64,000 bases of DNA from Candidatus Gastranaerophilales bacterium (GTDB lineage Bacteria > Cyanobacteriota > Vampirovibrionia > Gastranaerophilales > Gastranaerophilaceae): positions 620,001 to 684,000 of the forward strand of contig CALUYE010000001.1 of assembly GCA_944324945.1 (NCBI GenBank). Direction: 5' to 3'. The position numbers and the translations under genes are program-made. Below are positions 1-64,000 of this stretch, piece by piece (within the stretch, counting starts at the first letter, position 1; the number at the start of each line of letters is the position of its first letter). The notes under the pieces were generated by a model. It worked only from the letters and a program-made list of their open reading frames with translations, had not been told where the DNA came from and searched no databases.

Positions 1-2
1 AT

Positions 3-18
3 TCGGAATTAATTCCGA
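3..18. terminator. perfect palindrome at window edge, possible terminator
   Basis: A 16-nt perfect palindrome (TCGGAATT/AATTCCGA) lies 66 nt beyond the end of the minus-strand ankyrin gene. It could be the terminator of that gene or of a plus-strand gene outside the window. There is no clear T-run, so the call is weak. Confidence 0.25.
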
Positions 19-84
19 TTATCAAAATATTCTTCTGCATAGAACTATTTTATTTTAAACAAAAAAATTATTCAAATTGAGTAT

Positions 85-699
85 TTATTTTGAAGTGTTG
101 GTAAATTCTTCAAGGTTAATTTTTTTCTTTTTTATAAAAACCGCTGATTTTGTGTCTATTAGAGCACCTTTTTGAATTAATTGTTTTGTAATATCATTCA
201 TATCGTTTTTAAGGGAAAGCGATAGTATGGTGTTATTTGTAAGGTAATCTGTATAATTTACTTTTGCGTTGTTATCAATTAAAAACTGTGCCATTTGAGT
301 GTTTTTATTTCTAACCGCTTCATATAATTCACTGTAAAATCCTCTGTCTAGTTTTGCACCGTTTTCAAATAAAAGTTTTACTATTTCAAAATTGTTCTTT
401 TTTGCTGCATGGTAAATCGGATATTCACCGTAATAGCTTTGATTTATATCCATGTTTGTTTTTAATAAAAGCGAAACGTTTTCAATGTTTCCTTTATCTA
501 TTTCATTAATTAAACACTGTGTATTAGGGTATAGTTTTTTGGATGCAAGAATGGTTATAAGTTCCTGATTGGGCTGTTGCTTATCTTTATTTGTAAGTAA
601 AACAGACCTTGATGAAAAATCGCCCAATTCTTTAACATCAATTGCAAGTGCAAAAGATGAAAAGAAAAATATAAAAATTCCTAAAATTATTCTAAACAT
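85..699 (-). CDS. secreted ankyrin-repeat protein
   Basis: 204 residues. An N-terminal signal peptide (hydrophobic run at residues 3-18 ending in Phe-Ala-Leu-Ala) suggests export to the periplasm or cell surface. Residues about 65-190 contain three to four ankyrin-like repeats, recognisable from phrases such as YPIYHAAKKNNFEIVKLLFE and MAQFLIDNNAKVNY. Ankyrin repeats bind protein partners, and the partner here cannot be read from sequence. The start lies 2 nt beyond the stop of bioD, so the two are probably co-transcribed, although no functional link to biotin is evident. No catalytic domain is visible. Confidence 0.8.
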   Translation of the reverse strand: MFRIILGIFIFFFSSFALAIDVKELGDFSSRSVLLTNKDKQQPNQELITILASKKLYPNTQCLINEIDKGNIENVSLLLKTNMDINQSYYGEYPIYHAAKKNNFEIVKLLFENGAKLDRGFYSELYEAVRNKNTQMAQFLIDNNAKVNYTDYLTNNTILSLSLKNDMNDITKQLIQKGALIDTKSAVFIKKKKINLEEFTNTSK

Positions 700-701
700 A
701 A

Positions 702-1364
702 CTATAACTCAACAGATGTAAAACTTTGTATAATTTTTGCTTTATCAAATTTTTCAAAATCGGGAATTACCCCTAATACTTTGACGTCTGTGAATAAGCT
801 TAATTCATCAATGAATTTTGATTCGCTCAATGAAGGATTTTCAGGCATGGAGTTTATAATAATACCTTTAATTTTTATATTGTTTAATTTAGCGCATTCA
901 ATTGTCATTAAAAGATGGTTTAAACGACCTAATTTAGGTGTTGTTACTATTATTGTTTCAAGATTTAAAAATTTAATAATATCGCAGAAAAGTTTTCCTT
1001 TGCAGGCAGGGCAATACAATCCACCCGCTCCTTCAACTATTGTAAGGTCAAATTGTTTTGAGAATTCTTCATAATCGTTTTTGATTTTATCTAAATCCAC
1101 ATCAATATTATTTATAAGGCATGCTAAATGAGGAGAAATTTCTCCTTTAAAAAGGTAAGAATATTTTGTTTGAATTGAAGAATATTTTTTTAATTCATAA
1201 ATATCAGGAGCAACTAAAACATCATCTCTTTTATATGCTCCGCTTTGAAAAGGCTTATAATATCCTACCTTAAGCCCTTTATTTTCATAAGCCAAACATA
1301 ACCCCACAGAGACAAACGTTTTACCTATATCAGTGTCGCAACCTGTAATAAATATACTTCCCAT
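702..1364 (-). CDS. bioD: dethiobiotin synthetase
   Basis: 220 residues, the usual BioD length. The enzyme makes dethiobiotin from 7,8-diaminopelargonate, CO2 and ATP, the penultimate step of biotin synthesis. The P-loop GCDTDIGKT is at residues 8-16 (Lys15). The second family signature, VEGAGGLYCP, lies at about 110-119; it is near the usual VEGAGGLLVP. The gene is divergent from bioB across a 64-nt gap, so one control region probably serves both. The ankyrin gene follows 2 nt downstream. bioA is not seen in the window; a BioF-family gene lies at 16 kb. Confidence 0.93.
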   Translation of the reverse strand: MGSIFITGCDTDIGKTFVSVGLCLAYENKGLKVGYYKPFQSGAYKRDDVLVAPDIYELKKYSSIQTKYSYLFKGEISPHLACLINNIDVDLDKIKNDYEEFSKQFDLTIVEGAGGLYCPACKGKLFCDIIKFLNLETIIVTTPKLGRLNHLLMTIECAKLNNIKIKGIIINSMPENPSLSESKFIDELSLFTDVKVLGVIPDFEKFDKAKIIQSFTSVEL

Positions 1365-1385
1365 AAGCTACCTCACAAATTTTTG

Positions 1386-1408
1386 TTGTTTATAATATAA
1401 TTATACAA
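1386..1408. promoter_or_regulatory. imperfect palindrome between bioD and bioB
   Basis: A 23-nt imperfect dyad with TTGT at one end and ACAA at the other (outer arms TTGTTTA and TATACAA) lies in the middle of the 64-nt gap between the divergent bioD and bioB genes. It contains a TATAAT hexamer at 1391-1396. The TTGT...ACAA frame recalls biotin-repressor (BirA) operators, but the inner bases are only AT-rich, so BirA control is a guess. Confidence 0.3.
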
Positions 1409-1428
1409 TTAAATGACCGGAGGCTCAA

Positions 1429-2346
1429 ATGAAATCAAAAGATGAGTTATTGAAACTTTACAGTGAAGATTTAGATTTGCTTTTAAAAGAAGCAAAAAAA
1501 TATACATTTAAAGAGTTTGAATTCTGTTCTTTGATTTCGGCGCGCACGGGAAAATGTTCGCAGGATTGTAAATACTGCGCTCAATCAACAAGATATAACA
1601 CAAATATAAAGACTCATCCGCTTGTTAGTATAGAAGAAGTTAAAAAAGCGGCTCTTGAATCCAAAAAAAACGGCGCGATTAATTTTGCAATAGTAACTTC
1701 AGGCAAAACCCCCGATGAAGCAAAAGATTTTGATAAATTGCTTGAAATGATTAAAGAAATAAATAAACTGGGGTTAAAATCCTGCGCAAGTATCGGAATT
1801 TTAACAAAACAACAGGCGCAAAAATTAAAAGAAGCGGGTCTTGTGCGCTTTCATCATAATATAAATACTTCAAAAAGCTATCATAACAGTATCTGCTCAA
1901 CCCATAGCTGGCAAGATAGAATCAACACCTGTAAATATGTAAAAGAAGCAGGGATTGAATTGTGCTGCGGTGTTATTATAGGAATGGGTGAAACTATAGA
2001 GCAAAGAATAGAAATGGCGCTTGAATTAGCGCAAATTAAACCAGATAGCATCCCGATAAACATCCTAACCCCGATTAAAGGTACACCTTTTGAAAATTAC
2101 GGCGATAAAATTGATGAAGAAAATATTTTAAGAACAATTGCAATTTTTAAAATCGTTAATCCGAATTCTTCAATCCGCCTTGCAGGAGGAAAAAAAGCAA
2201 GATTAAGCGAAGAAAACATTCAAAAATTGATGACTTGTTGTATTGACAGTACAATTACGGGTAACTATTTGACAACAACAGGTTTTGAACCGTCTGACGA
2301 TATAAAAAAAGTAAAAATTGCAAATAAAACATTAAAAACAATATAA
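1429..2346 (+). CDS. bioB: biotin synthase (radical SAM)
   Basis: 305 residues. The enzyme inserts sulfur into dethiobiotin to form biotin. The radical-SAM motif C-x3-C-x2-C is at Cys43, Cys47 and Cys50 (KCSQDCKYCAQS). The family's [2Fe-2S] region is also present: Cys in KSCASIG, Cys in the CCGVIIGMGE segment, and Arg in SSIRLAGG. The ATG follows a good ribosome-binding site (GGAGG at 1419-1423). It is divergent from bioD. A strong hairpin sits just after the stop. It is somewhat shorter than the E. coli enzyme (346 residues) but looks complete. Confidence 0.95.
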   Translation: MKSKDELLKLYSEDLDLLLKEAKKYTFKEFEFCSLISARTGKCSQDCKYCAQSTRYNTNIKTHPLVSIEEVKKAALESKKNGAINFAIVTSGKTPDEAKDFDKLLEMIKEINKLGLKSCASIGILTKQQAQKLKEAGLVRFHHNINTSKSYHNSICSTHSWQDRINTCKYVKEAGIELCCGVIIGMGETIEQRIEMALELAQIKPDSIPINILTPIKGTPFENYGDKIDEENILRTIAIFKIVNPNSSIRLAGGKKARLSEENIQKLMTCCIDSTITGNYLTTTGFEPSDDIKKVKIANKTLKTI

Positions 2347-2347
2347 A

Positions 2348-2373
2348 AAAGCTGCAAAATATTTTGCAGCTTT
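2348..2373. terminator. terminator hairpin after bioB
   Basis: A 26-nt perfect palindrome (AAAGCTGCAAAAT/ATTTTGCAGCTTT) starts immediately after the bioB stop and lies between convergent genes. The A/T-rich outer arms let it serve both strands: bioB from the left and the EF-hand protein gene from the right. Confidence 0.75.
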
Positions 2374-2395
2374 AAAGATATTTTGATTTAAATTG

Positions 2396-5023
2396 TTATT
2401 GTCTTTGTTGTTCTTCAAGCTCGTCTTTAAATTGCTTGATTATTTGACTTTGTGATTTACCCGATTCAAGAAGTTCTTGAGCTTCATTTAAGGTTATTGA
2501 TACACCTTCTTTATATCCTTCAAGAACCGTGTTCCAGGCTTCGTCCTGAAGTTTTGCAGAATCGCTGTCCGGGCCTTTAAGGTCATCTTCAAGCTCGATA
2601 CATTTATTTACTATATCTTCTGCGCTCAAGCTGCCGTTTTGTACATAGAATCCGTGAGCTTGTTCCATATCAATCGATACGCCTTTTTGGTTTGCAATTG
2701 AGCGGATTTCAGATTGAAGAGTGCTCCAGTTAATAGCGCTTGAGCTTGCTTGAGCTTCATTACCTGCTTGTATAATTTGAGCGTTTGTATTATCTTCAAT
2801 TCTTGTTAGGGATTGATTGTATGATTCATCAACATCACCTGCGATTTGATCAACATTTAATACTGCCGCGGAGTCTTTCATAAATTGCTCAAAGGAACTA
2901 TTCTTTGCTGAAAATTCATCTAAGCTGTCATCAACATAGCCGTCTATTTGATCTTGAGTGAAGCCTACTTCGAGATTTTTATTTTGAGCTGCTCCATATA
3001 CTTTTTGCATATATGAATCGGTTTCATCTTTTCTTGTAGCTTCCATTTCTTCGCCGTTCATAGTGAAGCTGAATTTATCGTTAAATATTGCCGCATTATT
3101 AACGTCAACCTTGCCTGTGTCATTATTTACTTCATCTTCGCTTATTTCATTTAAGTTGATTTCAGTTATTCCCATTGACGCTGCTGATTGCAGAGTATAG
3201 TTTAGATTTGTTGTTTGGGAAGTTTCACTTGTTTGGGCATTGTCTTCAAATTCAACACCTAACAATTTTAATTGAGACAATTCTTCGCCTGTTAAAATAC
3301 CGTCATTGTTAGCATCGATGGATTTTAAATCATCAAGCCAGGTTGATGTTTCGCTTGCGCCCACAAAATCATTGGGGCCGCTGAATTTGCCGTCATTATT
3401 TCTATCGATTGCAAAGATGTATTCTTGGCTGTCAGATGTTCTAAATGATAACGGGTCTGTTCTGTTAACTTCTGTGTTATTTGCAACTTCATCTTTAACG
3501 GGAGCTTCTTCTTCGCCTGTTCTGTTTGCTTGACCGTTCATTGCTTCTTCATAGCCAATAGGTGTTTCGCCCCAGATATCTTTTGTTGTTTGGGCAAATT
3601 CTTCAAGGAATTTACCTGTTTCAAGATCGGCTGCATTATTGATTATAAATTGAGGTTTACCGTTTCCGTCAATTATATACTCAATTGCTCCGTTATCTTT
3701 AAATATACCTGTATCAGGATTAAACAGCGCATACATCGATTCTTTAAATGTAAAGCCGTTATCGTCAAATGTTTTTAAAATGTCTTTATAATTGTTTGCT
3801 AATGTTTGTAATTGCGCGTTATAAGGATTTCCGTTTTCATCATTTTTGATTGTATTTTGCGCAACACTCTCAACATTTGTCGGATCATAGTATATACTTG
3901 ATTCTTTATTTGCATTTCCTGTTTGGAAAGCACCTATGAAATTTAACAGTTTTGTGTATGTGTCTTTTGATGTAGCATCATGGCCGTATGGGATGCTAAT
4001 AGCCCCTGTATTTTTATCAAGTATTACATTAGCGCTTGAGAAATAATCGCTGAAGAATTTTTTAACGTCATACGCGGTTAAACCTGAGTTTGACATATCG
4101 TCTAAAAATTCCTGATTATTCATCAAAGCGGTTAAATCTTGCGTTGCTTTGTTAGCTGATGAATATGTATCAACACCTGCGGTTTTTGTATTTGTCAAGT
4201 ATTGAGCGTACTTATCTTTAATTGCATCAAGTGTAGATGTTTGATTTTTAACTTCGTTAACCGGGCAATCTTCGTTTGAAACCGAATAGTCTTGTGCAAC
4301 ATCCGTTACAACATCAACTTTTTTAAGTGAATAAACAGGAATTGCGGAATCGGTATCTGAGTTTGTATAAGATGAAGATATTGTTCCTATTTGAGACAAT
4401 GATTTTGTTAAAATATTCATTGCGGAATTTGTTGAAACATATTTAGCCTGAAGTGCGCTTCTTTGTTCCATTAGGCTTGTTATGTTATTAATCATTGAAT
4501 CAAGTTCTGTTTTTTTATTGTCAAGAGTAGATAAAATAATTTCAATTTCGCCTGCAAGCGATGTATTTTTTGCATCTTTAACTCTTTTTCTTATTTCACC
4601 CGAGACCTGGTCTTTGTCTATTCTTCCTCTTCTAAAAGATGTCATAACGTCGTTTACGATATATGAAACATCATTTTTTTGTTCTTTTTCAAGTTGTTTT
4701 GATTTTGATTTAGCAGATAGTGCAAGATTTTCGATTCTTTCCGATTCTTCCGCTACTTCTTTATCTTTTTGTGCCATTTGGCTTTCAAGTTCTTCAATTT
4801 GCTTTTCGTATTGCGAAAGTTTGGATTCTAAATTCTTAGATTGGTTTGTAATTGAAACCGTATCAGCTTTTGAAGCATTGTTGTCCGATGCTTGAACAAA
4901 CATTTGCAATTCCTGTCTTATGGCAGAAATGCTTGTATCTTTGTTGATTGCTTCGTCATTGATGCTTAAATTGGCAAGTTTTTTAATTAAATTTTCCGCA
5001 TTACCCGCATTAAAAACACTCAT
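2396..5023 (-). CDS. large coiled-coil protein with EF-hand pair, function unknown
   Basis: 875 residues with no signal peptide or membrane segment. Residues about 65-115 and 165-205 are heptad-rich coiled coil (for example QYEKQIEELESQMAQKDKEV). Two calcium-loop sequences lie near residues 537-580: DRNNDGKFSGPND and DANNDGILTGEE. The second is a canonical EF-hand loop (Asp, Asn, Asp-Gly, Glu spacing). Between these parts is a long acidic, Asn/Ser-rich region. EF-hand pairs usually bind Ca2+, which is most abundant outside the cell, yet no Sec signal is visible. If exported, it would need a non-Sec route. I do not recognise the family. The gene is monocistronic by spacing. Confidence 0.75.
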   Translation of the reverse strand: MSVFNAGNAENLIKKLANLSINDEAINKDTSISAIRQELQMFVQASDNNASKADTVSITNQSKNLESKLSQYEKQIEELESQMAQKDKEVAEESERIENLALSAKSKSKQLEKEQKNDVSYIVNDVMTSFRRGRIDKDQVSGEIRKRVKDAKNTSLAGEIEIILSTLDNKKTELDSMINNITSLMEQRSALQAKYVSTNSAMNILTKSLSQIGTISSSYTNSDTDSAIPVYSLKKVDVVTDVAQDYSVSNEDCPVNEVKNQTSTLDAIKDKYAQYLTNTKTAGVDTYSSANKATQDLTALMNNQEFLDDMSNSGLTAYDVKKFFSDYFSSANVILDKNTGAISIPYGHDATSKDTYTKLLNFIGAFQTGNANKESSIYYDPTNVESVAQNTIKNDENGNPYNAQLQTLANNYKDILKTFDDNGFTFKESMYALFNPDTGIFKDNGAIEYIIDGNGKPQFIINNAADLETGKFLEEFAQTTKDIWGETPIGYEEAMNGQANRTGEEEAPVKDEVANNTEVNRTDPLSFRTSDSQEYIFAIDRNNDGKFSGPNDFVGASETSTWLDDLKSIDANNDGILTGEELSQLKLLGVEFEDNAQTSETSQTTNLNYTLQSAASMGITEINLNEISEDEVNNDTGKVDVNNAAIFNDKFSFTMNGEEMEATRKDETDSYMQKVYGAAQNKNLEVGFTQDQIDGYVDDSLDEFSAKNSSFEQFMKDSAAVLNVDQIAGDVDESYNQSLTRIEDNTNAQIIQAGNEAQASSSAINWSTLQSEIRSIANQKGVSIDMEQAHGFYVQNGSLSAEDIVNKCIELEDDLKGPDSDSAKLQDEAWNTVLEGYKEGVSITLNEAQELLESGKSQSQIIKQFKDELEEQQRQ

Positions 5024-5085
5024 ATTCCATTGTCCCTTTCAGATTAAAAAATAATATTCCTTACAAGAACAATCGACATTTGAGT

Positions 5086-5107
5086 TTAAAAACTTTAGAG
5101 TTTTTAA
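5086..5107 (-). terminator. hairpin downstream of the first LeuC-like gene
   Basis: Inverted repeat TTAAAAACT / AGTTTTTAA with a 4-nt loop, 29 nt beyond the stop of the minus-strand dehydratase gene. The stem is AT-rich and there is no long T-tail, so strength is uncertain. Confidence 0.4.
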
Positions 5108-5135
5108 TATTAAATTTACAAAGCTTAATAATAAG

Positions 5136-6371
5136 TTATTGAGAAATATAGCCCTTAATTGCTGATTTAGCTGCTACATAAGGACTTGAAAGGTAAATAA
5201 ATCCGTTAACATTTCCCATTCGTCCTTGGAAGTTTCTGTTTTGAGTTGCAAGGCAAACTTCATTATCTCCCAAAATTCCTCCATGTACGCCAACACAAGG
5301 ACCGCATCCTGCGGGGATTAAATTTGCACCGCTTTCTAAGAATATCTCCAACAAACCTTCTTTTGCGGCTTTTAGATAAATATCTCTGCTTGCAGGCGCT
5401 ATAATTAAGCGAACATCGGGTGCTACTTTATTTCCTTTTAAAACTTGCGCTGCTATTCTTAAATCTTCTATTCTGCCGTTTGTGCAGGTTCCGATAAATA
5501 CCTGATTTAATTTAACATTGCTTAATTCACTTGCCGGTTTTACGTTATCAACCGTATGGGGACAGGAAACCATAGGGGTAATAATTGATGCATCTATTTT
5601 TATAACTCTTTCATATTTTGCATCATCATCCATTTTTATTTCTTTAAATTTATCTAATCTGTTGTGCTCTTTTAAAAATTCTTTTGTTTTTTCATCAGTT
5701 TCAAAAATTCCTGCTTTAGCTCCCGCTTCAACAGCCATATTTGCAAGAGTGAAGCGCTCTGACATCGACATATTTTTAATTGTTTCGCCGCAGAATTCTA
5801 AGGCTTTATATGTTGCTCCGTCTGCACCTATAAGTCCGATTAAATAAAGCATTAAGTCTTTAGATGTAACATTTTCCTGGAATTTTCCGTTTACTTCAAT
5901 TTTAAAAGACTGAGGAACCTTAAACCAGGTTTTGCCGTATGCCATGGAAACGGCAATATCTGTTGAACCCATTCCTGTTGCAAAAGCGCCTAAAGCGCCT
6001 GATGTACAGGTGTGAGAGTCTGCTCCGACAAGGATTTCACCCGGGTTAACATATTCTTCTATTAATCTCTGGTGGCATACTCCGCATCCGATATCGGAAA
6101 GTACTGCGCCGTATTCTTGTGCAAATTCTCTTATTGTATTATGGGCGTTTGATAATTCTTTTCTTGGGGAAGGAGCTGCATGGTCTATAAAAAGAATTGT
6201 TCTTTTCGGGTTTTTAAGCTCTTTGTTTAATTTTTTAAATTCTTTAATGGCTAACGGCCCAGTGCCGTCTTGAGTTGCGCAAACATCAACATTTGCAATT
6301 ACAAGTTCATTAAATTGTACTTCATGCCCTGCATGGGATGATAATATTTTTTGAGCTAAAGTAAGACCCAT
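5136..6371 (-). CDS. leuC: 3-isopropylmalate dehydratase large subunit (LeuC/aconitase family), copy 1
   Basis: 411 residues, the length of the short LeuC/HacA class of [4Fe-4S] hydro-lyases. These isomerise a 2-hydroxy-acid, such as isopropylmalate in leucine synthesis, together with a separate small swivelling subunit. Cluster ligands are visible as Cys in IGTCTNGRIED and the pair in AGCGPCVG. Other family blocks (VGADSHTCTSGALGAFATG, GRMGNVNGFIYLSSPYVAA) are intact. No LeuD-type small subunit is adjacent. A paralogue lies at 11897-13168, so which is true LeuC and which acts on another substrate cannot be settled here. The symbol is therefore tentative. Confidence 0.85.
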   Translation of the reverse strand: MGLTLAQKILSSHAGHEVQFNELVIANVDVCATQDGTGPLAIKEFKKLNKELKNPKRTILFIDHAAPSPRKELSNAHNTIREFAQEYGAVLSDIGCGVCHQRLIEEYVNPGEILVGADSHTCTSGALGAFATGMGSTDIAVSMAYGKTWFKVPQSFKIEVNGKFQENVTSKDLMLYLIGLIGADGATYKALEFCGETIKNMSMSERFTLANMAVEAGAKAGIFETDEKTKEFLKEHNRLDKFKEIKMDDDAKYERVIKIDASIITPMVSCPHTVDNVKPASELSNVKLNQVFIGTCTNGRIEDLRIAAQVLKGNKVAPDVRLIIAPASRDIYLKAAKEGLLEIFLESGANLIPAGCGPCVGVHGGILGDNEVCLATQNRNFQGRMGNVNGFIYLSSPYVAAKSAIKGYISQ

Positions 6372-6439
6372 AATTAATTTCCTTCTATAATTCCTGATAA
6401 ATTAATTATAGTAAAAAAAGTTTATTTTTAAAGAATAAA

Positions 6440-7183
6440 TTAATCATTTTTTTGAATTTCTTTATTCATCCACTCGTCCGCTCTTTTGCCTGTAATAATT
6501 TTACCATCCTGTCTTATGCCAAACCCGAAAGGGTCTTCGTCTTTATTGATATCGTCTATATCCATACAAAATTGTTTATAAATTCTTGAAAAACCGTTTT
6601 CATCAATAAATTCGCCAAATTGCCTATTATCTTTATGGTCTGATTCATCTTCATAATCTTCGTTGTCCGAATGATAAAGCATCCTTGCGCCATGTGCGTC
6701 AATTCCAAAAGTCATTTTTGGGTTTACCTGATAAAAAATGATTCCATCATTTGTTATAATTTCGCTTTTTTGATATTTTTTGCAGCTATTATCAAGACTT
6801 TCTTTGTATGTATAGCGAGAACCTTCATAACCGGGTAAGTTTCCCAGGTCTTCATATCCTGTTGAAGTTTGTTCCTGTGAGCAATCAACACTTTTTGTTG
6901 ACAGAATATCTGAAAAACTGTTGCAAAAATAAGTTACATCTCCATCATGGGTGCCGTCTATGAGCTGACCGTTTTTTCTTATTCCCAAGTCTCCGTCTTG
7001 ATAATATTCATCACTTGAGACAAGTTCTTTTATGACGCTTCCTAAGGTATTATATCCTTTTTTAAATTTCATAACCCGTTCATCGGGCGATGACTGAAAA
7101 GCTATAGGTAAAAGTATCATGGTTAATACCCCTATTATTACAAGCACGATTAAAATTTCAGCCAAAGTAAAAGCTTTTTTCAT
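6440..7183 (-). CDS. type IV pilin-like / type II secretion pseudopilin
   Basis: 247 residues beginning MKKAFTLAEILIVLVIIG. This is a type III (prepilin) signal: a short basic leader cut before Phe5 by prepilin peptidase, with Glu at mature position 5 and a hydrophobic N-terminal helix. The rest is a hydrophilic globular domain with several Cys and acidic stretches (DNEDYEDESDHKD). Such proteins assemble into pilus or secretion pseudopilus fibres. A PilT ATPase is encoded at 34.8 kb, but no other pilus genes are adjacent. The promoter region carries two tandem palindromes (7211-7247) shared with the divergent HTH gene. Confidence 0.85.
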   Translation of the reverse strand: MKKAFTLAEILIVLVIIGVLTMILLPIAFQSSPDERVMKFKKGYNTLGSVIKELVSSDEYYQDGDLGIRKNGQLIDGTHDGDVTYFCNSFSDILSTKSVDCSQEQTSTGYEDLGNLPGYEGSRYTYKESLDNSCKKYQKSEIITNDGIIFYQVNPKMTFGIDAHGARMLYHSDNEDYEDESDHKDNRQFGEFIDENGFSRIYKQFCMDIDDINKDEDPFGFGIRQDGKIITGKRADEWMNKEIQKND

Positions 7184-7210
7184 ATAATACCTTTCAATAA
7201 TTTAATATTT

Positions 7211-7247
7211 TTAAACATTAATGTTTAATATTACACATTAATGTGTA
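7211..7247. promoter_or_regulatory. two tandem palindromic operators, 20 bp centre to centre
   Basis: Two perfect palindromes, TTAAACATTAATGTTTAA (7211-7228) and TACACATTAATGTGTA (7232-7247), share the core ACATTAATGT. Their centres (7219.5 and 7239.5) are exactly 20 bp apart, about two helical turns, which suits cooperative dimer binding on one DNA face. They lie between the divergent pseudopilin and small HTH genes. A TATATT hexamer (7246-7251) overlaps the right-hand site, as expected for repression of the plus-strand promoter. The regulator is not proven; the adjacent HTH protein is the natural candidate. Confidence 0.65.
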
Positions 7248-7305
7248 TATTAGCACAGGTATTATTTTTTTGCAAATTCGATTGTATATTTTAAATGAGG
7301 TAAAA

Positions 7306-7518
7306 ATGTCTGTTAAAGAAGATGTAAAACAATTGCTTGCAAAAGAAGGAAAGACGATGACCTGGCTTGCCGTTCAAATGACACAAGAGAGCGGCAAAAA
7401 ATATACAATGAAATCAATTTCGGATAAACTTGCAAGAAAGACAATGCAGTATGAAGAATTTATGATGATTTTAAAGATTTTAGACTATACGATTAAATTT
7501 GAAAAAAAATGTAAATAA
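7306..7518 (+). CDS. small XRE-like helix-turn-helix protein
   Basis: 70 residues from the ATG at 7306, which has GAGG just upstream. An in-frame start at 7243 would begin inside the palindromic operator and lacks a ribosome site, so it is less likely. The sequence KQLLAKEGKTMTWLAVQM followed by KSISDKLARKTMQYEEFMMI has the helix pattern of small Cro/XRE-type DNA-binding proteins found singly in many bacteria. The gene is divergent from the pseudopilin gene across two tandem palindromes, so it may repress itself and that gene. It could also be a stray phage-type regulator. Confidence 0.7.
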   Translation: MSVKEDVKQLLAKEGKTMTWLAVQMTQESGKKYTMKSISDKLARKTMQYEEFMMILKILDYTIKFEKKCK

Positions 7519-7609
7519 ACGGATTTATTCTAATTTCCATTAATTATATGATAACAAAACGCTTGATTTTTAAGATAATAAGACAATAAATCAGGAGTTT
7601 TATAATATT

Positions 7610-8383
7610 ATGGATATAGCAGCTATAATCGGTACCTTTCTGGGCGTTTGTTGTATTTTACTGGGGCAGGCGCTTGAAGGCGGAAATATCACCCAGCTTT
7701 TACAAATAACGGCAGCATTTATTGTACTTGGCGGTACGGGCGGCGCTGTTTTTTTAAGTTTCCCTATTGAAGATTTTAAAACGGCAGGAAAATGTATACA
7801 CATGGTGTATTTCGGCAAAACTCCGAAATACGAAAATATAATATCGGAAATTGTAGGATACGCTCAAAAAGCAAGAAAAGAAGGGGTAATTGTTCTTGAA
7901 AAAGAAGCAAGAAACGCTTCGCATCCTATTTTAAAGCTGGGTCTTGAAGCGGTAGCAGACGGAGCTGACCCTACTTTAGTGCGCGATATGATGGAAACAT
8001 ATTATTCACAATATCAGGAAAAAATGGCTTCAGGTTCAAAATTAATGGAATCAGCCGGCGGTTTTTCTCCGACATTAGGTATTATCGGTGCTGTTTTAGG
8101 GTTAATTCAGGTTATGCAAAACCTTTCCGACCCTGCTAAATTAGGTGCAGGTATTGCGGTTGCTTTCGTTGCAACTGTGTATGGTCTTGTTTTGGCTAAT
8201 TTATTTATGATTCCTTACGGAACGCGCTCAAGACGCAAATTTGCAAAAATATATACCGCAATGGAAATAATGATAGAAGGTATTTTATCAATTCAGGCAG
8301 GAGAAGCTCCTGCTTTAATCGAGCGCAAACTTGAATGTTTTATAATAGATAAAAAAGCTTCAAAAGACGGAGCAAAAGCTTAA
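7610..8383 (+). CDS. motA: flagellar motor stator protein MotA
   Basis: 257 residues with the four hydrophobic segments of MotA/PomA stators: two near the N-terminus (residues about 1-50) and two near residues 145-205, separated by a cytoplasmic loop. With MotB it forms the proton- or sodium-driven stator of the flagellar motor. Family phrases are visible (GGFSPTLGIIGAVLGLIQVM; AVAFVATVYGLVLANLFMIP). The ATG has AGGAG about 12 nt upstream. The stop overlaps the motB start by one base (TAATG), indicating translational coupling. No other flagellar structural genes are in the window. Confidence 0.95.
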   Translation: MDIAAIIGTFLGVCCILLGQALEGGNITQLLQITAAFIVLGGTGGAVFLSFPIEDFKTAGKCIHMVYFGKTPKYENIISEIVGYAQKARKEGVIVLEKEARNASHPILKLGLEAVADGADPTLVRDMMETYYSQYQEKMASGSKLMESAGGFSPTLGIIGAVLGLIQVMQNLSDPAKLGAGIAVAFVATVYGLVLANLFMIPYGTRSRRKFAKIYTAMEIMIEGILSIQAGEAPALIERKLECFIIDKKASKDGAKA

Positions 8384-9360
8384 TGGCAAAAAAGAAACCA
8401 CCTGAAGAACATGAAAATTTAGAACGTTATCTGGTGTCGTATGCGGATTTTATGACGCTGATGTTTGCAACTTTTGTTGTTTTGTATGCATTAAGCCAAA
8501 CGGATGTTAATTCTTTTAAAGGTATCGAAGAAGCGCTAAGAAGAGCTTTCAGCCAGAGTATATTTGAAAATAATGAAAATATCATGGATGGCTCTGAATC
8601 AATTTTTGAAGGTGCACAAGGGCAAACAAATCCTTTAATGCTTGAATATATGAGTCCTAAATATGAACAGAGTTCGTTTGAAGAAATAAAAGATGAAATT
8701 GATAAATTAAAGGATGAAGGAATTAGTGCAACAATTGATGAAAGAGGTCTTGTAATAAGGCTTGATAACCATGCGGTGCAATTTAATCCCGGCTCTGCTC
8801 AAATTTCAACAGATACGTATAAAACCCTTGATTATATCGGTAAATTAATTAAACAAAAATTTTCAATTCACTATATTCAAGTTGAAGGGCATACGGATTC
8901 TGATCCTATTTCTAATCATATATATCCTTCAAACTGGGAATTATCAAGCGCCAGGGCAAGTTCTGTTATAAGATATTTGATTAAAAAGTTTGATTTCAAT
9001 CCTAGAATCTTTATGGCGGTTGGTTTGGCTGATACGGTGAGCGCTTCAGATAACCCCAACAGCGTAAATAAAGCAAAGGATAGAAGGGTTGAAATTGTTG
9101 TATTGAGAAATAAAAACCGCTTTTTATCAAAGAAAAATATGCAGCAAATTATAGGTGAAGTAAGGAAAGCAAATGGGAATAAAAAACAGGTGCAAAAAGA
9201 GCCTTCCGAAGCTATCGAGCATCTAATCGGCAACGATAAAGAAATGCTAAATAATGTAATTGATTTAACGGATACATATAATCTCGAAAATAAAAGGATA
9301 GAGCTTTTAGAAAGCAATGATTATACGTATGACGGTAATAAGCCCGATTTTATGGAGTAG
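8383..9360 (+). CDS. motB: flagellar motor stator protein MotB
   Basis: 325 residues. The N-terminal MotB plug and single membrane helix contain the ion-carrying Asp22 (VSYADFMTLMFATFVVLYAL). The C-terminal OmpA-like domain that binds peptidoglycan is at about residues 125-250 (VEGHTDSDPIS and SSARASSVIRYLI). A charged tail of about 75 residues follows the OmpA domain. The start overlaps the motA stop. The patatin gene begins 6 nt after the stop and so probably shares the transcript. Confidence 0.95.
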   Translation: MAKKKPPEEHENLERYLVSYADFMTLMFATFVVLYALSQTDVNSFKGIEEALRRAFSQSIFENNENIMDGSESIFEGAQGQTNPLMLEYMSPKYEQSSFEEIKDEIDKLKDEGISATIDERGLVIRLDNHAVQFNPGSAQISTDTYKTLDYIGKLIKQKFSIHYIQVEGHTDSDPISNHIYPSNWELSSARASSVIRYLIKKFDFNPRIFMAVGLADTVSASDNPNSVNKAKDRRVEIVVLRNKNRFLSKKNMQQIIGEVRKANGNKKQVQKEPSEAIEHLIGNDKEMLNNVIDLTDTYNLENKRIELLESNDYTYDGNKPDFME

Positions 9361-9366
9361 AATAAT

Positions 9367-10545
9367 ATGTCAAAAAATGATTACTTTATAATCTTCGGTG
9401 GAGGCGGTGTAAGAGGTTTAGCTTATTGCGGCGCTTATCGGGCATTATTAGAAAATAATATAAATATGACAGGCTGCGCAGGCAGTTCAATCGGTGCCGT
9501 TTTTGCATCATTGTTGGTTTTGGGCTATGATTATAATGAGATATTCGAACTTTTATCAAATACAGGTTTTGAATTATTTATCGATATAAATTTTGATATA
9601 ACAAAAGAAGTTGCTTTTTCAAAGGGGAATATTTTTTATGATTGGATAAAAGATAAGATTGAAAAAAAATTCTATGGCGATAAATATGAAAAAAACAAAA
9701 TGCCACCGGTAACTTTTAGCGATATTAAAACAAAACTTATTATTTTTTCAGTTGATTTAACAAATATGAAATTTAAAGAATTCTCATCAGATAAAACGCC
9801 TGATTTTGAAATAGCGCAGGCGGTAAGAGCAAGCGTTTCGATGCCCGGACTATTTTCTCCTTTGGAGGTTGATAATTCTTTAATAGTTGACGGGGATTTA
9901 TTAAAGTCGGCTCCTTTGTGGCGATTGACAAATACAATTAAAAATCTTCCCGAAAGAATTATTGAATTTCGTCTTGAAGATAATGAAACATTAGGCAAAA
10001 TTTCTAATCCTGTTGAATATATAAATCGCGTTTATAATGCAATTTGCGGTTTTGCGACTGATTATATAATTGATTTATATAATCAAAAAGATAAATTTGA
10101 TTATATTAAAATAAATACTCCCGATATTTCCGTTGTCGATTTTTTAATTCCTAAAGATAAAAAACAGGAATTGTATGATTTAGGTTATAATACCGCAAAA
10201 CAGTATTTTGAAAATGTACGTCCCGAAAAAGCAAAAATTTTAAAAGAAAAATATAACAGACTTTTGAATTATTTAATTAAATTTCAAAAAGAATTTAACT
10301 GTTCAAATATTGTTGCTTCTTATTTAAAACTTTGCGAAATTTTTGTTTTTCTGTGCGAAGAAAAGCAGTATCTGGATTCGAATTTGTGCGATATGATTTT
10401 GAATTTTAAAAATGATTATATTAAAAACTACAAATCAAGAAATTTTTTGTTTTTAAAATCAGCTTCAATTGACAATAAAGAAAATCTTTCAAAAGAACTT
10501 CTTGAAATAATTAAATTAACAACGCTTAAAACCCAAGAATTGTAA
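9367..10545 (+). CDS. patatin-like phospholipase
   Basis: 392 residues. The patatin signature is complete: the Gly-rich oxyanion loop GGGGVRG at residues 11-17, the nucleophile elbow GSSIG (Ser41), and the catalytic Asp in DGDLLKSAP near residue 175. Patatins are serine-Asp dyad lipid acyl hydrolases. Residues after about 290 form an extra Lys/Leu-rich helical region with no recognised domain. There is no signal peptide, so a cytoplasmic role or non-Sec secretion is possible. It is 6 nt behind motB, so likely co-transcribed. It converges directly with dacB, with no gap. Confidence 0.88.
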   Translation: MSKNDYFIIFGGGGVRGLAYCGAYRALLENNINMTGCAGSSIGAVFASLLVLGYDYNEIFELLSNTGFELFIDINFDITKEVAFSKGNIFYDWIKDKIEKKFYGDKYEKNKMPPVTFSDIKTKLIIFSVDLTNMKFKEFSSDKTPDFEIAQAVRASVSMPGLFSPLEVDNSLIVDGDLLKSAPLWRLTNTIKNLPERIIEFRLEDNETLGKISNPVEYINRVYNAICGFATDYIIDLYNQKDKFDYIKINTPDISVVDFLIPKDKKQELYDLGYNTAKQYFENVRPEKAKILKEKYNRLLNYLIKFQKEFNCSNIVASYLKLCEIFVFLCEEKQYLDSNLCDMILNFKNDYIKNYKSRNFLFLKSASIDNKENLSKELLEIIKLTTLKTQEL

Positions 10546-11910
10546 TTAATATCTTCTATAGATTGTCGTAATTAAATCGTTTTCAAAGTTTTTAAGAATG
10601 GCTTTTCTCTTGGGTGAATTTTGTATTATTGTACAGAAAATAATCTGTCTGCCTTTTTTAGTCTTAAGAGTTCCTAAAAGTGCTGACATATTGGATAGAG
10701 TTCCTGTTTTTGCTCTTAAGTTACCTTCTAAAAAAAGCATACGGTTTTTTAGGGTTCCGCTGCCCGGGGTTGCCATGATTTTTGAAACATCGGTTTCTTT
10801 ATTTAATTTATTAAAGATTTCAACTGCAACTTTAGCGCTTATTAAGTTATATCTTGATACACCCGAACCATCCGTAACTTTTATGTCTTCTTCTTTGTAT
10901 GGAGCGTTAATTTCATAAAACATATCAATGGCATCTTGCATGGTGGCAGGGTGTTTATAGTTAATGTGTTTTGCTGCTGCGATTCTAAATACTGTTTCTG
11001 CGCCAAAGGTGTCGGAATTTAGGAGAATTTTTTTCCCTATTTCATCGATAGGATGGCTTACAAATGCGATTTCTTGCGCATTTTGGGGCATAGATTTTGC
11101 ATTTATTTTTTTCATAAAGACAATTTTATTTTTTTCAAGTGCGTTTCTTAATTTGATATTAAAATTAATCTCGGGTTTTAATACGGGCAAGTCAAACATC
11201 TCGTCTTTATTTACGGTTCCGCTGAATTTTATTATCGATGAATCTTCGCCATACATTTTTTCTATTTTTATATCCTGAATCTTTGATTCATCAAGACTTA
11301 GGGTTAAATCGTTAATAATCGGTAATTTATATTCATCATTTTGAACTATATCGACTTTTGTTGCCAGACTTGAGCGCTGAATTGCAATTTTTACTTTGTT
11401 GTTATCAATAATATAAGGCGTTATCATTCTTGAATGGGGCCAAATATCATCCTGCATCCAGCCGCTTGGGTAGGGAAGATATTTATTCATTATTGAATCA
11501 TCAATATAAATATTGTTTATTTTATTGAAATCAACTTTTGTTTTGGCATCTTTAAATAAGTCCTCTAAATCTTTTGAGGTTAAAAGAGTGTCTCCTCCAA
11601 GTTTAAGGTATAAATCGCTGCCTGATTTATATAAAGCTGTTTTAAAAAGGTAATCAGGGCCTAATACCTTATAGCTTGTTGAAAAGGTGATTAATTTAAG
11701 CGTACTTGCGGGGTTTAGAAGTTTTTGCTCATTTTTTTTATAAATTACTTTATTGGTATCGGAATTTATTATATAAAGAGCAAGTGCGGATCTTAAACCT
11801 AAATTAGACTTAGATATGACTTTATCTATTGTTTTTGCTTCGCAAGGTATGATTAAAAGACATAAAAATACTATAAATGATATTATTTTTTTCAAATTAT
11901 AATTCCTCAA
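10546..11910 (-). CDS. dacB: D-alanyl-D-alanine carboxypeptidase/endopeptidase, PBP4 (peptidase S13)
   Basis: 454 residues with a signal peptide (residues 1-25, ending in CEA). The three penicillin-binding motifs are present: SxxK as Ser69-Thr-Leu-Lys72, SxN in SGVSRYN, and KTGT near the C-terminus. The protein trims or cuts peptidoglycan cross-links in the periplasm. Length matches the PBP4 family. The gene starts inside the end of the LeuC-like gene (14-nt overlap), so it is last in a minus-strand operon with metabolic genes; that pairing looks like transcriptional convenience. Confidence 0.9.
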   Translation of the reverse strand: MRNYNLKKIISFIVFLCLLIIPCEAKTIDKVISKSNLGLRSALALYIINSDTNKVIYKKNEQKLLNPASTLKLITFSTSYKVLGPDYLFKTALYKSGSDLYLKLGGDTLLTSKDLEDLFKDAKTKVDFNKINNIYIDDSIMNKYLPYPSGWMQDDIWPHSRMITPYIIDNNKVKIAIQRSSLATKVDIVQNDEYKLPIINDLTLSLDESKIQDIKIEKMYGEDSSIIKFSGTVNKDEMFDLPVLKPEINFNIKLRNALEKNKIVFMKKINAKSMPQNAQEIAFVSHPIDEIGKKILLNSDTFGAETVFRIAAAKHINYKHPATMQDAIDMFYEINAPYKEEDIKVTDGSGVSRYNLISAKVAVEIFNKLNKETDVSKIMATPGSGTLKNRMLFLEGNLRAKTGTLSNMSALLGTLKTKKGRQIIFCTIIQNSPKRKAILKNFENDLITTIYRRY

Positions 11911-13168
11911 CGCTTCCTATTCTTCCCAAAACAGCACTTGCTGCGGCAGTATATGGGCTTGCAAGATAGATTTTTGAATCCGTGTGTCCCATTCTGCCGA
12001 TAAAATTACGGTTTGTTGTTGAAATACACACTTCGCCTTGTGCTAAAACTCCGCAATGCCCTCCAAGACAAGGCCCGCAGGTCGGAGTTGAAACGGCTGC
12101 ATTTGCTTCAATTAATGTTTGGTAGTATCCTAATTCAATTGATTTTAAAACAATTTCCTGAGTGGCTGGGAAAACTATTAATCTTACATCAGGATGAACT
12201 TTTCTTCCTTTTAAAATTTCAGCCGCCATTTTAATATCTTCAAGTCTGCCGTTTGTACAGCTTCCTATCACAACCTGATTGATTTTAATATCATCTTTAA
12301 TTGCTTCATTTATTGTGTGCGTATTTCCGGGCAGGTGAGGATAAGCAACAATCGGCTCTATTTTTGATGCATCTATTTCAATAACCTGTTCATAATTTGC
12401 GTCTTTATCGCTTTTTAAATAAAGCGGTGTTCTTATTGAGCGGTTTTTTAAGTATTCCATGGTTATTTCATCAGGCTCGATTATGCCGTTTTTAGCGCCC
12501 GCTTCAATTGCCATATTGCAAAGAGTAAATCTTTGATCCATGGACATTGTTTTAAATGTTGAACCGCAAAATTCAAGAGTTTTATATAAAGCGCCATCCA
12601 CTCCGATTTTACCGATTAAGTATAAAATTAAATCTTTTGATGTAACGTATTTTTGAAATTCCCCTTCAACAACAACTTTTATTGTTCTTGGGACTTTTAT
12701 CCAGGTTGAACCCGATGCCATGGCACATCCTAAATCGGTTGAACCTACTCCCGTTGAAAAAGCGCCTAGTGCTCCATAAGTACAGGTATGAGAATCCGCG
12801 CCTATTATTAAATCTCCTGCGGTTACTATACCTTTTTCGGGTAAAAGAGCATGTTCAATTCCCATGGTTCCGACTTCAAATTTATGCACTAAATTTTGTT
12901 TTTTGGCAAATTCTCTTAAAATTTTTGCCTGAAGTGCCGATTTTATGTCTTTGTTCGGAGTAAAATGGTCAGGTACAAGCACGACTCTTGACTTATCAAA
13001 CACACTGTCAAGCCCGATTTCTTCAAATACTTCAATTGCAATAGGGCCTGTAATATCGTTTGCTAAAGTAATATCAACCTTAGCTTCAATTAATTCATCA
13101 GGTTCTACGTAATCTTTTGAAGCGTGAAGTGCAAAAATTTTTTCGGTTATTGTCATGGGCTTTGGCAT
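11897..13168 (-). CDS. LeuC/aconitase-family dehydratase large subunit, copy 2
   Basis: 423 residues, a clear paralogue of the 5136-6371 gene. It shares VGSTDLGCAMASGSTWIKVP, IGSCTNGRLEDI and TCGPCLGGHCG, which carry the [4Fe-4S] cysteines. Members act on isopropylmalate, homocitrate, methylmalate or related acids, with a separate small subunit that is not adjacent here. It lies in an operon behind an NfnA-type flavoprotein and a 59-residue Cys-rich protein, 6 nt after the latter, and overlaps dacB by 14 nt. This redox neighbourhood suggests a role different from copy 1, but the substrate is unknown. Confidence 0.85.
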   Translation of the reverse strand: MPKPMTITEKIFALHASKDYVEPDELIEAKVDITLANDITGPIAIEVFEEIGLDSVFDKSRVVLVPDHFTPNKDIKSALQAKILREFAKKQNLVHKFEVGTMGIEHALLPEKGIVTAGDLIIGADSHTCTYGALGAFSTGVGSTDLGCAMASGSTWIKVPRTIKVVVEGEFQKYVTSKDLILYLIGKIGVDGALYKTLEFCGSTFKTMSMDQRFTLCNMAIEAGAKNGIIEPDEITMEYLKNRSIRTPLYLKSDKDANYEQVIEIDASKIEPIVAYPHLPGNTHTINEAIKDDIKINQVVIGSCTNGRLEDIKMAAEILKGRKVHPDVRLIVFPATQEIVLKSIELGYYQTLIEANAAVSTPTCGPCLGGHCGVLAQGEVCISTTNRNFIGRMGHTDSKIYLASPYTAAASAVLGRIGSVEEL

Positions 13169-13174
13169 GGCGTT

Positions 13175-13354
13175 TTATTTTCCTTGTTTTGCTTTGATAT
13201 CTAAAACGTTATTGTGTGCAATAACATATATTGCACAGGTTTTTGTGCTTGCAATGTACCAGGCGCAGTCTTCCTGTGTACATACTTTTAAATCACCGGT
13301 TCCTGCCGACAGTAGCGGACAGAAGGGAATTCTTTTTTTAACGACTTCATTCAT
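13175..13354 (-). CDS. 59-residue Cys-rich protein (possible metal or Fe-S binder)
   Basis: Found by translating the gap between the NfnA-type and LeuC-like genes. It encodes 59 residues starting MNEVVKKRIPFCPLL. Four cysteines lie in the order FCP at 11-13, VCTQEDCAW at 24-32 and TCAI at 39-42, giving Cys12, Cys25, Cys30 and Cys40. The ATG has AAGG upstream. It lies 3 nt after the NfnA-type stop and 6 nt before the LeuC-like start, so it sits inside the operon. Similar small proteins with spaced CP...C...CAW...CAI cysteines occur in anaerobes as hypothetical proteins. The pattern suggests a Zn or Fe-S site. Confidence 0.75.
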   Translation of the reverse strand: MNEVVKKRIPFCPLLSAGTGDLKVCTQEDCAWYIASTKTCAIYVIAHNNVLDIKAKQGK

Positions 13355-13357
13355 AAT

Positions 13358-14215
13358 TTATACCTTAGCTTCTAATTCTATACCTTGTTTAATAAGATTA
13401 CATTTTGTTTCATCGCATCTTTTTTCTTCTGCTTTATAGATTTTTGTTCTGTTTATGACTTCGTCAAAATCTATTTTATGCGCGTCAAAATCAGGCCCGT
13501 CCACACAGGCGAATTTAACTTCGCCGCCTACGGTTAATCTGCATGCACCGCACATTCCCGTACCATCAACCATAATCGGGTTCATTGATGCTTCCGTTTT
13601 AATACCGTAAGGTCTTGTAAGTTCCGCAACCGCTCTCATCATAGGCATCGGGCCTACAGCTATAACATAGTCAACTTTGTTTGAATCAATTATTTCTTTT
13701 GCAACATTTGTTGTAAAACCTTTGATGCCGTATGAACCGTCATCAGTTGTTATGTATAGTTTATTGCAGGCTTGTTTCATTTTATCTTCCCAGAAGATTA
13801 AATCTTTTGTTCTGGCACCCATGACCATATGGACTTCATTTCCCGCTTCTTTAAAAGCTTTTGCAATTAAATAGCAGGGAGCAGCACCGTAGCCTCCGGC
13901 TACGCATATTATTCTGCCGTATTTTTCAATGTGTGTCGGTACTCCAAGAGGCCCTACTATATCTTCTATACAATCGCCTACATTTAGTGATGCCAGTTTT
14001 TTTGTGGTATAGCCGACAGCCATATATACAATTGTTAAAATTTCGTTTTCTCTGTCGTAATCCGCAATTGTCAAGGGGATGCGTTCGGAGTTTTTATCGG
14101 TTCTTAAAATTATAAATTGCCCCGCGCGCGCATTTTTGGTAATAAAAGGCGCTTTAACCCTTATTTCATATTGATTTTGGCATAATTCTTTTTTATATAA
14201 AATTTCATATCCCAT
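13358..14215 (-). CDS. NfnA/PyrK-type FAD- and NAD(P)-binding ferredoxin reductase subunit
   Basis: 285 residues from the ATG at 14215, which has GGAGG 8 nt upstream. The longer 302-residue frame is rejected on that basis. The order is an FAD-binding beta barrel (about 1-95), an NAD(P)-binding domain (CVAGGYGAAP), then a C-terminal [2Fe-2S] motif. Asp217, Cys222, Cys225 and Cys237 reproduce the D-x4-C-x2-C-x11-C ligand set known for NfnA, the small subunit of the electron-bifurcating NADH-dependent ferredoxin:NADP oxidoreductase. The partner NfnB/GltD-like subunit is not next to it. It heads an operon with the Cys-rich protein, the LeuC-like enzyme and dacB. Confidence 0.88.
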   Translation of the reverse strand: MGYEILYKKELCQNQYEIRVKAPFITKNARAGQFIILRTDKNSERIPLTIADYDRENEILTIVYMAVGYTTKKLASLNVGDCIEDIVGPLGVPTHIEKYGRIICVAGGYGAAPCYLIAKAFKEAGNEVHMVMGARTKDLIFWEDKMKQACNKLYITTDDGSYGIKGFTTNVAKEIIDSNKVDYVIAVGPMPMMRAVAELTRPYGIKTEASMNPIMVDGTGMCGACRLTVGGEVKFACVDGPDFDAHKIDFDEVINRTKIYKAEEKRCDETKCNLIKQGIELEAKV

Positions 14216-14292
14216 TAAAATTCCTCCAATGATGCTCTGTTTAAAAATATAATATAGCAAAAACAAATTGATGTCATATTCTTAACTAAAAT

Positions 14293-15264
14293 TTAATATA
14301 CTTTCACATTACTTAAAAAACCTTCGCTGTTTAATTTTTTGTTTGCAACATCTAAAAAATTTGTTACATCAGAGTCTTTGTAATATTTTTTTAAATATTC
14401 CAGATCATATACGTCATATTTTCTGTGTTTGTATTCATCAACAATAAGTGAAATTTTATCTTTATTATCTCCATCCAAAAAAAACATTACAAGAGTATCT
14501 TTAGGATAGTCCTCTTTTTTAAATAACTGCGGGAAAATATCTTCAATAAATCCCAGAGGAATTAAATATCCGCTGAGTTTTTTTAAAGCGCCGCCGTTTT
14601 TATAGGGGTTATTTTGTTCAATAGTACAAAAATGATATAAAAATTCGTAATCTTTTATTTTTTTATATTTTTCGATTACCCCAAAAGAAGGGTCAATAAA
14701 AATTCCGTCGTTTAATAAATTATATTGTTCAATTTTTGCTTCTATATTGTCTGAAATTTCTTGAATACGTTTTTTAAGCGCATGATAGGTTTGAATTTTT
14801 AATTCGTCAAAAGGGCTTGATTTTAAATCATTTTGTATCTGATTGGCTTTTGTAATGTATTTATAGGCTTTGTTTAATTGTTCTTTTATGTATCTTGTGT
14901 GTTTGTTATCTTTAAATAAAAATAAGCAGCAGTGTTTGTCGAAGTTGTGTTCGTAATCTATGGCGGAAATACAGACGGGAATATATTTGCCTTTATACTT
15001 TTCTTCAAGAATTTTTCCTGTTTTATAGCTTAATTCTTCGCATATCCCGTCTAATTCATCTTCTTTGTCGAAGGACGCATAAAATCCTTTTATGTAAATT
15101 TTGCTGTCAACTAATTGAAAAGATATATCTTGCGGGTTTTCAATCAAATTTCTTTTGGAATAATGGCACGAGTCCATTAAAGGCTTAATTTCGCGTTTAA
15201 TTTTTCTTAATTGTCTGTTGCCTTTATAGTTTTGAAAATTATTTTTAATTCCACATATTTCCAT
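14293..15264 (-). CDS. hypothetical protein, 323 residues
   Basis: I do not recognise a family. It is a soluble, Lys/Asp/Tyr-rich protein with no signal peptide or membrane segment. Residues about 125-195 are predicted helical (TYHALKKRIQEISDNIEAKI). Scattered Cys (residue 4, a HCCLF pair and others) do not form an obvious metal motif. The C-terminal third has alternating hydrophobic stretches (TLVMFFLDGDN; KISLIVDEYKH). It starts 36 nt after the YkgJ stop and could be co-transcribed with it. Confidence 0.6.
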   Translation of the reverse strand: MEICGIKNNFQNYKGNRQLRKIKREIKPLMDSCHYSKRNLIENPQDISFQLVDSKIYIKGFYASFDKEDELDGICEELSYKTGKILEEKYKGKYIPVCISAIDYEHNFDKHCCLFLFKDNKHTRYIKEQLNKAYKYITKANQIQNDLKSSPFDELKIQTYHALKKRIQEISDNIEAKIEQYNLLNDGIFIDPSFGVIEKYKKIKDYEFLYHFCTIEQNNPYKNGGALKKLSGYLIPLGFIEDIFPQLFKKEDYPKDTLVMFFLDGDNKDKISLIVDEYKHRKYDVYDLEYLKKYYKDSDVTNFLDVANKKLNSEGFLSNVKVY

Positions 15265-15300
15265 ACTTTATAAAAGCTCAAAAACGATATTTTTTGCATT

Positions 15301-15888
15301 TTATTTATAAAATTCAATAAGCCAATCAATTAACTGTTTTATCTCGCCGAAGCTGAATTTAAAGCCTTTTGCAAAATCATCATCCGTTAGAAATTTATAA
15401 TCAACGCTAAAAGTAAGAGGCTTTTGCTTTAGTCCTGTTTTTTTGAATTCTTCCATGGATAATTTTTTGTCCTTTAAAACATTGGAATAATTTTGTCCTT
15501 GAAGCGCGCAAAAAGGAACTTTTAGCGCTCCTTTGTCGTCTCTGTACATTAAACCGAAAGATCTGCAAATTATCCCTCTGTAATCATAAACGCTGCATTC
15601 GTCATTTAATAAAAACGGACAGTTGTATCTGTAGTTATCTTCTTTATGATTTAATTTATCTTTGATAGTTTTTTTTATGTTTTTTTCTATCGTTTCCTGT
15701 TTATCTTTTGGCAGTTTTTTAAGACCGAAAATTAAATATTTAAATTCAGCTTCGCTATAAGGAAAATGTGCTTGTTTGCAGCATTTTGCACAGCCTTTTT
15801 TGCAAAAAATATACGGTTTTTGTTTTTCGAAAAAGTTTTTTAGTTTTTTGTCCAAAAAATTTAAATAATTAACAAAATTTTCATCCAT
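15301..15888 (-). CDS. YkgJ-type cysteine-cluster protein, copy 1
   Basis: 195 residues. The YkgJ (UPF0153) pattern is clear: CKKGCAKCC at residues 29-37, then CPFLLNDECSVYDYRGIICRSFG, with eight conserved cysteines expected to hold metal (Zn or Fe-S). The biochemical role of this family is not established. A second YkgJ-type protein is encoded at 53858-54292. The gene precedes the 323-residue hypothetical gene. The start has no strong Shine-Dalgarno site. Confidence 0.85.
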   Translation of the reverse strand: MDENFVNYLNFLDKKLKNFFEKQKPYIFCKKGCAKCCKQAHFPYSEAEFKYLIFGLKKLPKDKQETIEKNIKKTIKDKLNHKEDNYRYNCPFLLNDECSVYDYRGIICRSFGLMYRDDKGALKVPFCALQGQNYSNVLKDKKLSMEEFKKTGLKQKPLTFSVDYKFLTDDDFAKGFKFSFGEIKQLIDWLIEFYK

Positions 15889-16014
15889 AGTTTAAAAATA
15901 ACATATATGTACTAATCGAGTATCGTTTAAGAATATTAAACATGTCTATAATTGATATCTTTTTTAAAAAGAGGTAGTTTGTTAGATATTTAAAAATAAA
16001 ATAAGGAATTTAAA

Positions 16015-17292
16015 ATGCTTTCATCTTTGGATAATAAAAAGTTTATGAATTTAAAATTTGAGAATTTTGTCGATACTATGGACGCAGAAAGTATTTTTGA
16101 TAAAACAAAAAGGCTTGACGAAGTTTTAAAAAGCGGAATTTTAACAGGTAATGAGGCTTTGGGGATGGTTGTTTTAAATAAAGTTCAGCCTTATTCCAAA
16201 ATAAAAGAAAAAGACGGTTTTATCCATGGTGTCATAATGCTCGGGTCAAATTCTTATTTAAATTTATCAACAAACAGGGATGTTATAAGAGCTTCAAAAT
16301 CGGCACTTGAAAAATTCGGATACGGAACAGGTGCTGTTTCAAATTATGCAGGGATTAGCGAAATTCATAAAGAACTTGAAAAAAGAATTGCAAAATTTTA
16401 CAATTGCGAAGATGCCATAGTTTTTCCGAGCGGATACGGGGCAAACGTGGGGATAATTTCGGCACTTTGTTCAAAGAACGATATAATAATAAATGACAGT
16501 GCAAACCATGCTTCAATTTTTGACGGATGCAGATTATCGGGTGCTCAAATAAAAATTTACCCCCATCGAAACATGGAATATCTTGAAAAAATCTTATCAA
16601 AAATTCCTTCAAATCAAACAGGAAGGTTGATTATAACGGACGGTGTTTTTTCAATGGATGGCGATATTGCGCCGTTGGATAAAATTGTTGAACTTGCTAA
16701 AAAATATAACTGTAAAGTTATGGTAGATGATGCCCATGGGATTGGAATAGTGGGTAAAAGCGGAAAAGGTTCCGCGCAGTTTTGTGGTGTTGAAGATAAA
16801 ATTGATTTAAATGTCGGAATGTTATCAAAAGCGCCCGGAGGATTAGGAGGATATTGTGCGGCAAAGAGAGAAATTATTCAATATTTAAGATTGTATGCAA
16901 GAAGTTATTTTTTCTCAACCGCTCTTCCTGTAAATATTGCGGCAGGGTTGTGCGAATCATTTAAGTTAATTAATGAAGATAGAGCGGGAAGAAAAGAATT
17001 AATTAAAAAAACAAATTATTTAAAAGAAAAATTAAAAAATTCAGGTTTTGACACAGGCAATTCTCAATCTGCAATTATTCCCGTTATGATTAGAAATGAA
17101 GCAATATTATTTGAAATGTATGATAAATTAAGAAAAAAAGGAGTTTATGTAAATATAGTAACTTATCCTGCAACAAGGAGAAAAGAATGCAGATTAAGAC
17201 TTTGCGCTATGAAAGATTTATCATATAAACAAATAGATAAAGCAGTTGATATAATTTCGTCGTTAGGAAGAGAATATAAAATAATAAATTAA
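16015..17292 (+). CDS. BioF-family PLP enzyme (alpha-oxoamine synthase)
   Basis: 425 residues, fold-type I aminotransferase of the alpha-oxoamine synthase group (8-amino-7-oxononanoate synthase, 2-amino-3-ketobutyrate CoA ligase, serine palmitoyltransferase). The PLP lysine is Lys272 in MLSKAPGGLGGY. The cofactor Asp/His segment is VMVDDAHGIGIVG, and the N-terminal block LGSNSYLNLSTN is typical. Because bioB and bioD are in the same window, BioF is a reasonable guess. The enzyme has about 40 extra N-terminal residues, and a lipid or amino-acid role is equally possible. It is followed by a bidirectional terminator. Confidence 0.85.
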   Translation: MLSSLDNKKFMNLKFENFVDTMDAESIFDKTKRLDEVLKSGILTGNEALGMVVLNKVQPYSKIKEKDGFIHGVIMLGSNSYLNLSTNRDVIRASKSALEKFGYGTGAVSNYAGISEIHKELEKRIAKFYNCEDAIVFPSGYGANVGIISALCSKNDIIINDSANHASIFDGCRLSGAQIKIYPHRNMEYLEKILSKIPSNQTGRLIITDGVFSMDGDIAPLDKIVELAKKYNCKVMVDDAHGIGIVGKSGKGSAQFCGVEDKIDLNVGMLSKAPGGLGGYCAAKREIIQYLRLYARSYFFSTALPVNIAAGLCESFKLINEDRAGRKELIKKTNYLKEKLKNSGFDTGNSQSAIIPVMIRNEAILFEMYDKLRKKGVYVNIVTYPATRRKECRLRLCAMKDLSYKQIDKAVDIISSLGREYKIIN

Positions 17293-17320
17293 AAATGCGG
17301 GTATTATGCCCGCATTTTTT
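17291..17320. terminator. bidirectional terminator
   Basis: Stem AAAAATGCGGG / CCCGCATTTTT with a 7-nt loop, followed by a T-run on the plus strand and by T's on the minus strand. It separates the convergent BioF-family gene and the small secreted protein gene. This is one of the clearest intrinsic terminators in the window. Confidence 0.85.
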
Positions 17321-17323
17321 AAA

Positions 17324-17614
17324 TTATATTCTGTTATGCCAAACGCCGCCTTTTCTATCAACAAGCGCATCATAACAAGACCAGATTCTGAATATCCCAG
17401 TTAGACCTAAAATAGCGTGTGTTACGTTTTTATCGACAGGGTTATCGTTAATTAATTGTCCTATACCGGGCCAAATAATTAAAGATAATGCCGCAGCACC
17501 GACGGAGCGCCCCGATACTTCTCCCGGAGTTCCTTTTGTTGCTTCTGCTAAAGCAGGGGTTATTGTTGTTGTCATGATTGCTAAAAGGGCTAAAATTGAT
17601 AATGTCTTTTTCAT
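17324..17614 (-). CDS. small secreted/membrane protein
   Basis: 96 residues. The signal peptide is clear (residues 1-23, TPALA cleavage motif). The mature part has a hydrophobic segment, LSLIIWPGIGQLIND, that recalls the PGxGQ turn of TM2-type membrane proteins, then a second weakly hydrophobic stretch. It ends with VWHNRI. The ATG has a ribosome site (GAGGAGG). Function is unknown. It is probably monocistronic. Confidence 0.7.
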   Translation of the reverse strand: MKKTLSILALLAIMTTTITPALAEATKGTPGEVSGRSVGAAALSLIIWPGIGQLINDNPVDKNVTHAILGLTGIFRIWSCYDALVDRKGGVWHNRI

Positions 17615-17751
17615 TTTTTCCTCCTCTTTTTATTATAAATATTTTTTAATAGTTAATCTTTACTAAAAAAATAATATTGTATAATTAAAAAAAATAAAAG
17701 GGAAAAACAATTTAAATAAGTAAAAATTTAAAAAACTTAACTTAGAGTATT

Positions 17752-18810
17752 ATGAATGAAGTCTATAACAATAAAATAAATATCTTAAAAGCTCTTGCAA
17801 TTTTACTTGTTGTATCGGGGCATCTTGAATTTTCGCTTATTCCTTTATTTCCTCCTTATTCTTTTCAAATTGCTTTGTTTTTCTTTATTTCAGGCATGTT
17901 GTATAAAGAAAAGTACGGATTTATTGAATTTTTTAAAAGAAGATTTAAATCTTTAATGGTTCCTTATATTCTCTATTGCATTGTTTATCTTATAATTACG
18001 ATTTTAATTGCGCCTTATGTCGGAAAATTTTGGGCAATGCCCGTTACTTTTAAAAACGAATTTATAATACCTTTTTTAACAGGACATCAGATTGATTTAA
18101 TTTCGCCTTTGTGGTTTGTTGTTCAATTGTTTACTTCTTTAATTGTTTATAAAATTTTAAATTATATAAAAATAAACCCTTATTTAAGATTTTTAATATA
18201 TTTTCTTTTTGCGCTTTGCGCAATACAATTATCACAATTTGCGCAAAATTTATACATTTTATATTTTTTAAGAACAATATTTTCTCTTTTATTTATCCAT
18301 GCGGGATTTTTGTTTTATACAAAAATTAAAGATAACTATAATATCTTCACTCCAAAAATATTTTATTTTGTTATTATTCTTCAGGCGCTTTTGTGGCTTA
18401 CAAACAAAGACTATACACCGCAGGATGGCATAGGATTAAGTTATATTTTAATATGGGGTGAATTTGATAATTGGATTGTTCCAATCTTAACGAGTTTTAG
18501 CGGTATTTGGATGAGCTTATTTTTGGTTGATGTATTTTATGAAAAAGTTAAAAATTGGAATTTTTTACATAAAATAGGACAAAACACTTACCACATAATG
18601 GCTAATCATTTACTTGTTTTTAATTTTATTACTTACTTTTTGCTTTATATAAAAGGAATTGATTTTAATATAAAAAATAATTCAGATATATATTGGTTTT
18701 ATTGTCCTTTAAAAAGTACATATTTTTATTTTATTTCAGGAGTTATATTAACAACATATTTAGGCGAATTTTTAAAGAAAATTAAATCAAAAATTAAATT
18801 TATTAAATAA
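17752..18810 (+). CDS. membrane acyltransferase (acyltransferase family 3)
   Basis: 352 residues with about ten hydrophobic segments. The family start is visible: INILKALAILLVVSGHLE, where the membrane helix ends in the conserved His, and FFISGMLYKE. These enzymes move acetyl or other acyl groups onto extracellular sugars such as O-antigen, exopolysaccharide or peptidoglycan. No sugar-specific domain is fused. It converges with the UvrD-type helicase gene with no gap. Confidence 0.85.
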   Translation: MNEVYNNKINILKALAILLVVSGHLEFSLIPLFPPYSFQIALFFFISGMLYKEKYGFIEFFKRRFKSLMVPYILYCIVYLIITILIAPYVGKFWAMPVTFKNEFIIPFLTGHQIDLISPLWFVVQLFTSLIVYKILNYIKINPYLRFLIYFLFALCAIQLSQFAQNLYILYFLRTIFSLLFIHAGFLFYTKIKDNYNIFTPKIFYFVIILQALLWLTNKDYTPQDGIGLSYILIWGEFDNWIVPILTSFSGIWMSLFLVDVFYEKVKNWNFLHKIGQNTYHIMANHLLVFNFITYFLLYIKGIDFNIKNNSDIYWFYCPLKSTYFYFISGVILTTYLGEFLKKIKSKIKFIK

Positions 18811-20799
18811 TTATTCTTCTACTATATCCCAGTTTTCAAGAAGATTTTCATCAAGATTATCAAGAAATCTTGAAGGTTTTGATAAAATCATCTGACTTGA
18901 ATAATCGTACATATCAACGGGATAGCTGATAAATAAATCCGATTTTGCTCTTGTTAGAGCTACATACATTAATCTTAATTCTTCTTCCATTTCTTCGCTT
19001 GAATTAAACGAATACGCGCTTGGGAATCTGCCGTCTAGCGCACCGATTACAAAAACGCTGTTCCATTCAAGCCCTTTTGCGCTGTGAATGGTGGAAATTG
19101 TTAAACAATCGTCTTTTATATTTCTTTTATACATTCCTTCAACGGAAGCTTCAGGGGGTTCAAGCGCTAAATCGGATAAAAAATTATCAAGTTTATTATA
19201 TTGAGAAGCTAAATATGAAAAATGCTCCAAGTCTTTTTCCCGTTTTTGCCAGTCGTCATATTTATCTTTTAGAATCGGTTTGTAGTATTGAATTATTTTA
19301 TTAACAAGCTCTAAAAGCGATAAATTATTTTCATCATTTTCGCACAGCAGTTTAAATAATGGACTTAGAGATAAGTTAAATTTTGATGGTAAGAGTTTTT
19401 GATTATAGTTTTTATTTTTCATTTGAGGAATTATTTGATTAAGCGCTTTTGTTCCTATTCCTTTTAACAAAAGCAAAACACGGCTCAGGCTTATTTCATC
19501 ATCAGGATTTAAAATAATTCTTAAATGCGCGATTATATCTTTAATGTGTGCTGCTTCCATAAATTTCGGGCCGCCGAATTTTTGATAGGGAATGTTGTAT
19601 TTCGATAATTCAATTTCAAGATTATAACTCATTCTTGCATTTCTTATAAGAACACAAATATCACTAAGTTCAATATCTTCATCCAAAAGCTCAAGAATTT
19701 TCTGGCAGACAAATTCAGCCTCGAATTGCGAATTAATTGCTCTTATAATTGCGGGTTTTTTGAAATCTTTTATGTCGGAATAAAGTTCTTTTTTGTATCC
19801 TGTCTGTGCTTTTGAAATTATTGCGTTTGTAAGGTTTAGAATGTTTTGTGAGCTTCTGTAATTTTTTTCAAGTTTTATTATTTTTGTGTTTTTAAAAATT
19901 GAAGGAAATTCAAGTATATTTTTATAATTTGCACCCCTAAAAGAATATATGCTTTGAGCATCATCCCCGACAGCCATAACGTTATTGTGTTCGCTTGCAA
20001 GAAGCTTTATTATGTCTGCTTGAAGGGTGTTAGTGTCTTGATATTCATCAATCATTATGTATTTATATTGGTTTGATAGTTTTTTTCTTATATTTTCATA
20101 ATCGTTTAATAAAAATTTTAAATACAAAAGTAAATCATCATAATCAAGTATTGAATTTTCGCGTTTATAATTTACGTATCCTTTATGGATTTCAATTATT
20201 TTTTCACAAATATCGGAAAAATTATAATATTCTTTTTCGATTATTTCCTTGACGGGAAGCTCTTTATTTATTGATTTTGAATAGATTTCAAGAATTGTTG
20301 ATTTTTTGGGAAATCTTTTTTCTTTTTTTAAATAGAGACTGTTTGTAATATGCTGCACAACATCCTGCGCATCCACAGAATCCATAATCGTAAAATTGTT
20401 TTTAAGTCCTAAATAGGAGCTGTATTTTCTTAAAATTAAATTTGCAAAACTGTGAAATGTACCGCCTGCGATATTATCGCATCTTTCATCCAAAACTAAA
20501 GACGCACGGTTAAGCATTTCTTTGCTTGCTTTTTTGGTAAACGTTAAAAGAAGAATGTTTTCGGGTTTTATCCCGTCTTCAATAAGTCTTGCGCATCTAT
20601 AAGTCAGAGTTTTGGTTTTACCTGTTCCTGCGCCCGCAACGACAAGAATTGCACCGTCTTTTGTTTTAACGGCTTCTAATTGAGCTTCATTCAGCTCGTT
20701 TTCATAATCGACTTTGTAATTTGTTTTAAGGTTTTCTCTTTTTTTTAAAACAAATTTTTTGGTGCTTAAATTTTTCTTATCTTGCTCAATAAATGGCAT
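18811..20799 (-). CDS. UvrD/PcrA-family ATP-dependent DNA helicase
   Basis: 662 residues, superfamily 1A. Motifs in order: Walker A VVAGAGTGKT, motif Ia LLLTFTKKA, Walker B YIMIDEYQDTN, motif III VMAVGDDAQSIYSFRGA, motif V TISTIHSAKGLEWNSVFV, and motif VI LRLMYVALTRAK. Such helicases unwind DNA during repair and clear proteins from DNA. An extended basic N-terminus of about 28 residues precedes the helicase core. No nuclease domain is fused. It is slightly shorter than typical PcrA/UvrD (about 720), lacking most of the C-terminal tail. Confidence 0.93.
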   Translation of the reverse strand: MPFIEQDKKNLSTKKFVLKKRENLKTNYKVDYENELNEAQLEAVKTKDGAILVVAGAGTGKTKTLTYRCARLIEDGIKPENILLLTFTKKASKEMLNRASLVLDERCDNIAGGTFHSFANLILRKYSSYLGLKNNFTIMDSVDAQDVVQHITNSLYLKKEKRFPKKSTILEIYSKSINKELPVKEIIEKEYYNFSDICEKIIEIHKGYVNYKRENSILDYDDLLLYLKFLLNDYENIRKKLSNQYKYIMIDEYQDTNTLQADIIKLLASEHNNVMAVGDDAQSIYSFRGANYKNILEFPSIFKNTKIIKLEKNYRSSQNILNLTNAIISKAQTGYKKELYSDIKDFKKPAIIRAINSQFEAEFVCQKILELLDEDIELSDICVLIRNARMSYNLEIELSKYNIPYQKFGGPKFMEAAHIKDIIAHLRIILNPDDEISLSRVLLLLKGIGTKALNQIIPQMKNKNYNQKLLPSKFNLSLSPLFKLLCENDENNLSLLELVNKIIQYYKPILKDKYDDWQKREKDLEHFSYLASQYNKLDNFLSDLALEPPEASVEGMYKRNIKDDCLTISTIHSAKGLEWNSVFVIGALDGRFPSAYSFNSSEEMEEELRLMYVALTRAKSDLFISYPVDMYDYSSQMILSKPSRFLDNLDENLLENWDIVEE

Positions 20800-20859
20800 A
20801 AATCTATATTCCCGTATATGATATTTTAATATGGGAAAAAATATTAAGTCAAATTTGAG

Positions 20860-21132
20860 CTATTTTTTAAAAATATTTTTAATAAATTGAATAATTTTTA
20901 AAAACAGTTTTTTAATTATTGCAAAAAAGTCGCCATCGTCATTTTTTTGAATATCATCAAGGGTTATCTTTTCAAAAGAATCGTTAGGATAATCTTTTGC
21001 AAACTCGACGATGTTTTCATCTTCCTCTTGCCCGCGGGCGAAGTAGCCTGTGTTGCCGCCCCCGCCTGCACAGGTTTTGGCGCTTTTTTGTACGTTAGAT
21101 AAATTGTTTAAAGGGCCCATATCGAATGACAT
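20860..21132 (-). CDS. small protein with Gly-rich motif and cationic amphipathic C-terminus
   Basis: 90 residues, unknown family. Residues 21-36 read CAGGGGNTGYFARGQE. The last about 22 residues (FFAIIKKLFLKIIQFIKNIF...) form a strongly basic amphipathic helix able to lie on membranes. The stretch coding the Gly-rich motif (about 21021-21080) is 70% GC by count in a genome near 30%, and contains the palindrome GCCCGCGGGC at 21030-21039. That is unlike the rest of the gene and its neighbours. A peptide-precursor role is possible but unsupported; no maturation genes are nearby. Confidence 0.55.
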   Translation of the reverse strand: MSFDMGPLNNLSNVQKSAKTCAGGGGNTGYFARGQEEDENIVEFAKDYPNDSFEKITLDDIQKNDDGDFFAIIKKLFLKIIQFIKNIFKK

Positions 21133-21195
21133 TATAAAAACCTTTATTATTTATACTACGATTATAACATACTTTCAATGCTAACTCAATAGTAA

Positions 21196-22491
21196 TTATA
21201 TAAATTCATCTAAATTTTTATAATCCGCATTCATTTCTTTTAAAAGTTCGGCAAAACTTATGTAGTATTCATACAATGCCTGTTTATAGCCAAGTTCAAG
21301 TTCAATAAACATTTTCTTTGAAACAAGGAAGTCCGTTAAAGTTATTTCTTTTTTGCTTAAATTATTTAAAGATTCTCTTAAAAGTTCCTGTGAATTTAAA
21401 AGAAGCTCGTTATCGTAAAAATTAAGGTTTTCTCTTGCAATTGTATATTTTTCCCAGGCGTCTGTTATGTTTCTTATGATATCTGTTTCAAGGTCGGTGT
21501 AATTTAAATTAGCTTTTTCAATATCAATCTGCGCATTTTTAATTTCGGGTTGATATCTGTATACTAAAGGTATATTTACAATTGATACCCCCGCATAAGC
21601 ACCTGATTTAAAAGCGCCTGAATCAGATATACCTTTTGTTTGATACCCGTAGCCGCCTGTTAGTTCTAAATCGGGTATAAGCTGGCTTTTTACGATTTTT
21701 AATTTATCCTGCGCATTTTGAATTTTTTCTTTTGCGGCTAAAAGGTCTTTTCTGTTTGCAAGCGTGTATTCTTTTATTTTTTCAAAAGTAAAATTTTGCT
21801 TGTGCGGGTCTGCAGTTAGAAGAATTTCATAGTTATTATCAAGAACATCTTCGTTTGTATCGTAGTCAAAATCTCTGGCGTTCATTACCGCATTAAAGGC
21901 ATTTTGCGCTTTAATTACTTCGCTTCTTGCTATTTTATAATACATTATTGCGCGGTTATAGGCAATTTGTGATTGAATAACTTCGGTTTTTGGGATTTCC
22001 GAGTTATCGTATTTTTTAATTGAATCATCATATATTTCATGAGCAAGAGTCATTTGCGCCGCGATAAATCTTAAATTACTCTTTTTTAAAAGCAGATTTA
22101 TGTATGAAGATTTAACTTCGCAAATTAAATTGTATTCCTGGAATTTTTGATTATCTGATGCAATTATTGATTTTGACTGCGCGTATGATTTTCTTTTTCC
22201 TCTTTTTAGTATTTCAATAACATAATCAACGCCGACTTGTTGAGGGTTCCCGCCTGCCGTTGAACCTATGTTTTGAAAAGTTTCCAAAGAGGGGTTTTTT
22301 AATTGGTTTGCCGCTTTAATGTCATTTTTGGATGCTTCAACGTCAAGTTTTGCCATTTTAACCTGCGGGTTTGTTGCAAGAGCAGTATTAATGGCATCTT
22401 CAAGACCTATTTTCTTAACTTCCTGTATGGCAAATGAAGACGTAAAATTTAAAAATAAAAATAAGATTAAAAATATTAAATTTTTATTCAT
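21196..22491 (-). CDS. TolC-family outer-membrane efflux protein
   Basis: 431 residues from the ATG at 22491, chosen because a classic signal peptide begins there (MNKNLIFLILFLFLNFTSSF); an upstream in-frame ATG at 22536 would add 15 residues. Two outer-membrane efflux repeats are visible (for example IGLEDAINTALATNPQVKMA, and the later long helices around KKEITLTDFLVSKKMFIELE). The family forms trimeric channels that link inner-membrane pumps to the outside. No pump or adaptor gene is adjacent. Confidence 0.88.
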   Translation of the reverse strand: MNKNLIFLILFLFLNFTSSFAIQEVKKIGLEDAINTALATNPQVKMAKLDVEASKNDIKAANQLKNPSLETFQNIGSTAGGNPQQVGVDYVIEILKRGKRKSYAQSKSIIASDNQKFQEYNLICEVKSSYINLLLKKSNLRFIAAQMTLAHEIYDDSIKKYDNSEIPKTEVIQSQIAYNRAIMYYKIARSEVIKAQNAFNAVMNARDFDYDTNEDVLDNNYEILLTADPHKQNFTFEKIKEYTLANRKDLLAAKEKIQNAQDKLKIVKSQLIPDLELTGGYGYQTKGISDSGAFKSGAYAGVSIVNIPLVYRYQPEIKNAQIDIEKANLNYTDLETDIIRNITDAWEKYTIARENLNFYDNELLLNSQELLRESLNNLSKKEITLTDFLVSKKMFIELELGYKQALYEYYISFAELLKEMNADYKNLDEFI

Positions 22492-22578
22492 TAATTCAAT
22501 TATAAGACTAAAGGCGCCATCAAGTAAATAATACATTTAATAGATAAAATTATTAAGTTTTGTATCATATACTCCAAA

Positions 22579-22592
22579 TTTACCATGGTAAA
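22579..22592. promoter_or_regulatory. 14-nt perfect palindrome upstream of glgP
   Basis: TTTACCATGGTAAA lies in the 234-nt gap between the divergent TolC and GlgP-like genes, 88 nt before the TolC-family start and 134 nt before the GlgP start. It is a plausible operator, but no regulator is encoded next to it. Confidence 0.25.
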
Positions 22593-22725
22593 AAAATTTT
22601 TTTTCATATAATAACATAGGACGGATTAATTAACACTTTAGAATTATTCCTTGGATATAATTATATTTGTGTTAATATTTAATTAAAATCTAAAAAACGT
22701 AGTTAGTATTAAAAGGATTAAATTT

Positions 22726-24417
22726 ATGGCTTTACCAAACGTAGCTTATTTTTCAATGGAAATCGCAATTGACCAATCCTTAGCAACATATTCAGGCGGT
22801 TTAGGATTTCTTGCAGGTTCTCACATGCAATCTGCGGGCTATCTTCAAATGCCTATGGTCGGTGTTACTATGTTATGGTCATTTGGTTACTATGATCAAA
22901 GAATCAACGAAAACGGTAATGTAGAAGTAGCATACATCAGAAAACATTACGACTTTTTAACCGATTTAAAAGTTTCAACAACCATAAAAGTTTTTGGCGA
23001 AGATGTAATTGTTAAAGCTTATAAGGTTGAAGAAAGTTTATTCGGCACCTGCCCGATTTATCTTTTAACAACGGATGTTGAAGGTAATTCGGAATGGGCA
23101 AGAAGAATTTCTCATAAATTATATGACGGAGATGAAAAAATCCGTGTAGCTCAAGAAACAGTTCTTGGTGTCGGCGGTATCAGAATTCTTCAAGCTGTCG
23201 GATATAATTTTGACGTTATTCACTTAAACGAAGGTCATGCGCTTCCTGCTGCATTTGAATTATTGAGACAATTCAACGGAGATCTTAAAGCAGTTAGACA
23301 AAAAACGGTATTTACAACTCATACCCCTGTTCCTGCGGGTAATGAAGTACACTGGGTAGATACACTTGTTGAAGCAGGCTTCTTCTCGGGCTGCTCAAGA
23401 GAAACAGCTGTTGAATTGGGCGGTGAAAACTTCTCTTTAACTGTTGCAGCTTTAAGAATGTCAAGAATTGCAAACGCTGTTTCGCAGCTTCACGGCTTAG
23501 TTGCAAATAAAATGTGGGAATGGGTAAAAGACAGATGCCCGATTAAAGCAATTACAAACGCAGTTAACCTTCACTACTGGCAAGATGAAAGAATTGCAAA
23601 AGCAAAAACTTCTCAAGAATTGCTTGATGTTAAACATGAAATGAAAAAAGAATTATTCCAATACATTTCAGACACTCAAGGTAAACGCTTTGATCCTAAT
23701 GTCTTAACAATTACCTGGGCAAGAAGATTTGCTGATTATAAACGTGCCTGGTTGATATTAATGGATGAAGACAGAATTTCAAAATTATTAAATGAAAATA
23801 AAGTCCAATTGATTTTTGCAGGTAAATTCCACCCTGATGATGCAATGGGAAAAGAAACATTTAATAATATCCTGAAAAAATCATACACCATGAAAAACAT
23901 GGTAGTATTACCGGGTTATGAATTGGCGCTATCCGCTAAACTTAAAAAAGGTACGGATATTTGGTTAAATACTCCGACTCGTCCTTTAGAAGCTTCGGGT
24001 ACTTCAGGTATGTCAGCTAATATGAACGGTGCTGTTCACTTCTCAATCTTTGACGGATGGACAGTTGAAGGTACTTTCCCAGGTATAAACGGTTACACTG
24101 TTGAATACCCCGGACTTGACGATGATATTCCATGGCAAGAAAGACACTGGAAAGACCATAGATTCATCATGAATACTCTTGAAAACGAAATCATTCCGAC
24201 ATATTACGAAAATAAAGAAGAATGGGCTCGTTTGATGCGTCAGGCTATGAGAACTGCTGAAGGTTATTTCAATTCAGACAGAATGGTAATTGAATACTTT
24301 AACAGAGTCTATAGACCGATTGCCCATGGCGGCGCAAGAGATGAAATCAGCGGAAACAATTCTTCATCTTTTGAATCTCCAAATCAAGACGCATGGACTT
24401 ATTCAAACATAAAATAA
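22726..24417 (+). CDS. GlgP-like alpha-glucan phosphorylase homologue lacking the PLP lysine
   Basis: 563 residues, GT35, short-form class. Family blocks are intact: VIHLNEGHALPAAFELL, TTHTPVPAGNE, WARRFADYKRAWLI, FAGKFHPDD and PTRPLEASGTSGM. The position that normally holds the pyridoxal-phosphate lysine (GTSGMK) is Ser430 (codon TCA at 24013-24015; GTSGMSANMNG). PLP is required for glycogen phosphorylase chemistry, so this may not be a normal phosphorylase. Codon choice is biased to C-ending codons (TTC, CAC) more than in its neighbours, which suggests high expression and active selection. The start has AAGGATT upstream. MalQ is encoded at 28.4 kb. Confidence 0.88.
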   Translation: MALPNVAYFSMEIAIDQSLATYSGGLGFLAGSHMQSAGYLQMPMVGVTMLWSFGYYDQRINENGNVEVAYIRKHYDFLTDLKVSTTIKVFGEDVIVKAYKVEESLFGTCPIYLLTTDVEGNSEWARRISHKLYDGDEKIRVAQETVLGVGGIRILQAVGYNFDVIHLNEGHALPAAFELLRQFNGDLKAVRQKTVFTTHTPVPAGNEVHWVDTLVEAGFFSGCSRETAVELGGENFSLTVAALRMSRIANAVSQLHGLVANKMWEWVKDRCPIKAITNAVNLHYWQDERIAKAKTSQELLDVKHEMKKELFQYISDTQGKRFDPNVLTITWARRFADYKRAWLILMDEDRISKLLNENKVQLIFAGKFHPDDAMGKETFNNILKKSYTMKNMVVLPGYELALSAKLKKGTDIWLNTPTRPLEASGTSGMSANMNGAVHFSIFDGWTVEGTFPGINGYTVEYPGLDDDIPWQERHWKDHRFIMNTLENEIIPTYYENKEEWARLMRQAMRTAEGYFNSDRMVIEYFNRVYRPIAHGGARDEISGNNSSSFESPNQDAWTYSNIK

Positions 24418-24434
24418 TTAATATGTTTTATAAT

Positions 24435-24468
24435 AAAAAGACTAAAGGATTTCCTTTAGTCTTTTTTT
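24435..24468 (+). terminator. terminator of the GlgP-like gene
   Basis: Stem AAAAAGACTAAAGGA / TCCTTTAGTCTTTTT with a 2-nt loop and a run of seven T's. It lies 17 nt after the stop codon. A strong intrinsic terminator. Confidence 0.88.
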
Positions 24469-24521
24469 ATATTTTAAATTCATGTTATTATTGGTTTAGG
24501 ATAGTTTAAAAAAGTGGAACG

Positions 24522-25208
24522 ATGAAAAAGATAGCTTTAGTATTATTTTTGTTATCGGGTTTATCCGTATTTGCGGATGATAACGTTTTAATTGAAGAAC
24601 AAAGCATCCAAAGCAGAATAAATAACTGCGCTATGAAGATTTTAAATGCAAATAAGATTTCAAAACCCGTTGTTTTTGTATACGACGATGCGGATAAAAA
24701 AACAAAACTTAAACTTGATACAACCCTTACAAAAAGACAGGTTGTTGTTTATAAATACGCATATAAACATATAGAAGACGAAAATGAATTAGCAGCATTT
24801 CTGTCGCGTAGGATTTCAATTGCGCTAAGGTCGTTTGATGGTGTATTCGGAGGTTTTTTAAGATCGCTTCAGGTAAGTGCCGCACCAAAGAAGTTTGAAA
24901 TGGTGGCCGATAAAAGAGCGGTTGATTTTATGGTAAATGCCGGATATAACCCCGTTGCTTTAATTACTTACATTCAAAAAACTTCTCCTCAAAGAAGGTT
25001 TGATGCTGTATCCAATCATAATTTAACATCAAAACGTCTTGCAACAATTTATGAATATATTTATGTAAAATATCCTTATTATTTAAAAAATAACGAGTAT
25101 ATCGATAATGAAAACTATCAGAATTTTCTTTTGACTTCCCGGGATAACAGAAGACTTCTTCAAGAAAAAATAATGACAGGCTCAGGGGAAAAGTTAAAGT
25201 ATGAATAA
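24522..25208 (+). CDS. secreted M48-like pseudoprotease
   Basis: 228 residues with a signal peptide (residues 1-18). The layout follows M48 metallopeptidases: EDENELAAFLSRRISIAL sits where the DExELAAVLAHEIAH helix belongs, FEMVADKRAVDFMVNAGYNP matches the glutamate-bearing ExEADxxGxxxMxxAGYxP block, and NHNLTSKRLATI matches the THPxxxxR end. The catalytic HExxH is replaced by Ser-Arg-Arg-Ile-Ser (residues 95-99), so zinc catalysis is not expected. It may be a binding or chaperone relative. The next gene overlaps it by 8 nt, suggesting they work together. Confidence 0.65.
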   Translation: MKKIALVLFLLSGLSVFADDNVLIEEQSIQSRINNCAMKILNANKISKPVVFVYDDADKKTKLKLDTTLTKRQVVVYKYAYKHIEDENELAAFLSRRISIALRSFDGVFGGFLRSLQVSAAPKKFEMVADKRAVDFMVNAGYNPVALITYIQKTSPQRRFDAVSNHNLTSKRLATIYEYIYVKYPYYLKNNEYIDNENYQNFLLTSRDNRRLLQEKIMTGSGEKLKYE

Positions 25209-25761
25209 AATTTTTTATATTTTTATAATTTTTTCTTTTATGTGTTTTAGGGCTTGCGCGTTTGTTGAAGATGAATTTGTAAACGCGACTTTAAAATGGA
25301 AAGAAATTGAAAAACCTAAAGCTAATTTAGAATATAATTATCAAAATACAAAAAGAATCCCGATAAAAATGAAAATATTAGAACCTTTTAAATCGGAAAA
25401 AGAGCTTTATGAAGGTCAGATTATTGAATTTAAAACAGTTGAACCTGTTGTATATAAAAGACATATTTTAATTCCTGTTGATTCAATCATAAAAGCAAGG
25501 GTTGAAACAATAATAACAAACGGTATGAACGGAATCCCCGCAAGCGTTATTTTGGGAAATTTCGAAGCGGAAAATATTGATAGCAAACATTTAACAAATT
25601 ATTATGAGAAATTCGGGTTTGATTTAAGCTTGCTTGTGTTTCCCTTAAAATGGGCGCTAACTCCCCTTCCTCCGACGGGATCTTTGACAAATTTCATAAA
25701 AGGCGGGCATGCTAAAATAAAGAAAAATAAAGAAATAGTTATATATTATTACCCGTATTAA
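25201..25761 (+). CDS. secreted protein of unknown function, partner of the M48-like gene
   Basis: 186 residues with a signal peptide (residues 1-20). The mature protein has beta-strand-like alternation, notably RHILIPVDSIIKARVETIIT and IPASVILGNFEAENI. These resemble beta-rich modules in which a fixed protein limits or holds a ligand, but no family is assigned. It overlaps the M48-like pseudoprotease gene by 8 nt, so translation is coupled. It is followed by a strong bidirectional hairpin. Confidence 0.6.
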   Translation: MNKIFYIFIIFSFMCFRACAFVEDEFVNATLKWKEIEKPKANLEYNYQNTKRIPIKMKILEPFKSEKELYEGQIIEFKTVEPVVYKRHILIPVDSIIKARVETIITNGMNGIPASVILGNFEAENIDSKHLTNYYEKFGFDLSLLVFPLKWALTPLPPTGSLTNFIKGGHAKIKKNKEIVIYYYPY

Positions 25762-25795
25762 AATCGGAGATTAAAATTTAATCTCCGATTTTAAT
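25757..25795. terminator. bidirectional terminator between convergent genes
   Basis: A long near-perfect palindrome (arms include AAAATCGGAGATTAAA and TTTAATCTCCGATTTT) begins at the stop codon of the upstream plus-strand gene. It ends 3 nt before the stop of the minus-strand small membrane protein. A/T-rich outer arms make it usable from both sides. Confidence 0.85.
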
Positions 25796-25798
25796 TTA

Positions 25799-25948
25799 TT
25801 AATTTACAAATAAAGAAATAACATACATTATCCCTATTAAAACAACGGTCAAAACCACACCTTTTATTGCACCTGTTGATTCATAGTTCATAATGGCTTC
25901 CTCTTTTAAATTAACAGAAGCAGTTTCTTTTTGAGTTTCTTGCGACAT
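25799..25948 (-). CDS. 49-residue single-pass membrane protein
   Basis: Starts at the ATG at 25948, which has GGAG seven nt upstream; the longer frame up to 26044 has no ribosome site and overlaps the neighbouring gene. The protein has a polar N-terminal half (MSQETQKETASVNLKEEAI) and one hydrophobic helix at the C-terminus (VVLTVVLIGIMYVISLFV). Function is unknown. Small tail-anchored proteins of this type are often accessory subunits or go unannotated. Confidence 0.6.
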   Translation of the reverse strand: MSQETQKETASVNLKEEAIMNYESTGAIKGVVLTVVLIGIMYVISLFVN

Positions 25949-25994
25949 TTTTACTCCATTCTTTTTAAAATTTATAACCAAAAAAGGTCGGGTT

Positions 25995-26351
25995 TTATGG
26001 AGCGCGCGCCAGAATTTGACTTTTGGGGAAAGAAGAAAAACCATATCGTTTTAATAAATTAAATTTATTTTTTTGTTTTTCGCATTTTAAATACATTTTT
26101 TTGGATTTTGAAAATATAAAAGGCGAAAAACCGTTTCTTGTATTTTTTATTTTAAGCTGAGTGGTTTCGTTTTTAATATAAGCTGAGTTATTTTCTTTAT
26201 TGCTTGAAATAACGGCTTCATTGTTTGAACTTTTATAAATTACAGCTTCTGTTGTATTATTAAAAGCGTTAACATTAGCACTTGCCGTATTTAACATAAA
26301 ACTAAGAGTGAAAAATATGAATATAAAAATATATTTTAATATTTTTTTCAT
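25995..26351 (-). CDS. small secreted hypothetical protein
   Basis: 118 residues from the ATG at 26351, chosen because the signal peptide begins there (MKKILKYIFIFIFFTLSFML, ending NTASA). The mature part is polar, Asn/Lys/Ser-rich, with a basic C-terminus (KNKFNLLKRYGFSSF). No domain is recognised. It ends 46 nt before the start of the 49-residue membrane protein. The sequence has no obvious repeat or metal motif. Confidence 0.5.
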   Translation of the reverse strand: MKKILKYIFIFIFFTLSFMLNTASANVNAFNNTTEAVIYKSSNNEAVISSNKENNSAYIKNETTQLKIKNTRNGFSPFIFSKSKKMYLKCEKQKNKFNLLKRYGFSSFPKSQILARAP

Positions 26352-26405
26352 AACAATAATTCTACACAAATTAAAATATTTTAGCAATTATATTAACGCG
26401 CTATA

Positions 26406-27623
26406 TTAATAATTAAAATATTTCCGCTCTTTTATCTCGTCAGGCATGAATTGTTGTTTGTAATCGGGGTTGTCATGGGTATAAACGTAACCTTTTCCAA
26501 AGCCGTATTTTTGTGCCGATTTATAATGAGCATCTCTTAAATGCATCGGAGGAAGATAATCAAGCCCGTCTTTAATATCTTTTATGGCGTTATCAATTGC
26601 CATAATTGCCCTGTTTGATTTTTTGGCGTTTGCGATAAATTCAACCGCCTGCGCTAAAACAATTCTTGCTTCAGGCATCCCCAGATGTTCAACCGCTCCA
26701 AGTGCCGCTTGTGCTATTAAAAGTGCTCTAAAATCCGCATTTCCGACATCTTCCGACGCTACAACAATAAGTCTGCGCGCTATAAATCTCGGGTCTTCTC
26801 CCGAGATAAGCATTTTGGCAAGATAATATATTGCAGCGTTTTTATCGGAACCTCTTAAGCTTTTTTGAAAAGCGCTTGCATAATCATAATGTGAATCAAT
26901 TGAATATCTTATTGAAGATTTTTGCAAAAGTTCTTCAAGGGTTTCTTTTTTTATTTCATTGTCCGATGCAAAATAGCCGTTTTCTGTTGCATTCAAGCAA
27001 TATCTTGCATCCCCGTGGGATAAGTTAACAATAAGTTCTATTGCATCATCATTGAATTTTTTTTCTCCGTATTGATTGCATAGGTAATCAAAGCCTTTTT
27101 TAACGATTTTTTTTAAACTTTCTTTATCTATTTTATTCAACATTATTACCTGTGCTCTTGAAATTAAAGCAGGGACGGTATGAAAAGAGGGATTTTCGGT
27201 TGTTGAGCCTATAAAGTAAAAAAGCCCTGTTTCAATGTAAGGCAAGAGTGCATCTTGCTGTGTTTTGGAGAATCTGTGGATTTCGTCAATGAAGATAATT
27301 GTTTTAGAGCCTTCCCTTAATTTTTCTTTAGCTTTTTGAGCAGCCTCTTTAATTTCTTTAACGCCTGAATTTACTGCGGATAATTCAAGAAAATAAGCAC
27401 CGTGATAATTGGCGCATAACCTTGCAAGCGTTGTTTTGCCGCATCCCGGAGGGCCCCATAAAATAAAAGAAAATAATCTTTTTGCTTTTAATAATTTTAA
27501 AAAAGGTGAATTTTCATTTATCACGTTTGTTTGCCCTAAATATTCATCCAGGCTTTTAGGACGCATTAATTCCGCAAGAGGAATTTGTTTATTGTTATTT
27601 TCAAGTGATTCAAATAAATCCAT
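26406..27623 (-). CDS. rarA: replication-associated recombination ATPase RarA/MgsA
   Basis: 405 residues, AAA+ clamp-loader-like ATPase. Walker A is GPPGCGKTT, Walker B is IIFIDEIHRF, sensor 1 is GSTTENPSF, and the C-terminal half carries the RarA-specific tetramerisation region (AVEHLGMPEARIVLAQAVEF; DYLPPMHLRDAHYK). The protein acts at stalled replication forks with SSB. Length fits the family (about 430). It is divergent from the sigma-factor gene and probably transcribed alone. Confidence 0.93.
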   Translation of the reverse strand: MDLFESLENNNKQIPLAELMRPKSLDEYLGQTNVINENSPFLKLLKAKRLFSFILWGPPGCGKTTLARLCANYHGAYFLELSAVNSGVKEIKEAAQKAKEKLREGSKTIIFIDEIHRFSKTQQDALLPYIETGLFYFIGSTTENPSFHTVPALISRAQVIMLNKIDKESLKKIVKKGFDYLCNQYGEKKFNDDAIELIVNLSHGDARYCLNATENGYFASDNEIKKETLEELLQKSSIRYSIDSHYDYASAFQKSLRGSDKNAAIYYLAKMLISGEDPRFIARRLIVVASEDVGNADFRALLIAQAALGAVEHLGMPEARIVLAQAVEFIANAKKSNRAIMAIDNAIKDIKDGLDYLPPMHLRDAHYKSAQKYGFGKGYVYTHDNPDYKQQFMPDEIKERKYFNY

Positions 27624-27737
27624 AATAAAATTATAGTCTAAACCTTAAAAAATACATACTGTCGTATTAATTATTCTAAAGCAGTTTGCATTATTTATTA
27701 TATAATAGTAAAATTTTTATATGGATTAGTATATTTG

Positions 27738-28409
27738 ATGGTAGCAAAATTGCAAGCTAAGTTAAAAGACTACATAGACATAATTCAAAAAGTTGCAAAA
27801 GTTGAATACAGAAGAATCCCTTCCCACATGCTTGATTGCGAAGAACTTGTCTCAATTGGAATTATAGCTCTACAAGCATTATTCAAAGATAAAACCGAAG
27901 AAGAAATGACTCATTACAATTCTTCTTATATAGCTACAGCTGTTCGCTGGGCAATTAGAAACGAATTAAGAAACAGATATAAATGGTATACTTTAAAACA
28001 CAAAAAAGAAGACAATGAGTTTGAGGAAGAATATACGGAAAATCAATCAACTCTTGATGTATCTCCTGCAAAAGTAAGAGAAGCGGTTTATGAAACAATT
28101 TTATCAATAGATTCAATCATGGCTGCAAGTTCTGATAATGATTCTCCTTTTGATTTTATTAAAGATACATCGGCAACACCCGATGAAAAAGCGGAAATTT
28201 CGGAATTAAGCAAATTAATAAAAGAGGCAATTGCAAAACTCCCGAGAAAAGACAGAACAATTGTTGAATACAGATTTTATCGCAACCTTCAGGTTAAGCA
28301 AATAGCTGCAATGGTCGGACTTTCAAGTTCGAGAATTACAAGAATCGTGCAGGCGTCTTTAAATCAGGTAAGGAAATATTTGCAAGCCAAAGGTTTAACA
28401 AATTATTAG
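27738..28409 (+). CDS. sigma-70 family RNA polymerase sigma factor (FliA/alternative type)
   Basis: 223 residues from the ATG at 27738 (an in-frame TTG directly precedes it). A region-2-like part (residues about 20-95, EELVSIGIIALQALF and YIATAVRWAIRNELRNRY) is followed by an acidic linker. Region 4 is at the C-terminus (LPRKDRTIVEYRFYRNLQVKQIAAMVGLSSSRITRIVQASLNQVRK). Region 3 is short. The length and layout suggest a flagellar, sporulation-like or general-stress alternative factor, not an ECF sigma. Its regulon cannot be inferred here. MalQ starts 28 nt downstream, possibly on the same transcript. Confidence 0.88.
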   Translation: MVAKLQAKLKDYIDIIQKVAKVEYRRIPSHMLDCEELVSIGIIALQALFKDKTEEEMTHYNSSYIATAVRWAIRNELRNRYKWYTLKHKKEDNEFEEEYTENQSTLDVSPAKVREAVYETILSIDSIMAASSDNDSPFDFIKDTSATPDEKAEISELSKLIKEAIAKLPRKDRTIVEYRFYRNLQVKQIAAMVGLSSSRITRIVQASLNQVRKYLQAKGLTNY

Positions 28410-28437
28410 CTGAACTTAATAGGAGAGGACAATTTTG

Positions 28438-30354
28438 ATGTTATTGGAAGAAACAAAGGTATTTTCAAAAGAATACAAACAAACAATAAAAGAAGCACTT
28501 GATGCGCTAAATAAAAAGAATATGGCTTTAATTATGCATGGAGTAAGTTTCCCGTCGGAAAAAAGCGAAAATACGGGATTTGGTACTTATAATTCCCATG
28601 GCGCCAGAAAAGTTTTTGATTTTGCGCAAGGTGTATTCAGTGCAATTCAATTAGGGCCGTCAGGCAAAACAAAGCTGTCTGATTCTTCTCCCTATACAGG
28701 TACCGTCTTTTCAAAAAACCCTCTTTTTATCAATTTAAAAGATTTAACAACATCAAAATGGGATAAAATTTTATCAGAGAAAACTCTGGATAAAATTGTT
28801 GAGATGAATCCCAACAAAGATACAAATAAGGCAGCTTATATTTATGCTAACGAAAGTTTGGATTTAGCAAGAAATGAATTTTATAAGAATTTTAAAAGAA
28901 ATGCTTCAAAACATTTAAAGCATGAATTTGAAAATTTCAAAAAGGAAAATTCTTTCTGGTTGGATAAAGATGCTCTATATGAAGCTTTATCAATTGAAAA
29001 TAACAGTGATTACTGGCCTTTTTGGAAAAACGAAATCGATAAAAAATTGTTTGGCGATATAGATAAAAAAATTGCCCAAAAAAGAATAGAAGAAATTTCT
29101 AAAAAATACGAAGATGTAATTGAAAAATACAAACTTGAACAGTTTATTGTTCAAAAACAAAGCGAAGAAACGCTTGAATATGCTAAAAAACACGGTTTAA
29201 AACTGATTGCAGACAGGCAGGTTGCATTTTCAGACAGAGACAACTGGGCGTATCAGTCTTTATTTTTAGACGGCTGGTGTCTTGGCTGTCCTCCCGATTA
29301 TTTTTCAAAAGACGGTCAGGCATGGGGCTTTAGCGTTGTTAATCCCGATAAATTATTCAATCCTGACGGCAGCCTCGGTGAAGCGGGAATTTTGCTTAAA
29401 AAATTGTATACAAAAATGTTTAAAGAAAACCCCGGCGGGGTTAGAATTGATCACACGGTAGGCTTGATTGACCCTTGGGTTTATAAAAAAGGAAGCCTGC
29501 CTAAAGTTGAAGAAGGAGCAGGAAGACTGTATTCATCTCCAAATCATCCTGAGCTTAAACGTTATTCAATTGCAAAAGAAGAAAACATAAACAAAACTCC
29601 GATTGAAGGCAAGTTTGTAACACCTGACGATGAGCGCTGGATTGACAATTTGTCGGATGAACAAATAACGCTTTACGGCAGAATGATTGAAAAAATAGTA
29701 ATAGCATCGGCAAAAGAATGCGGTCTTGATAAAGATTCTATTATAGCCGAGGATCTTGGGACGCTTACATATCCTGTTGTTCAGGTTATGAAAAAATACG
29801 AACTTCAGGGAATGAAACTTGTTCAATTTGTTGTTCCGACAGAAGAAAGCCATCCCTACAGATGTAAAAATATTACCCCTAATTCCTGGGTAATGGTTGG
29901 AACACACGATAATGAACCGATAAGAATGTGGGCTTCAAAACTTGTAAACAAAGAAGAAGCTAATCCTTATATTAAAAATTTAATTGAAGATTTATGTTCT
30001 GAATTCGGAAATAAAGATGAAATGTGGCATAAGATGTACAGTGATGAAAAATTCTTTGCATTTATGAAACTTGTTGAATGCTTTGCATCGCGTGCAGAAA
30101 ATATTCAAATATTCTTTACGGACTTTTTTGGAATCAATGAAGTTTATAATACTCCCGGTACTTCAGGCGATCCTAACTGGACATTAAGATTGAATGATGA
30201 TTTTGAAAAAACTTATGTTGAAAAACTAAAAACAAATGAAGCCCTTAATTTGCCTTTGGTATTAATATATGCCTTTAAAGCAAGAGGATGGGAATTTTAT
30301 AAAAATTATCAGGAATTACTGGATAAATTGGAAAACCTTGTAAATGCAAAATAG
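28438..30354 (+). CDS. malQ: 4-alpha-glucanotransferase (amylomaltase, GH77)
   Basis: 638 residues from the ATG at 28438, preceded by AGGAGAGG; an in-frame TTG sits just before it. The enzyme transfers maltodextrin segments between glucans. GH77 catalytic residues are visible: nucleophile Asp338 in VRIDHTVG, acid/base Glu438 in IIAEDLGT, and Asp491 in VGTHDNEP. It is larger than the about 500-residue Thermus enzyme, with an insertion of about 130 residues near 120-250 that is Lys-rich and helical. The GlgP-like gene at 22.7 kb is the natural pathway partner. The next gene overlaps by 11 nt. Confidence 0.93.
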   Translation: MLLEETKVFSKEYKQTIKEALDALNKKNMALIMHGVSFPSEKSENTGFGTYNSHGARKVFDFAQGVFSAIQLGPSGKTKLSDSSPYTGTVFSKNPLFINLKDLTTSKWDKILSEKTLDKIVEMNPNKDTNKAAYIYANESLDLARNEFYKNFKRNASKHLKHEFENFKKENSFWLDKDALYEALSIENNSDYWPFWKNEIDKKLFGDIDKKIAQKRIEEISKKYEDVIEKYKLEQFIVQKQSEETLEYAKKHGLKLIADRQVAFSDRDNWAYQSLFLDGWCLGCPPDYFSKDGQAWGFSVVNPDKLFNPDGSLGEAGILLKKLYTKMFKENPGGVRIDHTVGLIDPWVYKKGSLPKVEEGAGRLYSSPNHPELKRYSIAKEENINKTPIEGKFVTPDDERWIDNLSDEQITLYGRMIEKIVIASAKECGLDKDSIIAEDLGTLTYPVVQVMKKYELQGMKLVQFVVPTEESHPYRCKNITPNSWVMVGTHDNEPIRMWASKLVNKEEANPYIKNLIEDLCSEFGNKDEMWHKMYSDEKFFAFMKLVECFASRAENIQIFFTDFFGINEVYNTPGTSGDPNWTLRLNDDFEKTYVEKLKTNEALNLPLVLIYAFKARGWEFYKNYQELLDKLENLVNAK

Positions 30355-31594
30355 ATATATAAAATTATTATTTATATTTTTATTCACATTCTTTATTTCG
30401 ATTAAAAGCGCGGATGCGTTTTCATTTCGAAATATGACACTTGATTTTATTCAAATGTCAGATACTCATATTACCACTGATAAAGAAGATACTTCATATA
30501 AAGCTCTTTCTTCGTCAAGCATTTTATTGGAGGATGCAATTAAGCAGGTAAATGATATCAAAGGGCTTGACTTTGTTTTGTTTACGGGTGATTTAGTCGA
30601 CGAAGCCAAAAATGAAAATTTTGACAGATATTATCAACTGTTAACAAAATTAAAATACCCTTCGTTAAATGCATTTGGTAACCATGACTTTTACGGAATG
30701 GAAAAAGATGAGGTTTTAAATATCGTTAAATCATATAACCCTAACTATATTTTTGATAAAACCTACTATGCTTTTTCTCCTAAAACAGACTACAGAATTA
30801 TAATTTTAGATGCTACAATGAAAGATTCATCAAACGGGGAATTAAGCGATGAACAGCTTAAATTTTTGGATGATGAATTGTCAAAAAATCAGGATAAAGT
30901 TGTATTAATTGCAATGCACCATGCATCGCTTGAGCCTTTTATCGCAAATGATCATTCTATTTTAAACGCTTCTAAGATTAATGAGATACTTGTAAAATAT
31001 AAAAATCCGATTATTGTGGTATCAGGGCACTATCATGCTTCAAAAATCAGAGTAATCGGGAATTTAACTTTTGTCTCTACTCCCGCTATGGTAACTTATC
31101 CTATGGCGTTTCGTCATATTAAAATAACTAATTTTAAAGACAGGGTAAAGTATGAATTTTATACAATACCGACAAAATTAGACGATATAAAAGAGCAAAA
31201 CAGACAAAGCGTAATATCTTATTCGATTCTTGAAGGAGGCGAAAAAGATAAAAATTATTCTTATACATTTTTGAAAAAACATCCGAAATCTCAAAGATAT
31301 AAGAGAAATAAAATTAAAAAAATAACCAAACAAACAAAAACAACCAAAAGAGAAATTAAAAAATTAACAAAACAAAAAACTGATAAACAAACAAAAAAAG
31401 AAGAAAAGAAGCTTGAAAAACAAAAGAAAAAAGAGCTTAAACAAGAACAAAAACAGCTAAAAAAAATTCAAAAAGATAATAAAAAACTTGAAAAGAGTAA
31501 AAAAATCGAAAAACCGAAAAAACCTTCAAAAATAAAAACTTGGTTTTCAAATCTTTTTAAGAAGAATAAAGCCACCACACCACAAGAAATTTAA
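30344..31594 (+). CDS. secreted calcineurin-like metallophosphoesterase with Lys-rich tail
   Basis: 416 residues with a signal peptide (residues 1-25, ending ADA). Metal-binding motifs run in order: MSDTHI (Asp-x-His), FTGDLVD, FGNHDF, AMHHAS and SGHYH, so a dinuclear metal site is likely. After the catalytic domain (about 300 residues) comes a tail of about 115 residues that is mostly Lys, Gln and Glu, probably disordered or cell-wall or nucleic-acid binding. The gene overlaps malQ by 11 nt and is followed 4 nt later by a paralogue. Confidence 0.88.
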   Translation: MQNRYIKLLFIFLFTFFISIKSADAFSFRNMTLDFIQMSDTHITTDKEDTSYKALSSSSILLEDAIKQVNDIKGLDFVLFTGDLVDEAKNENFDRYYQLLTKLKYPSLNAFGNHDFYGMEKDEVLNIVKSYNPNYIFDKTYYAFSPKTDYRIIILDATMKDSSNGELSDEQLKFLDDELSKNQDKVVLIAMHHASLEPFIANDHSILNASKINEILVKYKNPIIVVSGHYHASKIRVIGNLTFVSTPAMVTYPMAFRHIKITNFKDRVKYEFYTIPTKLDDIKEQNRQSVISYSILEGGEKDKNYSYTFLKKHPKSQRYKRNKIKKITKQTKTTKREIKKLTKQKTDKQTKKEEKKLEKQKKKELKQEQKQLKKIQKDNKKLEKSKKIEKPKKPSKIKTWFSNLFKKNKATTPQEI

Positions 31595-31598
31595 ATAA

Positions 31599-32507
31599 AT
31601 GAAAATAAAGCTTTTAAAAATTTTATTGCCTGTTTTAATAATAATACCGTTTTTGTTTTGCTTTTTTCTGTTTTGGCAAAAGAATAATGTTTTAAACATT
31701 ATTCATATAACGGATACTCATATTGAAAACAATAAATCAAGGGCTTTTGATGCGGTTGAATATTCACCTTTATTGTTAGAAGATGCGCTAAAAAGGATTA
31801 ATAATATAAATGGTGTTGATATAGTGCTTTTTGGCGGAGATTTAATAAATAATAAATCCAAAAAAAATCTTAATACATTCTATGATTTAATTAAAATTCT
31901 TAAATATCCTTATATTAACGCTTTTGGAAATCATGATTTTTACGGTTCAAACAAAGACGAAATGTTAAAATTAACAAAAAGATATAATGGTAATTATAAA
32001 TTTGACGATACTTTCTATGCTTTTGATATAAAAAATAACAGAATGATAATTCTTGATTCTACAATTAAAAACAGTAAAACCGCCAACGGGTTTATTGATT
32101 CTATGCAGTTTAAATTTTTTAAAAAAGAACTTGAAAATAATAAAAATAAGACAGTAATTATTGTATTGCACCATGCCCTGTATCCTCCTTATGAAGCAAA
32201 AAACCATGTTTTATTTAATGCATCAGAGCTAATTAAAGAACTTGAAAAATATAAAAACCCGATAATAATTCTTCAAGGACATTATCATGCTACAAAAATT
32301 ACAACTAAGGATAATATAATTTATGTCTCCACTCCCGCTATGGTAACTTACCCTATGGCATTTAGGAATATCAAGATTACAAATTATAAAAATAAAGTTA
32401 AGGTTGATTTTAGTTTTTATAGGACAAGATTGGATAAAATATGTAAAATCGATAAAGTAAAGCATGATAATATTAAAATTCTCGAGGGGGGGGGGGCTAG
32501 AAGATAG
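31599..32507 (+). CDS. metallophosphoesterase paralogue with possible frameshifted C-terminus
   Basis: 302 residues, clearly a paralogue of the preceding gene: membrane anchor or signal at residues 1-28, then ITDTHIE, FGGDLIN, FGNHDFYG, LHHALYPP and LQGHYHA. As written, the protein ends ILEGGGARR, directly after an 11-G tract (32486-32496). If the tract were one G shorter (or 4 G shorter), the frame would continue LEDRENSIIIYKNRY to a stop at 32542-32544, which resembles the paralogue (LEGGEKDKNYSYTF). The true end is therefore uncertain: slippage, phase variation or a sequence error are all possible. Confidence 0.82.
   Translation: MKIKLLKILLPVLIIIPFLFCFFLFWQKNNVLNIIHITDTHIENNKSRAFDAVEYSPLLLEDALKRINNINGVDIVLFGGDLINNKSKKNLNTFYDLIKILKYPYINAFGNHDFYGSNKDEMLKLTKRYNGNYKFDDTFYAFDIKNNRMIILDSTIKNSKTANGFIDSMQFKFFKKELENNKNKTVIIVLHHALYPPYEAKNHVLFNASELIKELEKYKNPIIILQGHYHATKITTKDNIIYVSTPAMVTYPMAFRNIKITNYKNKVKVDFSFYRTRLDKICKIDKVKHDNIKILEGGGARR
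32486..32496. repeat. homopolymeric G11 tract at the end of the second metallophosphoesterase
   Basis: Eleven consecutive G in an AT-rich genome, inside the last codons of the 31599-32507 gene. Long G tracts mutate in length by slipped-strand mispairing and are typical of phase-variable genes. Dropping one base restores a longer frame that resembles the paralogue's C-terminus. Confidence 0.85.
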
Positions 32508-32549
32508 AGAAAATTCAATTATTATATACAAAAATAGGTATTAAAATTA

Positions 32550-33449
32550 ATGAAAGACACATTTACACTTAAATTCAGAGGGGTTAGGGGCTCTTATCCC
32601 GTTGCTAAGAAAGAATTTTTAGAGTTTGGAGGTAATACCTCCTCGCTTGAAATTAATTGTTTTAATCAATTAATTATTCTTGACTGTGGAACAGGAATTA
32701 TTGATATAGGGGATAAATTGATTAATGATTCAATTTCAAAGCCTTTAGTACAATCAAACATTTTTTTAAGTCATATTCATCAGGATCATATTCAAGGATT
32801 GCAATTTTATAAGCCGCTTTTTGTTAAGGATGCAAAAATAAATCTTTTTGGTTTTCCGCCTGATGGCGAAAATCTTGAAGATTTATTTGAGACAATACTT
32901 TTTGATAAAGTTTTTCCTCTTAAATTAAGCGAAATTAAAAGCAATTTTAAAATAAATAATGTTGCACAAAATGAAATTGTTGTAATCAATCAAAACGGCT
33001 CAACAAAAATATACAATACAAAAGACAGTATTTTAATTAATGAAGACGATATTGTCGTTAGTTTTTATAAAACGGAACTTCATCCTAAATACGGTTCTTT
33101 ATGTATTAAAATTCAATACAAAACAAAAACCCTTGTTTATGCTACGGATATTGAATTTATTAAAGGAAAAGATGAAGGCTTTATTGATTTTGCAAAAAAT
33201 TGTGATGTATTAATTTCTGATGCTCAATATACAAATTCAGACTATAACAACCCTAAAAATCCTAAATACGGCTTTGGACATTCGACTTTTGAAATGGCGA
33301 TTGATGTTGCCGATTTAACAAATGCAAAAAAGCTTTTCTTTTTTCATTATGATCCTTATTACGATGATAATAAACTTAAAAATTTACAAACGAGTTTTGA
33401 AAATGATAGAATATTGTTTGCAAAAGAAAATTTAGAAATTGAAATATGA
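32550..33449 (+). CDS. MBL-fold metallo-hydrolase
   Basis: 299 residues, cytoplasmic. The metallo-beta-lactamase signature SHIHQDH gives His75, His77, Asp79 and His80. Further ligands are likely in ELHPKYG, YATDIE and GFGHST. The family includes phosphodiesterases and RNases with this architecture (the GGNTSSLEI start is common among PhnP-like and cyclic-nucleotide phosphodiesterase-like members). The substrate is not clear. It lies 42 nt after the G11-containing gene and overlaps the next gene by 4 nt (ATGA), placing it in one operon with TPR proteins. Confidence 0.82.
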   Translation: MKDTFTLKFRGVRGSYPVAKKEFLEFGGNTSSLEINCFNQLIILDCGTGIIDIGDKLINDSISKPLVQSNIFLSHIHQDHIQGLQFYKPLFVKDAKINLFGFPPDGENLEDLFETILFDKVFPLKLSEIKSNFKINNVAQNEIVVINQNGSTKIYNTKDSILINEDDIVVSFYKTELHPKYGSLCIKIQYKTKTLVYATDIEFIKGKDEGFIDFAKNCDVLISDAQYTNSDYNNPKNPKYGFGHSTFEMAIDVADLTNAKKLFFFHYDPYYDDNKLKNLQTSFENDRILFAKENLEIEI

Positions 33450-34009
33450 AATTAGTAAAATTTATTATATTTTTATTTTTCTTAACGTCCCTAAACTGCT
33501 TTGCTGTTTCAAATTACGGGGTGTATTCTTATCAGGACAATAAAATTGACGCCGTTAAAAATGCAAGAGAACATAACGCGCTTGGTAATATTTATTTTCA
33601 AGAAAAAAATTATATAGCTGCACTAAGAGAATATGAAATTGCATATAATCTTTCTTATCAAAACAACCTTTCTGCAACATATTTATACAATATCGCCCGT
33701 TGTTATATGACATTAGGAAGGTATGAAACTGCTAAAAATGCTCTTTTAGGAGTAATCAGGAAAGATTGTATGAATATAACATATTACGATAGTCTTGTTG
33801 ATTGTTTTATAAAGTTGAAAACGGATAAAAAAGAGCTTAAAAACTATCTTAAAGATTCAATAAACCCTTATAATAAAATAGTTGCAGGATTGATTTATAT
33901 GAAAACAGGCAACAAACGCGCCGCAAAAACTCTTTTTGATGAATTTATAACAAATAATCCCGATATGTTAATTACATCCGATATAAAAAGAATATTAAAA
34001 AAATTGTAG
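33446..34009 (+). CDS. secreted TPR-repeat protein, 187 residues
   Basis: A signal peptide (residues 1-20, CFAVS region) precedes a domain of two or three tetratricopeptide repeats (HNALGNIYFQEKNYIAALRE; YNIARCYMTLGRYETAKNAL). TPR folds are protein-protein scaffolds, probably periplasmic here. The start overlaps the MBL gene stop in ATGA, so translation is coupled. It is followed closely by another TPR gene. Confidence 0.8.
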   Translation: MKLVKFIIFLFFLTSLNCFAVSNYGVYSYQDNKIDAVKNAREHNALGNIYFQEKNYIAALREYEIAYNLSYQNNLSATYLYNIARCYMTLGRYETAKNALLGVIRKDCMNITYYDSLVDCFIKLKTDKKELKNYLKDSINPYNKIVAGLIYMKTGNKRAAKTLFDEFITNNPDMLITSDIKRILKKL

Positions 34010-34029
34010 TTTTGTGTAATAATTGTTTT

Positions 34030-34509
34030 ATGGAATCAAACAATTTATCAAGAATTGACTATATAAGAGAATTAATCGCAGATTGCAGATATGACGATGC
34101 GCTTGAATTATTACAAATTGCATCCGATGAAGAACCTGACAATGCGGATTATAATTATGAATTAGCCAGAGTGTTTATGGAGTTGGGTAATTACCCTGCA
34201 GCTGTTTCTAATTTAGAATTAGTAACAGAAAAAGTAAGAAACCATTTGATTTATTATATGCTTGCTGAAGCCTATCAGGCTGATGAACAGACAGATAAAG
34301 CAATAGGAGCTTATTTAAAGTGCTTAATGCTTAGCGAAAAGTTTCCTTTAGCGTATAAAAAACTGGGTGTCTTATTTTTATCAAGAGGTGATAAAATCTC
34401 CGCTAAAGAATATTTTGAGGACTATTTGAAATTGGATATACCGAAGGATGAAAAAGAACAGGTAAGAAATATTTTAAATAGGATACAAAAAAATGACCAA
34501 AAAAGTTGA
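34030..34509 (+). CDS. cytoplasmic TPR-repeat protein
   Basis: 159 residues from the ATG at 34030; an in-frame TTG at 34012 would add six residues (MCNNCF) but has no better ribosome site. The whole protein is TPR-like (DALELLQIASDEEPDNADYN; ELARVFMELGNYPAAVSNLE; KAIGAYLKCLMLSEKFPLAY), about four repeats, without a signal peptide. It overlaps the glutaredoxin gene by 17 nt. It may be an adaptor; partners are unknown. Confidence 0.82.
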   Translation: MESNNLSRIDYIRELIADCRYDDALELLQIASDEEPDNADYNYELARVFMELGNYPAAVSNLELVTEKVRNHLIYYMLAEAYQADEQTDKAIGAYLKCLMLSEKFPLAYKKLGVLFLSRGDKISAKEYFEDYLKLDIPKDEKEQVRNILNRIQKNDQKS

Positions 34510-34753
34510 AATTTATACTCTTGACTATTGCCCTTATTGTATGAAGGCTAAAATGTTTTTGGATGAACATAATGTTGAGTATACGGAAATTCCCTGTGAA
34601 GATAAAGAAGAAGCCATGAGGGATAAATTGACAGAAATTTTTAATTTAAAAAGTCCCGCAACTTTTCCTCAAATTGTAATAGATGGTGTAGATATCGGCG
34701 GATACAGCGATTTAATCGAAAAATACGAAAATAAACTAATAAATTTTGATTAA
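34493..34753 (+). CDS. grxC: glutaredoxin
   Basis: 86 residues, thioredoxin fold. The dithiol active site CPYC is at residues 13-16, the cis-proline motif is ATFPQIVIDG, and the glutathione-binding GGYSDL follows. Typical length for bacterial dithiol glutaredoxins, which reduce disulfides with glutathione or a similar thiol. It overlaps the upstream TPR gene by 17 nt and is the last gene of this operon. Whether the organism makes glutathione is unknown. Confidence 0.92.
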   Translation: MTKKVEIYTLDYCPYCMKAKMFLDEHNVEYTEIPCEDKEEAMRDKLTEIFNLKSPATFPQIVIDGVDIGGYSDLIEKYENKLINFD

Positions 34754-34846
34754 TTAAAACGATTATTAAATTTTATTTAGCAAATTGCATATTTTTTTAA
34801 TATAAAATAAAATATTTTATTATAAGGAGTTTGGAATAGAGGAAGT

Positions 34847-35947
34847 ATGGCTTTTAATATAGACAATTTTTTAATAAAATCGCATAAAGCTAAAGCATCT
34901 GATATCCATGTTAATTGCAGAAAATACCCTTCGCTAAGAATAAACGGCGAAATATTTAAAATTTCAACCGAAACAATTTCTAATGACGATATCAGAGATA
35001 TCTTATTAAAAACCCTTCCAAAAGACTATCCTGTTGCAATATCCGATTTAAAAGATGCGGATTATATATACGAAATCCCTGAAGTTGCACGCTACAGGGT
35101 CAATTATTGCCGCGATATATATGGCGGAAAATTTACCTTTAGAATAATTCCCTATCACATGAAAAGCTGGGGTGAACTTTGCATTCCAGAGTTCATTAAA
35201 GAATATGCAAATTTTAACAACGGAATCGTTTTTGTAACAGGCCCCACAGGCTCCGGAAAATCAACAACTTTAGCAAGCATAATAGAACTTATTAATGAAA
35301 ATCGCAAAAAACACATTGTAACGATTGAAGACCCCGTTGAATTTATCTATGAAGACAAAAAATCAATCATAACTCAAAGAAGCCTTGGAATTGATGTTCC
35401 TGATTTTCAAACAGGTATAAAGTATGCTCTAAGGCAAGATCCTGATGTAATATTAATCGGTGAGATAAGAGATGATGATACCTTAATAAGCGCAATAGAA
35501 GCAGCGGAAACAGGACACCTTGTATTTTCAACCCTTCATACAAACGGAACAATAGCTACAATTAACAGGCTTATCGGTTTTATTGAAAAAAATAACCAGA
35601 TGGAATTTATGAAAAGATTGGCAGGTTGTGTTCGAGGTATAATTCATCAACAGCTTGTACCAACCGTTAAAAACAGAGCCTTAATCCCTGCTTTTGAAGT
35701 TTTAACTTTTACATCAACAGTTGTTGATTATGTTAAAGACGGCAAACTTCATGAAATTGATTTATTGATGCAAAAAAGTAAACAAGGTAATATTATGACA
35801 ATGAATTCATCATTGTTTAACCTTTATTTAAACAAAGTAATTACAAAAGAAACAGCAATGGAGTTCAGCCTTGAAAAGGTTGAAATGGAACAATTGTTAA
35901 GAGGAAAACTCAAAAATACAAATTCAATAGATGATTCTATTTTATAA
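34847..35947 (+). CDS. pilT: type IV pilus retraction ATPase PilT
   Basis: 366 residues. The PilT/GspE ATPase motifs are present: Walker A GPTGSGKST (residues 132-140), Asp box EDPVEFIYED, Walker B ALRQDPDVILIGEIRD, and His box AAETGHLVFSTLHTN. The protein powers pilus retraction and twitching motility. No pilB, pilC or pilQ gene is adjacent. A ribosome site (GGAAG) precedes the ATG. The downstream gene begins 17 nt later and is probably co-transcribed. The only pilin-like gene in the window is at 6440-7183. Confidence 0.92.
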   Translation: MAFNIDNFLIKSHKAKASDIHVNCRKYPSLRINGEIFKISTETISNDDIRDILLKTLPKDYPVAISDLKDADYIYEIPEVARYRVNYCRDIYGGKFTFRIIPYHMKSWGELCIPEFIKEYANFNNGIVFVTGPTGSGKSTTLASIIELINENRKKHIVTIEDPVEFIYEDKKSIITQRSLGIDVPDFQTGIKYALRQDPDVILIGEIRDDDTLISAIEAAETGHLVFSTLHTNGTIATINRLIGFIEKNNQMEFMKRLAGCVRGIIHQQLVPTVKNRALIPAFEVLTFTSTVVDYVKDGKLHEIDLLMQKSKQGNIMTMNSSLFNLYLNKVITKETAMEFSLEKVEMEQLLRGKLKNTNSIDDSIL

Positions 35948-35964
35948 ACTTAAAGGAGAAAACT

Positions 35965-37464
35965 ATGGCGCCATTCCCGGAAACAGAAATAATGACACTT
36001 AAGCGAATTGAAGTCGCTTTAAGAAAAATGGATTTAAAACTTTTAAAAGACGGAGCATATAAACTCCACGAAAAATTCCACAGCGGGTTTAAATTTGAAT
36101 ATTTGGATGTTTTAAAAGAAATAAGAGAAGAAGTAATATCAAATAATGATATAACACAGGATATAAAAGGGATTTTAATTCCTACAATTGATGATATTCT
36201 TGAAATGAGCGAAATAGGGTCGCAAAACTCGGAAAATAAAGTCTCAAGCCTGACATCTTTAAGCTATAATACAAATAATTCTCTAAATTCGCAATATTCA
36301 ACTCCATCGCAAGCGCCAAAAATTGACGCATTCAGCGCATTTTCTTCAAGCGAGCCAAAATCAGGGCAAAATTTATCAAATCAGCCTCAATACGCTCAAA
36401 GTCCGATTAAAGTTGAACCTTTCAGGGAATTTGCTTCAAGTGAGCAATTAAGGGAAGATATGGAGGGTTCAAAAGACATACAAAAAAGCGAAGAATTACA
36501 AGCTGAAAATAATCAAATTCTTGAAAATTTCAATAATTCTTATCAGGAATTTGAAGCTCAAGCAATACAACAACCGCTTATTCAGCCTCAAGTTGAGCAA
36601 AATTTAAATGATAATTTAAATCAATTTAATAATAATCAAATTAAGGAACAATCTTTTGAACCTGTTATTGAACAAAATGTTCAAACTCTGCAAACGCAAG
36701 AGGTAAAAACAGAAAACGAATTAAAAAGCGTTGCAATTTTTTATCATTTAAATAATTCAAGTGAAAAAATTAAAAATATTTTAAAATACAGAGAATTAAT
36801 TAATTCTCAAAACACTGATTTAAACGAGCTTTTGGGATTATTAAACGAAATTAATACCCAATCTAACGTTAATGTTTCGGAACTGAAAACAATTCTTGAA
36901 CAACTGATTTTAAAAGATAACAGGATAAACCTGATAACAAATTCTTCAAGCAGCGACATTGTGCACCTTTTAAAAGAAACCGATATTGATTTTGATATAT
37001 TTAACTCTGAAAGTGATAAAAAATTAAACATTCTTCCTTTTTTGGGACTGACAAATTTATTTATATGCAGACAATGCAAACAAGAATATTTGGATGAAAG
37101 AAATAATCTTAATTCAATAATTATGCGCTGTCCGAAATGCAAAGGTGCAATGTTTCCAAACCTTTATGCGATTAAAAAGGACGCTGCATCCGAAATTGAT
37201 ATGAATTATTATAATTCTTGTCTTATTGCCCTTGCAAAATCAAAAGTATGGCTTATAATTCATCCTCAATTGGAAGATAAAACGGAAATTAATATGCTAA
37301 AAACAGCGCTAATGCTTGATTCAAAAACGGAAAGTATTTTTATTGTAGATAAAGATATCAATGTTCGCGAAAATTGCAAAAAAATGTTCCTTGAGCTTAA
37401 GGAAGATTTAAAAATTAATACGCAAATAAGCGTTATTGAGGACTTTTTTAACTTAATGCGATAA
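35965..37464 (+). CDS. protein with disordered middle and degenerate sirtuin-like C-terminal domain
   Basis: 499 residues. N-terminal helical region (about 1-80), a Gln/Asn/Ser-rich disordered linker (about 85-245), then a C-terminal domain. That domain has a Zn ribbon C-x2-C-x17-C-x2-C (Cys368, 371, 389, 392), the spacing of the sirtuin Zn module, with MRCPKCKGAMFPN after it and KVWLIIHPQL further on, like the sirtuin NAD-side strands. NLITNSSSSDIVHLL resembles the ITxNxDxLH segment. The GAGxS and catalytic His of true sirtuins are not seen, so deacylation is doubtful. It lies behind pilT with good AAAGGAG. Confidence 0.55.
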   Translation: MAPFPETEIMTLKRIEVALRKMDLKLLKDGAYKLHEKFHSGFKFEYLDVLKEIREEVISNNDITQDIKGILIPTIDDILEMSEIGSQNSENKVSSLTSLSYNTNNSLNSQYSTPSQAPKIDAFSAFSSSEPKSGQNLSNQPQYAQSPIKVEPFREFASSEQLREDMEGSKDIQKSEELQAENNQILENFNNSYQEFEAQAIQQPLIQPQVEQNLNDNLNQFNNNQIKEQSFEPVIEQNVQTLQTQEVKTENELKSVAIFYHLNNSSEKIKNILKYRELINSQNTDLNELLGLLNEINTQSNVNVSELKTILEQLILKDNRINLITNSSSSDIVHLLKETDIDFDIFNSESDKKLNILPFLGLTNLFICRQCKQEYLDERNNLNSIIMRCPKCKGAMFPNLYAIKKDAASEIDMNYYNSCLIALAKSKVWLIIHPQLEDKTEINMLKTALMLDSKTESIFIVDKDINVRENCKKMFLELKEDLKINTQISVIEDFFNLMR

Positions 37465-37477
37465 ATGGGGTATATTT

Positions 37478-38254
37478 TTGAAAAAAAGTTACACAACCGA
37501 AGCAATAAATTTAAAAAATTATCCTCTAAACGATAATGACAGTATTGTTGTGATGTTTTCAAGATCAAAAGGCTTAATAAGCGCCGTAGCGCGTGGTGCC
37601 AAAAGCCCTAAATCAAAACTGGGTGCAAGAATACAGATGTTTATCGCAAACAGCATTATGCTTTTTGAAGGTAAAAATTTAGACACAATCTCGCAGGCTC
37701 AAAGTCTGAACACTTTTTCAAAAATAAGATACGATTTAAATAAACTGTCTTATTCTATGTATATAGCTGAAATTGTAAACACTTTTTGTTCAAAACAATA
37801 CAATAAAGACGAAAATTCATCCTTTATATATGATTTAATATTTGATTCTTATAATAAAATTGCAAATTCAAGCAATGTTGATGAAATTCTTTTGACTGTT
37901 TTAAAATTTCAGCTTCAAATAATGAATATTCTGGGCTGGGGGCTTGATTTTTTAACATGTACAACATGCCAGAAAGAATTGGAATCGGATATTTATTATT
38001 CAAAAAGCTATAACGGTTTTTTGTGTAAAAATTGTGCGTTTGAATCAGGTCAATACATTAAAATAAATCATAAAGTTAAAGAATTTTTATACGACTTATC
38101 AAAAACGCAAATAAGCGAAAAATCCAAGTATGATGAACTTGTTAACTATTCTTTTTTGGATAAATGTTTTCAATTTATGAAAAAATATATAGAAAATATT
38201 TCTCATAAAAAAACAAAAGTTTTTGAAGTTATGGATAATATAAGAAATATATGA
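37478..38254 (+). CDS. recO: DNA repair protein RecO
   Basis: 258 residues starting at TTG (37478). The N-terminal OB fold (residues about 1-80: SIVVMFSRSKGLISAVARGAKSPKSKLG) and C-terminal helical domain with a Zn-like C-x2-C...C-x2-C motif (CTTCQKELESD and FLCKNCAF) are typical. RecO loads RecA on gapped DNA with RecR in the RecF pathway. The stop overlaps the start of the glycosyltransferase gene by 4 nt. Confidence 0.9.
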   Translation: MKKSYTTEAINLKNYPLNDNDSIVVMFSRSKGLISAVARGAKSPKSKLGARIQMFIANSIMLFEGKNLDTISQAQSLNTFSKIRYDLNKLSYSMYIAEIVNTFCSKQYNKDENSSFIYDLIFDSYNKIANSSNVDEILLTVLKFQLQIMNILGWGLDFLTCTTCQKELESDIYYSKSYNGFLCKNCAFESGQYIKINHKVKEFLYDLSKTQISEKSKYDELVNYSFLDKCFQFMKKYIENISHKKTKVFEVMDNIRNI

Positions 38255-39177
38255 AAAAAATTTTAGCGATAATGCCTGTTAGCATAGGAGGCAGGCTTAC
38301 AACTTCAAGTTTTATCGACGGTTTTATTCAAAACGGCTATAAAGTTATAGTATTTGACGAATTAAAAAACGATAAAATTCAAAATTTAAAAAATTTTGAA
38401 TTTGATTACATTATAGGATACGATTTTTCGCCCGTTAAAATAAAAATAGATAATAATATAAAAACCCCTCTAATTGCTTATTTTTCAGACGACATAAGAA
38501 AAAAAACCTCAGGCGTCGGATATGATAAGTATATTGAATTTATAAAAAATAAAGATATATTTGTTTTTTATTGGGATAGAGAACTGGCAAAAAAAGAAAA
38601 TTTATTCTACCAACCCCATTTTGTAAATTGTGAAATTTATCATGATTTTAAAACTCCCCTAAACGATGTTTTATTTATGGGCAGATTAGATACCGATTTA
38701 AGACTTAAAACATATTTAGAACTAAACAAACTCCTGCCTGATATAAGTTTTAGATGGTATGCAATAAAAAGGCACTTTGAGGATGCACTAGAAAGATGTA
38801 ATGAAAACGATAAAAAAATAATCCAAAATACATATTGCGGTTTTATTGATAATGAAATTGATATGGCAAAAATTATAAACGAATCTAAAATCGTATATAA
38901 TATCAACGCTCAAGGGCTGAGTTCTCTAAACTATAGAACAATTCAAACTCTCGCCTGTAAAAGACTAATAATTTCAGACAAAAGAAAAGAACTTGATTTA
39001 TTTAATAACATAATCCCAACATACGACAATATAAATGATTTAGCTTCCAAAATAAAATTTTACCTGAACAACAAAGAAGAATACAATAAAATAATTGATA
39101 AAAGCTATGGTTTTATCTTAAAAAACCATAGCTCCAAAATTTGCGTTAAAAATATGCTGGATAGGGTTAGATTTTAA
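38251..39177 (+). CDS. CgeB-like glycosyltransferase
   Basis: 308 residues, GT-B-like. The C-terminal half has FMGRLDTDLRLKTYLELNKL, then INAQGLSSLNYRTIQTLACKRLIIS, which resembles the nucleotide-sugar site of CgeB/DUF3880-type family-1 glycosyltransferases (the S-L-N-x-R-x-x-x-x-x-A block). It would modify an envelope glycan or protein. The gene overlaps recO by 4 nt (ATGA). A degraded accessory zone begins after its stop. Confidence 0.8.
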   Translation: MKKILAIMPVSIGGRLTTSSFIDGFIQNGYKVIVFDELKNDKIQNLKNFEFDYIIGYDFSPVKIKIDNNIKTPLIAYFSDDIRKKTSGVGYDKYIEFIKNKDIFVFYWDRELAKKENLFYQPHFVNCEIYHDFKTPLNDVLFMGRLDTDLRLKTYLELNKLLPDISFRWYAIKRHFEDALERCNENDKKIIQNTYCGFIDNEIDMAKIINESKIVYNINAQGLSSLNYRTIQTLACKRLIISDKRKELDLFNNIIPTYDNINDLASKIKFYLNNKEEYNKIIDKSYGFILKNHSSKICVKNMLDRVRF

Positions 39178-39270
39178 TTCAGCGGGTTTTTTATAATACC
39201 TTTCAAGGCTATACCTGTAAATATTAAAATCTTAAACATAATAGTCTTTAATGTTTTGCTGGGTTACTAA

Positions 39271-39336
39271 TATACCACAAAAACAATGAAAACCCTCGCA
39301 AACGCTCTTGGAATTGAACTAAGGGAGCTTTTTTGA
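39271..39336 (+). pseudogene. C-terminal remnant of an XRE regulator
   Basis: Translating 39271-39333 gives YTTKTMKTLANALGIELREL then Phe and a stop. This is the C-terminal helix pattern typical of XRE regulators (KTLKKIADALGIELxELF). No frame upstream continues into a helix-turn-helix; stops are present and the start is gone. It looks like the tail of a deleted regulator. A full XRE regulator is encoded at 43623-43973. Confidence 0.55.
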
Positions 39337-39364
39337 TTTTAAATTTTAACTTAAATTTGAAAAT

Positions 39365-39401
39365 AAAAAAGCAAGCCTTGAATATTAAGGCTTGCTTTTT
39401 T
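39365..39401. terminator. bidirectional terminator after the YtxH operon
   Basis: Stem AAAAAAGCAAGCCTT / AAGGCTTGCTTTTTT with a 7-nt loop lies 14 nt beyond the stop of the minus-strand YtxH gene. T-runs occur on both strands, so it can also end plus-strand transcripts from the glycosyltransferase side. Confidence 0.85.
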
Positions 39402-39415
39402 ATTGATTTTTGTTT

Positions 39416-39682
39416 TTAAGCATCTTGATTTTTTTGTTTATCAATCATTCCTTGAATTTTGTTAATTAATTCTTCGCCTTTGCGAGCCATGTCATTGCTG
39501 ATTGATTCTGCTTTTTCTTGGATTTCTTTAACCGTATTTGCCGCTTTATCATAGGCTTTTTGAGAAGATTCTTTAATCATTTCTCTTGTTTCTTCGCCTG
39601 AGCGGGGAGCTAACAAAATTCCTGCAACAGCGCCGACCACGCCGCCAATTACAAAACCTGCTATAAATTTACCTGTTGACAT
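39416..39682 (-). CDS. YtxH-like protein, copy 2
   Basis: 88 residues. One N-terminal membrane-associated Gly-rich helix (FIAGFVIGGVVGAVAGILLA) is followed by PRSGEETREMIKESS, the YtxH/GvpP-like motif, and then a long amphipathic helix. The family is linked to general stress or envelope responses in Gram-positives; the role here is not known. It is the last gene of a three-gene minus-strand operon: YtxH (40060), DUF948-like (39698) and this one. Confidence 0.85.
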   Translation of the reverse strand: MSTGKFIAGFVIGGVVGAVAGILLAPRSGEETREMIKESSQKAYDKAANTVKEIQEKAESISNDMARKGEELINKIQGMIDKQKNQDA

Positions 39683-39697
39683 ATAATATTTCCTTTC

Positions 39698-40051
39698 TTA
39701 CTTTTTAAATAAACCTAATCCAAAGGAAATTCCTTTAAGGATTCCCTGGGAAAAACTTTTAAGTTTGCCGCCAACGCAAGATGTTAAGCCGATTAACGAT
39801 GATAAACCCGCTTTTGTGTTTTGAAATTTTTCATCGGCGCTGTTTGCAATTGAATTAATTGACTTTGCCGCTTCTTTTAATTCTTTAAGCGTGGGTTCAA
39901 TTTCTTTTTGAACGCTTGTTGCTATAACATTTGCATTGTTGCTTAATTTTGTAACGCTTATTATTAATTTGCATACAAAAACCGTCAAAACAATCAAACA
40001 AACGACTGTTGTAAGCATTAATATCGAAAAACTCGTGCTTGCACTAATCAT
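39698..40051 (-). CDS. DUF948-like membrane protein
   Basis: 117 residues. One N-terminal transmembrane helix (MLTTVVCLIVLTVFVCKLII), a helical region with regular spacing (EIEPTLKELKEAAKSINSIA), and a Gly-rich C-terminus (GILKGISFGLGLF). This matches DUF948 proteins, which often neighbour YtxH genes. It lies between two YtxH genes, with 8-nt and 15-nt gaps. The protein is likely a membrane partner of the YtxH pair. Confidence 0.75.
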   Translation of the reverse strand: MISASTSFSILMLTTVVCLIVLTVFVCKLIISVTKLSNNANVIATSVQKEIEPTLKELKEAAKSINSIANSADEKFQNTKAGLSSLIGLTSCVGGKLKSFSQGILKGISFGLGLFKK

Positions 40052-40059
40052 ATTTCAAC

Positions 40060-40371
40060 CTACATTTCGTCAACGTTCGTTTCGTTGTTTTTAGCTTTTG
40101 CCATCTGCTTTGCTTTAAGATAATCGTTGAATTTTGCATAAGCATCTTCAATTTTTTCTTTTGAGCGCTTAATGGCATTCATTGCCTGCTCTTTTGCCTG
40201 AATTACATCAGGGGAATATTTTTCTTTTAATTCGTCAATGGCTTCTTTTAATTCGCGTCTTGATTCTGCTCCGGGTTTTGGCGCAAGAAGGACACCTGCT
40301 ACAATGCCGCCGACAACACCCGCTAAAATACCCATTGCAAAGCAAAAAGAGCTGTCATTTTTTTTGCACAT
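40060..40371 (-). CDS. YtxH-like protein, copy 1
   Basis: 103 residues. Gly-rich membrane helix (FAMGILAGVVGGIVAGVLLA), then PKPGAESRRELKEAID, the YtxH signature. The C-terminus is a long charged helix. The ATG has AAGGAG upstream. It starts the trio of YtxH, DUF948-like and YtxH genes. A promoter for the tRNA side lies divergently at 40464-40492. Confidence 0.85.
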   Translation of the reverse strand: MCKKNDSSFCFAMGILAGVVGGIVAGVLLAPKPGAESRRELKEAIDELKEKYSPDVIQAKEQAMNAIKRSKEKIEDAYAKFNDYLKAKQMAKAKNNETNVDEM

Positions 40372-40463
40372 ATTATCTCCTTTAAATATTATTCGTAATT
40401 ATAGCATTTTTTTTATTAACTTTAAAGTCCCAAAAAGTTTAATAAAAAACTTATCAAAAATAC

Positions 40464-40492
40464 TTGCAAAATAAATTTTTTTTTGATATATT
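40464..40492 (+). promoter_or_regulatory. sigma-70-like promoter upstream of tRNA-Asn
   Basis: TTGCAA (40464-40469) and TATATT (40487-40492) are separated by exactly 17 nt. The predicted start is near 40499, about 165 nt before tRNA-Asn. The transcript would begin with a hairpin-rich leader that includes a tRNA-like fragment. Confidence 0.5.
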
Positions 40493-40565
40493 TAAAAAGT
40501 ACCTTGAATTAAGCCCATAGCGCCTCATTCAAGATATCTAAAAGATAATTTCTTTTAAGATTTAA

Positions 40566-40630
40566 TCCTCAGTAGCTCCAAAGTGAGCGAAGCGAACGGT
40601 TTAAAAACCAAAGCAAGCTCTGCTATTGAG
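40566..40630 (+). pseudogene. tRNA-like 5'-half remnant upstream of tRNA-Asn
   Basis: 40562-40578 repeats the 17 nt at 40659-40675 (TTAATCCTCAGTAGCTC), the start of tRNA-Asn. In the remnant a D-arm remains: GCTC, a loop, then GAGC. After that the sequence diverges, and no anticodon arm or T-arm is recognisable. CTCAGTAGC (40568-40576) can also pair with GCTATTGAG (40622-40630). It could be a decayed duplicate, an integration scar or a structured leader. Confidence 0.5.
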
Positions 40631-40662
40631 CAAAAATTAAATATTATAAATACGCTAATTAA

Positions 40663-40734
40663 TCCTCAGTAGCTCAATGGCGGAGCAACCGGCTGTTAAC
40701 CGGTAGGTTGTTGGTTCGAGTCCAACCTGGGGAG
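40663..40734 (+). tRNA. tRNA-Asn (GTT anticodon)
   Basis: 72 nt. Acceptor TCCTCAG/CTGGGGA (one G-T pair), D-arm GCTC/GAGC, anticodon arm ACCGG-CTGTTAA-CCGGT with GTT, T-arm GTTGG/CCAAC with TTCGAGT loop, discriminator G. No CCA is encoded; six T's follow and can end transcription. A 17-nt copy of its 5' end lies 97 nt upstream. Confidence 0.95.
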
Positions 40735-41162
40735 TTTTTTATTGCCTTTTTGCGCATGGATTTTGGTTTGTTGCAAGAGGGGTTTGTATGGTTTAGTTAT
40801 GAATATAATTTGTTATGCTTGTATATAAAAGAAGGGTATATAGGTTGGTTTAAAACTTGCAGGTTAATAATTAATGTTCTTTTACAATCGGTTTGATTTG
40901 TACGGCTAGATAGATTATTTTGGTAAAGTAGGCTTTGTGTGGGCGTTTTCGGGTCGGAAAAATTAAGTGTTCCCAAAAAAATCAAACTGGAAAACTGGAC
41001 TTTTTCTGGACTGTACGGATAGATTGAGATTTATATATTATCAGTAAGATACGCACCAAATTTGAACTATACGGATAATTTGATTATTTTGGAACAGTCC
41101 AGTTCCGCAAACTTTTAAAAATTTTAAAACAAAATCGGAAGTTTTTTCTTAAGGTTGGAATA
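40735..41162. repeat. gene-free stretch with imperfect direct and inverted repeats
   Basis: No coding frame is convincing here. A 35-nt imperfect direct repeat occurs at 40892-40926 and 41061-41095 (26 of 35 positions identical; both read TTTGA...TACGG...GATTATTTTGG). A partial third copy lies near 41003-41030. An exact 9-nt inverted pair, CTGGACTGT (41006-41014) and ACAGTCCAG (41094-41102), overlaps this. A small hairpin GGAAC-6-GTTCC is at 41091-41106. Confidence 0.5.
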
Positions 41163-41609
41163 TTATAAAATTTTCTTTAAATAAATCATATCTACCAACT
41201 GCTTATCATTTTCAAAAATTGGGTGCGGGTAGTTATCAATAAAAAAGTTTTTTAGTCTGTGAGTTTCTTGAAAACCTTGTTTTTTATAGAATTTCAAGGT
41301 ATTGTTATTTTCTCCGGTTCCAAGGATTAAATATTTAAAATTTGTTTTATATTTATTACAGACAAAATTAATCAATGCTGAGGCATAGCCTTTATTTTGA
41401 TACTGCGTATAAGTTGCAAGATTTTTTATTTCAACGGTTTCCTTATCAATCTCCATAACAGCACAGATTGATGTCAAGATATCATTATCGTACAAAGCAA
41501 AAAGTTTTGACGATTCCAGATATTTGTTAATCATTGCTTTATCTTCATCGCCGATTAATAGAATATCCATATAATCCTTTTTATTCGTAGTTATTTCTTT
41601 AATTTGCAT
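41163..41609 (-). CDS. GNAT-family N-acetyltransferase
   Basis: 148 residues. The acetyl-CoA-binding motif A is QYQNKGYASALINFV (Gln-x-x-Gly-Tyr-Ala, near residues 89-103). The last part, NNNTLKFYKKQGFQE, is the usual motif B. The substrate is unknown and the first about 50 residues carry no specificity clue. The gene lies within the accessory zone after tRNA-Asn, with no close neighbours. Confidence 0.85.
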   Translation of the reverse strand: MQIKEITTNKKDYMDILLIGDEDKAMINKYLESSKLFALYDNDILTSICAVMEIDKETVEIKNLATYTQYQNKGYASALINFVCNKYKTNFKYLILGTGENNNTLKFYKKQGFQETHRLKNFFIDNYPHPIFENDKQLVDMIYLKKIL

Positions 41610-42014
41610 AAGTTAAATATATCATAATTGATACAAAACCGAAACAAAGGTCGGAAATAGGGGGATAATGCTTTATTCTCAGAGTTAATGTGTATGTACC
41701 CAATGAAATAGAATATTATAAGAAATCCGTATTAAAAACAGGGTTTTATTAAGAATGTATTAATGAAAACATTGCTCATTTGTTTAACATTTTAAATTTA
41801 TTTTGCCTAAAATAATCAAACTATCTGTAAAATATAATCAAACCATGTGTTTTTACAAATTAGTATTACTGTAAATAATTAAATAAATATAATAAAGAGA
41901 CCGGCGGTTTTTGTAGATTCGCCCGGTTTTATGATTATTTAATTGATGATTCATGATATCGATATATTTTATGTCATTGAATATATATAAAACCTGATTT
42001 ATAATGCAAGTATT
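41610..42014. other. 405-nt gene-free stretch
   Basis: No frame here looks coding. Short repeats of ATAATCAAAC-type sequence occur near 41812-41850. A terminator-like stem (ACCGGCG at 41900-41906 pairing with CGCCCGGT at 41920-41927, with one bulge) is followed by four T's. Otherwise nothing is seen. Confidence 0.4.
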
Positions 42015-42283
42015 ATGTTATTGTTAATGCTTGCATTGTTGTGTTTTGTTGTTGCTTATATTTATAATAAAAACGATAAATGTTTTTTGAAATCGTTTTT
42101 TAAGGTACTTTGGTTTTAATTATTGAATCGGTTTTCTTTACTTCGGCTCATGATGTTCAGGATAGTTATCCCGGGCTTCCGATATTGTCATTATTCCATT
42201 TTGCGGGGGTTGTTTGCATGTATGGAATTCCATTATTTTATATAGTATCAATCCTGATTTTGCTTAAGTTGGAAAAAAGGTAA
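42015..42283 (+). pseudogene. frameshifted small membrane protein, tandem copy 1
   Basis: Frame 1 starts MLLLMLALLCFVVAYIYNKN and stops at 42117-42119. The other frame continues VLIIESVFF... through DSYPGLPILSLFHFAG to LLKLEKR with the stop at 42281-42283. Rejoined, it would be about 88 residues with three hydrophobic segments. It matches the copy 2 protein along its length. One base is missing near 42100-42118. Confidence 0.6.
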
Positions 42284-42285
42284 TT

Positions 42286-42607
42286 ATGAAAATGACAATA
42301 TTGTTTTTGCTGCTTATATTATTATGTTTCATTGTTACTTTTATAGGCAAAAAAGACCTGCTTTTTAAAAGATTTTTTAATTCGTTTTTTAATGCATTAT
42401 ATATAACAGCTTTTTCCTTTTTTGTTGCTGCTCCTTTTTGGGGGGTTTAGATACGAATTGCAAAATATTTATCCGAATTTTCCGATAGCGGAAACATTTT
42501 CTTTTTTTTTGGGAGTTTTTCTTACTTTTTGTGTTCCGTTTATTTATATTATTGTAATTTTAATCAGGATTAATAAAACAAAGTTAAGTGCTAAATCGGA
42601 AAAATAA
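42286..42607 (+). pseudogene. frameshifted small membrane protein, tandem copy 2
   Basis: Starts ATG at 42286, 2 nt after copy 1. The first frame reads MKMTILFLLLILLCFIVTFI and ends FVAAPFWGV stop. The downstream frame (42422-42607) continues FRYELQNIYPNFPIAETFSF. The shift lies at a T5G6 run near 42436-42446; with one G fewer the protein reads through as PFWGFRYELQN. It parallels copy 1 (LLCFIV / LLCFVV; YPNFPI / YPGLPI). Confidence 0.65.
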
Positions 42608-42666
42608 ATTTTTTTAAATAATAACAAGAAGTTTAGATAAAAAACCTTAAAATATGCTTTTTGTCA

Positions 42667-43431
42667 TTAGTCGGGACTGATGTAATAGTATATAACGGTT
42701 GTTTTGTTGTCATTGGTTATTATTCCGTAATGATACGGGAAGCTGTTTTGATGAGGCGTTTCGCTTTCTCTATCGTTAATAATATAGAATGTAAAATTTG
42801 TTTCTTTGTCGCGCGGGATGTCGGCTTTGTTTAATATATATTGTGCAAAAGCATGTTTTGTCTGTTTTGCATTTTCTATATAGCTAAATTTATACTTTTT
42901 TAATTCATCTTCAATATATTTTTTATCTATATCAAATTTTAATAAAATTTCTTCTGAACCAAACCAGGCATTCTCGGATTTTTTCATTTTAATATTTTTA
43001 GCATTTTTTGGAATTTCTTGTGGAAAATGTTTAATACATATCGGTGCATGGATGCTGTCTAATGCCTTTGAATAATTTTGTAATTTATCATAATTTTTTT
43101 CATGAAATGCGCAATTAAAGCAAAATACAACAAAATAAATCAATGTTTGCAGAAAAATTACAAGTGCCGTTAAAATTCCCGTAATTATTTTTGTTGTTTT
43201 CGGATGTTTTGTATAAGTTTTTGCTCCCGCAAAAGAGATTAATGCAATCAATAATACAGGCAATAAAGGCATTAAAATATAATTTAATATTTTTGACGGC
43301 TCTATGGAATCATCATCAAAAAATAGTAATATACTCGAAAAAGAAAAAATAATTGCTATTAATAAAGAAAAAATAATTAATCCAAATAAAATTTTATGTT
43401 CTTGTCTAAACTTTTTCATACTGAATCTCAT
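42667..43431 (-). CDS. membrane protein of unknown function, 254 residues
   Basis: Three hydrophobic segments in the first about 115 residues (ILFGLIIFSLLIAIIFSFSS; YILMPLLPVLLIALISFAG; IITGILTALVIFLQTLIYFV), then a polar domain of about 140 residues that is outside or inside the membrane. That domain has no recognised motif. The start may be Met1 or Met5. It is separate from its neighbours and lies in the accessory zone. Confidence 0.6.
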   Translation of the reverse strand: MRFSMKKFRQEHKILFGLIIFSLLIAIIFSFSSILLFFDDDSIEPSKILNYILMPLLPVLLIALISFAGAKTYTKHPKTTKIITGILTALVIFLQTLIYFVVFCFNCAFHEKNYDKLQNYSKALDSIHAPICIKHFPQEIPKNAKNIKMKKSENAWFGSEEILLKFDIDKKYIEDELKKYKFSYIENAKQTKHAFAQYILNKADIPRDKETNFTFYIINDRESETPHQNSFPYHYGIITNDNKTTVIYYYISPD

Positions 43432-43622
43432 TGTCTTATAAGATAATACAATAAAATATTAAAAATTTTAAGCAGAACACTCCAATATAAAAGTTTTGAA
43501 AATGATTCATTAAAACAAGCTTTTATCCGGGGTTGTTTTTAGTAAATATATCAAGGATTTTTACTCATTTGTTTTTGTCATATTTTTTTGTTTGTGATTT
43601 TAATTTGACGGTTTAGTTGAAA

Positions 43623-43973
43623 TCAGTTGATTTTTTTATGTTTTTTATATGTATTATATTTTTTAACCGATTCAATAAGGTTTAAATACAATTCAAGTTC
43701 TTCATTGTCGGAAGAATATATTTCTTTTATTATTTTGTCCCTGTTGGTGTTTTCTGTTTTTTCCATCTCTGCGCCAAATTCCGAAAGAGGAATTTTAAGG
43801 GTGTCTATGAGCTTGAAAAAAGTTTCAAGACTCGGCATAAAAACCCCTCTTTCTAATTTGCCGTAATGTTTTTCCGCTATTTCAATTTTTTCCGAAAGTT
43901 CTTCCTGGGTAAGATTTGCCTTCTTTCTGTATTCTTTAAACTTTTTGCCTAAAAATTCTTTGTCATAAAACAT
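43623..43973 (-). CDS. XRE-family transcriptional regulator
   Basis: 116 residues. An N-terminal HTH_3 domain (FKEYRKKANLTQEELSEKIEIAEKHYGKLERGVFMPSLETFFKL) and a helical C-terminus of about 45 residues. It is a lambda-Cro/CI-type DNA-binding protein. Its upstream region carries the inverted repeat ACTACTT/AAGTAGT at 43989-44009, likely its operator. It faces away from the truncated HsdR-N-like gene. Confidence 0.88.
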   Translation of the reverse strand: MFYDKEFLGKKFKEYRKKANLTQEELSEKIEIAEKHYGKLERGVFMPSLETFFKLIDTLKIPLSEFGAEMEKTENTNRDKIIKEIYSSDNEELELYLNLIESVKKYNTYKKHKKIN

Positions 43974-43988
43974 AAGGGAATATACCTC

Positions 43989-44009
43989 ACTACTTATATT
44001 AAAAGTAGT
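43989..44009. promoter_or_regulatory. inverted repeat upstream of the XRE regulator
   Basis: ACTACTT and AAGTAGT flank a 7-nt AT spacer, 16 nt before the XRE start codon. It is placed for autoregulation of the XRE gene, and perhaps control of the divergent remnant at 44142. Binding is inferred from position. Confidence 0.4.
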
Positions 44010-44141
44010 ATATATATGACGTCTTATTAACTATTTTTATATCCCCTTTTGTGATATAGTTATATTAACATTCCTTTTTGTGTTAATATGAATGTATATA
44101 TTTCTTTTATAATGTAAAGCTAACTTATTAAAGGAGAAAAT

Positions 44142-44322
44142 ATGGAATTTATCGAAAAGATTAATCAGCTTAAAGAACGTACTTTAACCATGGCAGAAAA
44201 TTTGCAGACAGAAGAAGCAACAAAAAATGCTCTCTGAAATTAATTCTATTTTAAAGAATAATGATGATAAGTTGCTAAAAATAATTTATAAAATTACGAC
44301 AAATTTAAAAAAATATAATTAA
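44142..44322 (+). pseudogene. truncated HsdR N-terminal-like gene
   Basis: The ATG at 44142 has a good ribosome site (AAAGGAG). It encodes MEFIEKINQLKERTLTMAEN then LQTEEATKNAL and a stop at 44235-44237. The N-terminal pattern with QTEEATKNA closely matches the start of HsdR-N (type I restriction R subunit N-terminal) proteins, where the frame continues into a nuclease domain. Here the nuclease part is missing. A second frame (SEINSILKNNDDKLLKIIYK...) runs to 44322, overlapping the convergent DUF1292 gene. Confidence 0.55.
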
Positions 44323-44618
44323 TCTTCTTCTTCATCATCATCAGTTATAGCTTGAGCTACAAGATTAAATTCATCGTCATCTTCGATTATTTCAAAAGTG
44401 CATTCGTCATCAGACTTATTCATTTTCATTATAATAAGTTCATCTTCTTCGCTGTCTGAATTAGGCAAAGTGTCTTCTTCAACGATAGATAAAAGCGCAT
44501 AATCTTTTCCGTTAACGCTTACGATTTCTTGAAGCTTCATAAAAATTTCTTCGCCATTTTCGCCTATTGTTTTGATTATTTGAGGCATATCTTGTTCAAG
44601 TGTATCCGTGTTTTGCAT
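44319..44618 (-). CDS. DUF1292 acidic protein
   Basis: 99 residues, strongly acidic. The central part fits DUF1292 (YrzB-like): FMKLQEIVSVNGKDYALLSIVEE, then DELIIMKM and CTFEIIEDDDEFNLVAQAI, with an acidic tail. Function is not known. It follows ruvX with a 10-nt gap, the same order seen in many Firmicutes (yrzL/yrrK/yrzB region), and the ribosome site AAGGAAAA lies near the ATG. Confidence 0.85.
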   Translation of the reverse strand: MQNTDTLEQDMPQIIKTIGENGEEIFMKLQEIVSVNGKDYALLSIVEEDTLPNSDSEEDELIIMKMNKSDDECTFEIIEDDDEFNLVAQAITDDDEEED

Positions 44619-44628
44619 ATTTTCCTTT

Positions 44629-45045
44629 CTATCTGTTGTTATCTATATATTCCTGCAAAATTACGCTTGCTGCAACCATATCAACCATGGATTTATTTTT
44701 TGTATATTTTTTACCCTGTTGTTTTAAAATTTCTTCTGCCGTTGATGATGATAGCCTTTCATCCTGATATAAAATTTTAAATTCTTTTTCTAAGGGTTTT
44801 ATAAAATTTAAACAATTTTTTGCCTGGAAACCTAATGTTCCATCCATATTATAAGGCACACCTATTAAAATTGTATCGCACAGGTATTCATTGCATATTT
44901 TTCTTATTTCCAAATAAGCAGCATCATCCTTGGTTCTGTTTATTGTTTTAAGAGGCTGCGCGCTTAACCAAAGAGCATCGCAGACTGCAATACCTATTTT
45001 TTTGGTTCCGATATCAAGCGCTATTATTCTTTTTTTTATTTCCAT
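44629..45045 (-). CDS. ruvX: Holliday junction resolvase-like protein RuvX/YqgF
   Basis: 138 residues, RNase H fold. The N-terminal RIIALDIGTKKIGIAVCDAL carries the catalytic Asp, IGVPYNMDGTLG is the conserved middle, and YQDERLSSSTAEEIL supplies the DER motif. The protein acts in pre-16S rRNA 5'-end maturation in E. coli and has been assigned to junction resolution. It overlaps the upstream 539-residue gene by 10 nt and precedes DUF1292. Confidence 0.93.
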   Translation of the reverse strand: MEIKKRIIALDIGTKKIGIAVCDALWLSAQPLKTINRTKDDAAYLEIRKICNEYLCDTILIGVPYNMDGTLGFQAKNCLNFIKPLEKEFKILYQDERLSSSTAEEILKQQGKKYTKNKSMVDMVAASVILQEYIDNNR

Positions 45046-46655
45046 TTTTCACCGAAATGATTTATAATTTTATTTATATTTTTTGCCGAAAGAGTGGTTT
45101 TTTCGCCTTTTTTAAACATATTGCCGCATGAAGTTTTATTTTCTTTTTCGTTTATGTAATGCTGCAAGATGCTTTTATCTATAATTGAGTTAACAAAATC
45201 GCTTAAATATTTTCGATTAAAACAAATGCTGTATGCGGTATTTGCAACTGCTTTAAATCTTGAAAGATTGATAACGTATGATTGAATTAAAATATCGGAG
45301 TGTATTTTTTTAATATATTCATTATCCGACATAAATTTATCATTCAGGATTTTTTGAATATGGTTTTCAATTTCGTCTAAATTAAATTTTTCTTGTTTTT
45401 CGATAAAATTAATGATTTCATCAATGTTTTTATTTTCGCTATAGATATAAAACCAGTTTTCAAAAAATTTAGAATTGATTATTTTTTTAACTTTAGAATC
45501 CGAAAGGTTAACAAATTCCAATTTTGAATTTAAAAATTCCGATAAATCGTAATTAATTGTTCTTATATCGGCTAAATATTTCATCCAAACGGCAAGTTCG
45601 TATGGTAGGAGCGTGTTTGTTTTGAAATTTTTTTCATAATAAAAATCAAGAATTGATTTAAGGGCAATAGGGTTAATTTCAACAGGAAGAGATTTATTAA
45701 ACACTCTTTTTAAAATTTTCATAAATTCTTCAAGCGACAAATTGGCAAAGCCAATAACCGAAGTTATTCCTTTTGTAATATCAATTGTTAATAAAGTACA
45801 GCTTCTTGTGTTGTTTTTGTATATCCTTGAAAAAACTAAAGAAAACATACTTTTGCCGTCAACAAGGCTTATTAAACACTTATCGATTTTTGAATTTTTA
45901 ATTAAAGATGTATCACAAAAATCTTTGTCTTTTAATTTGTTCTTTTTTATTGTTTGGATGATTTTTTTAGTTTCAAGTTCATTAAAAAAATTATTTTTTA
46001 TATCGGATTTAATTAAAAATTCAAGCCCGTATGTTGAATAGAGGCTTTTTGTATCAATCAGAGTTTTTGAAATTAATTGTGCCTCGTTTTTGTTCAATTC
46101 GCAATGAGCTATTAATGATAACAATGCAGCAAGTTTATCATTTGATGTTTCTTCAATTAAACTTTTTATAAGGCACAATCTTTCTTCTTCTATGACATTT
46201 TCAAAAAAATCCAATAAATCAATTTGAACTTCGGGATTATTAAAAGCATTATCGATAAAATCTCCGATTTGATTGTTTAATAATTCTTCATCGGATGTAA
46301 TATAGTTATCTATATCATCAAGCGCAATTCCAACCCCTCTTTGCTTTAGAATTGAAATTATGAAGAATTTTTTTGTGTCGGATATTTTTTTATCGTTTAA
46401 AACTTCAAGAGAATTTTTTTCAAGATTATCCTGAATTGCAACCTGCATCAAAAAAAGAGCGCAAATGTTATTGTAGAGTTTGTTTTTGTCTTTTATTTCG
46501 TTTAATAAAAGCTTAACGACATAATCGTTACTTTCAATGTTTTTCAGCGTTTCAATATCTTTTTTTATGTCTTCGCTTGAAACTTCACGCTCGCTTCTGT
46601 ATTTTGAAAGCAAATTAATTACTTTCGTTCTTATCTGCATTTTGTTTTCAGGCAT
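45036..46655 (-). CDS. helical protein of unknown function in the rph-ruvX operon
   Basis: 539 residues from the ATG at 46655, whose first base overlaps the stop of the zinc-finger gene (TAATG), supporting this start over one 21 nt upstream. The protein is mainly helical, with repeat-like segments (LLDFFENVIEEERLCLIKSL; LAALLSLIAHCELNKNEAQL) that recall HEAT/ARM solenoids. A middle stretch, SMFSLVFSRIYKNNTRSCTL, is more beta-like. No known family is assigned. Its 3' end overlaps ruvX by 10 nt, so it is tightly embedded in this RNA-processing operon. Confidence 0.65.
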   Translation of the reverse strand: MPENKMQIRTKVINLLSKYRSEREVSSEDIKKDIETLKNIESNDYVVKLLLNEIKDKNKLYNNICALFLMQVAIQDNLEKNSLEVLNDKKISDTKKFFIISILKQRGVGIALDDIDNYITSDEELLNNQIGDFIDNAFNNPEVQIDLLDFFENVIEEERLCLIKSLIEETSNDKLAALLSLIAHCELNKNEAQLISKTLIDTKSLYSTYGLEFLIKSDIKNNFFNELETKKIIQTIKKNKLKDKDFCDTSLIKNSKIDKCLISLVDGKSMFSLVFSRIYKNNTRSCTLLTIDITKGITSVIGFANLSLEEFMKILKRVFNKSLPVEINPIALKSILDFYYEKNFKTNTLLPYELAVWMKYLADIRTINYDLSEFLNSKLEFVNLSDSKVKKIINSKFFENWFYIYSENKNIDEIINFIEKQEKFNLDEIENHIQKILNDKFMSDNEYIKKIHSDILIQSYVINLSRFKAVANTAYSICFNRKYLSDFVNSIIDKSILQHYINEKENKTSCGNMFKKGEKTTLSAKNINKIINHFGEKWK

Positions 46656-46906
46656 TATTTTTTTGAAACACCCCATAATAAATCAAGTATTTTTTGAGCT
46701 TCGGCACTCATTAAGCCATCCTGTAAAATCAAATACTGAACGGCAATCAAGGTGCACTCAGAGCAAATATTAACCCCCGGGCCTTTTACCATTTTAGGAA
46801 CCTGTGTATTGGGACGTTTACAAAAACTGCAATATTCTATTTCGGGTTGTTTATCGTTTGTTTTTTGATGCTTCTTTTCAAAAGAAAGAACTTTTTTTTC
46901 TCCCAA
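46655..46906 (-). CDS. standalone ClpX-type C4 zinc-finger protein
   Basis: 83 residues. Cys26, Cys29, Cys48 and Cys51 (YCSFCKRP and ICSECTLIAV) form the C-x2-C-x18-C-x2-C dimerising Zn domain normally at the N-terminus of ClpX. No AAA+ domain follows. It begins with a basic stretch (MGEKKVLSFEKKH). In ClpX this domain recognises adaptors and substrates, so a free copy might bridge or compete. It lies 76 nt after rph and is translationally coupled (TAATG) to the 539-residue gene. Confidence 0.82.
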   Translation of the reverse strand: MGEKKVLSFEKKHQKTNDKQPEIEYCSFCKRPNTQVPKMVKGPGVNICSECTLIAVQYLILQDGLMSAEAQKILDLLWGVSKK

Positions 46907-46982
46907 GATGCCTCCTTAAATCATACTTTTTATATTATTTTAAAATACTTTTTAAATCTAAACAAGAAAAATTGAGTTTTTA

Positions 46983-47678
46983 TCAATACATCTTAATAAT
47001 TTTATCTATTGAATTTTTGGCTAAATTGTAAATTTTATCCATTTTTTCTTTTTCAAAAGGCTCGCCTTCGGCCGTTGTTTGAAATTCGATTATTTTCCCC
47101 GATTGAGTTAAAACAATGTTGGAATCAACCTGAGCGTTTGAATCTTCCGTATAACACAAATCAACCATCACTTCACCATCCACAATCCCTGCCGAAATTG
47201 CTCCAATGGGCTCAATTATCGGGTTTTGTTGAAGAATGTTTTCTTTTAGTAATTTATCAACCATAATTTTTAGCGCCACAAAGCCGCCGCAGATTGATGC
47301 CGTTCTTGTTCCACCGTCTGCTTGAATAACATCGGCATCTATTATGAAGGTTTTATCTTGTATTTTTTCTAAATCAAGACAAGCTCTAAGGCTTCTTCCG
47401 ATAAGTCTTTGAATTTCCTGTGTTCTGCCTGAGATTTTTGTTCTTTCTCTTTGACATCTTGTTTGTGTACTTGAAGGTAAAAGAGAATATTCCGCGCTAA
47501 GCCAGCCTTTTTTTGAATCTTTATCCATCCATTTTGGAATAGCGTCTTCCCAGTTTGCGCAAACTAAAACTTTTGTATCTCCAAATTCAACAAGGACTGA
47601 ACCTTGAGCGTTTTTAGTATAGTTTTTTGTAAATTTTATATTTCTTAATTCGTCATTTTTTCTCTTGTCTTGTCTCAT
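46983..47678 (-). CDS. rph: ribonuclease PH
   Basis: 231 residues, phosphorolytic exoribonuclease that trims tRNA 3' ends. Conserved blocks include TKNAQGSVLVEFGDTKVLVC, GRSLRACLDLEKIQDKTFII, DADVIQADGGTRTASICGG and GEPFEKEKMDKI. It is slightly shorter than typical Rph (about 238 residues). It leads the operon of zinc-finger protein, 539-residue protein, ruvX and DUF1292, a mix focused on RNA processing. Confidence 0.94.
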   Translation of the reverse strand: MRQDKRKNDELRNIKFTKNYTKNAQGSVLVEFGDTKVLVCANWEDAIPKWMDKDSKKGWLSAEYSLLPSSTQTRCQRERTKISGRTQEIQRLIGRSLRACLDLEKIQDKTFIIDADVIQADGGTRTASICGGFVALKIMVDKLLKENILQQNPIIEPIGAISAGIVDGEVMVDLCYTEDSNAQVDSNIVLTQSGKIIEFQTTAEGEPFEKEKMDKIYNLAKNSIDKIIKMY

Positions 47679-47810
47679 ATCTTCTCCAAAGCAGTTTTTT
47701 ATTCAATATAACATAAAAGATAATTAAAGATTAACTAAAAATGCAATTTAAATAAAATAAAAAATATTTATATTATTAACATAAATCCTCAACTCTTCTG
47801 ATTGCTATTT

Positions 47811-47835
47811 CCCTGTCTTGTTACAGGGTTTTTTT
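47811..47835 (+). terminator. plus-strand terminator hairpin overlapping a minus-strand stop
   Basis: CCCTGT, a 6-nt loop and ACAGGG are followed by seven T's on the plus strand, so it is built for rightward transcripts. No plus-strand gene is seen upstream; rph starts at 47678 on the minus strand. It also contains the stop codon (47821-47823) of the autotransporter gene. A TATATT at 47769-47774 could start a short RNA ending here. Confidence 0.55.
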
Positions 47836-50559
47836 ATAGGGAGTGTAGCTTATATTTTTTAAAATAATTTCGCTTTTTTCAAGTTCTATGGGTTTTGTTT
47901 GATGAGCTTTTTTTAATGGCTCATAATCTTTCCCCAAAGACCACCTTAACCCTGCCATCAAGCAAACACCGTTTCTTCCGCCGTTTCTAATCATTGCTTC
48001 AATAAACATGGTTAATCTGTCTTTATATCTTTTTTGAATACCAACTCCGTATTGCACATAAGGTTTTATTGATAAAGAAGGAAGATAAACATCATTTGCC
48101 CTAAAGCGCGCTTTATCAATAACATTCCATACCATAGATACGTTTATATAAGGTTGAAAATAGTTTTTAAAATTACCTATTAATTTAATGCTGGGTTCTA
48201 TTTGTATCGCATGGAGATCTGTTGTGTTGTAATTAACATTTGCGCTATTGTGTGAGAATGTGTCAACAAAAGTGTATGATAAAAGAATGGAAGGTTGGAT
48301 TATTAATTTATTTTTAAATGTTTTAAAATTATAGCCTGTTTTTTGCGCAATTCCCGCATTTATCATTGCAAAATCGCTGTTTGCAAAATAAGAGGACGCT
48401 TGAGACGAATTTGCTCCCGTATTAACCATCCAAAGACTAAAAAGGTTATTTTTATATAAAGCTCCGTAAAGTCCTATAGAACCTCCGTTATTTACGATAT
48501 CATTACCTGAAAACGCTTGATGAGAGCCGTTATATGATACATAAGCTCCGTAAAGCCCGTAAATCCCTTTTTTAAATTGTCTAAGTCCGCTTTCATAGCC
48601 TATTATATTCCCGTAAGCAACATTTGATACATCAGGGCCGTTTCTTAGGGGAACTTTTTCAAAAATTGAATAAGGCTTAAGCCATAAACCCTCTCTTTGT
48701 TCAGGGTACGAATCAGGTGTGAAGGTAAAATTGTTTTGTATAGATGCGTATTTATTTTTCATGGAATATTTTAAATTTGACGTATTTATCATTACCATAT
48801 CAAGATTGGAAAATATATTTTTATATGTTTCAAGGGCAACTATATACCCTGCAAGCTGGGCTGCCGTTGCAGGAATAAAAACGGAAGAATCAAACCCTTT
48901 TCTTTCAAAATTAAAATGTCCGTTTTGAGAATCGTAACTTGCACTATAGTTATATATCGGCGTTCTTATGTTTGTAGCATCATAGCTTACGTAATCTTTC
49001 AAGGTTGAATTTGCAAAAGGCAGGCTTATAAATTCTTCTTTTGGTACTCCTTCAATTAAGAGGTTTTTAACATATAAATTACCAAAACCGCTTATGTTTG
49101 ACGCGTTTATTGTATCCATTGAATTGTTTGTAAAATTGACATCTGGGAATATATTGGCACTTCCCGAGAGATTTAAATTGCCAAAATCGATATTATTAAT
49201 CACTTTATTTTGCATATTAAAGTTTATATTATTTCCGAAATTGGTATTTTGAGCATTAAAATAACTTCCGTCACTCAATAAATTTAAATTGCCTTCTAAA
49301 AAATCAAAATTACCGTTAAATTGTGAATTTTCTCCTCCTAAATTAAGACTTGAATTTCCTTTTTTAACTATTAAACCGCTTCCTCTAATTCCGCTTCCTA
49401 TGTTGGTTGTGCCGCTTGAATCAAAAGTTATTGTTCCTGTTTGCTCGTTATAAATATCGTTTAGGTTGCCGTCTTTATCGTAATTATTTTTGAAAGTTGA
49501 ATTTTCTATAATTAAATTACTTTTATTATAAATTGCTCCCCCGTAGCCGTATTGTGCGTTATTTGAAACATAATTATCTTCAAAGGTTGAATTTTTAATG
49601 GTTAGAGAAGTTGTGCCGTCTGAATTTGAATCGTTATAAATTGCTCCTCCATCCGCATAGTATATTGAATCGGCGTAATTTGATTTAAAAATACAGTTAT
49701 TAAAAGTTAATGTACCAACATTATATATTGCTCCTCCTAAGGATGAATCAAGATTGTCATTTTTGCTTACTGCGCTGTTTTTATAAAATACGCTGTTTGA
49801 AATATCGGCAATTCCTGTATTTGATACAGCACCTCCGTATAAAATACTCAAAGAATCGTTATCGCTTATTATTGAATTAGAGTTAAATACTGAATTATTA
49901 ACACTTAAATTACCCCTGTTATAAATTGCTCCTCCCTGCGGAACGATTGTTCCAAGTGCATAATTATTTTCAAATAATGAATAATTTATCCGCATTATTG
50001 GATTCTCATTTGTACTATAACCGTTTGCAATGGCGCCTCCTGCAACTGATGCTCCAAGTGCATAATTGTTGCTGAATTTTGCATTATCTATTCCCACATT
50101 CCCGTCATTTAAGTTATAAACAGCACCTCCGAGTGCAAAATTAAACCCTTGGGCGTTTACAAAATTGTTTGAAAATGAAGAATTTATAATATTCATATCT
50201 CCGCCATAGTTAAACGCAGCCCCTGCAAAAACAGAGCCGCTCGGTTCTTCAAGACCTTTGCAGTTGACAATATTTATTTGTTCAAAAGAGCTGTCCGCAT
50301 TTAATATAAAACCGGAAAAAGAATTGTTGCCATCAAGAGAATAATTATTGCCGTCAAATGTTAAATCAAGATTAAAAAATTCTCTTCCGATTGAAGAGTA
50401 TGACGAGATATCGTCAATAAATGTTATGGTATCTCCGCTTGAAGGAGACGAGTTTATTAACTGGTTGAACGAAGCAACAAGGATATCGTCTGCAAAAGCA
50501 TATTGATAAAACATAAATAAAAATATTAAAATCAGGATTTTTATTTTAAAATTTGACAT
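47821..50559 (-). CDS. Pmp-like autotransporter adhesin
   Basis: 912 residues. Signal peptide at 1-23. The passenger is a right-handed beta-helix with seven GGA(I/V) repeats at about 140-390 (GGAIYNRGNLSVNNSVF; GGAIYNKSNLIIENSTF), each with a FxxN partner, a layout like chlamydial Pmp proteins. The C-terminal about 270 residues form an autotransporter beta-barrel (LWLKPYSIFEKVP; GVCLMAGLRWSLG). Unusually, about 35 residues follow the last barrel strand; most autotransporters end at the strand. Surface adhesion is inferred. The stop lies within a hairpin. Confidence 0.85.
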   Translation of the reverse strand: MSNFKIKILILIFLFMFYQYAFADDILVASFNQLINSSPSSGDTITFIDDISSYSSIGREFFNLDLTFDGNNYSLDGNNSFSGFILNADSSFEQINIVNCKGLEEPSGSVFAGAAFNYGGDMNIINSSFSNNFVNAQGFNFALGGAVYNLNDGNVGIDNAKFSNNYALGASVAGGAIANGYSTNENPIMRINYSLFENNYALGTIVPQGGAIYNRGNLSVNNSVFNSNSIISDNDSLSILYGGAVSNTGIADISNSVFYKNSAVSKNDNLDSSLGGAIYNVGTLTFNNCIFKSNYADSIYYADGGAIYNDSNSDGTTSLTIKNSTFEDNYVSNNAQYGYGGAIYNKSNLIIENSTFKNNYDKDGNLNDIYNEQTGTITFDSSGTTNIGSGIRGSGLIVKKGNSSLNLGGENSQFNGNFDFLEGNLNLLSDGSYFNAQNTNFGNNINFNMQNKVINNIDFGNLNLSGSANIFPDVNFTNNSMDTINASNISGFGNLYVKNLLIEGVPKEEFISLPFANSTLKDYVSYDATNIRTPIYNYSASYDSQNGHFNFERKGFDSSVFIPATAAQLAGYIVALETYKNIFSNLDMVMINTSNLKYSMKNKYASIQNNFTFTPDSYPEQREGLWLKPYSIFEKVPLRNGPDVSNVAYGNIIGYESGLRQFKKGIYGLYGAYVSYNGSHQAFSGNDIVNNGGSIGLYGALYKNNLFSLWMVNTGANSSQASSYFANSDFAMINAGIAQKTGYNFKTFKNKLIIQPSILLSYTFVDTFSHNSANVNYNTTDLHAIQIEPSIKLIGNFKNYFQPYINVSMVWNVIDKARFRANDVYLPSLSIKPYVQYGVGIQKRYKDRLTMFIEAMIRNGGRNGVCLMAGLRWSLGKDYEPLKKAHQTKPIELEKSEIILKNISYTPYKKTL

Positions 50560-50796
50560 TTTAAAACCTTATATCTGTTTCACAACAAGCTCAATTGCAA
50601 CGGCATAAGTTTTTAAATTTGAATAATCGGCAATAATAAAATTTTTAAATTTTTTGTTCTTATTTATTTTAACTTTATTTTTTAATTTTAAATAAATAAA
50701 TTCTCCTTTTGTTTAATAAGGATATTAGCCTTTTTGATAGTCTTATTGAATATTTTTATTTTAAAACGAAGAATTTATAAAAAAGTATTGAAAAAA

Positions 50797-51402
50797 ATGA
50801 AGAATAAATTTGCTTTTTTATTTATAATATTTTTCTTTTTGCAAAACAATACTTTTGCAAATTCTTATTTTAAAATTGAGCGAATAAGGCTTTGTATTGT
50901 TTGCTCAAATTGTGTTTTATCAAATCTGAATTTATCTTATATTGAAGATAAAAAATCAGATTTAGCTCTCAAGGCAAAAGAAATTAAATTATCTGATAAT
51001 AACAAAAATACCTCATCAATAAATATTGTTAAAACATACTTCAGGGTTCCGATTCATATAAATAAGAGGAAATTTGCCAAAATTTGCAATTTTGATGATT
51101 TAAAAATCGAGCGCGATAATAAAAATCTCGCCTATGTAATGCATCTTTCATCCGGTGATAATTCAAAAGTCCGCTACAGAGCAAAAGGGCAATTAATTAA
51201 AAATAAAAAACTTGTTAAAGAATTTAATATGAATTCAAATACAATAAAAGCTAACGGATTTTTTGAAGAAAGAAAATATTTGCCTTCAAACCTAAAAGAA
51301 GGAGATTATACATTTAGAGTTATTCTAACTTATAAAAACGAAAAAAATGAAAACAAAAGCATTATAAAAGAAGTAAATTTCAGCGTTGTAAATTCAAATT
51401 AA
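50797..51402 (+). CDS. secreted protein of unknown function
   Basis: 201 residues from the ATG at 50797, where a signal peptide begins (MKNKFAFLFIIFFFLQNNTF); a longer frame from 50734 would add a basic stretch before it. The mature protein is beta-strand-rich and Lys-rich. A CxxC pair lies just after the signal (CIVCSNCVL). The last part (YTFRVILTYKNEKNENKSII) may be an immunoglobulin-like strand arrangement. Not assigned to a family. Confidence 0.6.
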   Translation: MKNKFAFLFIIFFFLQNNTFANSYFKIERIRLCIVCSNCVLSNLNLSYIEDKKSDLALKAKEIKLSDNNKNTSSINIVKTYFRVPIHINKRKFAKICNFDDLKIERDNKNLAYVMHLSSGDNSKVRYRAKGQLIKNKKLVKEFNMNSNTIKANGFFEERKYLPSNLKEGDYTFRVILTYKNEKNENKSIIKEVNFSVVNSN

Positions 51403-51410
51403 AAAAGAAT

Positions 51411-51433
51411 GCCAAAGGATATAATCCTTTGGC
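51411..51433. terminator. hairpin between convergent genes
   Basis: GCCAAAGGAT / ATCCTTTGGC with a 3-nt loop, 9 nt after the plus-strand stop and 10 nt before the minus-strand stop at 51443. T-tails are short, so strength is moderate. Confidence 0.65.
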
Positions 51434-51442
51434 AAATATTAA

Positions 51443-51985
51443 TTAAATATTTTTTCCGATTTCATAAACTTTAGCTAAATCTTGTTTTCTGTTTAGCGCC
51501 TCATTTTGTCCTTCTACTCCTGCTAATAAAAACGAACCTTTCAGTTTAGCTTTTGCAAAACAGGAAATCCAACCTTTTATGCCGTTAAGTGCCGTATCCA
51601 TGGCGTGTGTATCACTGTCAGCTGCACTTGCAAGAAAATAAATATCTCTGAATTTATAATCGGATGTAAATAAAGGGTTTGACCTGTCAAGCAGTGTTTT
51701 TAATTGTCCTGACATTTCATAATAATATATCGGGCTTGCAAATACTATAACATCCGCATTTTTCATTTTTTCAACAATTTCGTTTGAATCATCATTTATA
51801 ACGCATTTTTGTGTTTTTTGACAGGCAAGACATCCTTTGCAGAATTTAATTTCTTTATCGATTAATGATATAAATTCAACATTATTTCCTGCATCCTTTG
51901 CTGCGCGCACAAATTCTTTAGCAAGAATTTGAGAATTGCCGTTTTTTCTTAAAGTCGATGAAATAACTACCGTATTTTTACCCAT
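51443..51985 (-). CDS. flavodoxin-family iron-sulfur flavoprotein
   Basis: 180 residues. The N-terminal FMN-binding loop is STLRKNGNSQILA. Cys49, Cys52, Cys55 and Cys61 (FCKGCLACQKTQKC) form the tight cysteine motif of iron-sulfur flavoproteins that carry [4Fe-4S] and FMN. Next is DVIVFASPIYYYEMSGQLKTLLDR. Such proteins take part in anaerobic electron transfer or oxidant protection. It lies 15 nt before the DUF3737 gene on the same strand. Confidence 0.87.
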   Translation of the reverse strand: MGKNTVVISSTLRKNGNSQILAKEFVRAAKDAGNNVEFISLIDKEIKFCKGCLACQKTQKCVINDDSNEIVEKMKNADVIVFASPIYYYEMSGQLKTLLDRSNPLFTSDYKFRDIYFLASAADSDTHAMDTALNGIKGWISCFAKAKLKGSFLLAGVEGQNEALNRKQDLAKVYEIGKNI

Positions 51986-52000
51986 ATTATTTGCCCTTTC

Positions 52001-52861
52001 TTAAACTATATTTTGATTTTTTCTTATTTTAACAATACCCTTACATTTTATTACGGCATCTTCATTTATTATCTCATCTACGGAATCAAGAGTAATTATG
52101 CCTGATTTAGGGTTTTTAATCGAATCAACATGTCCTTTTATATCCGCTTCAACATCAGAATATTCAAAGGCTAAGTCGGTTTTTTCCATGGTGCAATTTA
52201 TTAATTTTAAATTTTTACAATAGCATAAGGGCTGAGTTCCTTCTATTTTGCAGTTAATAAGTGTGAGATTTTTGCTAAACCAGCCCAAATATTCTCCTTT
52301 AACAATTGAATTTTCAACAGTAACATTATTGCTGTGCCAGAAAGCATCTTTAGTATCAAGGTTTGAATTTTTAATATAGAGATTTTTCATATATTGAAAA
52401 GAATACTTTCCTTTCATATTAAGATTATCGATTTTGACATTTTTTGATTCAAATAAAAAATATTTAGCTTCGATTTTTGAATTTTTAATTTCTAAATTAC
52501 TGCACCTTAAACCAAATTCATCCGAAATGATTGTACAATTTTCTACATCAATATTTTTGCATTCTCTTAAACATTTAGTTCCTTTAATTTGACAGTTTTT
52601 AATTTTCCCTTCTTTTGAATACCATAAAGGTGCTCTTGCTTTTTCATCCATTTTTGAATTCAAAAGCAGGAATTTTTTTGCATGCCAGATAGGATATCTT
52701 AAAGAAAAGCTGCAATTATCAGTTTTAAAATTTCTGCATTCTTTTAATACGGATTCACCGTCATTTTTGCCTTCAAAGTTACAGTTTATAATATCCGTGT
52801 TTTTTATATTATATAAAGCACGCTCCATATCATAAGTTTTGTTTTGTATTTGTTGCCGCAT
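52001..52861 (-). CDS. DUF3737 beta-helix protein
   Basis: 286 residues. Repeating short strands (NCSFSLRYPIWHAKKFLLLN; KNCQIKGTKCLRECKNIDVE; NLTLINCKIEGTQPLCYCKN) form a right-handed beta-helix of the DUF3737 type. The family occurs in gut bacteria and its function is unknown. There is no signal peptide. It overlaps the EamA transporter gene by 32 nt, an unusually long overlap that suggests a shared transcript. It is followed by the flavoprotein. Confidence 0.82.
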   Translation of the reverse strand: MRQQIQNKTYDMERALYNIKNTDIINCNFEGKNDGESVLKECRNFKTDNCSFSLRYPIWHAKKFLLLNSKMDEKARAPLWYSKEGKIKNCQIKGTKCLRECKNIDVENCTIISDEFGLRCSNLEIKNSKIEAKYFLFESKNVKIDNLNMKGKYSFQYMKNLYIKNSNLDTKDAFWHSNNVTVENSIVKGEYLGWFSKNLTLINCKIEGTQPLCYCKNLKLINCTMEKTDLAFEYSDVEADIKGHVDSIKNPKSGIITLDSVDEIINEDAVIKCKGIVKIRKNQNIV

Positions 52862-53759
52862 TTGATTTATCTCCTGTTGTAATTAATTTTTTATTTGAAA
52901 TTTTAGAGTTTATTATTGCAAAAAGCATAATAATACACCCTGTAATTTCTTTAATATTTAAACTTTCACTTAATATAACAACCCCTCCTAAAACCGCAAA
53001 CACTGCTTCCGTGCTTAAAATTAATGTTGCAAGGACGGGTTTTGTTGCTTTATGACCGAATATTTGAAGAGTGTAAGCGCCTGCCGTTACAATAACACCG
53101 ATAAAAAGTATGGGTTTCCATCCTGCTAAAATAAGATTTATTGTCGGATTTTCAAAAAATAACGAAAAAGGAAGAAACAACACTCCTGCGCATAAAAATT
53201 GAACAATTGACAGTTCAATCGGGTTTGTTTTTTTAGAGTAACAATTTAGAACAATTATATGAAGTGCAAAGAAAAATGCACTTAAAAGCAAAAGTAAATC
53301 CCATATTTCAAAGTGCGATATATCATCGCAGCATAATAAATATAACCCTAAAAGCGCTATAAGAATACTTATTTTGACATTATTTTTAAGTTTGTGCTTC
53401 ATAAAAACGGCAATTATCGGAACAAAAAGAACATAAAGCGATGTAATAAACCCTGCTTTACCTGCGGGGGCATATATCATGGAATATTGATTAATTGAAA
53501 AAGCGATAAAAAGCACAATTCCTGCTATCAACCCGCCTTTTATAAGATTTTTCTTATCGTATTTTTTATATTGTATTTTATTAAAAATATATAAAACAGG
53601 TAAAAGCGAAACGCACCCGATAAAACATCTTAAAGCGTTAAAAGTCGCAGGGCCGATGTAGTGCATGCCTAATTTTTGCGCAACAAATGAAAGCCCCGAA
53701 ATAAAAGCAGCGCCTAAAAGTGCTAAATTACAATAAAGGTTTAATTTTCTGCGCAGCAT
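52830..53759 (-). CDS. EamA/DMT-superfamily transporter
   Basis: 309 residues with ten hydrophobic segments in the 5+5 EamA arrangement (LALLGAAFISGLSFVAQKLG; APAGKAGFITSLYVLFVPII; STEAVFAVLGGVVILSESLN). DMT family members export amino acids, nucleobases or sugars; the substrate is unknown. The 3' end overlaps the DUF3737 gene by 32 nt. It is divergent by position from the downstream YkgJ gene. Confidence 0.88.
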   Translation of the reverse strand: MLRRKLNLYCNLALLGAAFISGLSFVAQKLGMHYIGPATFNALRCFIGCVSLLPVLYIFNKIQYKKYDKKNLIKGGLIAGIVLFIAFSINQYSMIYAPAGKAGFITSLYVLFVPIIAVFMKHKLKNNVKISILIALLGLYLLCCDDISHFEIWDLLLLLSAFFFALHIIVLNCYSKKTNPIELSIVQFLCAGVLFLPFSLFFENPTINLILAGWKPILFIGVIVTAGAYTLQIFGHKATKPVLATLILSTEAVFAVLGGVVILSESLNIKEITGCIIMLFAIINSKISNKKLITTGDKSNAATNTKQNL

Positions 53760-53857
53760 ATTAAATCCCCTTAATTGACTTTATAATTATATTATTTATC
53801 AATTTTTTAAAATGGCAAATGCTTGTATTGAATAACAAACAATACTTTTAGAGCATA

Positions 53858-54292
53858 TCAATTATTTTTAAGATAGGTTTTGAATTTTTTATCAATATCA
53901 AAATAAAATCCGCACCCGTCAAGCATTGTAACGCCTTCATATATCAAAGAAGGGTTTATGTTTGGATAATCTCTGCAAAAAATCGGGCGAATGGGATAGA
54001 TTTTACACTTATTGTTTTTTGAAATGAATTTACATTCAAAAGTAAGTGCGCCGTTTTGAAAATCTTTTTTGTCTTTTACTATGCCTGAAATTTTAAAATT
54101 TCTATAATAGGGGTATTTCTTTTGCATTTTTTTAAAAATTTCTTCATCTTTAATGTAGCCTTCCTGAGTGGAAAATAAAATATTTCTGCAGCAGGCGCCG
54201 CATCTTTTGCATTTTCCTTTGATTACATATTTTGATGAAAAGAGTTTATTTTTAATTGAAAAAATTATATCTTCCACAAAATTTTTAATCAT
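53858..54292 (-). CDS. YkgJ-type cysteine-cluster protein, copy 2
   Basis: 144 residues. CKRCGACCRNI at about residues 25-35, then CKFISKNNKCKIYPIRPIFCRDYP match the YkgJ/UPF0153 cysteine pattern. It is shorter than the copy at 15301. The start overlaps the upstream secreted protein gene by 8 nt. Function is not established. Confidence 0.82.
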   Translation of the reverse strand: MIKNFVEDIIFSIKNKLFSSKYVIKGKCKRCGACCRNILFSTQEGYIKDEEIFKKMQKKYPYYRNFKISGIVKDKKDFQNGALTFECKFISKNNKCKIYPIRPIFCRDYPNINPSLIYEGVTMLDGCGFYFDIDKKFKTYLKNN

Positions 54293-54707
54293 TTACCACC
54301 CTGAAACTCTCAATTGCAAGCCAGTGTTGAAGATTTTCTATATCAAAAATCTGAATGAAATATTTACCTTCTATCCCTAAAGTAAAATAATCGCTGAAAA
54401 AGTTTTTATCTTTTACTCTTTTTGTTACGTTTCTTGCCCTTGTAAAACCTCCCACATGGGCTAAGTCATCCTGTTTAACTATTTGATATTTTATATAATC
54501 GGATTTAAAGCCGTTGGGGTTATATATTATAAAATATATTTTTGAATTTTTTTTAAAATATTTTTCCGCTATAACACCATCAATACTTGCTTTTGTAATA
54601 GCAGGATTTTTGGATGTTAAAATAAGCAGAGGTTTTTCTTTTTTTGCAAATGCAACATTTGAAAAAAGGAAAAATAATATAAATATCGCTATTAACAATT
54701 TTTTCAT
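54285..54707 (-). CDS. secreted hypothetical protein
   Basis: 140 residues. Signal peptide at 1-20 (MKKLLIAIFILFFLFSNVAF, then A). The mature domain is beta-rich (SKIYFIIYNPNGFKSDYIKY; EGKYFIQIFDIENLQHWLAI) with no recognised family. It overlaps the large TPR gene by 4 nt and the YkgJ gene by 8 nt, so the three form one operon. It may be a periplasmic partner of the TPR protein. Confidence 0.62.
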   Translation of the reverse strand: MKKLLIAIFILFFLFSNVAFAKKEKPLLILTSKNPAITKASIDGVIAEKYFKKNSKIYFIIYNPNGFKSDYIKYQIVKQDDLAHVGGFTRARNVTKRVKDKNFFSDYFTLGIEGKYFIQIFDIENLQHWLAIESFRVVND

Positions 54708-56524
54708 TGAACAATTATATCATACAAAGTCTTAACTTTTTTTTGAATTTGTTCTTTTTTCTCATCATCATCAATAAGTTCAATCGCTTTTTCATAAGAT
54801 TGTATTGCTTCTTGATGTTTTTCCTGTGCTTCTAAAATCATGCCTTCAAGTTGATAATAATCAGGTGAATTTTCATTTAATTCTATTGCTTTTTTAATAT
54901 CAAAAACGGCATTTTCGTAGTTTTTATTTTCGTATGAAATCAAAGCTTTATTAAAATAGATATTATCGTCTGCCATATCTGTTTCCTGTGCTTTTTCAAG
55001 AACGGCATAGGCGGTTTCAAAATCTTTTAATTCGTACAATGCTTGAGCGTAATGAACAAGAGCATCTTTATTTGAGTTGTCAAGTTGAATTGCTTCTTCG
55101 TAATAATTTTTTGCCAAAACATTCATCCCCAAAGCCAAAGATGAATCGGCTAATCCTATTAAAACCCTATAGTCATCAGGGTTTGTTTCAATAAGCTTGG
55201 AATATATTGCTTTTGCTTTTCTGTATTCTTTATTATCAAGATAATTATCCGCAAGATTTATTAAGTTTTCGTTTTTATCTTTATTTATGTCGGAATATGT
55301 AATACCCGTGTTTATAAGTTTTTCTTCAGGTACTTTTAAAAGCTCATCGTACATATTTGAAGCTTGTTCATATTGACCAAGCTGTGATAATACAACCGCT
55401 TTATTATAGTATGCCGGGATATTTGATTTATCAAGCGACAAGATTTCGTTGTAGTATTGAAGTGCTTCATCAAACATTGCGCTGTTTTGGCAAATTTGAG
55501 CAAGGCGCATGTTGACTTCTTTATTCTGAGGTTTAATTGCCTTATAAGCCTTTAGTGTTTCAATTGCTTTTGGTATATCTTGATTTTTTATATATAAATC
55601 GGCTAATTTTAAATAAGTTCCTTCCATCTCGGGGTAACTTTGAATAAAAAGCTCATACTGCTTTATTGCTTCATTTATTTCATTTCTTTTTTCAAGGATA
55701 GTAGCGTAATCGCACCTTATTGCGTTAAGTTCATTGTCAAGCTCAAGTGCTTTTTTGAAGTTTAAATAAGCATCATCAAGCTCATCCTGTTTCATTTGAA
55801 CAACGGCTAAATTAGCGTAAGAAGTTGAATCGTTAGGGTTGATTCCAACAGCACTTTTGAAAGCAATTTCCGCTTTAGGATAGTCTCCTTTTCTTAAAAG
55901 AGCAAGCCCGTAGTTTGAATAGTCTCTAAAATCCGCGGGGTTTGTTCTCAGTGCGTTTGCAAAATATTCAATTGCTTTATCGTATTCTTTTGTATCTAAA
56001 TAAATATTTGCAATTGCGTTTTGCCCTTCAAGATTATTAGGGTATGCTTCCAAAAATTTTAAATAAGCATCGATTGCGCCTTGATAATTTCCTTGTAAAC
56101 TTTTTGCGTTTGCGATATTAATATAATTATATTTATAATCGCTCATAAGCGTTTGAGCTTTTTCATAATTCAAAACGGCATTTGAATAATCATACATTTG
56201 CATATATAAATTCGCAAGACTTATATATAAAAACCCGTCCTCAGGTCTTAAAAGTATTGCTTTTCTATAAGCGTCGATTGCTTCGGGGTATTTATTTAAA
56301 TGAGTGTATAAACCTGCAAGTTTTATATTTAAAATAGCATCATCAGGTGAATATATTAAAGCATTTTTAACATGTTCAAGAGCTTGAGAGTAATTTCCTT
56401 CCTGTTCTTGGATAATTGCACTGTTATATAATCTGCTTGATTTAGTGCTCATTTTTGCCTGGGTGGAATTAAATGTTGCAATATAAGCTAAAATAAACGC
56501 GATTGTTATAATTTTCTTTTTCAT
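54704..56524 (-). CDS. large secreted TPR protein
   Basis: 606 residues from the ATG at 56524, where the signal peptide begins (MKKKIITIAFILAYIATFNS). At least 15 tetratricopeptide repeats fill the mature protein (RLYNSAIIQEQEGNYSQALE; AIDAYRKAILLRPEDGFLYI). Such proteins scaffold envelope complexes; the cargo is unknown. It is divergent from the 56647-58716 TPR gene, a different but related protein, and overlaps the next gene by 4 nt. Confidence 0.85.
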   Translation of the reverse strand: MKKKIITIAFILAYIATFNSTQAKMSTKSSRLYNSAIIQEQEGNYSQALEHVKNALIYSPDDAILNIKLAGLYTHLNKYPEAIDAYRKAILLRPEDGFLYISLANLYMQMYDYSNAVLNYEKAQTLMSDYKYNYINIANAKSLQGNYQGAIDAYLKFLEAYPNNLEGQNAIANIYLDTKEYDKAIEYFANALRTNPADFRDYSNYGLALLRKGDYPKAEIAFKSAVGINPNDSTSYANLAVVQMKQDELDDAYLNFKKALELDNELNAIRCDYATILEKRNEINEAIKQYELFIQSYPEMEGTYLKLADLYIKNQDIPKAIETLKAYKAIKPQNKEVNMRLAQICQNSAMFDEALQYYNEILSLDKSNIPAYYNKAVVLSQLGQYEQASNMYDELLKVPEEKLINTGITYSDINKDKNENLINLADNYLDNKEYRKAKAIYSKLIETNPDDYRVLIGLADSSLALGMNVLAKNYYEEAIQLDNSNKDALVHYAQALYELKDFETAYAVLEKAQETDMADDNIYFNKALISYENKNYENAVFDIKKAIELNENSPDYYQLEGMILEAQEKHQEAIQSYEKAIELIDDDEKKEQIQKKVKTLYDIIVQ

Positions 56525-56646
56525 AATAAATATTATTATTCTTTGAATGTTAAAATGCAACTTATTTTTTTTAACAATACGCTTTTGATTATTTATTTTG
56601 AGCTGATTTTATATTAAAATAGATTTATAATAACAAGAGGTAGAAT

Positions 56647-58716
56647 TTGTTTTTGTTTAAAAATAAGTTTTTAAATTTTAATAAAAGACTGCTGACTCTT
56701 TTATTCAGCCTGCTTTTATTTGCAGCAAATACTAATGCTGCGGAATTTAATTCTAAAAATATTGAAGAAATCGATTCATTAAGAAACGAATTATTTTGTC
56801 TCGGGGATAAAAATTCATCTTATTATAAAAGAACAAAGCAAAAACTTGATAAATTAATTCAAAAAGACAATCTTGATTATACCCCGCAAAACAGATTTGA
56901 TGATTGTTTGCGCTTAATTAACAATCAAAAGTTTTATTCGGCATCTTATGAACTAAACGAATTGATTCTATCAGGTTATGAAGTTTCAAAATGTTATGAA
57001 TTACTTGGTGATATATCAAATAAAACTAAAAAATCCGCTTCAAAAATTGCTTTTTATTATAAAGAAGCCCTAAAGGCGGATAAAAGTAATATTAGCGTAG
57101 AATATAAATTATCAAAATTATATTTAAGAGAAAATAAAAATGTTTTAGGAATTGAACATTTAAGAAATGTTATTAAAAATACGACCGATAGGGATATTTT
57201 ATGCGAAATACAAGAAATAATTTTAAATCATATAACCCCTCAAAACAGATTTGAAGCAAATAATTTATATGAAGCCCTGGGCTGGATTTATTTAAAACTG
57301 GATTGTTATAATGATGCGTACCGCGCTTTTGAGCGTGCACTTGAATTAAACCCTGATGATATATTTTTAAAATATTATTTAGCGGATCTTTATTATTCAA
57401 AAAAACAAAACAATGAAGCAATAAATATCTATACGATGATAATAGATGAAAACCCTCTGGATAGCCAGATTAGATTATCAAAAGCTAAAATTTCTTCAAA
57501 TATCGGCGATATTAATTCGGCATATAAAGAGTATCTTGAAATTTTATCCCTAAACCCTGATTCATCAAGCGCAAAGTATGGAATTTATAAATTGTTTAAT
57601 AATTTAAGCGCCGATGAAATTTTAAAAAAGATATATAAAGATAATAACTATACTCCAAAAAAAGAAGACTATTTGCAATTTGCCCTGCTTTTAAAAAACA
57701 AAAACGATTTTGAAGGCGAAGATAAGTTTCTTCAAAGGGCAAAAGCTTTCGATAAAAAAGAGGAATCAATAAAAGAACAACCAAAAAAAGAGCAAATTGA
57801 AAAAGAAGAGATTAAAAAAGAAACAAAAGAAATAAAAAAAGAAGAACAAAAACCACAAACCCCAAAAAAAGAGGTAAATCAAACACAAAATAAAGAACAA
57901 AAACCAAAACCCCCGCAAAAAAAACAAGAAAAAGCTCCGCAAAAAAAACAAATAAATAAACAACAAAACAACAAACTTACAAAAAAACAGGAAGAAAAGA
58001 TATTAAAAGAAATCAGAAAACCTCTTAAAATTGATAAAACTTCAAAAAAATATCTTGAATTTAAAAAAGTCGTAGATAAATATAAAGCAATAGAACCAAA
58101 AGATAAATTAACTTATATTGCAATAGCAAATACTTATAAATTAATGGGCGAATTATATCTTGCAATTGATAATTACAATAATGCGCTTAAAATTGAACCT
58201 ACGGATTCAGATATTCAATATAATTTAGGTTTAACTTATATGGAATTGAATGAGTTTAAAATTGCAAAGGTTCATCTTGAAAAAGCAATAAATTTAAATC
58301 CTCAAAATCAAAAAGCAATAAATCTTCTTTCTTTTGTAAACCAAAAGCTTGTTACAAATATTGTAAATGAAGCTTACTCGAAATTTGAAAAAGAACAGTA
58401 TATCCCTGCTTTTCAAATACTTGAAAACGGAATTAAAGAATATCCCAAAAACGCCCAATTGTATTATTATCGAGCGCTTGTATTCGGTAAAATGAACAGA
58501 AATGCCGCTCAAATTATCGACTTACAAAAATCAATAGAACTTGACCCTTCTTATTATATGTCTTATTATCAATTAGGGCTTGCTTATGAAAAAATCAAAG
58601 ATGAAAGAAGTGCTTTAGTTGCTTATGAAAGATTTTTATCGATAGAGCCTGATGAAAAAGACTTAATCAAAGAAGTTCAGCAAAAAGTAATGAATTTAAG
58701 TAAAAAATATTATTAA
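56647..58716 (+). CDS. large secreted TPR protein with Lys/Glu-rich linker
   Basis: 689 residues, TTG start with AAGAGG upstream; no ATG nearby. A signal peptide (ANTNAA) precedes two blocks of TPR repeats (about 100-340 and 480-680), separated by a linker of about 90 residues made of Lys, Glu, Gln and Pro (57770-58010). The linker looks disordered. The block sequences (RAFERALELNPDDIFLKYYL; IKEYPKNAQLYYYRALVFGK) are typical. It precedes kdsB by 13 nt. Confidence 0.85.
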   Translation: MFLFKNKFLNFNKRLLTLLFSLLLFAANTNAAEFNSKNIEEIDSLRNELFCLGDKNSSYYKRTKQKLDKLIQKDNLDYTPQNRFDDCLRLINNQKFYSASYELNELILSGYEVSKCYELLGDISNKTKKSASKIAFYYKEALKADKSNISVEYKLSKLYLRENKNVLGIEHLRNVIKNTTDRDILCEIQEIILNHITPQNRFEANNLYEALGWIYLKLDCYNDAYRAFERALELNPDDIFLKYYLADLYYSKKQNNEAINIYTMIIDENPLDSQIRLSKAKISSNIGDINSAYKEYLEILSLNPDSSSAKYGIYKLFNNLSADEILKKIYKDNNYTPKKEDYLQFALLLKNKNDFEGEDKFLQRAKAFDKKEESIKEQPKKEQIEKEEIKKETKEIKKEEQKPQTPKKEVNQTQNKEQKPKPPQKKQEKAPQKKQINKQQNNKLTKKQEEKILKEIRKPLKIDKTSKKYLEFKKVVDKYKAIEPKDKLTYIAIANTYKLMGELYLAIDNYNNALKIEPTDSDIQYNLGLTYMELNEFKIAKVHLEKAINLNPQNQKAINLLSFVNQKLVTNIVNEAYSKFEKEQYIPAFQILENGIKEYPKNAQLYYYRALVFGKMNRNAAQIIDLQKSIELDPSYYMSYYQLGLAYEKIKDERSALVAYERFLSIEPDEKDLIKEVQQKVMNLSKKYY

Positions 58717-58729
58717 GAAAGAAGAAAGT

Positions 58730-59458
58730 ATGAAAAAAACAGCCGTTATTATCCCGGCAAGATATAATTCCACAAGACTTCCGGCTAAACCTTTACTTAA
58801 GGTTAACAACAAACCAATTATTCAATACGTTTATGAAGCGGCAAAAAAATCAAAATTGGCATCAAAAGTTATTGTTGCAACGGATGATGAAAGAATTAAA
58901 GCTGCAGTTGAAGAATTCAAAGGCATTTGCGAAATGACGGATAAAAATCATAAATGCGGTTCTGATAGAATTGCTCAGGTTGCAAAAAGCCATGATGATT
59001 TTGACTATATTTTAAATTTACAGGGAGACGAGCCGCAAATTACTCCCGATGTTATAGATTTAGCGATTGAAACATTAATTAAAGAAGATGATACCGATAT
59101 TTCAACTCTGGTTCGAGAAATTAAAGACATAAATCAAATTAACAACCCAAATTGCGTTAAATGTGTTTTTGACAACAATTTCAATGCTCTTTATTTTTCA
59201 AGATGTCCTATTCCGTATCAAAGAAATGAAAATCAAGCGCCATATTATGCGCATATCGGCATATACGGCTATAAAAAAGAATCATTAATTAAAATGACTC
59301 AATTACCTCAGGCGGATATTGAAAAACAAGAAAGCCTTGAACAGTTAAGAGCGCTTAAAAACGGCATGAAAATTAAAGTCGCAATAACAAATCTTAATCC
59401 GATAGGAATTGATACAATTGAAGATTATGAAAAATTTAAGAAATTGATGGAAAATTAA
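58730..59458 (+). CDS. kdsB: 3-deoxy-manno-octulosonate cytidylyltransferase
   Basis: 242 residues. The enzyme activates Kdo with CTP for lipopolysaccharide inner core. Motifs: AVIIPARYNSTRLPAKPL at the N-terminus, VIVATDDERI, ILNLQGDEPQI, YFSRCPIPYQRN, HIGIYGYKKESL. Length fits the family (about 250). Shows the organism makes Kdo-containing glycolipid and so has an outer membrane. It overlaps the convergent OstA/LptD-like gene by 4 nt. Confidence 0.95.
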   Translation: MKKTAVIIPARYNSTRLPAKPLLKVNNKPIIQYVYEAAKKSKLASKVIVATDDERIKAAVEEFKGICEMTDKNHKCGSDRIAQVAKSHDDFDYILNLQGDEPQITPDVIDLAIETLIKEDDTDISTLVREIKDINQINNPNCVKCVFDNNFNALYFSRCPIPYQRNENQAPYYAHIGIYGYKKESLIKMTQLPQADIEKQESLEQLRALKNGMKIKVAITNLNPIGIDTIEDYEKFKKLMEN

Positions 59459-61485
59459 ATATTTTCTTCTTCATCAAATTTTTCGGGACGTTTGATTCTT
59501 ATTGGTTTTGCGTTTTTATAGAAATCTCTTTTTTCATCCCCGCCATCCATGTTTTTGGTTGTTAATTTTTCAAAGTTTATTCTTGAAGAATCCGTTCCTA
59601 AAATAAACATCATATCAAAGTGTGCAATATCACGAACAAAGTCATAAGATAAAACAAATTTTAAATCCTGCGGCCCGAATATCGCGTAAAATCTTGATTC
59701 TGTTAAAAGATCTTCTTCGTAGTTATCTTTTAGAGGAGATACCGTTGCTCTGAATCCAAGCGCAAATTTATCGGTTAAGTGAATTTTTTCATTCAGCATA
59801 ATCGATGACTTACCGTATCTGTATTTATCAAATACAAAGGGGCTGTCTCCGTGCGTACCTGCAATTAAATAACCAAGACTTGATTCCCAGAATTTCAATC
59901 TTGTTGTAACAATAGGGCCTATTCTTGCAAGTCCGAATGTTTCCCCTGAACCATAAACCGTTGCAGCACCCTGTGCCATAGCACCAAACGAAAACGCCAT
60001 ATCCTGTTCTTCGTTTTCATATTTAAAGAAAGTTTTTCTTAATTCCGCCATGTATCTGAATCTTGTTGTTGCGTATGCTTCTTCTTGATCATGTTTTCTG
60101 TAATCGGAAAATAAACCCGCATAGAAGCCATGGTTAAATCTAACGCCAAGGTCTCTGTTGAAATATGTTTTTTGATAATCTAATTGAGCAGCATAGCCTG
60201 AACGTCTGCTTCCCATAAAACCTTCCGTTATATATGCGTTTCTGCCGTATCTTAGGGTTAAACCGTCTGAGAGTCTGTATTTACCTCTGACTACAAGGTT
60301 TGTTGTGGATGTTGCATAGCCTGCTTCCAATAATGAATTAGGACTTCTGTATCTTCCGATAAGACCAACGCCTATATTGCTATCACCATAAGTTAAGGCG
60401 GGAAGAAGTTTTAGGGTATGACCTTTGGGCATACGAAATGCAAAACCATAGCCTATATAAGTACCGAAGTTTCTTAAGTTACCTGCTTCGGGAGTATTGG
60501 TTTCAACCGTTTGTCTTTGTTTATCCGAAATTATTTCAATATCGGAATTATTTATAATTTTATGTCTGTTGTAGTATACATTAGAGCCTTTTAAGAGTAT
60601 TGTATTATGGTCTTTATAACTTGTTAAGACAATTTCTTTAGCGTCAATTTTATATGTTTGTTTTCTTGCTTCAATATCCGTATGGCGCGTCATGCTTCTG
60701 TTTTTAATATAATCAACCGCAACATTTTCATATCTTTGAAAGCCTGACGACTCTAAAATAATTTCTTTTTGCTGATTGCTTTTTATTGTACCGTTTATCA
60801 TCTGCAAATCATTTGCAATTAAATAACTTTCCTGTGCATTTATTATAAATGAATACGCATTAACAGTCGGGTTATCCATTAAAATATTTTGTTCGTTTAA
60901 ATCGACAAGAAGGTATTCGCCTGTCATTTCAACGCCGTTTTTAATAACTTTAACGTTATTATAGAGTTTTATTGTCTGGCTTGCTCTGTCTAATACGGCT
61001 TCATCCGCTTTTAATTTTAAATCCTGAGCTTTTGCTATAATTTCAACATTTCCGCTTGCGTAGACATTTCCTTCGTCGTCGTTATAGTTAATTTTATCCG
61101 CATTTATTTGAAATTTGTTTTTGTTATTAACTTCTTCGTCATCTTCTTGGATGGAGGGATGCCTATAAACTGTTTCTGTTTCCGAGTTTACTTCTTCTTC
61201 AAATTCTTCTTGTGCTATTTCGCCTTTTTCTTTATTTTTGCGGTTAAAAAAGTTCCTTGTTTTTTTTTCAATAAGTGTACCTAAATTATCATCAGGCGAA
61301 AAATTGGGTAATTCAGGGTCGTTAAATGTTTCAATTTCAGGTTGAGCTTCTTTTTTTACAATATTTTCATTTCCTACTGTTTGTGCTTTTATTACTTCAT
61401 ATTGCGCAAAAGAAGGACTTTGGCTTATCAGAAATAAAACCTGAAAAATTAATATAATACCAAATCTTTTTTTGTTTTTAAACAA
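59455..61485 (-). CDS. OstA/LptD-like outer-membrane LPS assembly protein
   Basis: 676 residues, TTG start at 61485 with AGGGCGGG upstream. Signal peptide at 1-27. An acidic linker (about 40-115) precedes the OstA/LptA jelly-roll domain (NVYASGNVEIIAKAQDLKLK; NNVKVIKNGVEMTGEYLLVD) and a C-terminal beta-barrel (about 340-655) with strand-like alternation. This is short for LptD (about 750-800) but has the order of one. It lies convergent with kdsB, so both serve LPS. Homology to LptD or a cyanobacterial variant remains open. Confidence 0.82.
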   Translation of the reverse strand: MFKNKKRFGIILIFQVLFLISQSPSFAQYEVIKAQTVGNENIVKKEAQPEIETFNDPELPNFSPDDNLGTLIEKKTRNFFNRKNKEKGEIAQEEFEEEVNSETETVYRHPSIQEDDEEVNNKNKFQINADKINYNDDEGNVYASGNVEIIAKAQDLKLKADEAVLDRASQTIKLYNNVKVIKNGVEMTGEYLLVDLNEQNILMDNPTVNAYSFIINAQESYLIANDLQMINGTIKSNQQKEIILESSGFQRYENVAVDYIKNRSMTRHTDIEARKQTYKIDAKEIVLTSYKDHNTILLKGSNVYYNRHKIINNSDIEIISDKQRQTVETNTPEAGNLRNFGTYIGYGFAFRMPKGHTLKLLPALTYGDSNIGVGLIGRYRSPNSLLEAGYATSTTNLVVRGKYRLSDGLTLRYGRNAYITEGFMGSRRSGYAAQLDYQKTYFNRDLGVRFNHGFYAGLFSDYRKHDQEEAYATTRFRYMAELRKTFFKYENEEQDMAFSFGAMAQGAATVYGSGETFGLARIGPIVTTRLKFWESSLGYLIAGTHGDSPFVFDKYRYGKSSIMLNEKIHLTDKFALGFRATVSPLKDNYEEDLLTESRFYAIFGPQDLKFVLSYDFVRDIAHFDMMFILGTDSSRINFEKLTTKNMDGGDEKRDFYKNAKPIRIKRPEKFDEEENI

Positions 61486-61549
61486 TTACCCGCCCTTGTG
61501 TATATGGTTTGATATTTTTAATTTACATCAAAAATATGCCCGATACAAC

Positions 61550-64000: not shown

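Follow-up and report, generated by a model that had tools for sequence, protein, structure and literature searches.

The window analysed here is a 64-kb stretch of a Candidatus Gastranaerophilales genome (the window genome), in which two calcineurin-like metallophosphoesterase genes lie in tandem ahead of a gene for an MBL-fold hydrolase. A long G tract occupies the 3′ end of the second phosphoesterase gene (Table 1).

Table 1. Coordinates of the features at the locus and of the other G11 run in the window genome
Feature	Position	Strand	Remarks
First tandem phosphoesterase copy, 416 aa	30344-31594	+	Conserved genus orthologue (~61-73% identity across the genus); tail long and Lys-rich; lacks a G tract
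Calcineurin-like metallophosphoesterase, second tandem copy, 302 aa as assembled	31599-32507	+	PF00149, E 4.2e-17; catalytic motifs intact
G11 homopolymer, candidate slippage site	32486-32496	+	Exact 11-base run read from the window sequence
Alternative-frame tail LEDRENSIIIYKNRY and stop	32497-32544	+	Out of frame in the 11-G assembly; homologous to EKDRxxSFxYxKK, the tail conserved in the genus
MBL-fold hydrolase, downstream gene	32550-33449	+	PF12706; RNase Z-like matches below cut-off
Second G11 run of the window genome	C5:20392-20402		In a radical SAM protein; in frame as assembled

The phosphoesterase pair and its G tract

The product of the second copy scored 63.6 bits against PF00149, above the cut-off of 21.5 bits, and its alignment contains the metal-binding motifs DTH, GD, GNHD, HH and GHYH. 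Structure prediction for the 302-aa protein gave a membrane helix at residues 2-29 followed by the phosphoesterase fold to about residue 275. The tail, residues 280-302, was predicted with low confidence, and in a two-sequence prediction the tail region was of low confidence in both tandem copies. The nearest solved structures were the phosphohydrolases 2zo9 and 2dxl. Although the catalytic domain and metal motifs are common to this protein and to class III cyclic-nucleotide phosphodiesterases and GpdQ-like phosphohydrolases (2zo9, 2dxl; NF008359), the window protein has an additional membrane anchor and tail and fell far under the family cut-off. Assignment as a 3′,5′-cyclic-AMP phosphodiesterase (NF008359, CpdA) was not supported, as the score of 71.8 bits compares with an equivalog cut-off of 225 bits.

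The two copies are 49-50% identical to each other. No close orthologue of the second copy was found in 57 related genomes, in which its best match had at most 49% identity, and a search of the whole collection for conspecifics gave just one distant match from Bacteroidia. Being far less like its relatives than is the upstream copy, the second gene is, to judge by these identities, a divergent extra copy. One relative (G026, locus L073) also has a tandem phosphoesterase pair, and we considered whether relatives carry an orthologous tract. None was found: the second copy lacks a close orthologue in these genomes, and in G026 the divergent member of the pair is the upstream one, sharing just 40% identity with the second copy of the window. 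Its position and low identity suggest that it and the window pair (30344-32507) arose by separate duplications or were rearranged.

A reading made from the sequence only had placed a run of 11 G residues in the second copy, and inspection of positions 32486-32496 established that the run contains exactly that number. Elsewhere in the window no G or C run exceeds 6 bases. For G/C runs of at least 11 bases, a first-order Markov model predicts 0.0007 per window and 0.02 for the whole genome of 1.92 Mb, which has 2; these are also its only G/C runs of at least 9 bases, with none of 9 or 10. Scans around the tract found no unusual RNA structure (z = +1.07) and no promoter exceeding chance.

Reading frames across the tract

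As assembled, with 11 G, the 302-aa product terminates in ILEGGGARR, the GGGARR ending of the sequence-only reading being the last part of the LEGGGARR that closes the ORF at 31599-32507. With one G less the tail reads GGGLEDRENSIIIYKNRY. The earlier translation of the 10-G version also held, as it gives a 314-aa form with LEGGGLEDRENSIIIYKNRY and a stop at 32542-32544, and the first copy carries LEGGEKDKNYSYTF at the matching place, in keeping with the proposal that the shorter tract would mirror the paralogue. The coordinates likewise bear out the compact operon spacing claimed for the 10-G frame: 5 nt separate its stop from the ATG at 32550, compared with 42 nt between the phosphoesterase stop and this ATG at 11 G. 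Tracts of 7, 10 or 13 G all lead to ...GLEDRENSIIIYKNRY, and at 6, 9 or 12 G the protein stops inside the glycines. As stops occur in all three frames within about 20 codons, the long Lys-rich tail of the paralogue is unattainable at any G length.

The claim that a one-base-shorter frame restores a paralogue-like C-terminus was upheld by a profile (HMM) built from 30 homologues together with the window paralogue. Versions of the protein with different tract lengths scored 364.8 bits (G7), 361.2 (G10), 360.9 (G13), 356.2 (G11), 355.7 (G8) and 355.4 (G12). As a control, 4000 tails of similar length taken from random window positions were scored against the same profile; none of the 4000 scored as well as G7, 5 as well as G10 and 7 as well as G13, while 701 scored as well as G11. 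These results show that the frame shared by 7, 10 and 13 G is the homologous, ancestral one. Single-copy orthologues in the genus have a tail of type LAGYEKDRETSFTYRKK after the phosphoesterase domain, with the motif kept. The best fit to the family was obtained with 7 G, which is in the same frame as 10 G and has no extra Gly, suggesting that the tract expanded by about four bases.

Two features expected of a slipped-strand (simple-sequence) phase-variable locus are found at 32486-32496: a homopolymer within or beside an ORF that far exceeds chance length, and a change of one base in either direction that switches the product between conserved and non-conserved forms. Here the toggling is confined to the tail. 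All frames retain a complete catalytic domain, which precedes the tract, so a switch would alter the tail and the gene spacing rather than turn the enzyme on or off.

Poly-G tracts and mismatch repair in related genomes

The genomes compared are of low GC content and 1.7-2.3 Mb in size, which together with their gene content suggests Gastranaerophilales (Melainabacteria). Across the order, 211 of 286 genomes contain a G run of at least 10 bases, and some have hundreds of 10-base windows. Within the genus of the window genome, 18 of 28 genomes lack any run of at least 9, and four have about 15-30 tracts each. Pfam matches of the tract genes in this genus were to radical SAM, FkbM methyltransferase, polysialyltransferase-like, glycosyltransferase, AlgX-like, hexapeptide transferase, pyruvyl transferase and DNA methylase families, and tracts in related genomes often lie in surface-polysaccharide and pilin genes.

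We examined the surroundings of 160 tracts and classified the 148 that were away from locus ends. Forty-seven were in frame inside an ORF, 48 were out of frame, meaning that an intact long continuation lay one base away, and 24 were unclear; sequencing errors at homopolymers also yield out-of-frame tracts, which counts against a switch. The other 29 lie near 3′ ends, as does the tract of the window gene. Thus 48 of the 95 classifiable tracts inside ORFs were out of frame, whereas of 1599 positions drawn at random from these loci 88 were out of frame and 1511 in frame (Fisher p about 1e-30). The sample consists of genomes partly picked as tract-rich, tracts that share a genome are not independent of one another, and a single pilin-rich genome (G183) contributes 18 of the 48 out-of-frame cases. 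Without that genome the counts were 45 in frame and 30 out of frame, and the contrast was still strong (p = 4e-17).

Of all observations in the analysis, the one that points most directly to slippage is a pair of tandem homologues in genome G136, in which a C9 tract is in frame in one gene and a C10 tract at the same site is out of frame in the other, with flanks that are 100% and 92% identical. This pair (L170:4042-10700, contig C3) encodes about 880 aa after the tract and has no Pfam match.

Two other groups of loci were observed during this survey. In G183 (loci L146-L165) there are at least 12 type IV pilin-like genes with a conserved FTMAEILLSLTIIGVVAAITLP, for example L150:3053-4180 (+) and L154:2093-3073 (-). 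Each has a G13-14 run some 10-30 codons after the start, nearly all of them one base out of frame, and several contain dispersed-repeat-like sequence between the tract and the pilin motif. Contig C5 of genome G027 (L096:2001-7784) has two near-identical tandem genes, each lying after a G11 run and out of frame by one base. Beyond the tract the first encodes 1143 aa, without a Pfam match, and the other at least 667 aa.

We also considered whether the tracts result from a loss of mismatch repair. MutS was present in 28 of 28 genomes of the genus, while MutL exceeded the cut-off in 0 of 28 (controls were positive), and genera g37 and g41 of the family likewise lacked MutL. A G10 run was present in 198 of 250 MutL-positive genomes compared with 13 of 36 in MutL-less lineages, which are few and not independent. 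Since long tracts were commoner with MutL than without it, its absence does not explain them and was rejected as their cause; loss of MutL in the genus might raise slippage. A weak MutL match in the window genome was discarded, as the ORF concerned, of 328 aa, looks like a sensor histidine kinase.

Proposed replication slippage and competing explanations

We lean, if only slightly, toward the interpretation that the G11 run is a real, expanded and slippage-prone tract at which one-base replication slippage toggles the frame of the phosphoesterase tail. The tract would have originated from two adjacent glycine codons in the fast-diverging second copy of a membrane-anchored phosphoesterase. A one-base slip would then keep the ancestral end at 7, 10 and 13 G and lose it just past LEGG at 8 and 11 and at 9 and 12, such that the assembled 11-G form would be the cut-off state of the tail. 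Slippage would toggle the last ~15 residues along with the spacing to the next gene. We infer that the population is polymorphic in tract length and that the tail is of consequence to the protein. The occurrence of poly-G tracts throughout the family, with in-frame and out-of-frame states, makes slipped-strand switching more plausible, and phase variation at 32486-32496 is plausible. Two further findings count against a switch: the genus of the window genome is mostly tract-free, and the tract changes only a tail of low predicted confidence, while switching by phase variation usually concerns an entire protein.

An unlikely but not negligible explanation is neutral decay, in which a tract in a redundant second copy grew by chance slippage, its length drifts and loss of the last 15 residues has no functional consequence. 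The species-specific, fast-diverging character of the gene is consistent with decay, as are the stops that deny it the Lys-rich tail at every length and the position of the remaining tail outside the confidently predicted fold. However, the catalytic motifs have stayed intact over 300 codons, the 15-codon tail of the ancestral frame is still recognisable and free of stops, and similar tracts recur in the family at large, many of them in surface genes.

Several sequencing platforms are prone to errors in long G runs. The true tract might be fixed at 10 G (or 7), with the ancestral tail intact and the extra base due to a homopolymer-call or assembly error, and the fit of the 10-G frame to the family and the 5-nt spacing that it yields agree with such an error. 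We nevertheless regard it as decidedly improbable. A one-base error makes no long run in a 31% GC genome, where a true run of 10 would still be far above expectation (0.004 per window under the Markov model), and the best-fitting ancestral length of 7 means that the run probably expanded regardless. In addition, the other G11 tract of the window genome is in frame as assembled.

Transcriptional slippage is best documented for A/T runs. That RNA polymerase slips on DNA fixed at 11 G, producing both tails in each cell in a set ratio, is very improbable: homopolymers are known to give rise to heterogeneous mRNAs, Buchnera being an example (discussed in PMC2831843), and both frames are open up to a nearby stop, but homologues lack the G run at the matching place that a programmed site would require and the RNA structure nearby is unremarkable.

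Replication slippage at the tract would have well-known counterparts in homopolymeric contingency loci (PMC3025981, PMC2831843). Those of Campylobacter jejuni (PMC3025981) and Helicobacter pylori (discussed in PMC2831843) likewise consist of G runs of about 9-13 inside ORFs of low-GC genomes, where a change of one base in either direction shifts the frame, and relatives of the window genome resemble them further in that surface-polysaccharide genes carry such tracts and occur as both ON and OFF copies. In contrast to these species, the window lineage is apparently unrelated to them and its genome has just two tracts of at least 9 bases; the window tract, known here from one assembled length, is at the 3′ end of its gene and affects only the tail. 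The survey of 99 genomes by Orsi et al. (2010) found poly-A/T tracts of up to 7 bases to be overrepresented and poly-G/C tracts generally not (PMC2831843). Homopolymers as hypermutable on/off elements in coding genes are common to that study and ours, whereas G runs of 9-14 are abundant here, in a family that the survey does not name (“cyanobacteria” is absent from its text). Our full-text search for literature on phase variation by poly-G tracts in Melainabacteria or Gastranaerophilales found none; a paper on flagellin diversity came up for Melainabacteria, and the 15 best matches of a broader search dealt with other topics. This absence is weak evidence given that most subscription papers were outside the coverage.

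Considered alone, the tract is of modest interest, as a switch that may affect the C-terminal tail of one protein in a single species, but it looks like an outlying case of the slip-prone G-run switches that are abundant in the family. A whole family of small-genome bacteria has dense poly-G tracts whose frame states resemble ON/OFF switches, often in surface genes. The Gastranaerophilaceae, a family probably of the gut and placed among the non-photosynthetic relatives of cyanobacteria, probably run a large and, as far as our searches reach, undescribed poly-G contingency system, with the window tract as an outlying member that retunes the tail of an enzyme. Genomes would differ widely in this system, some having no tracts and others several tens or more, with hundreds of 10-base windows in the richest, and the genes involved would include capsule and glycan genes, FkbM methyltransferases, DNA methylases and the G183 pilin-like repertoire gated by G13-14 runs. 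If confirmed, it could explain surface variation of these little-cultured bacteria under phage or immune pressure, and gene calls in assemblies of the family would often represent one captured phase.

Both G11 tracts of the window genome lie in members of paralogous sets, the phosphoesterase pair and a radical SAM family. The latter has 12 clustered matches in this genome compared with 0-2 per relative. The clusters are located at L072:9757-12599 (contig C5) and at 299111-303698 of contig C2, and one member carries the second G11 run.
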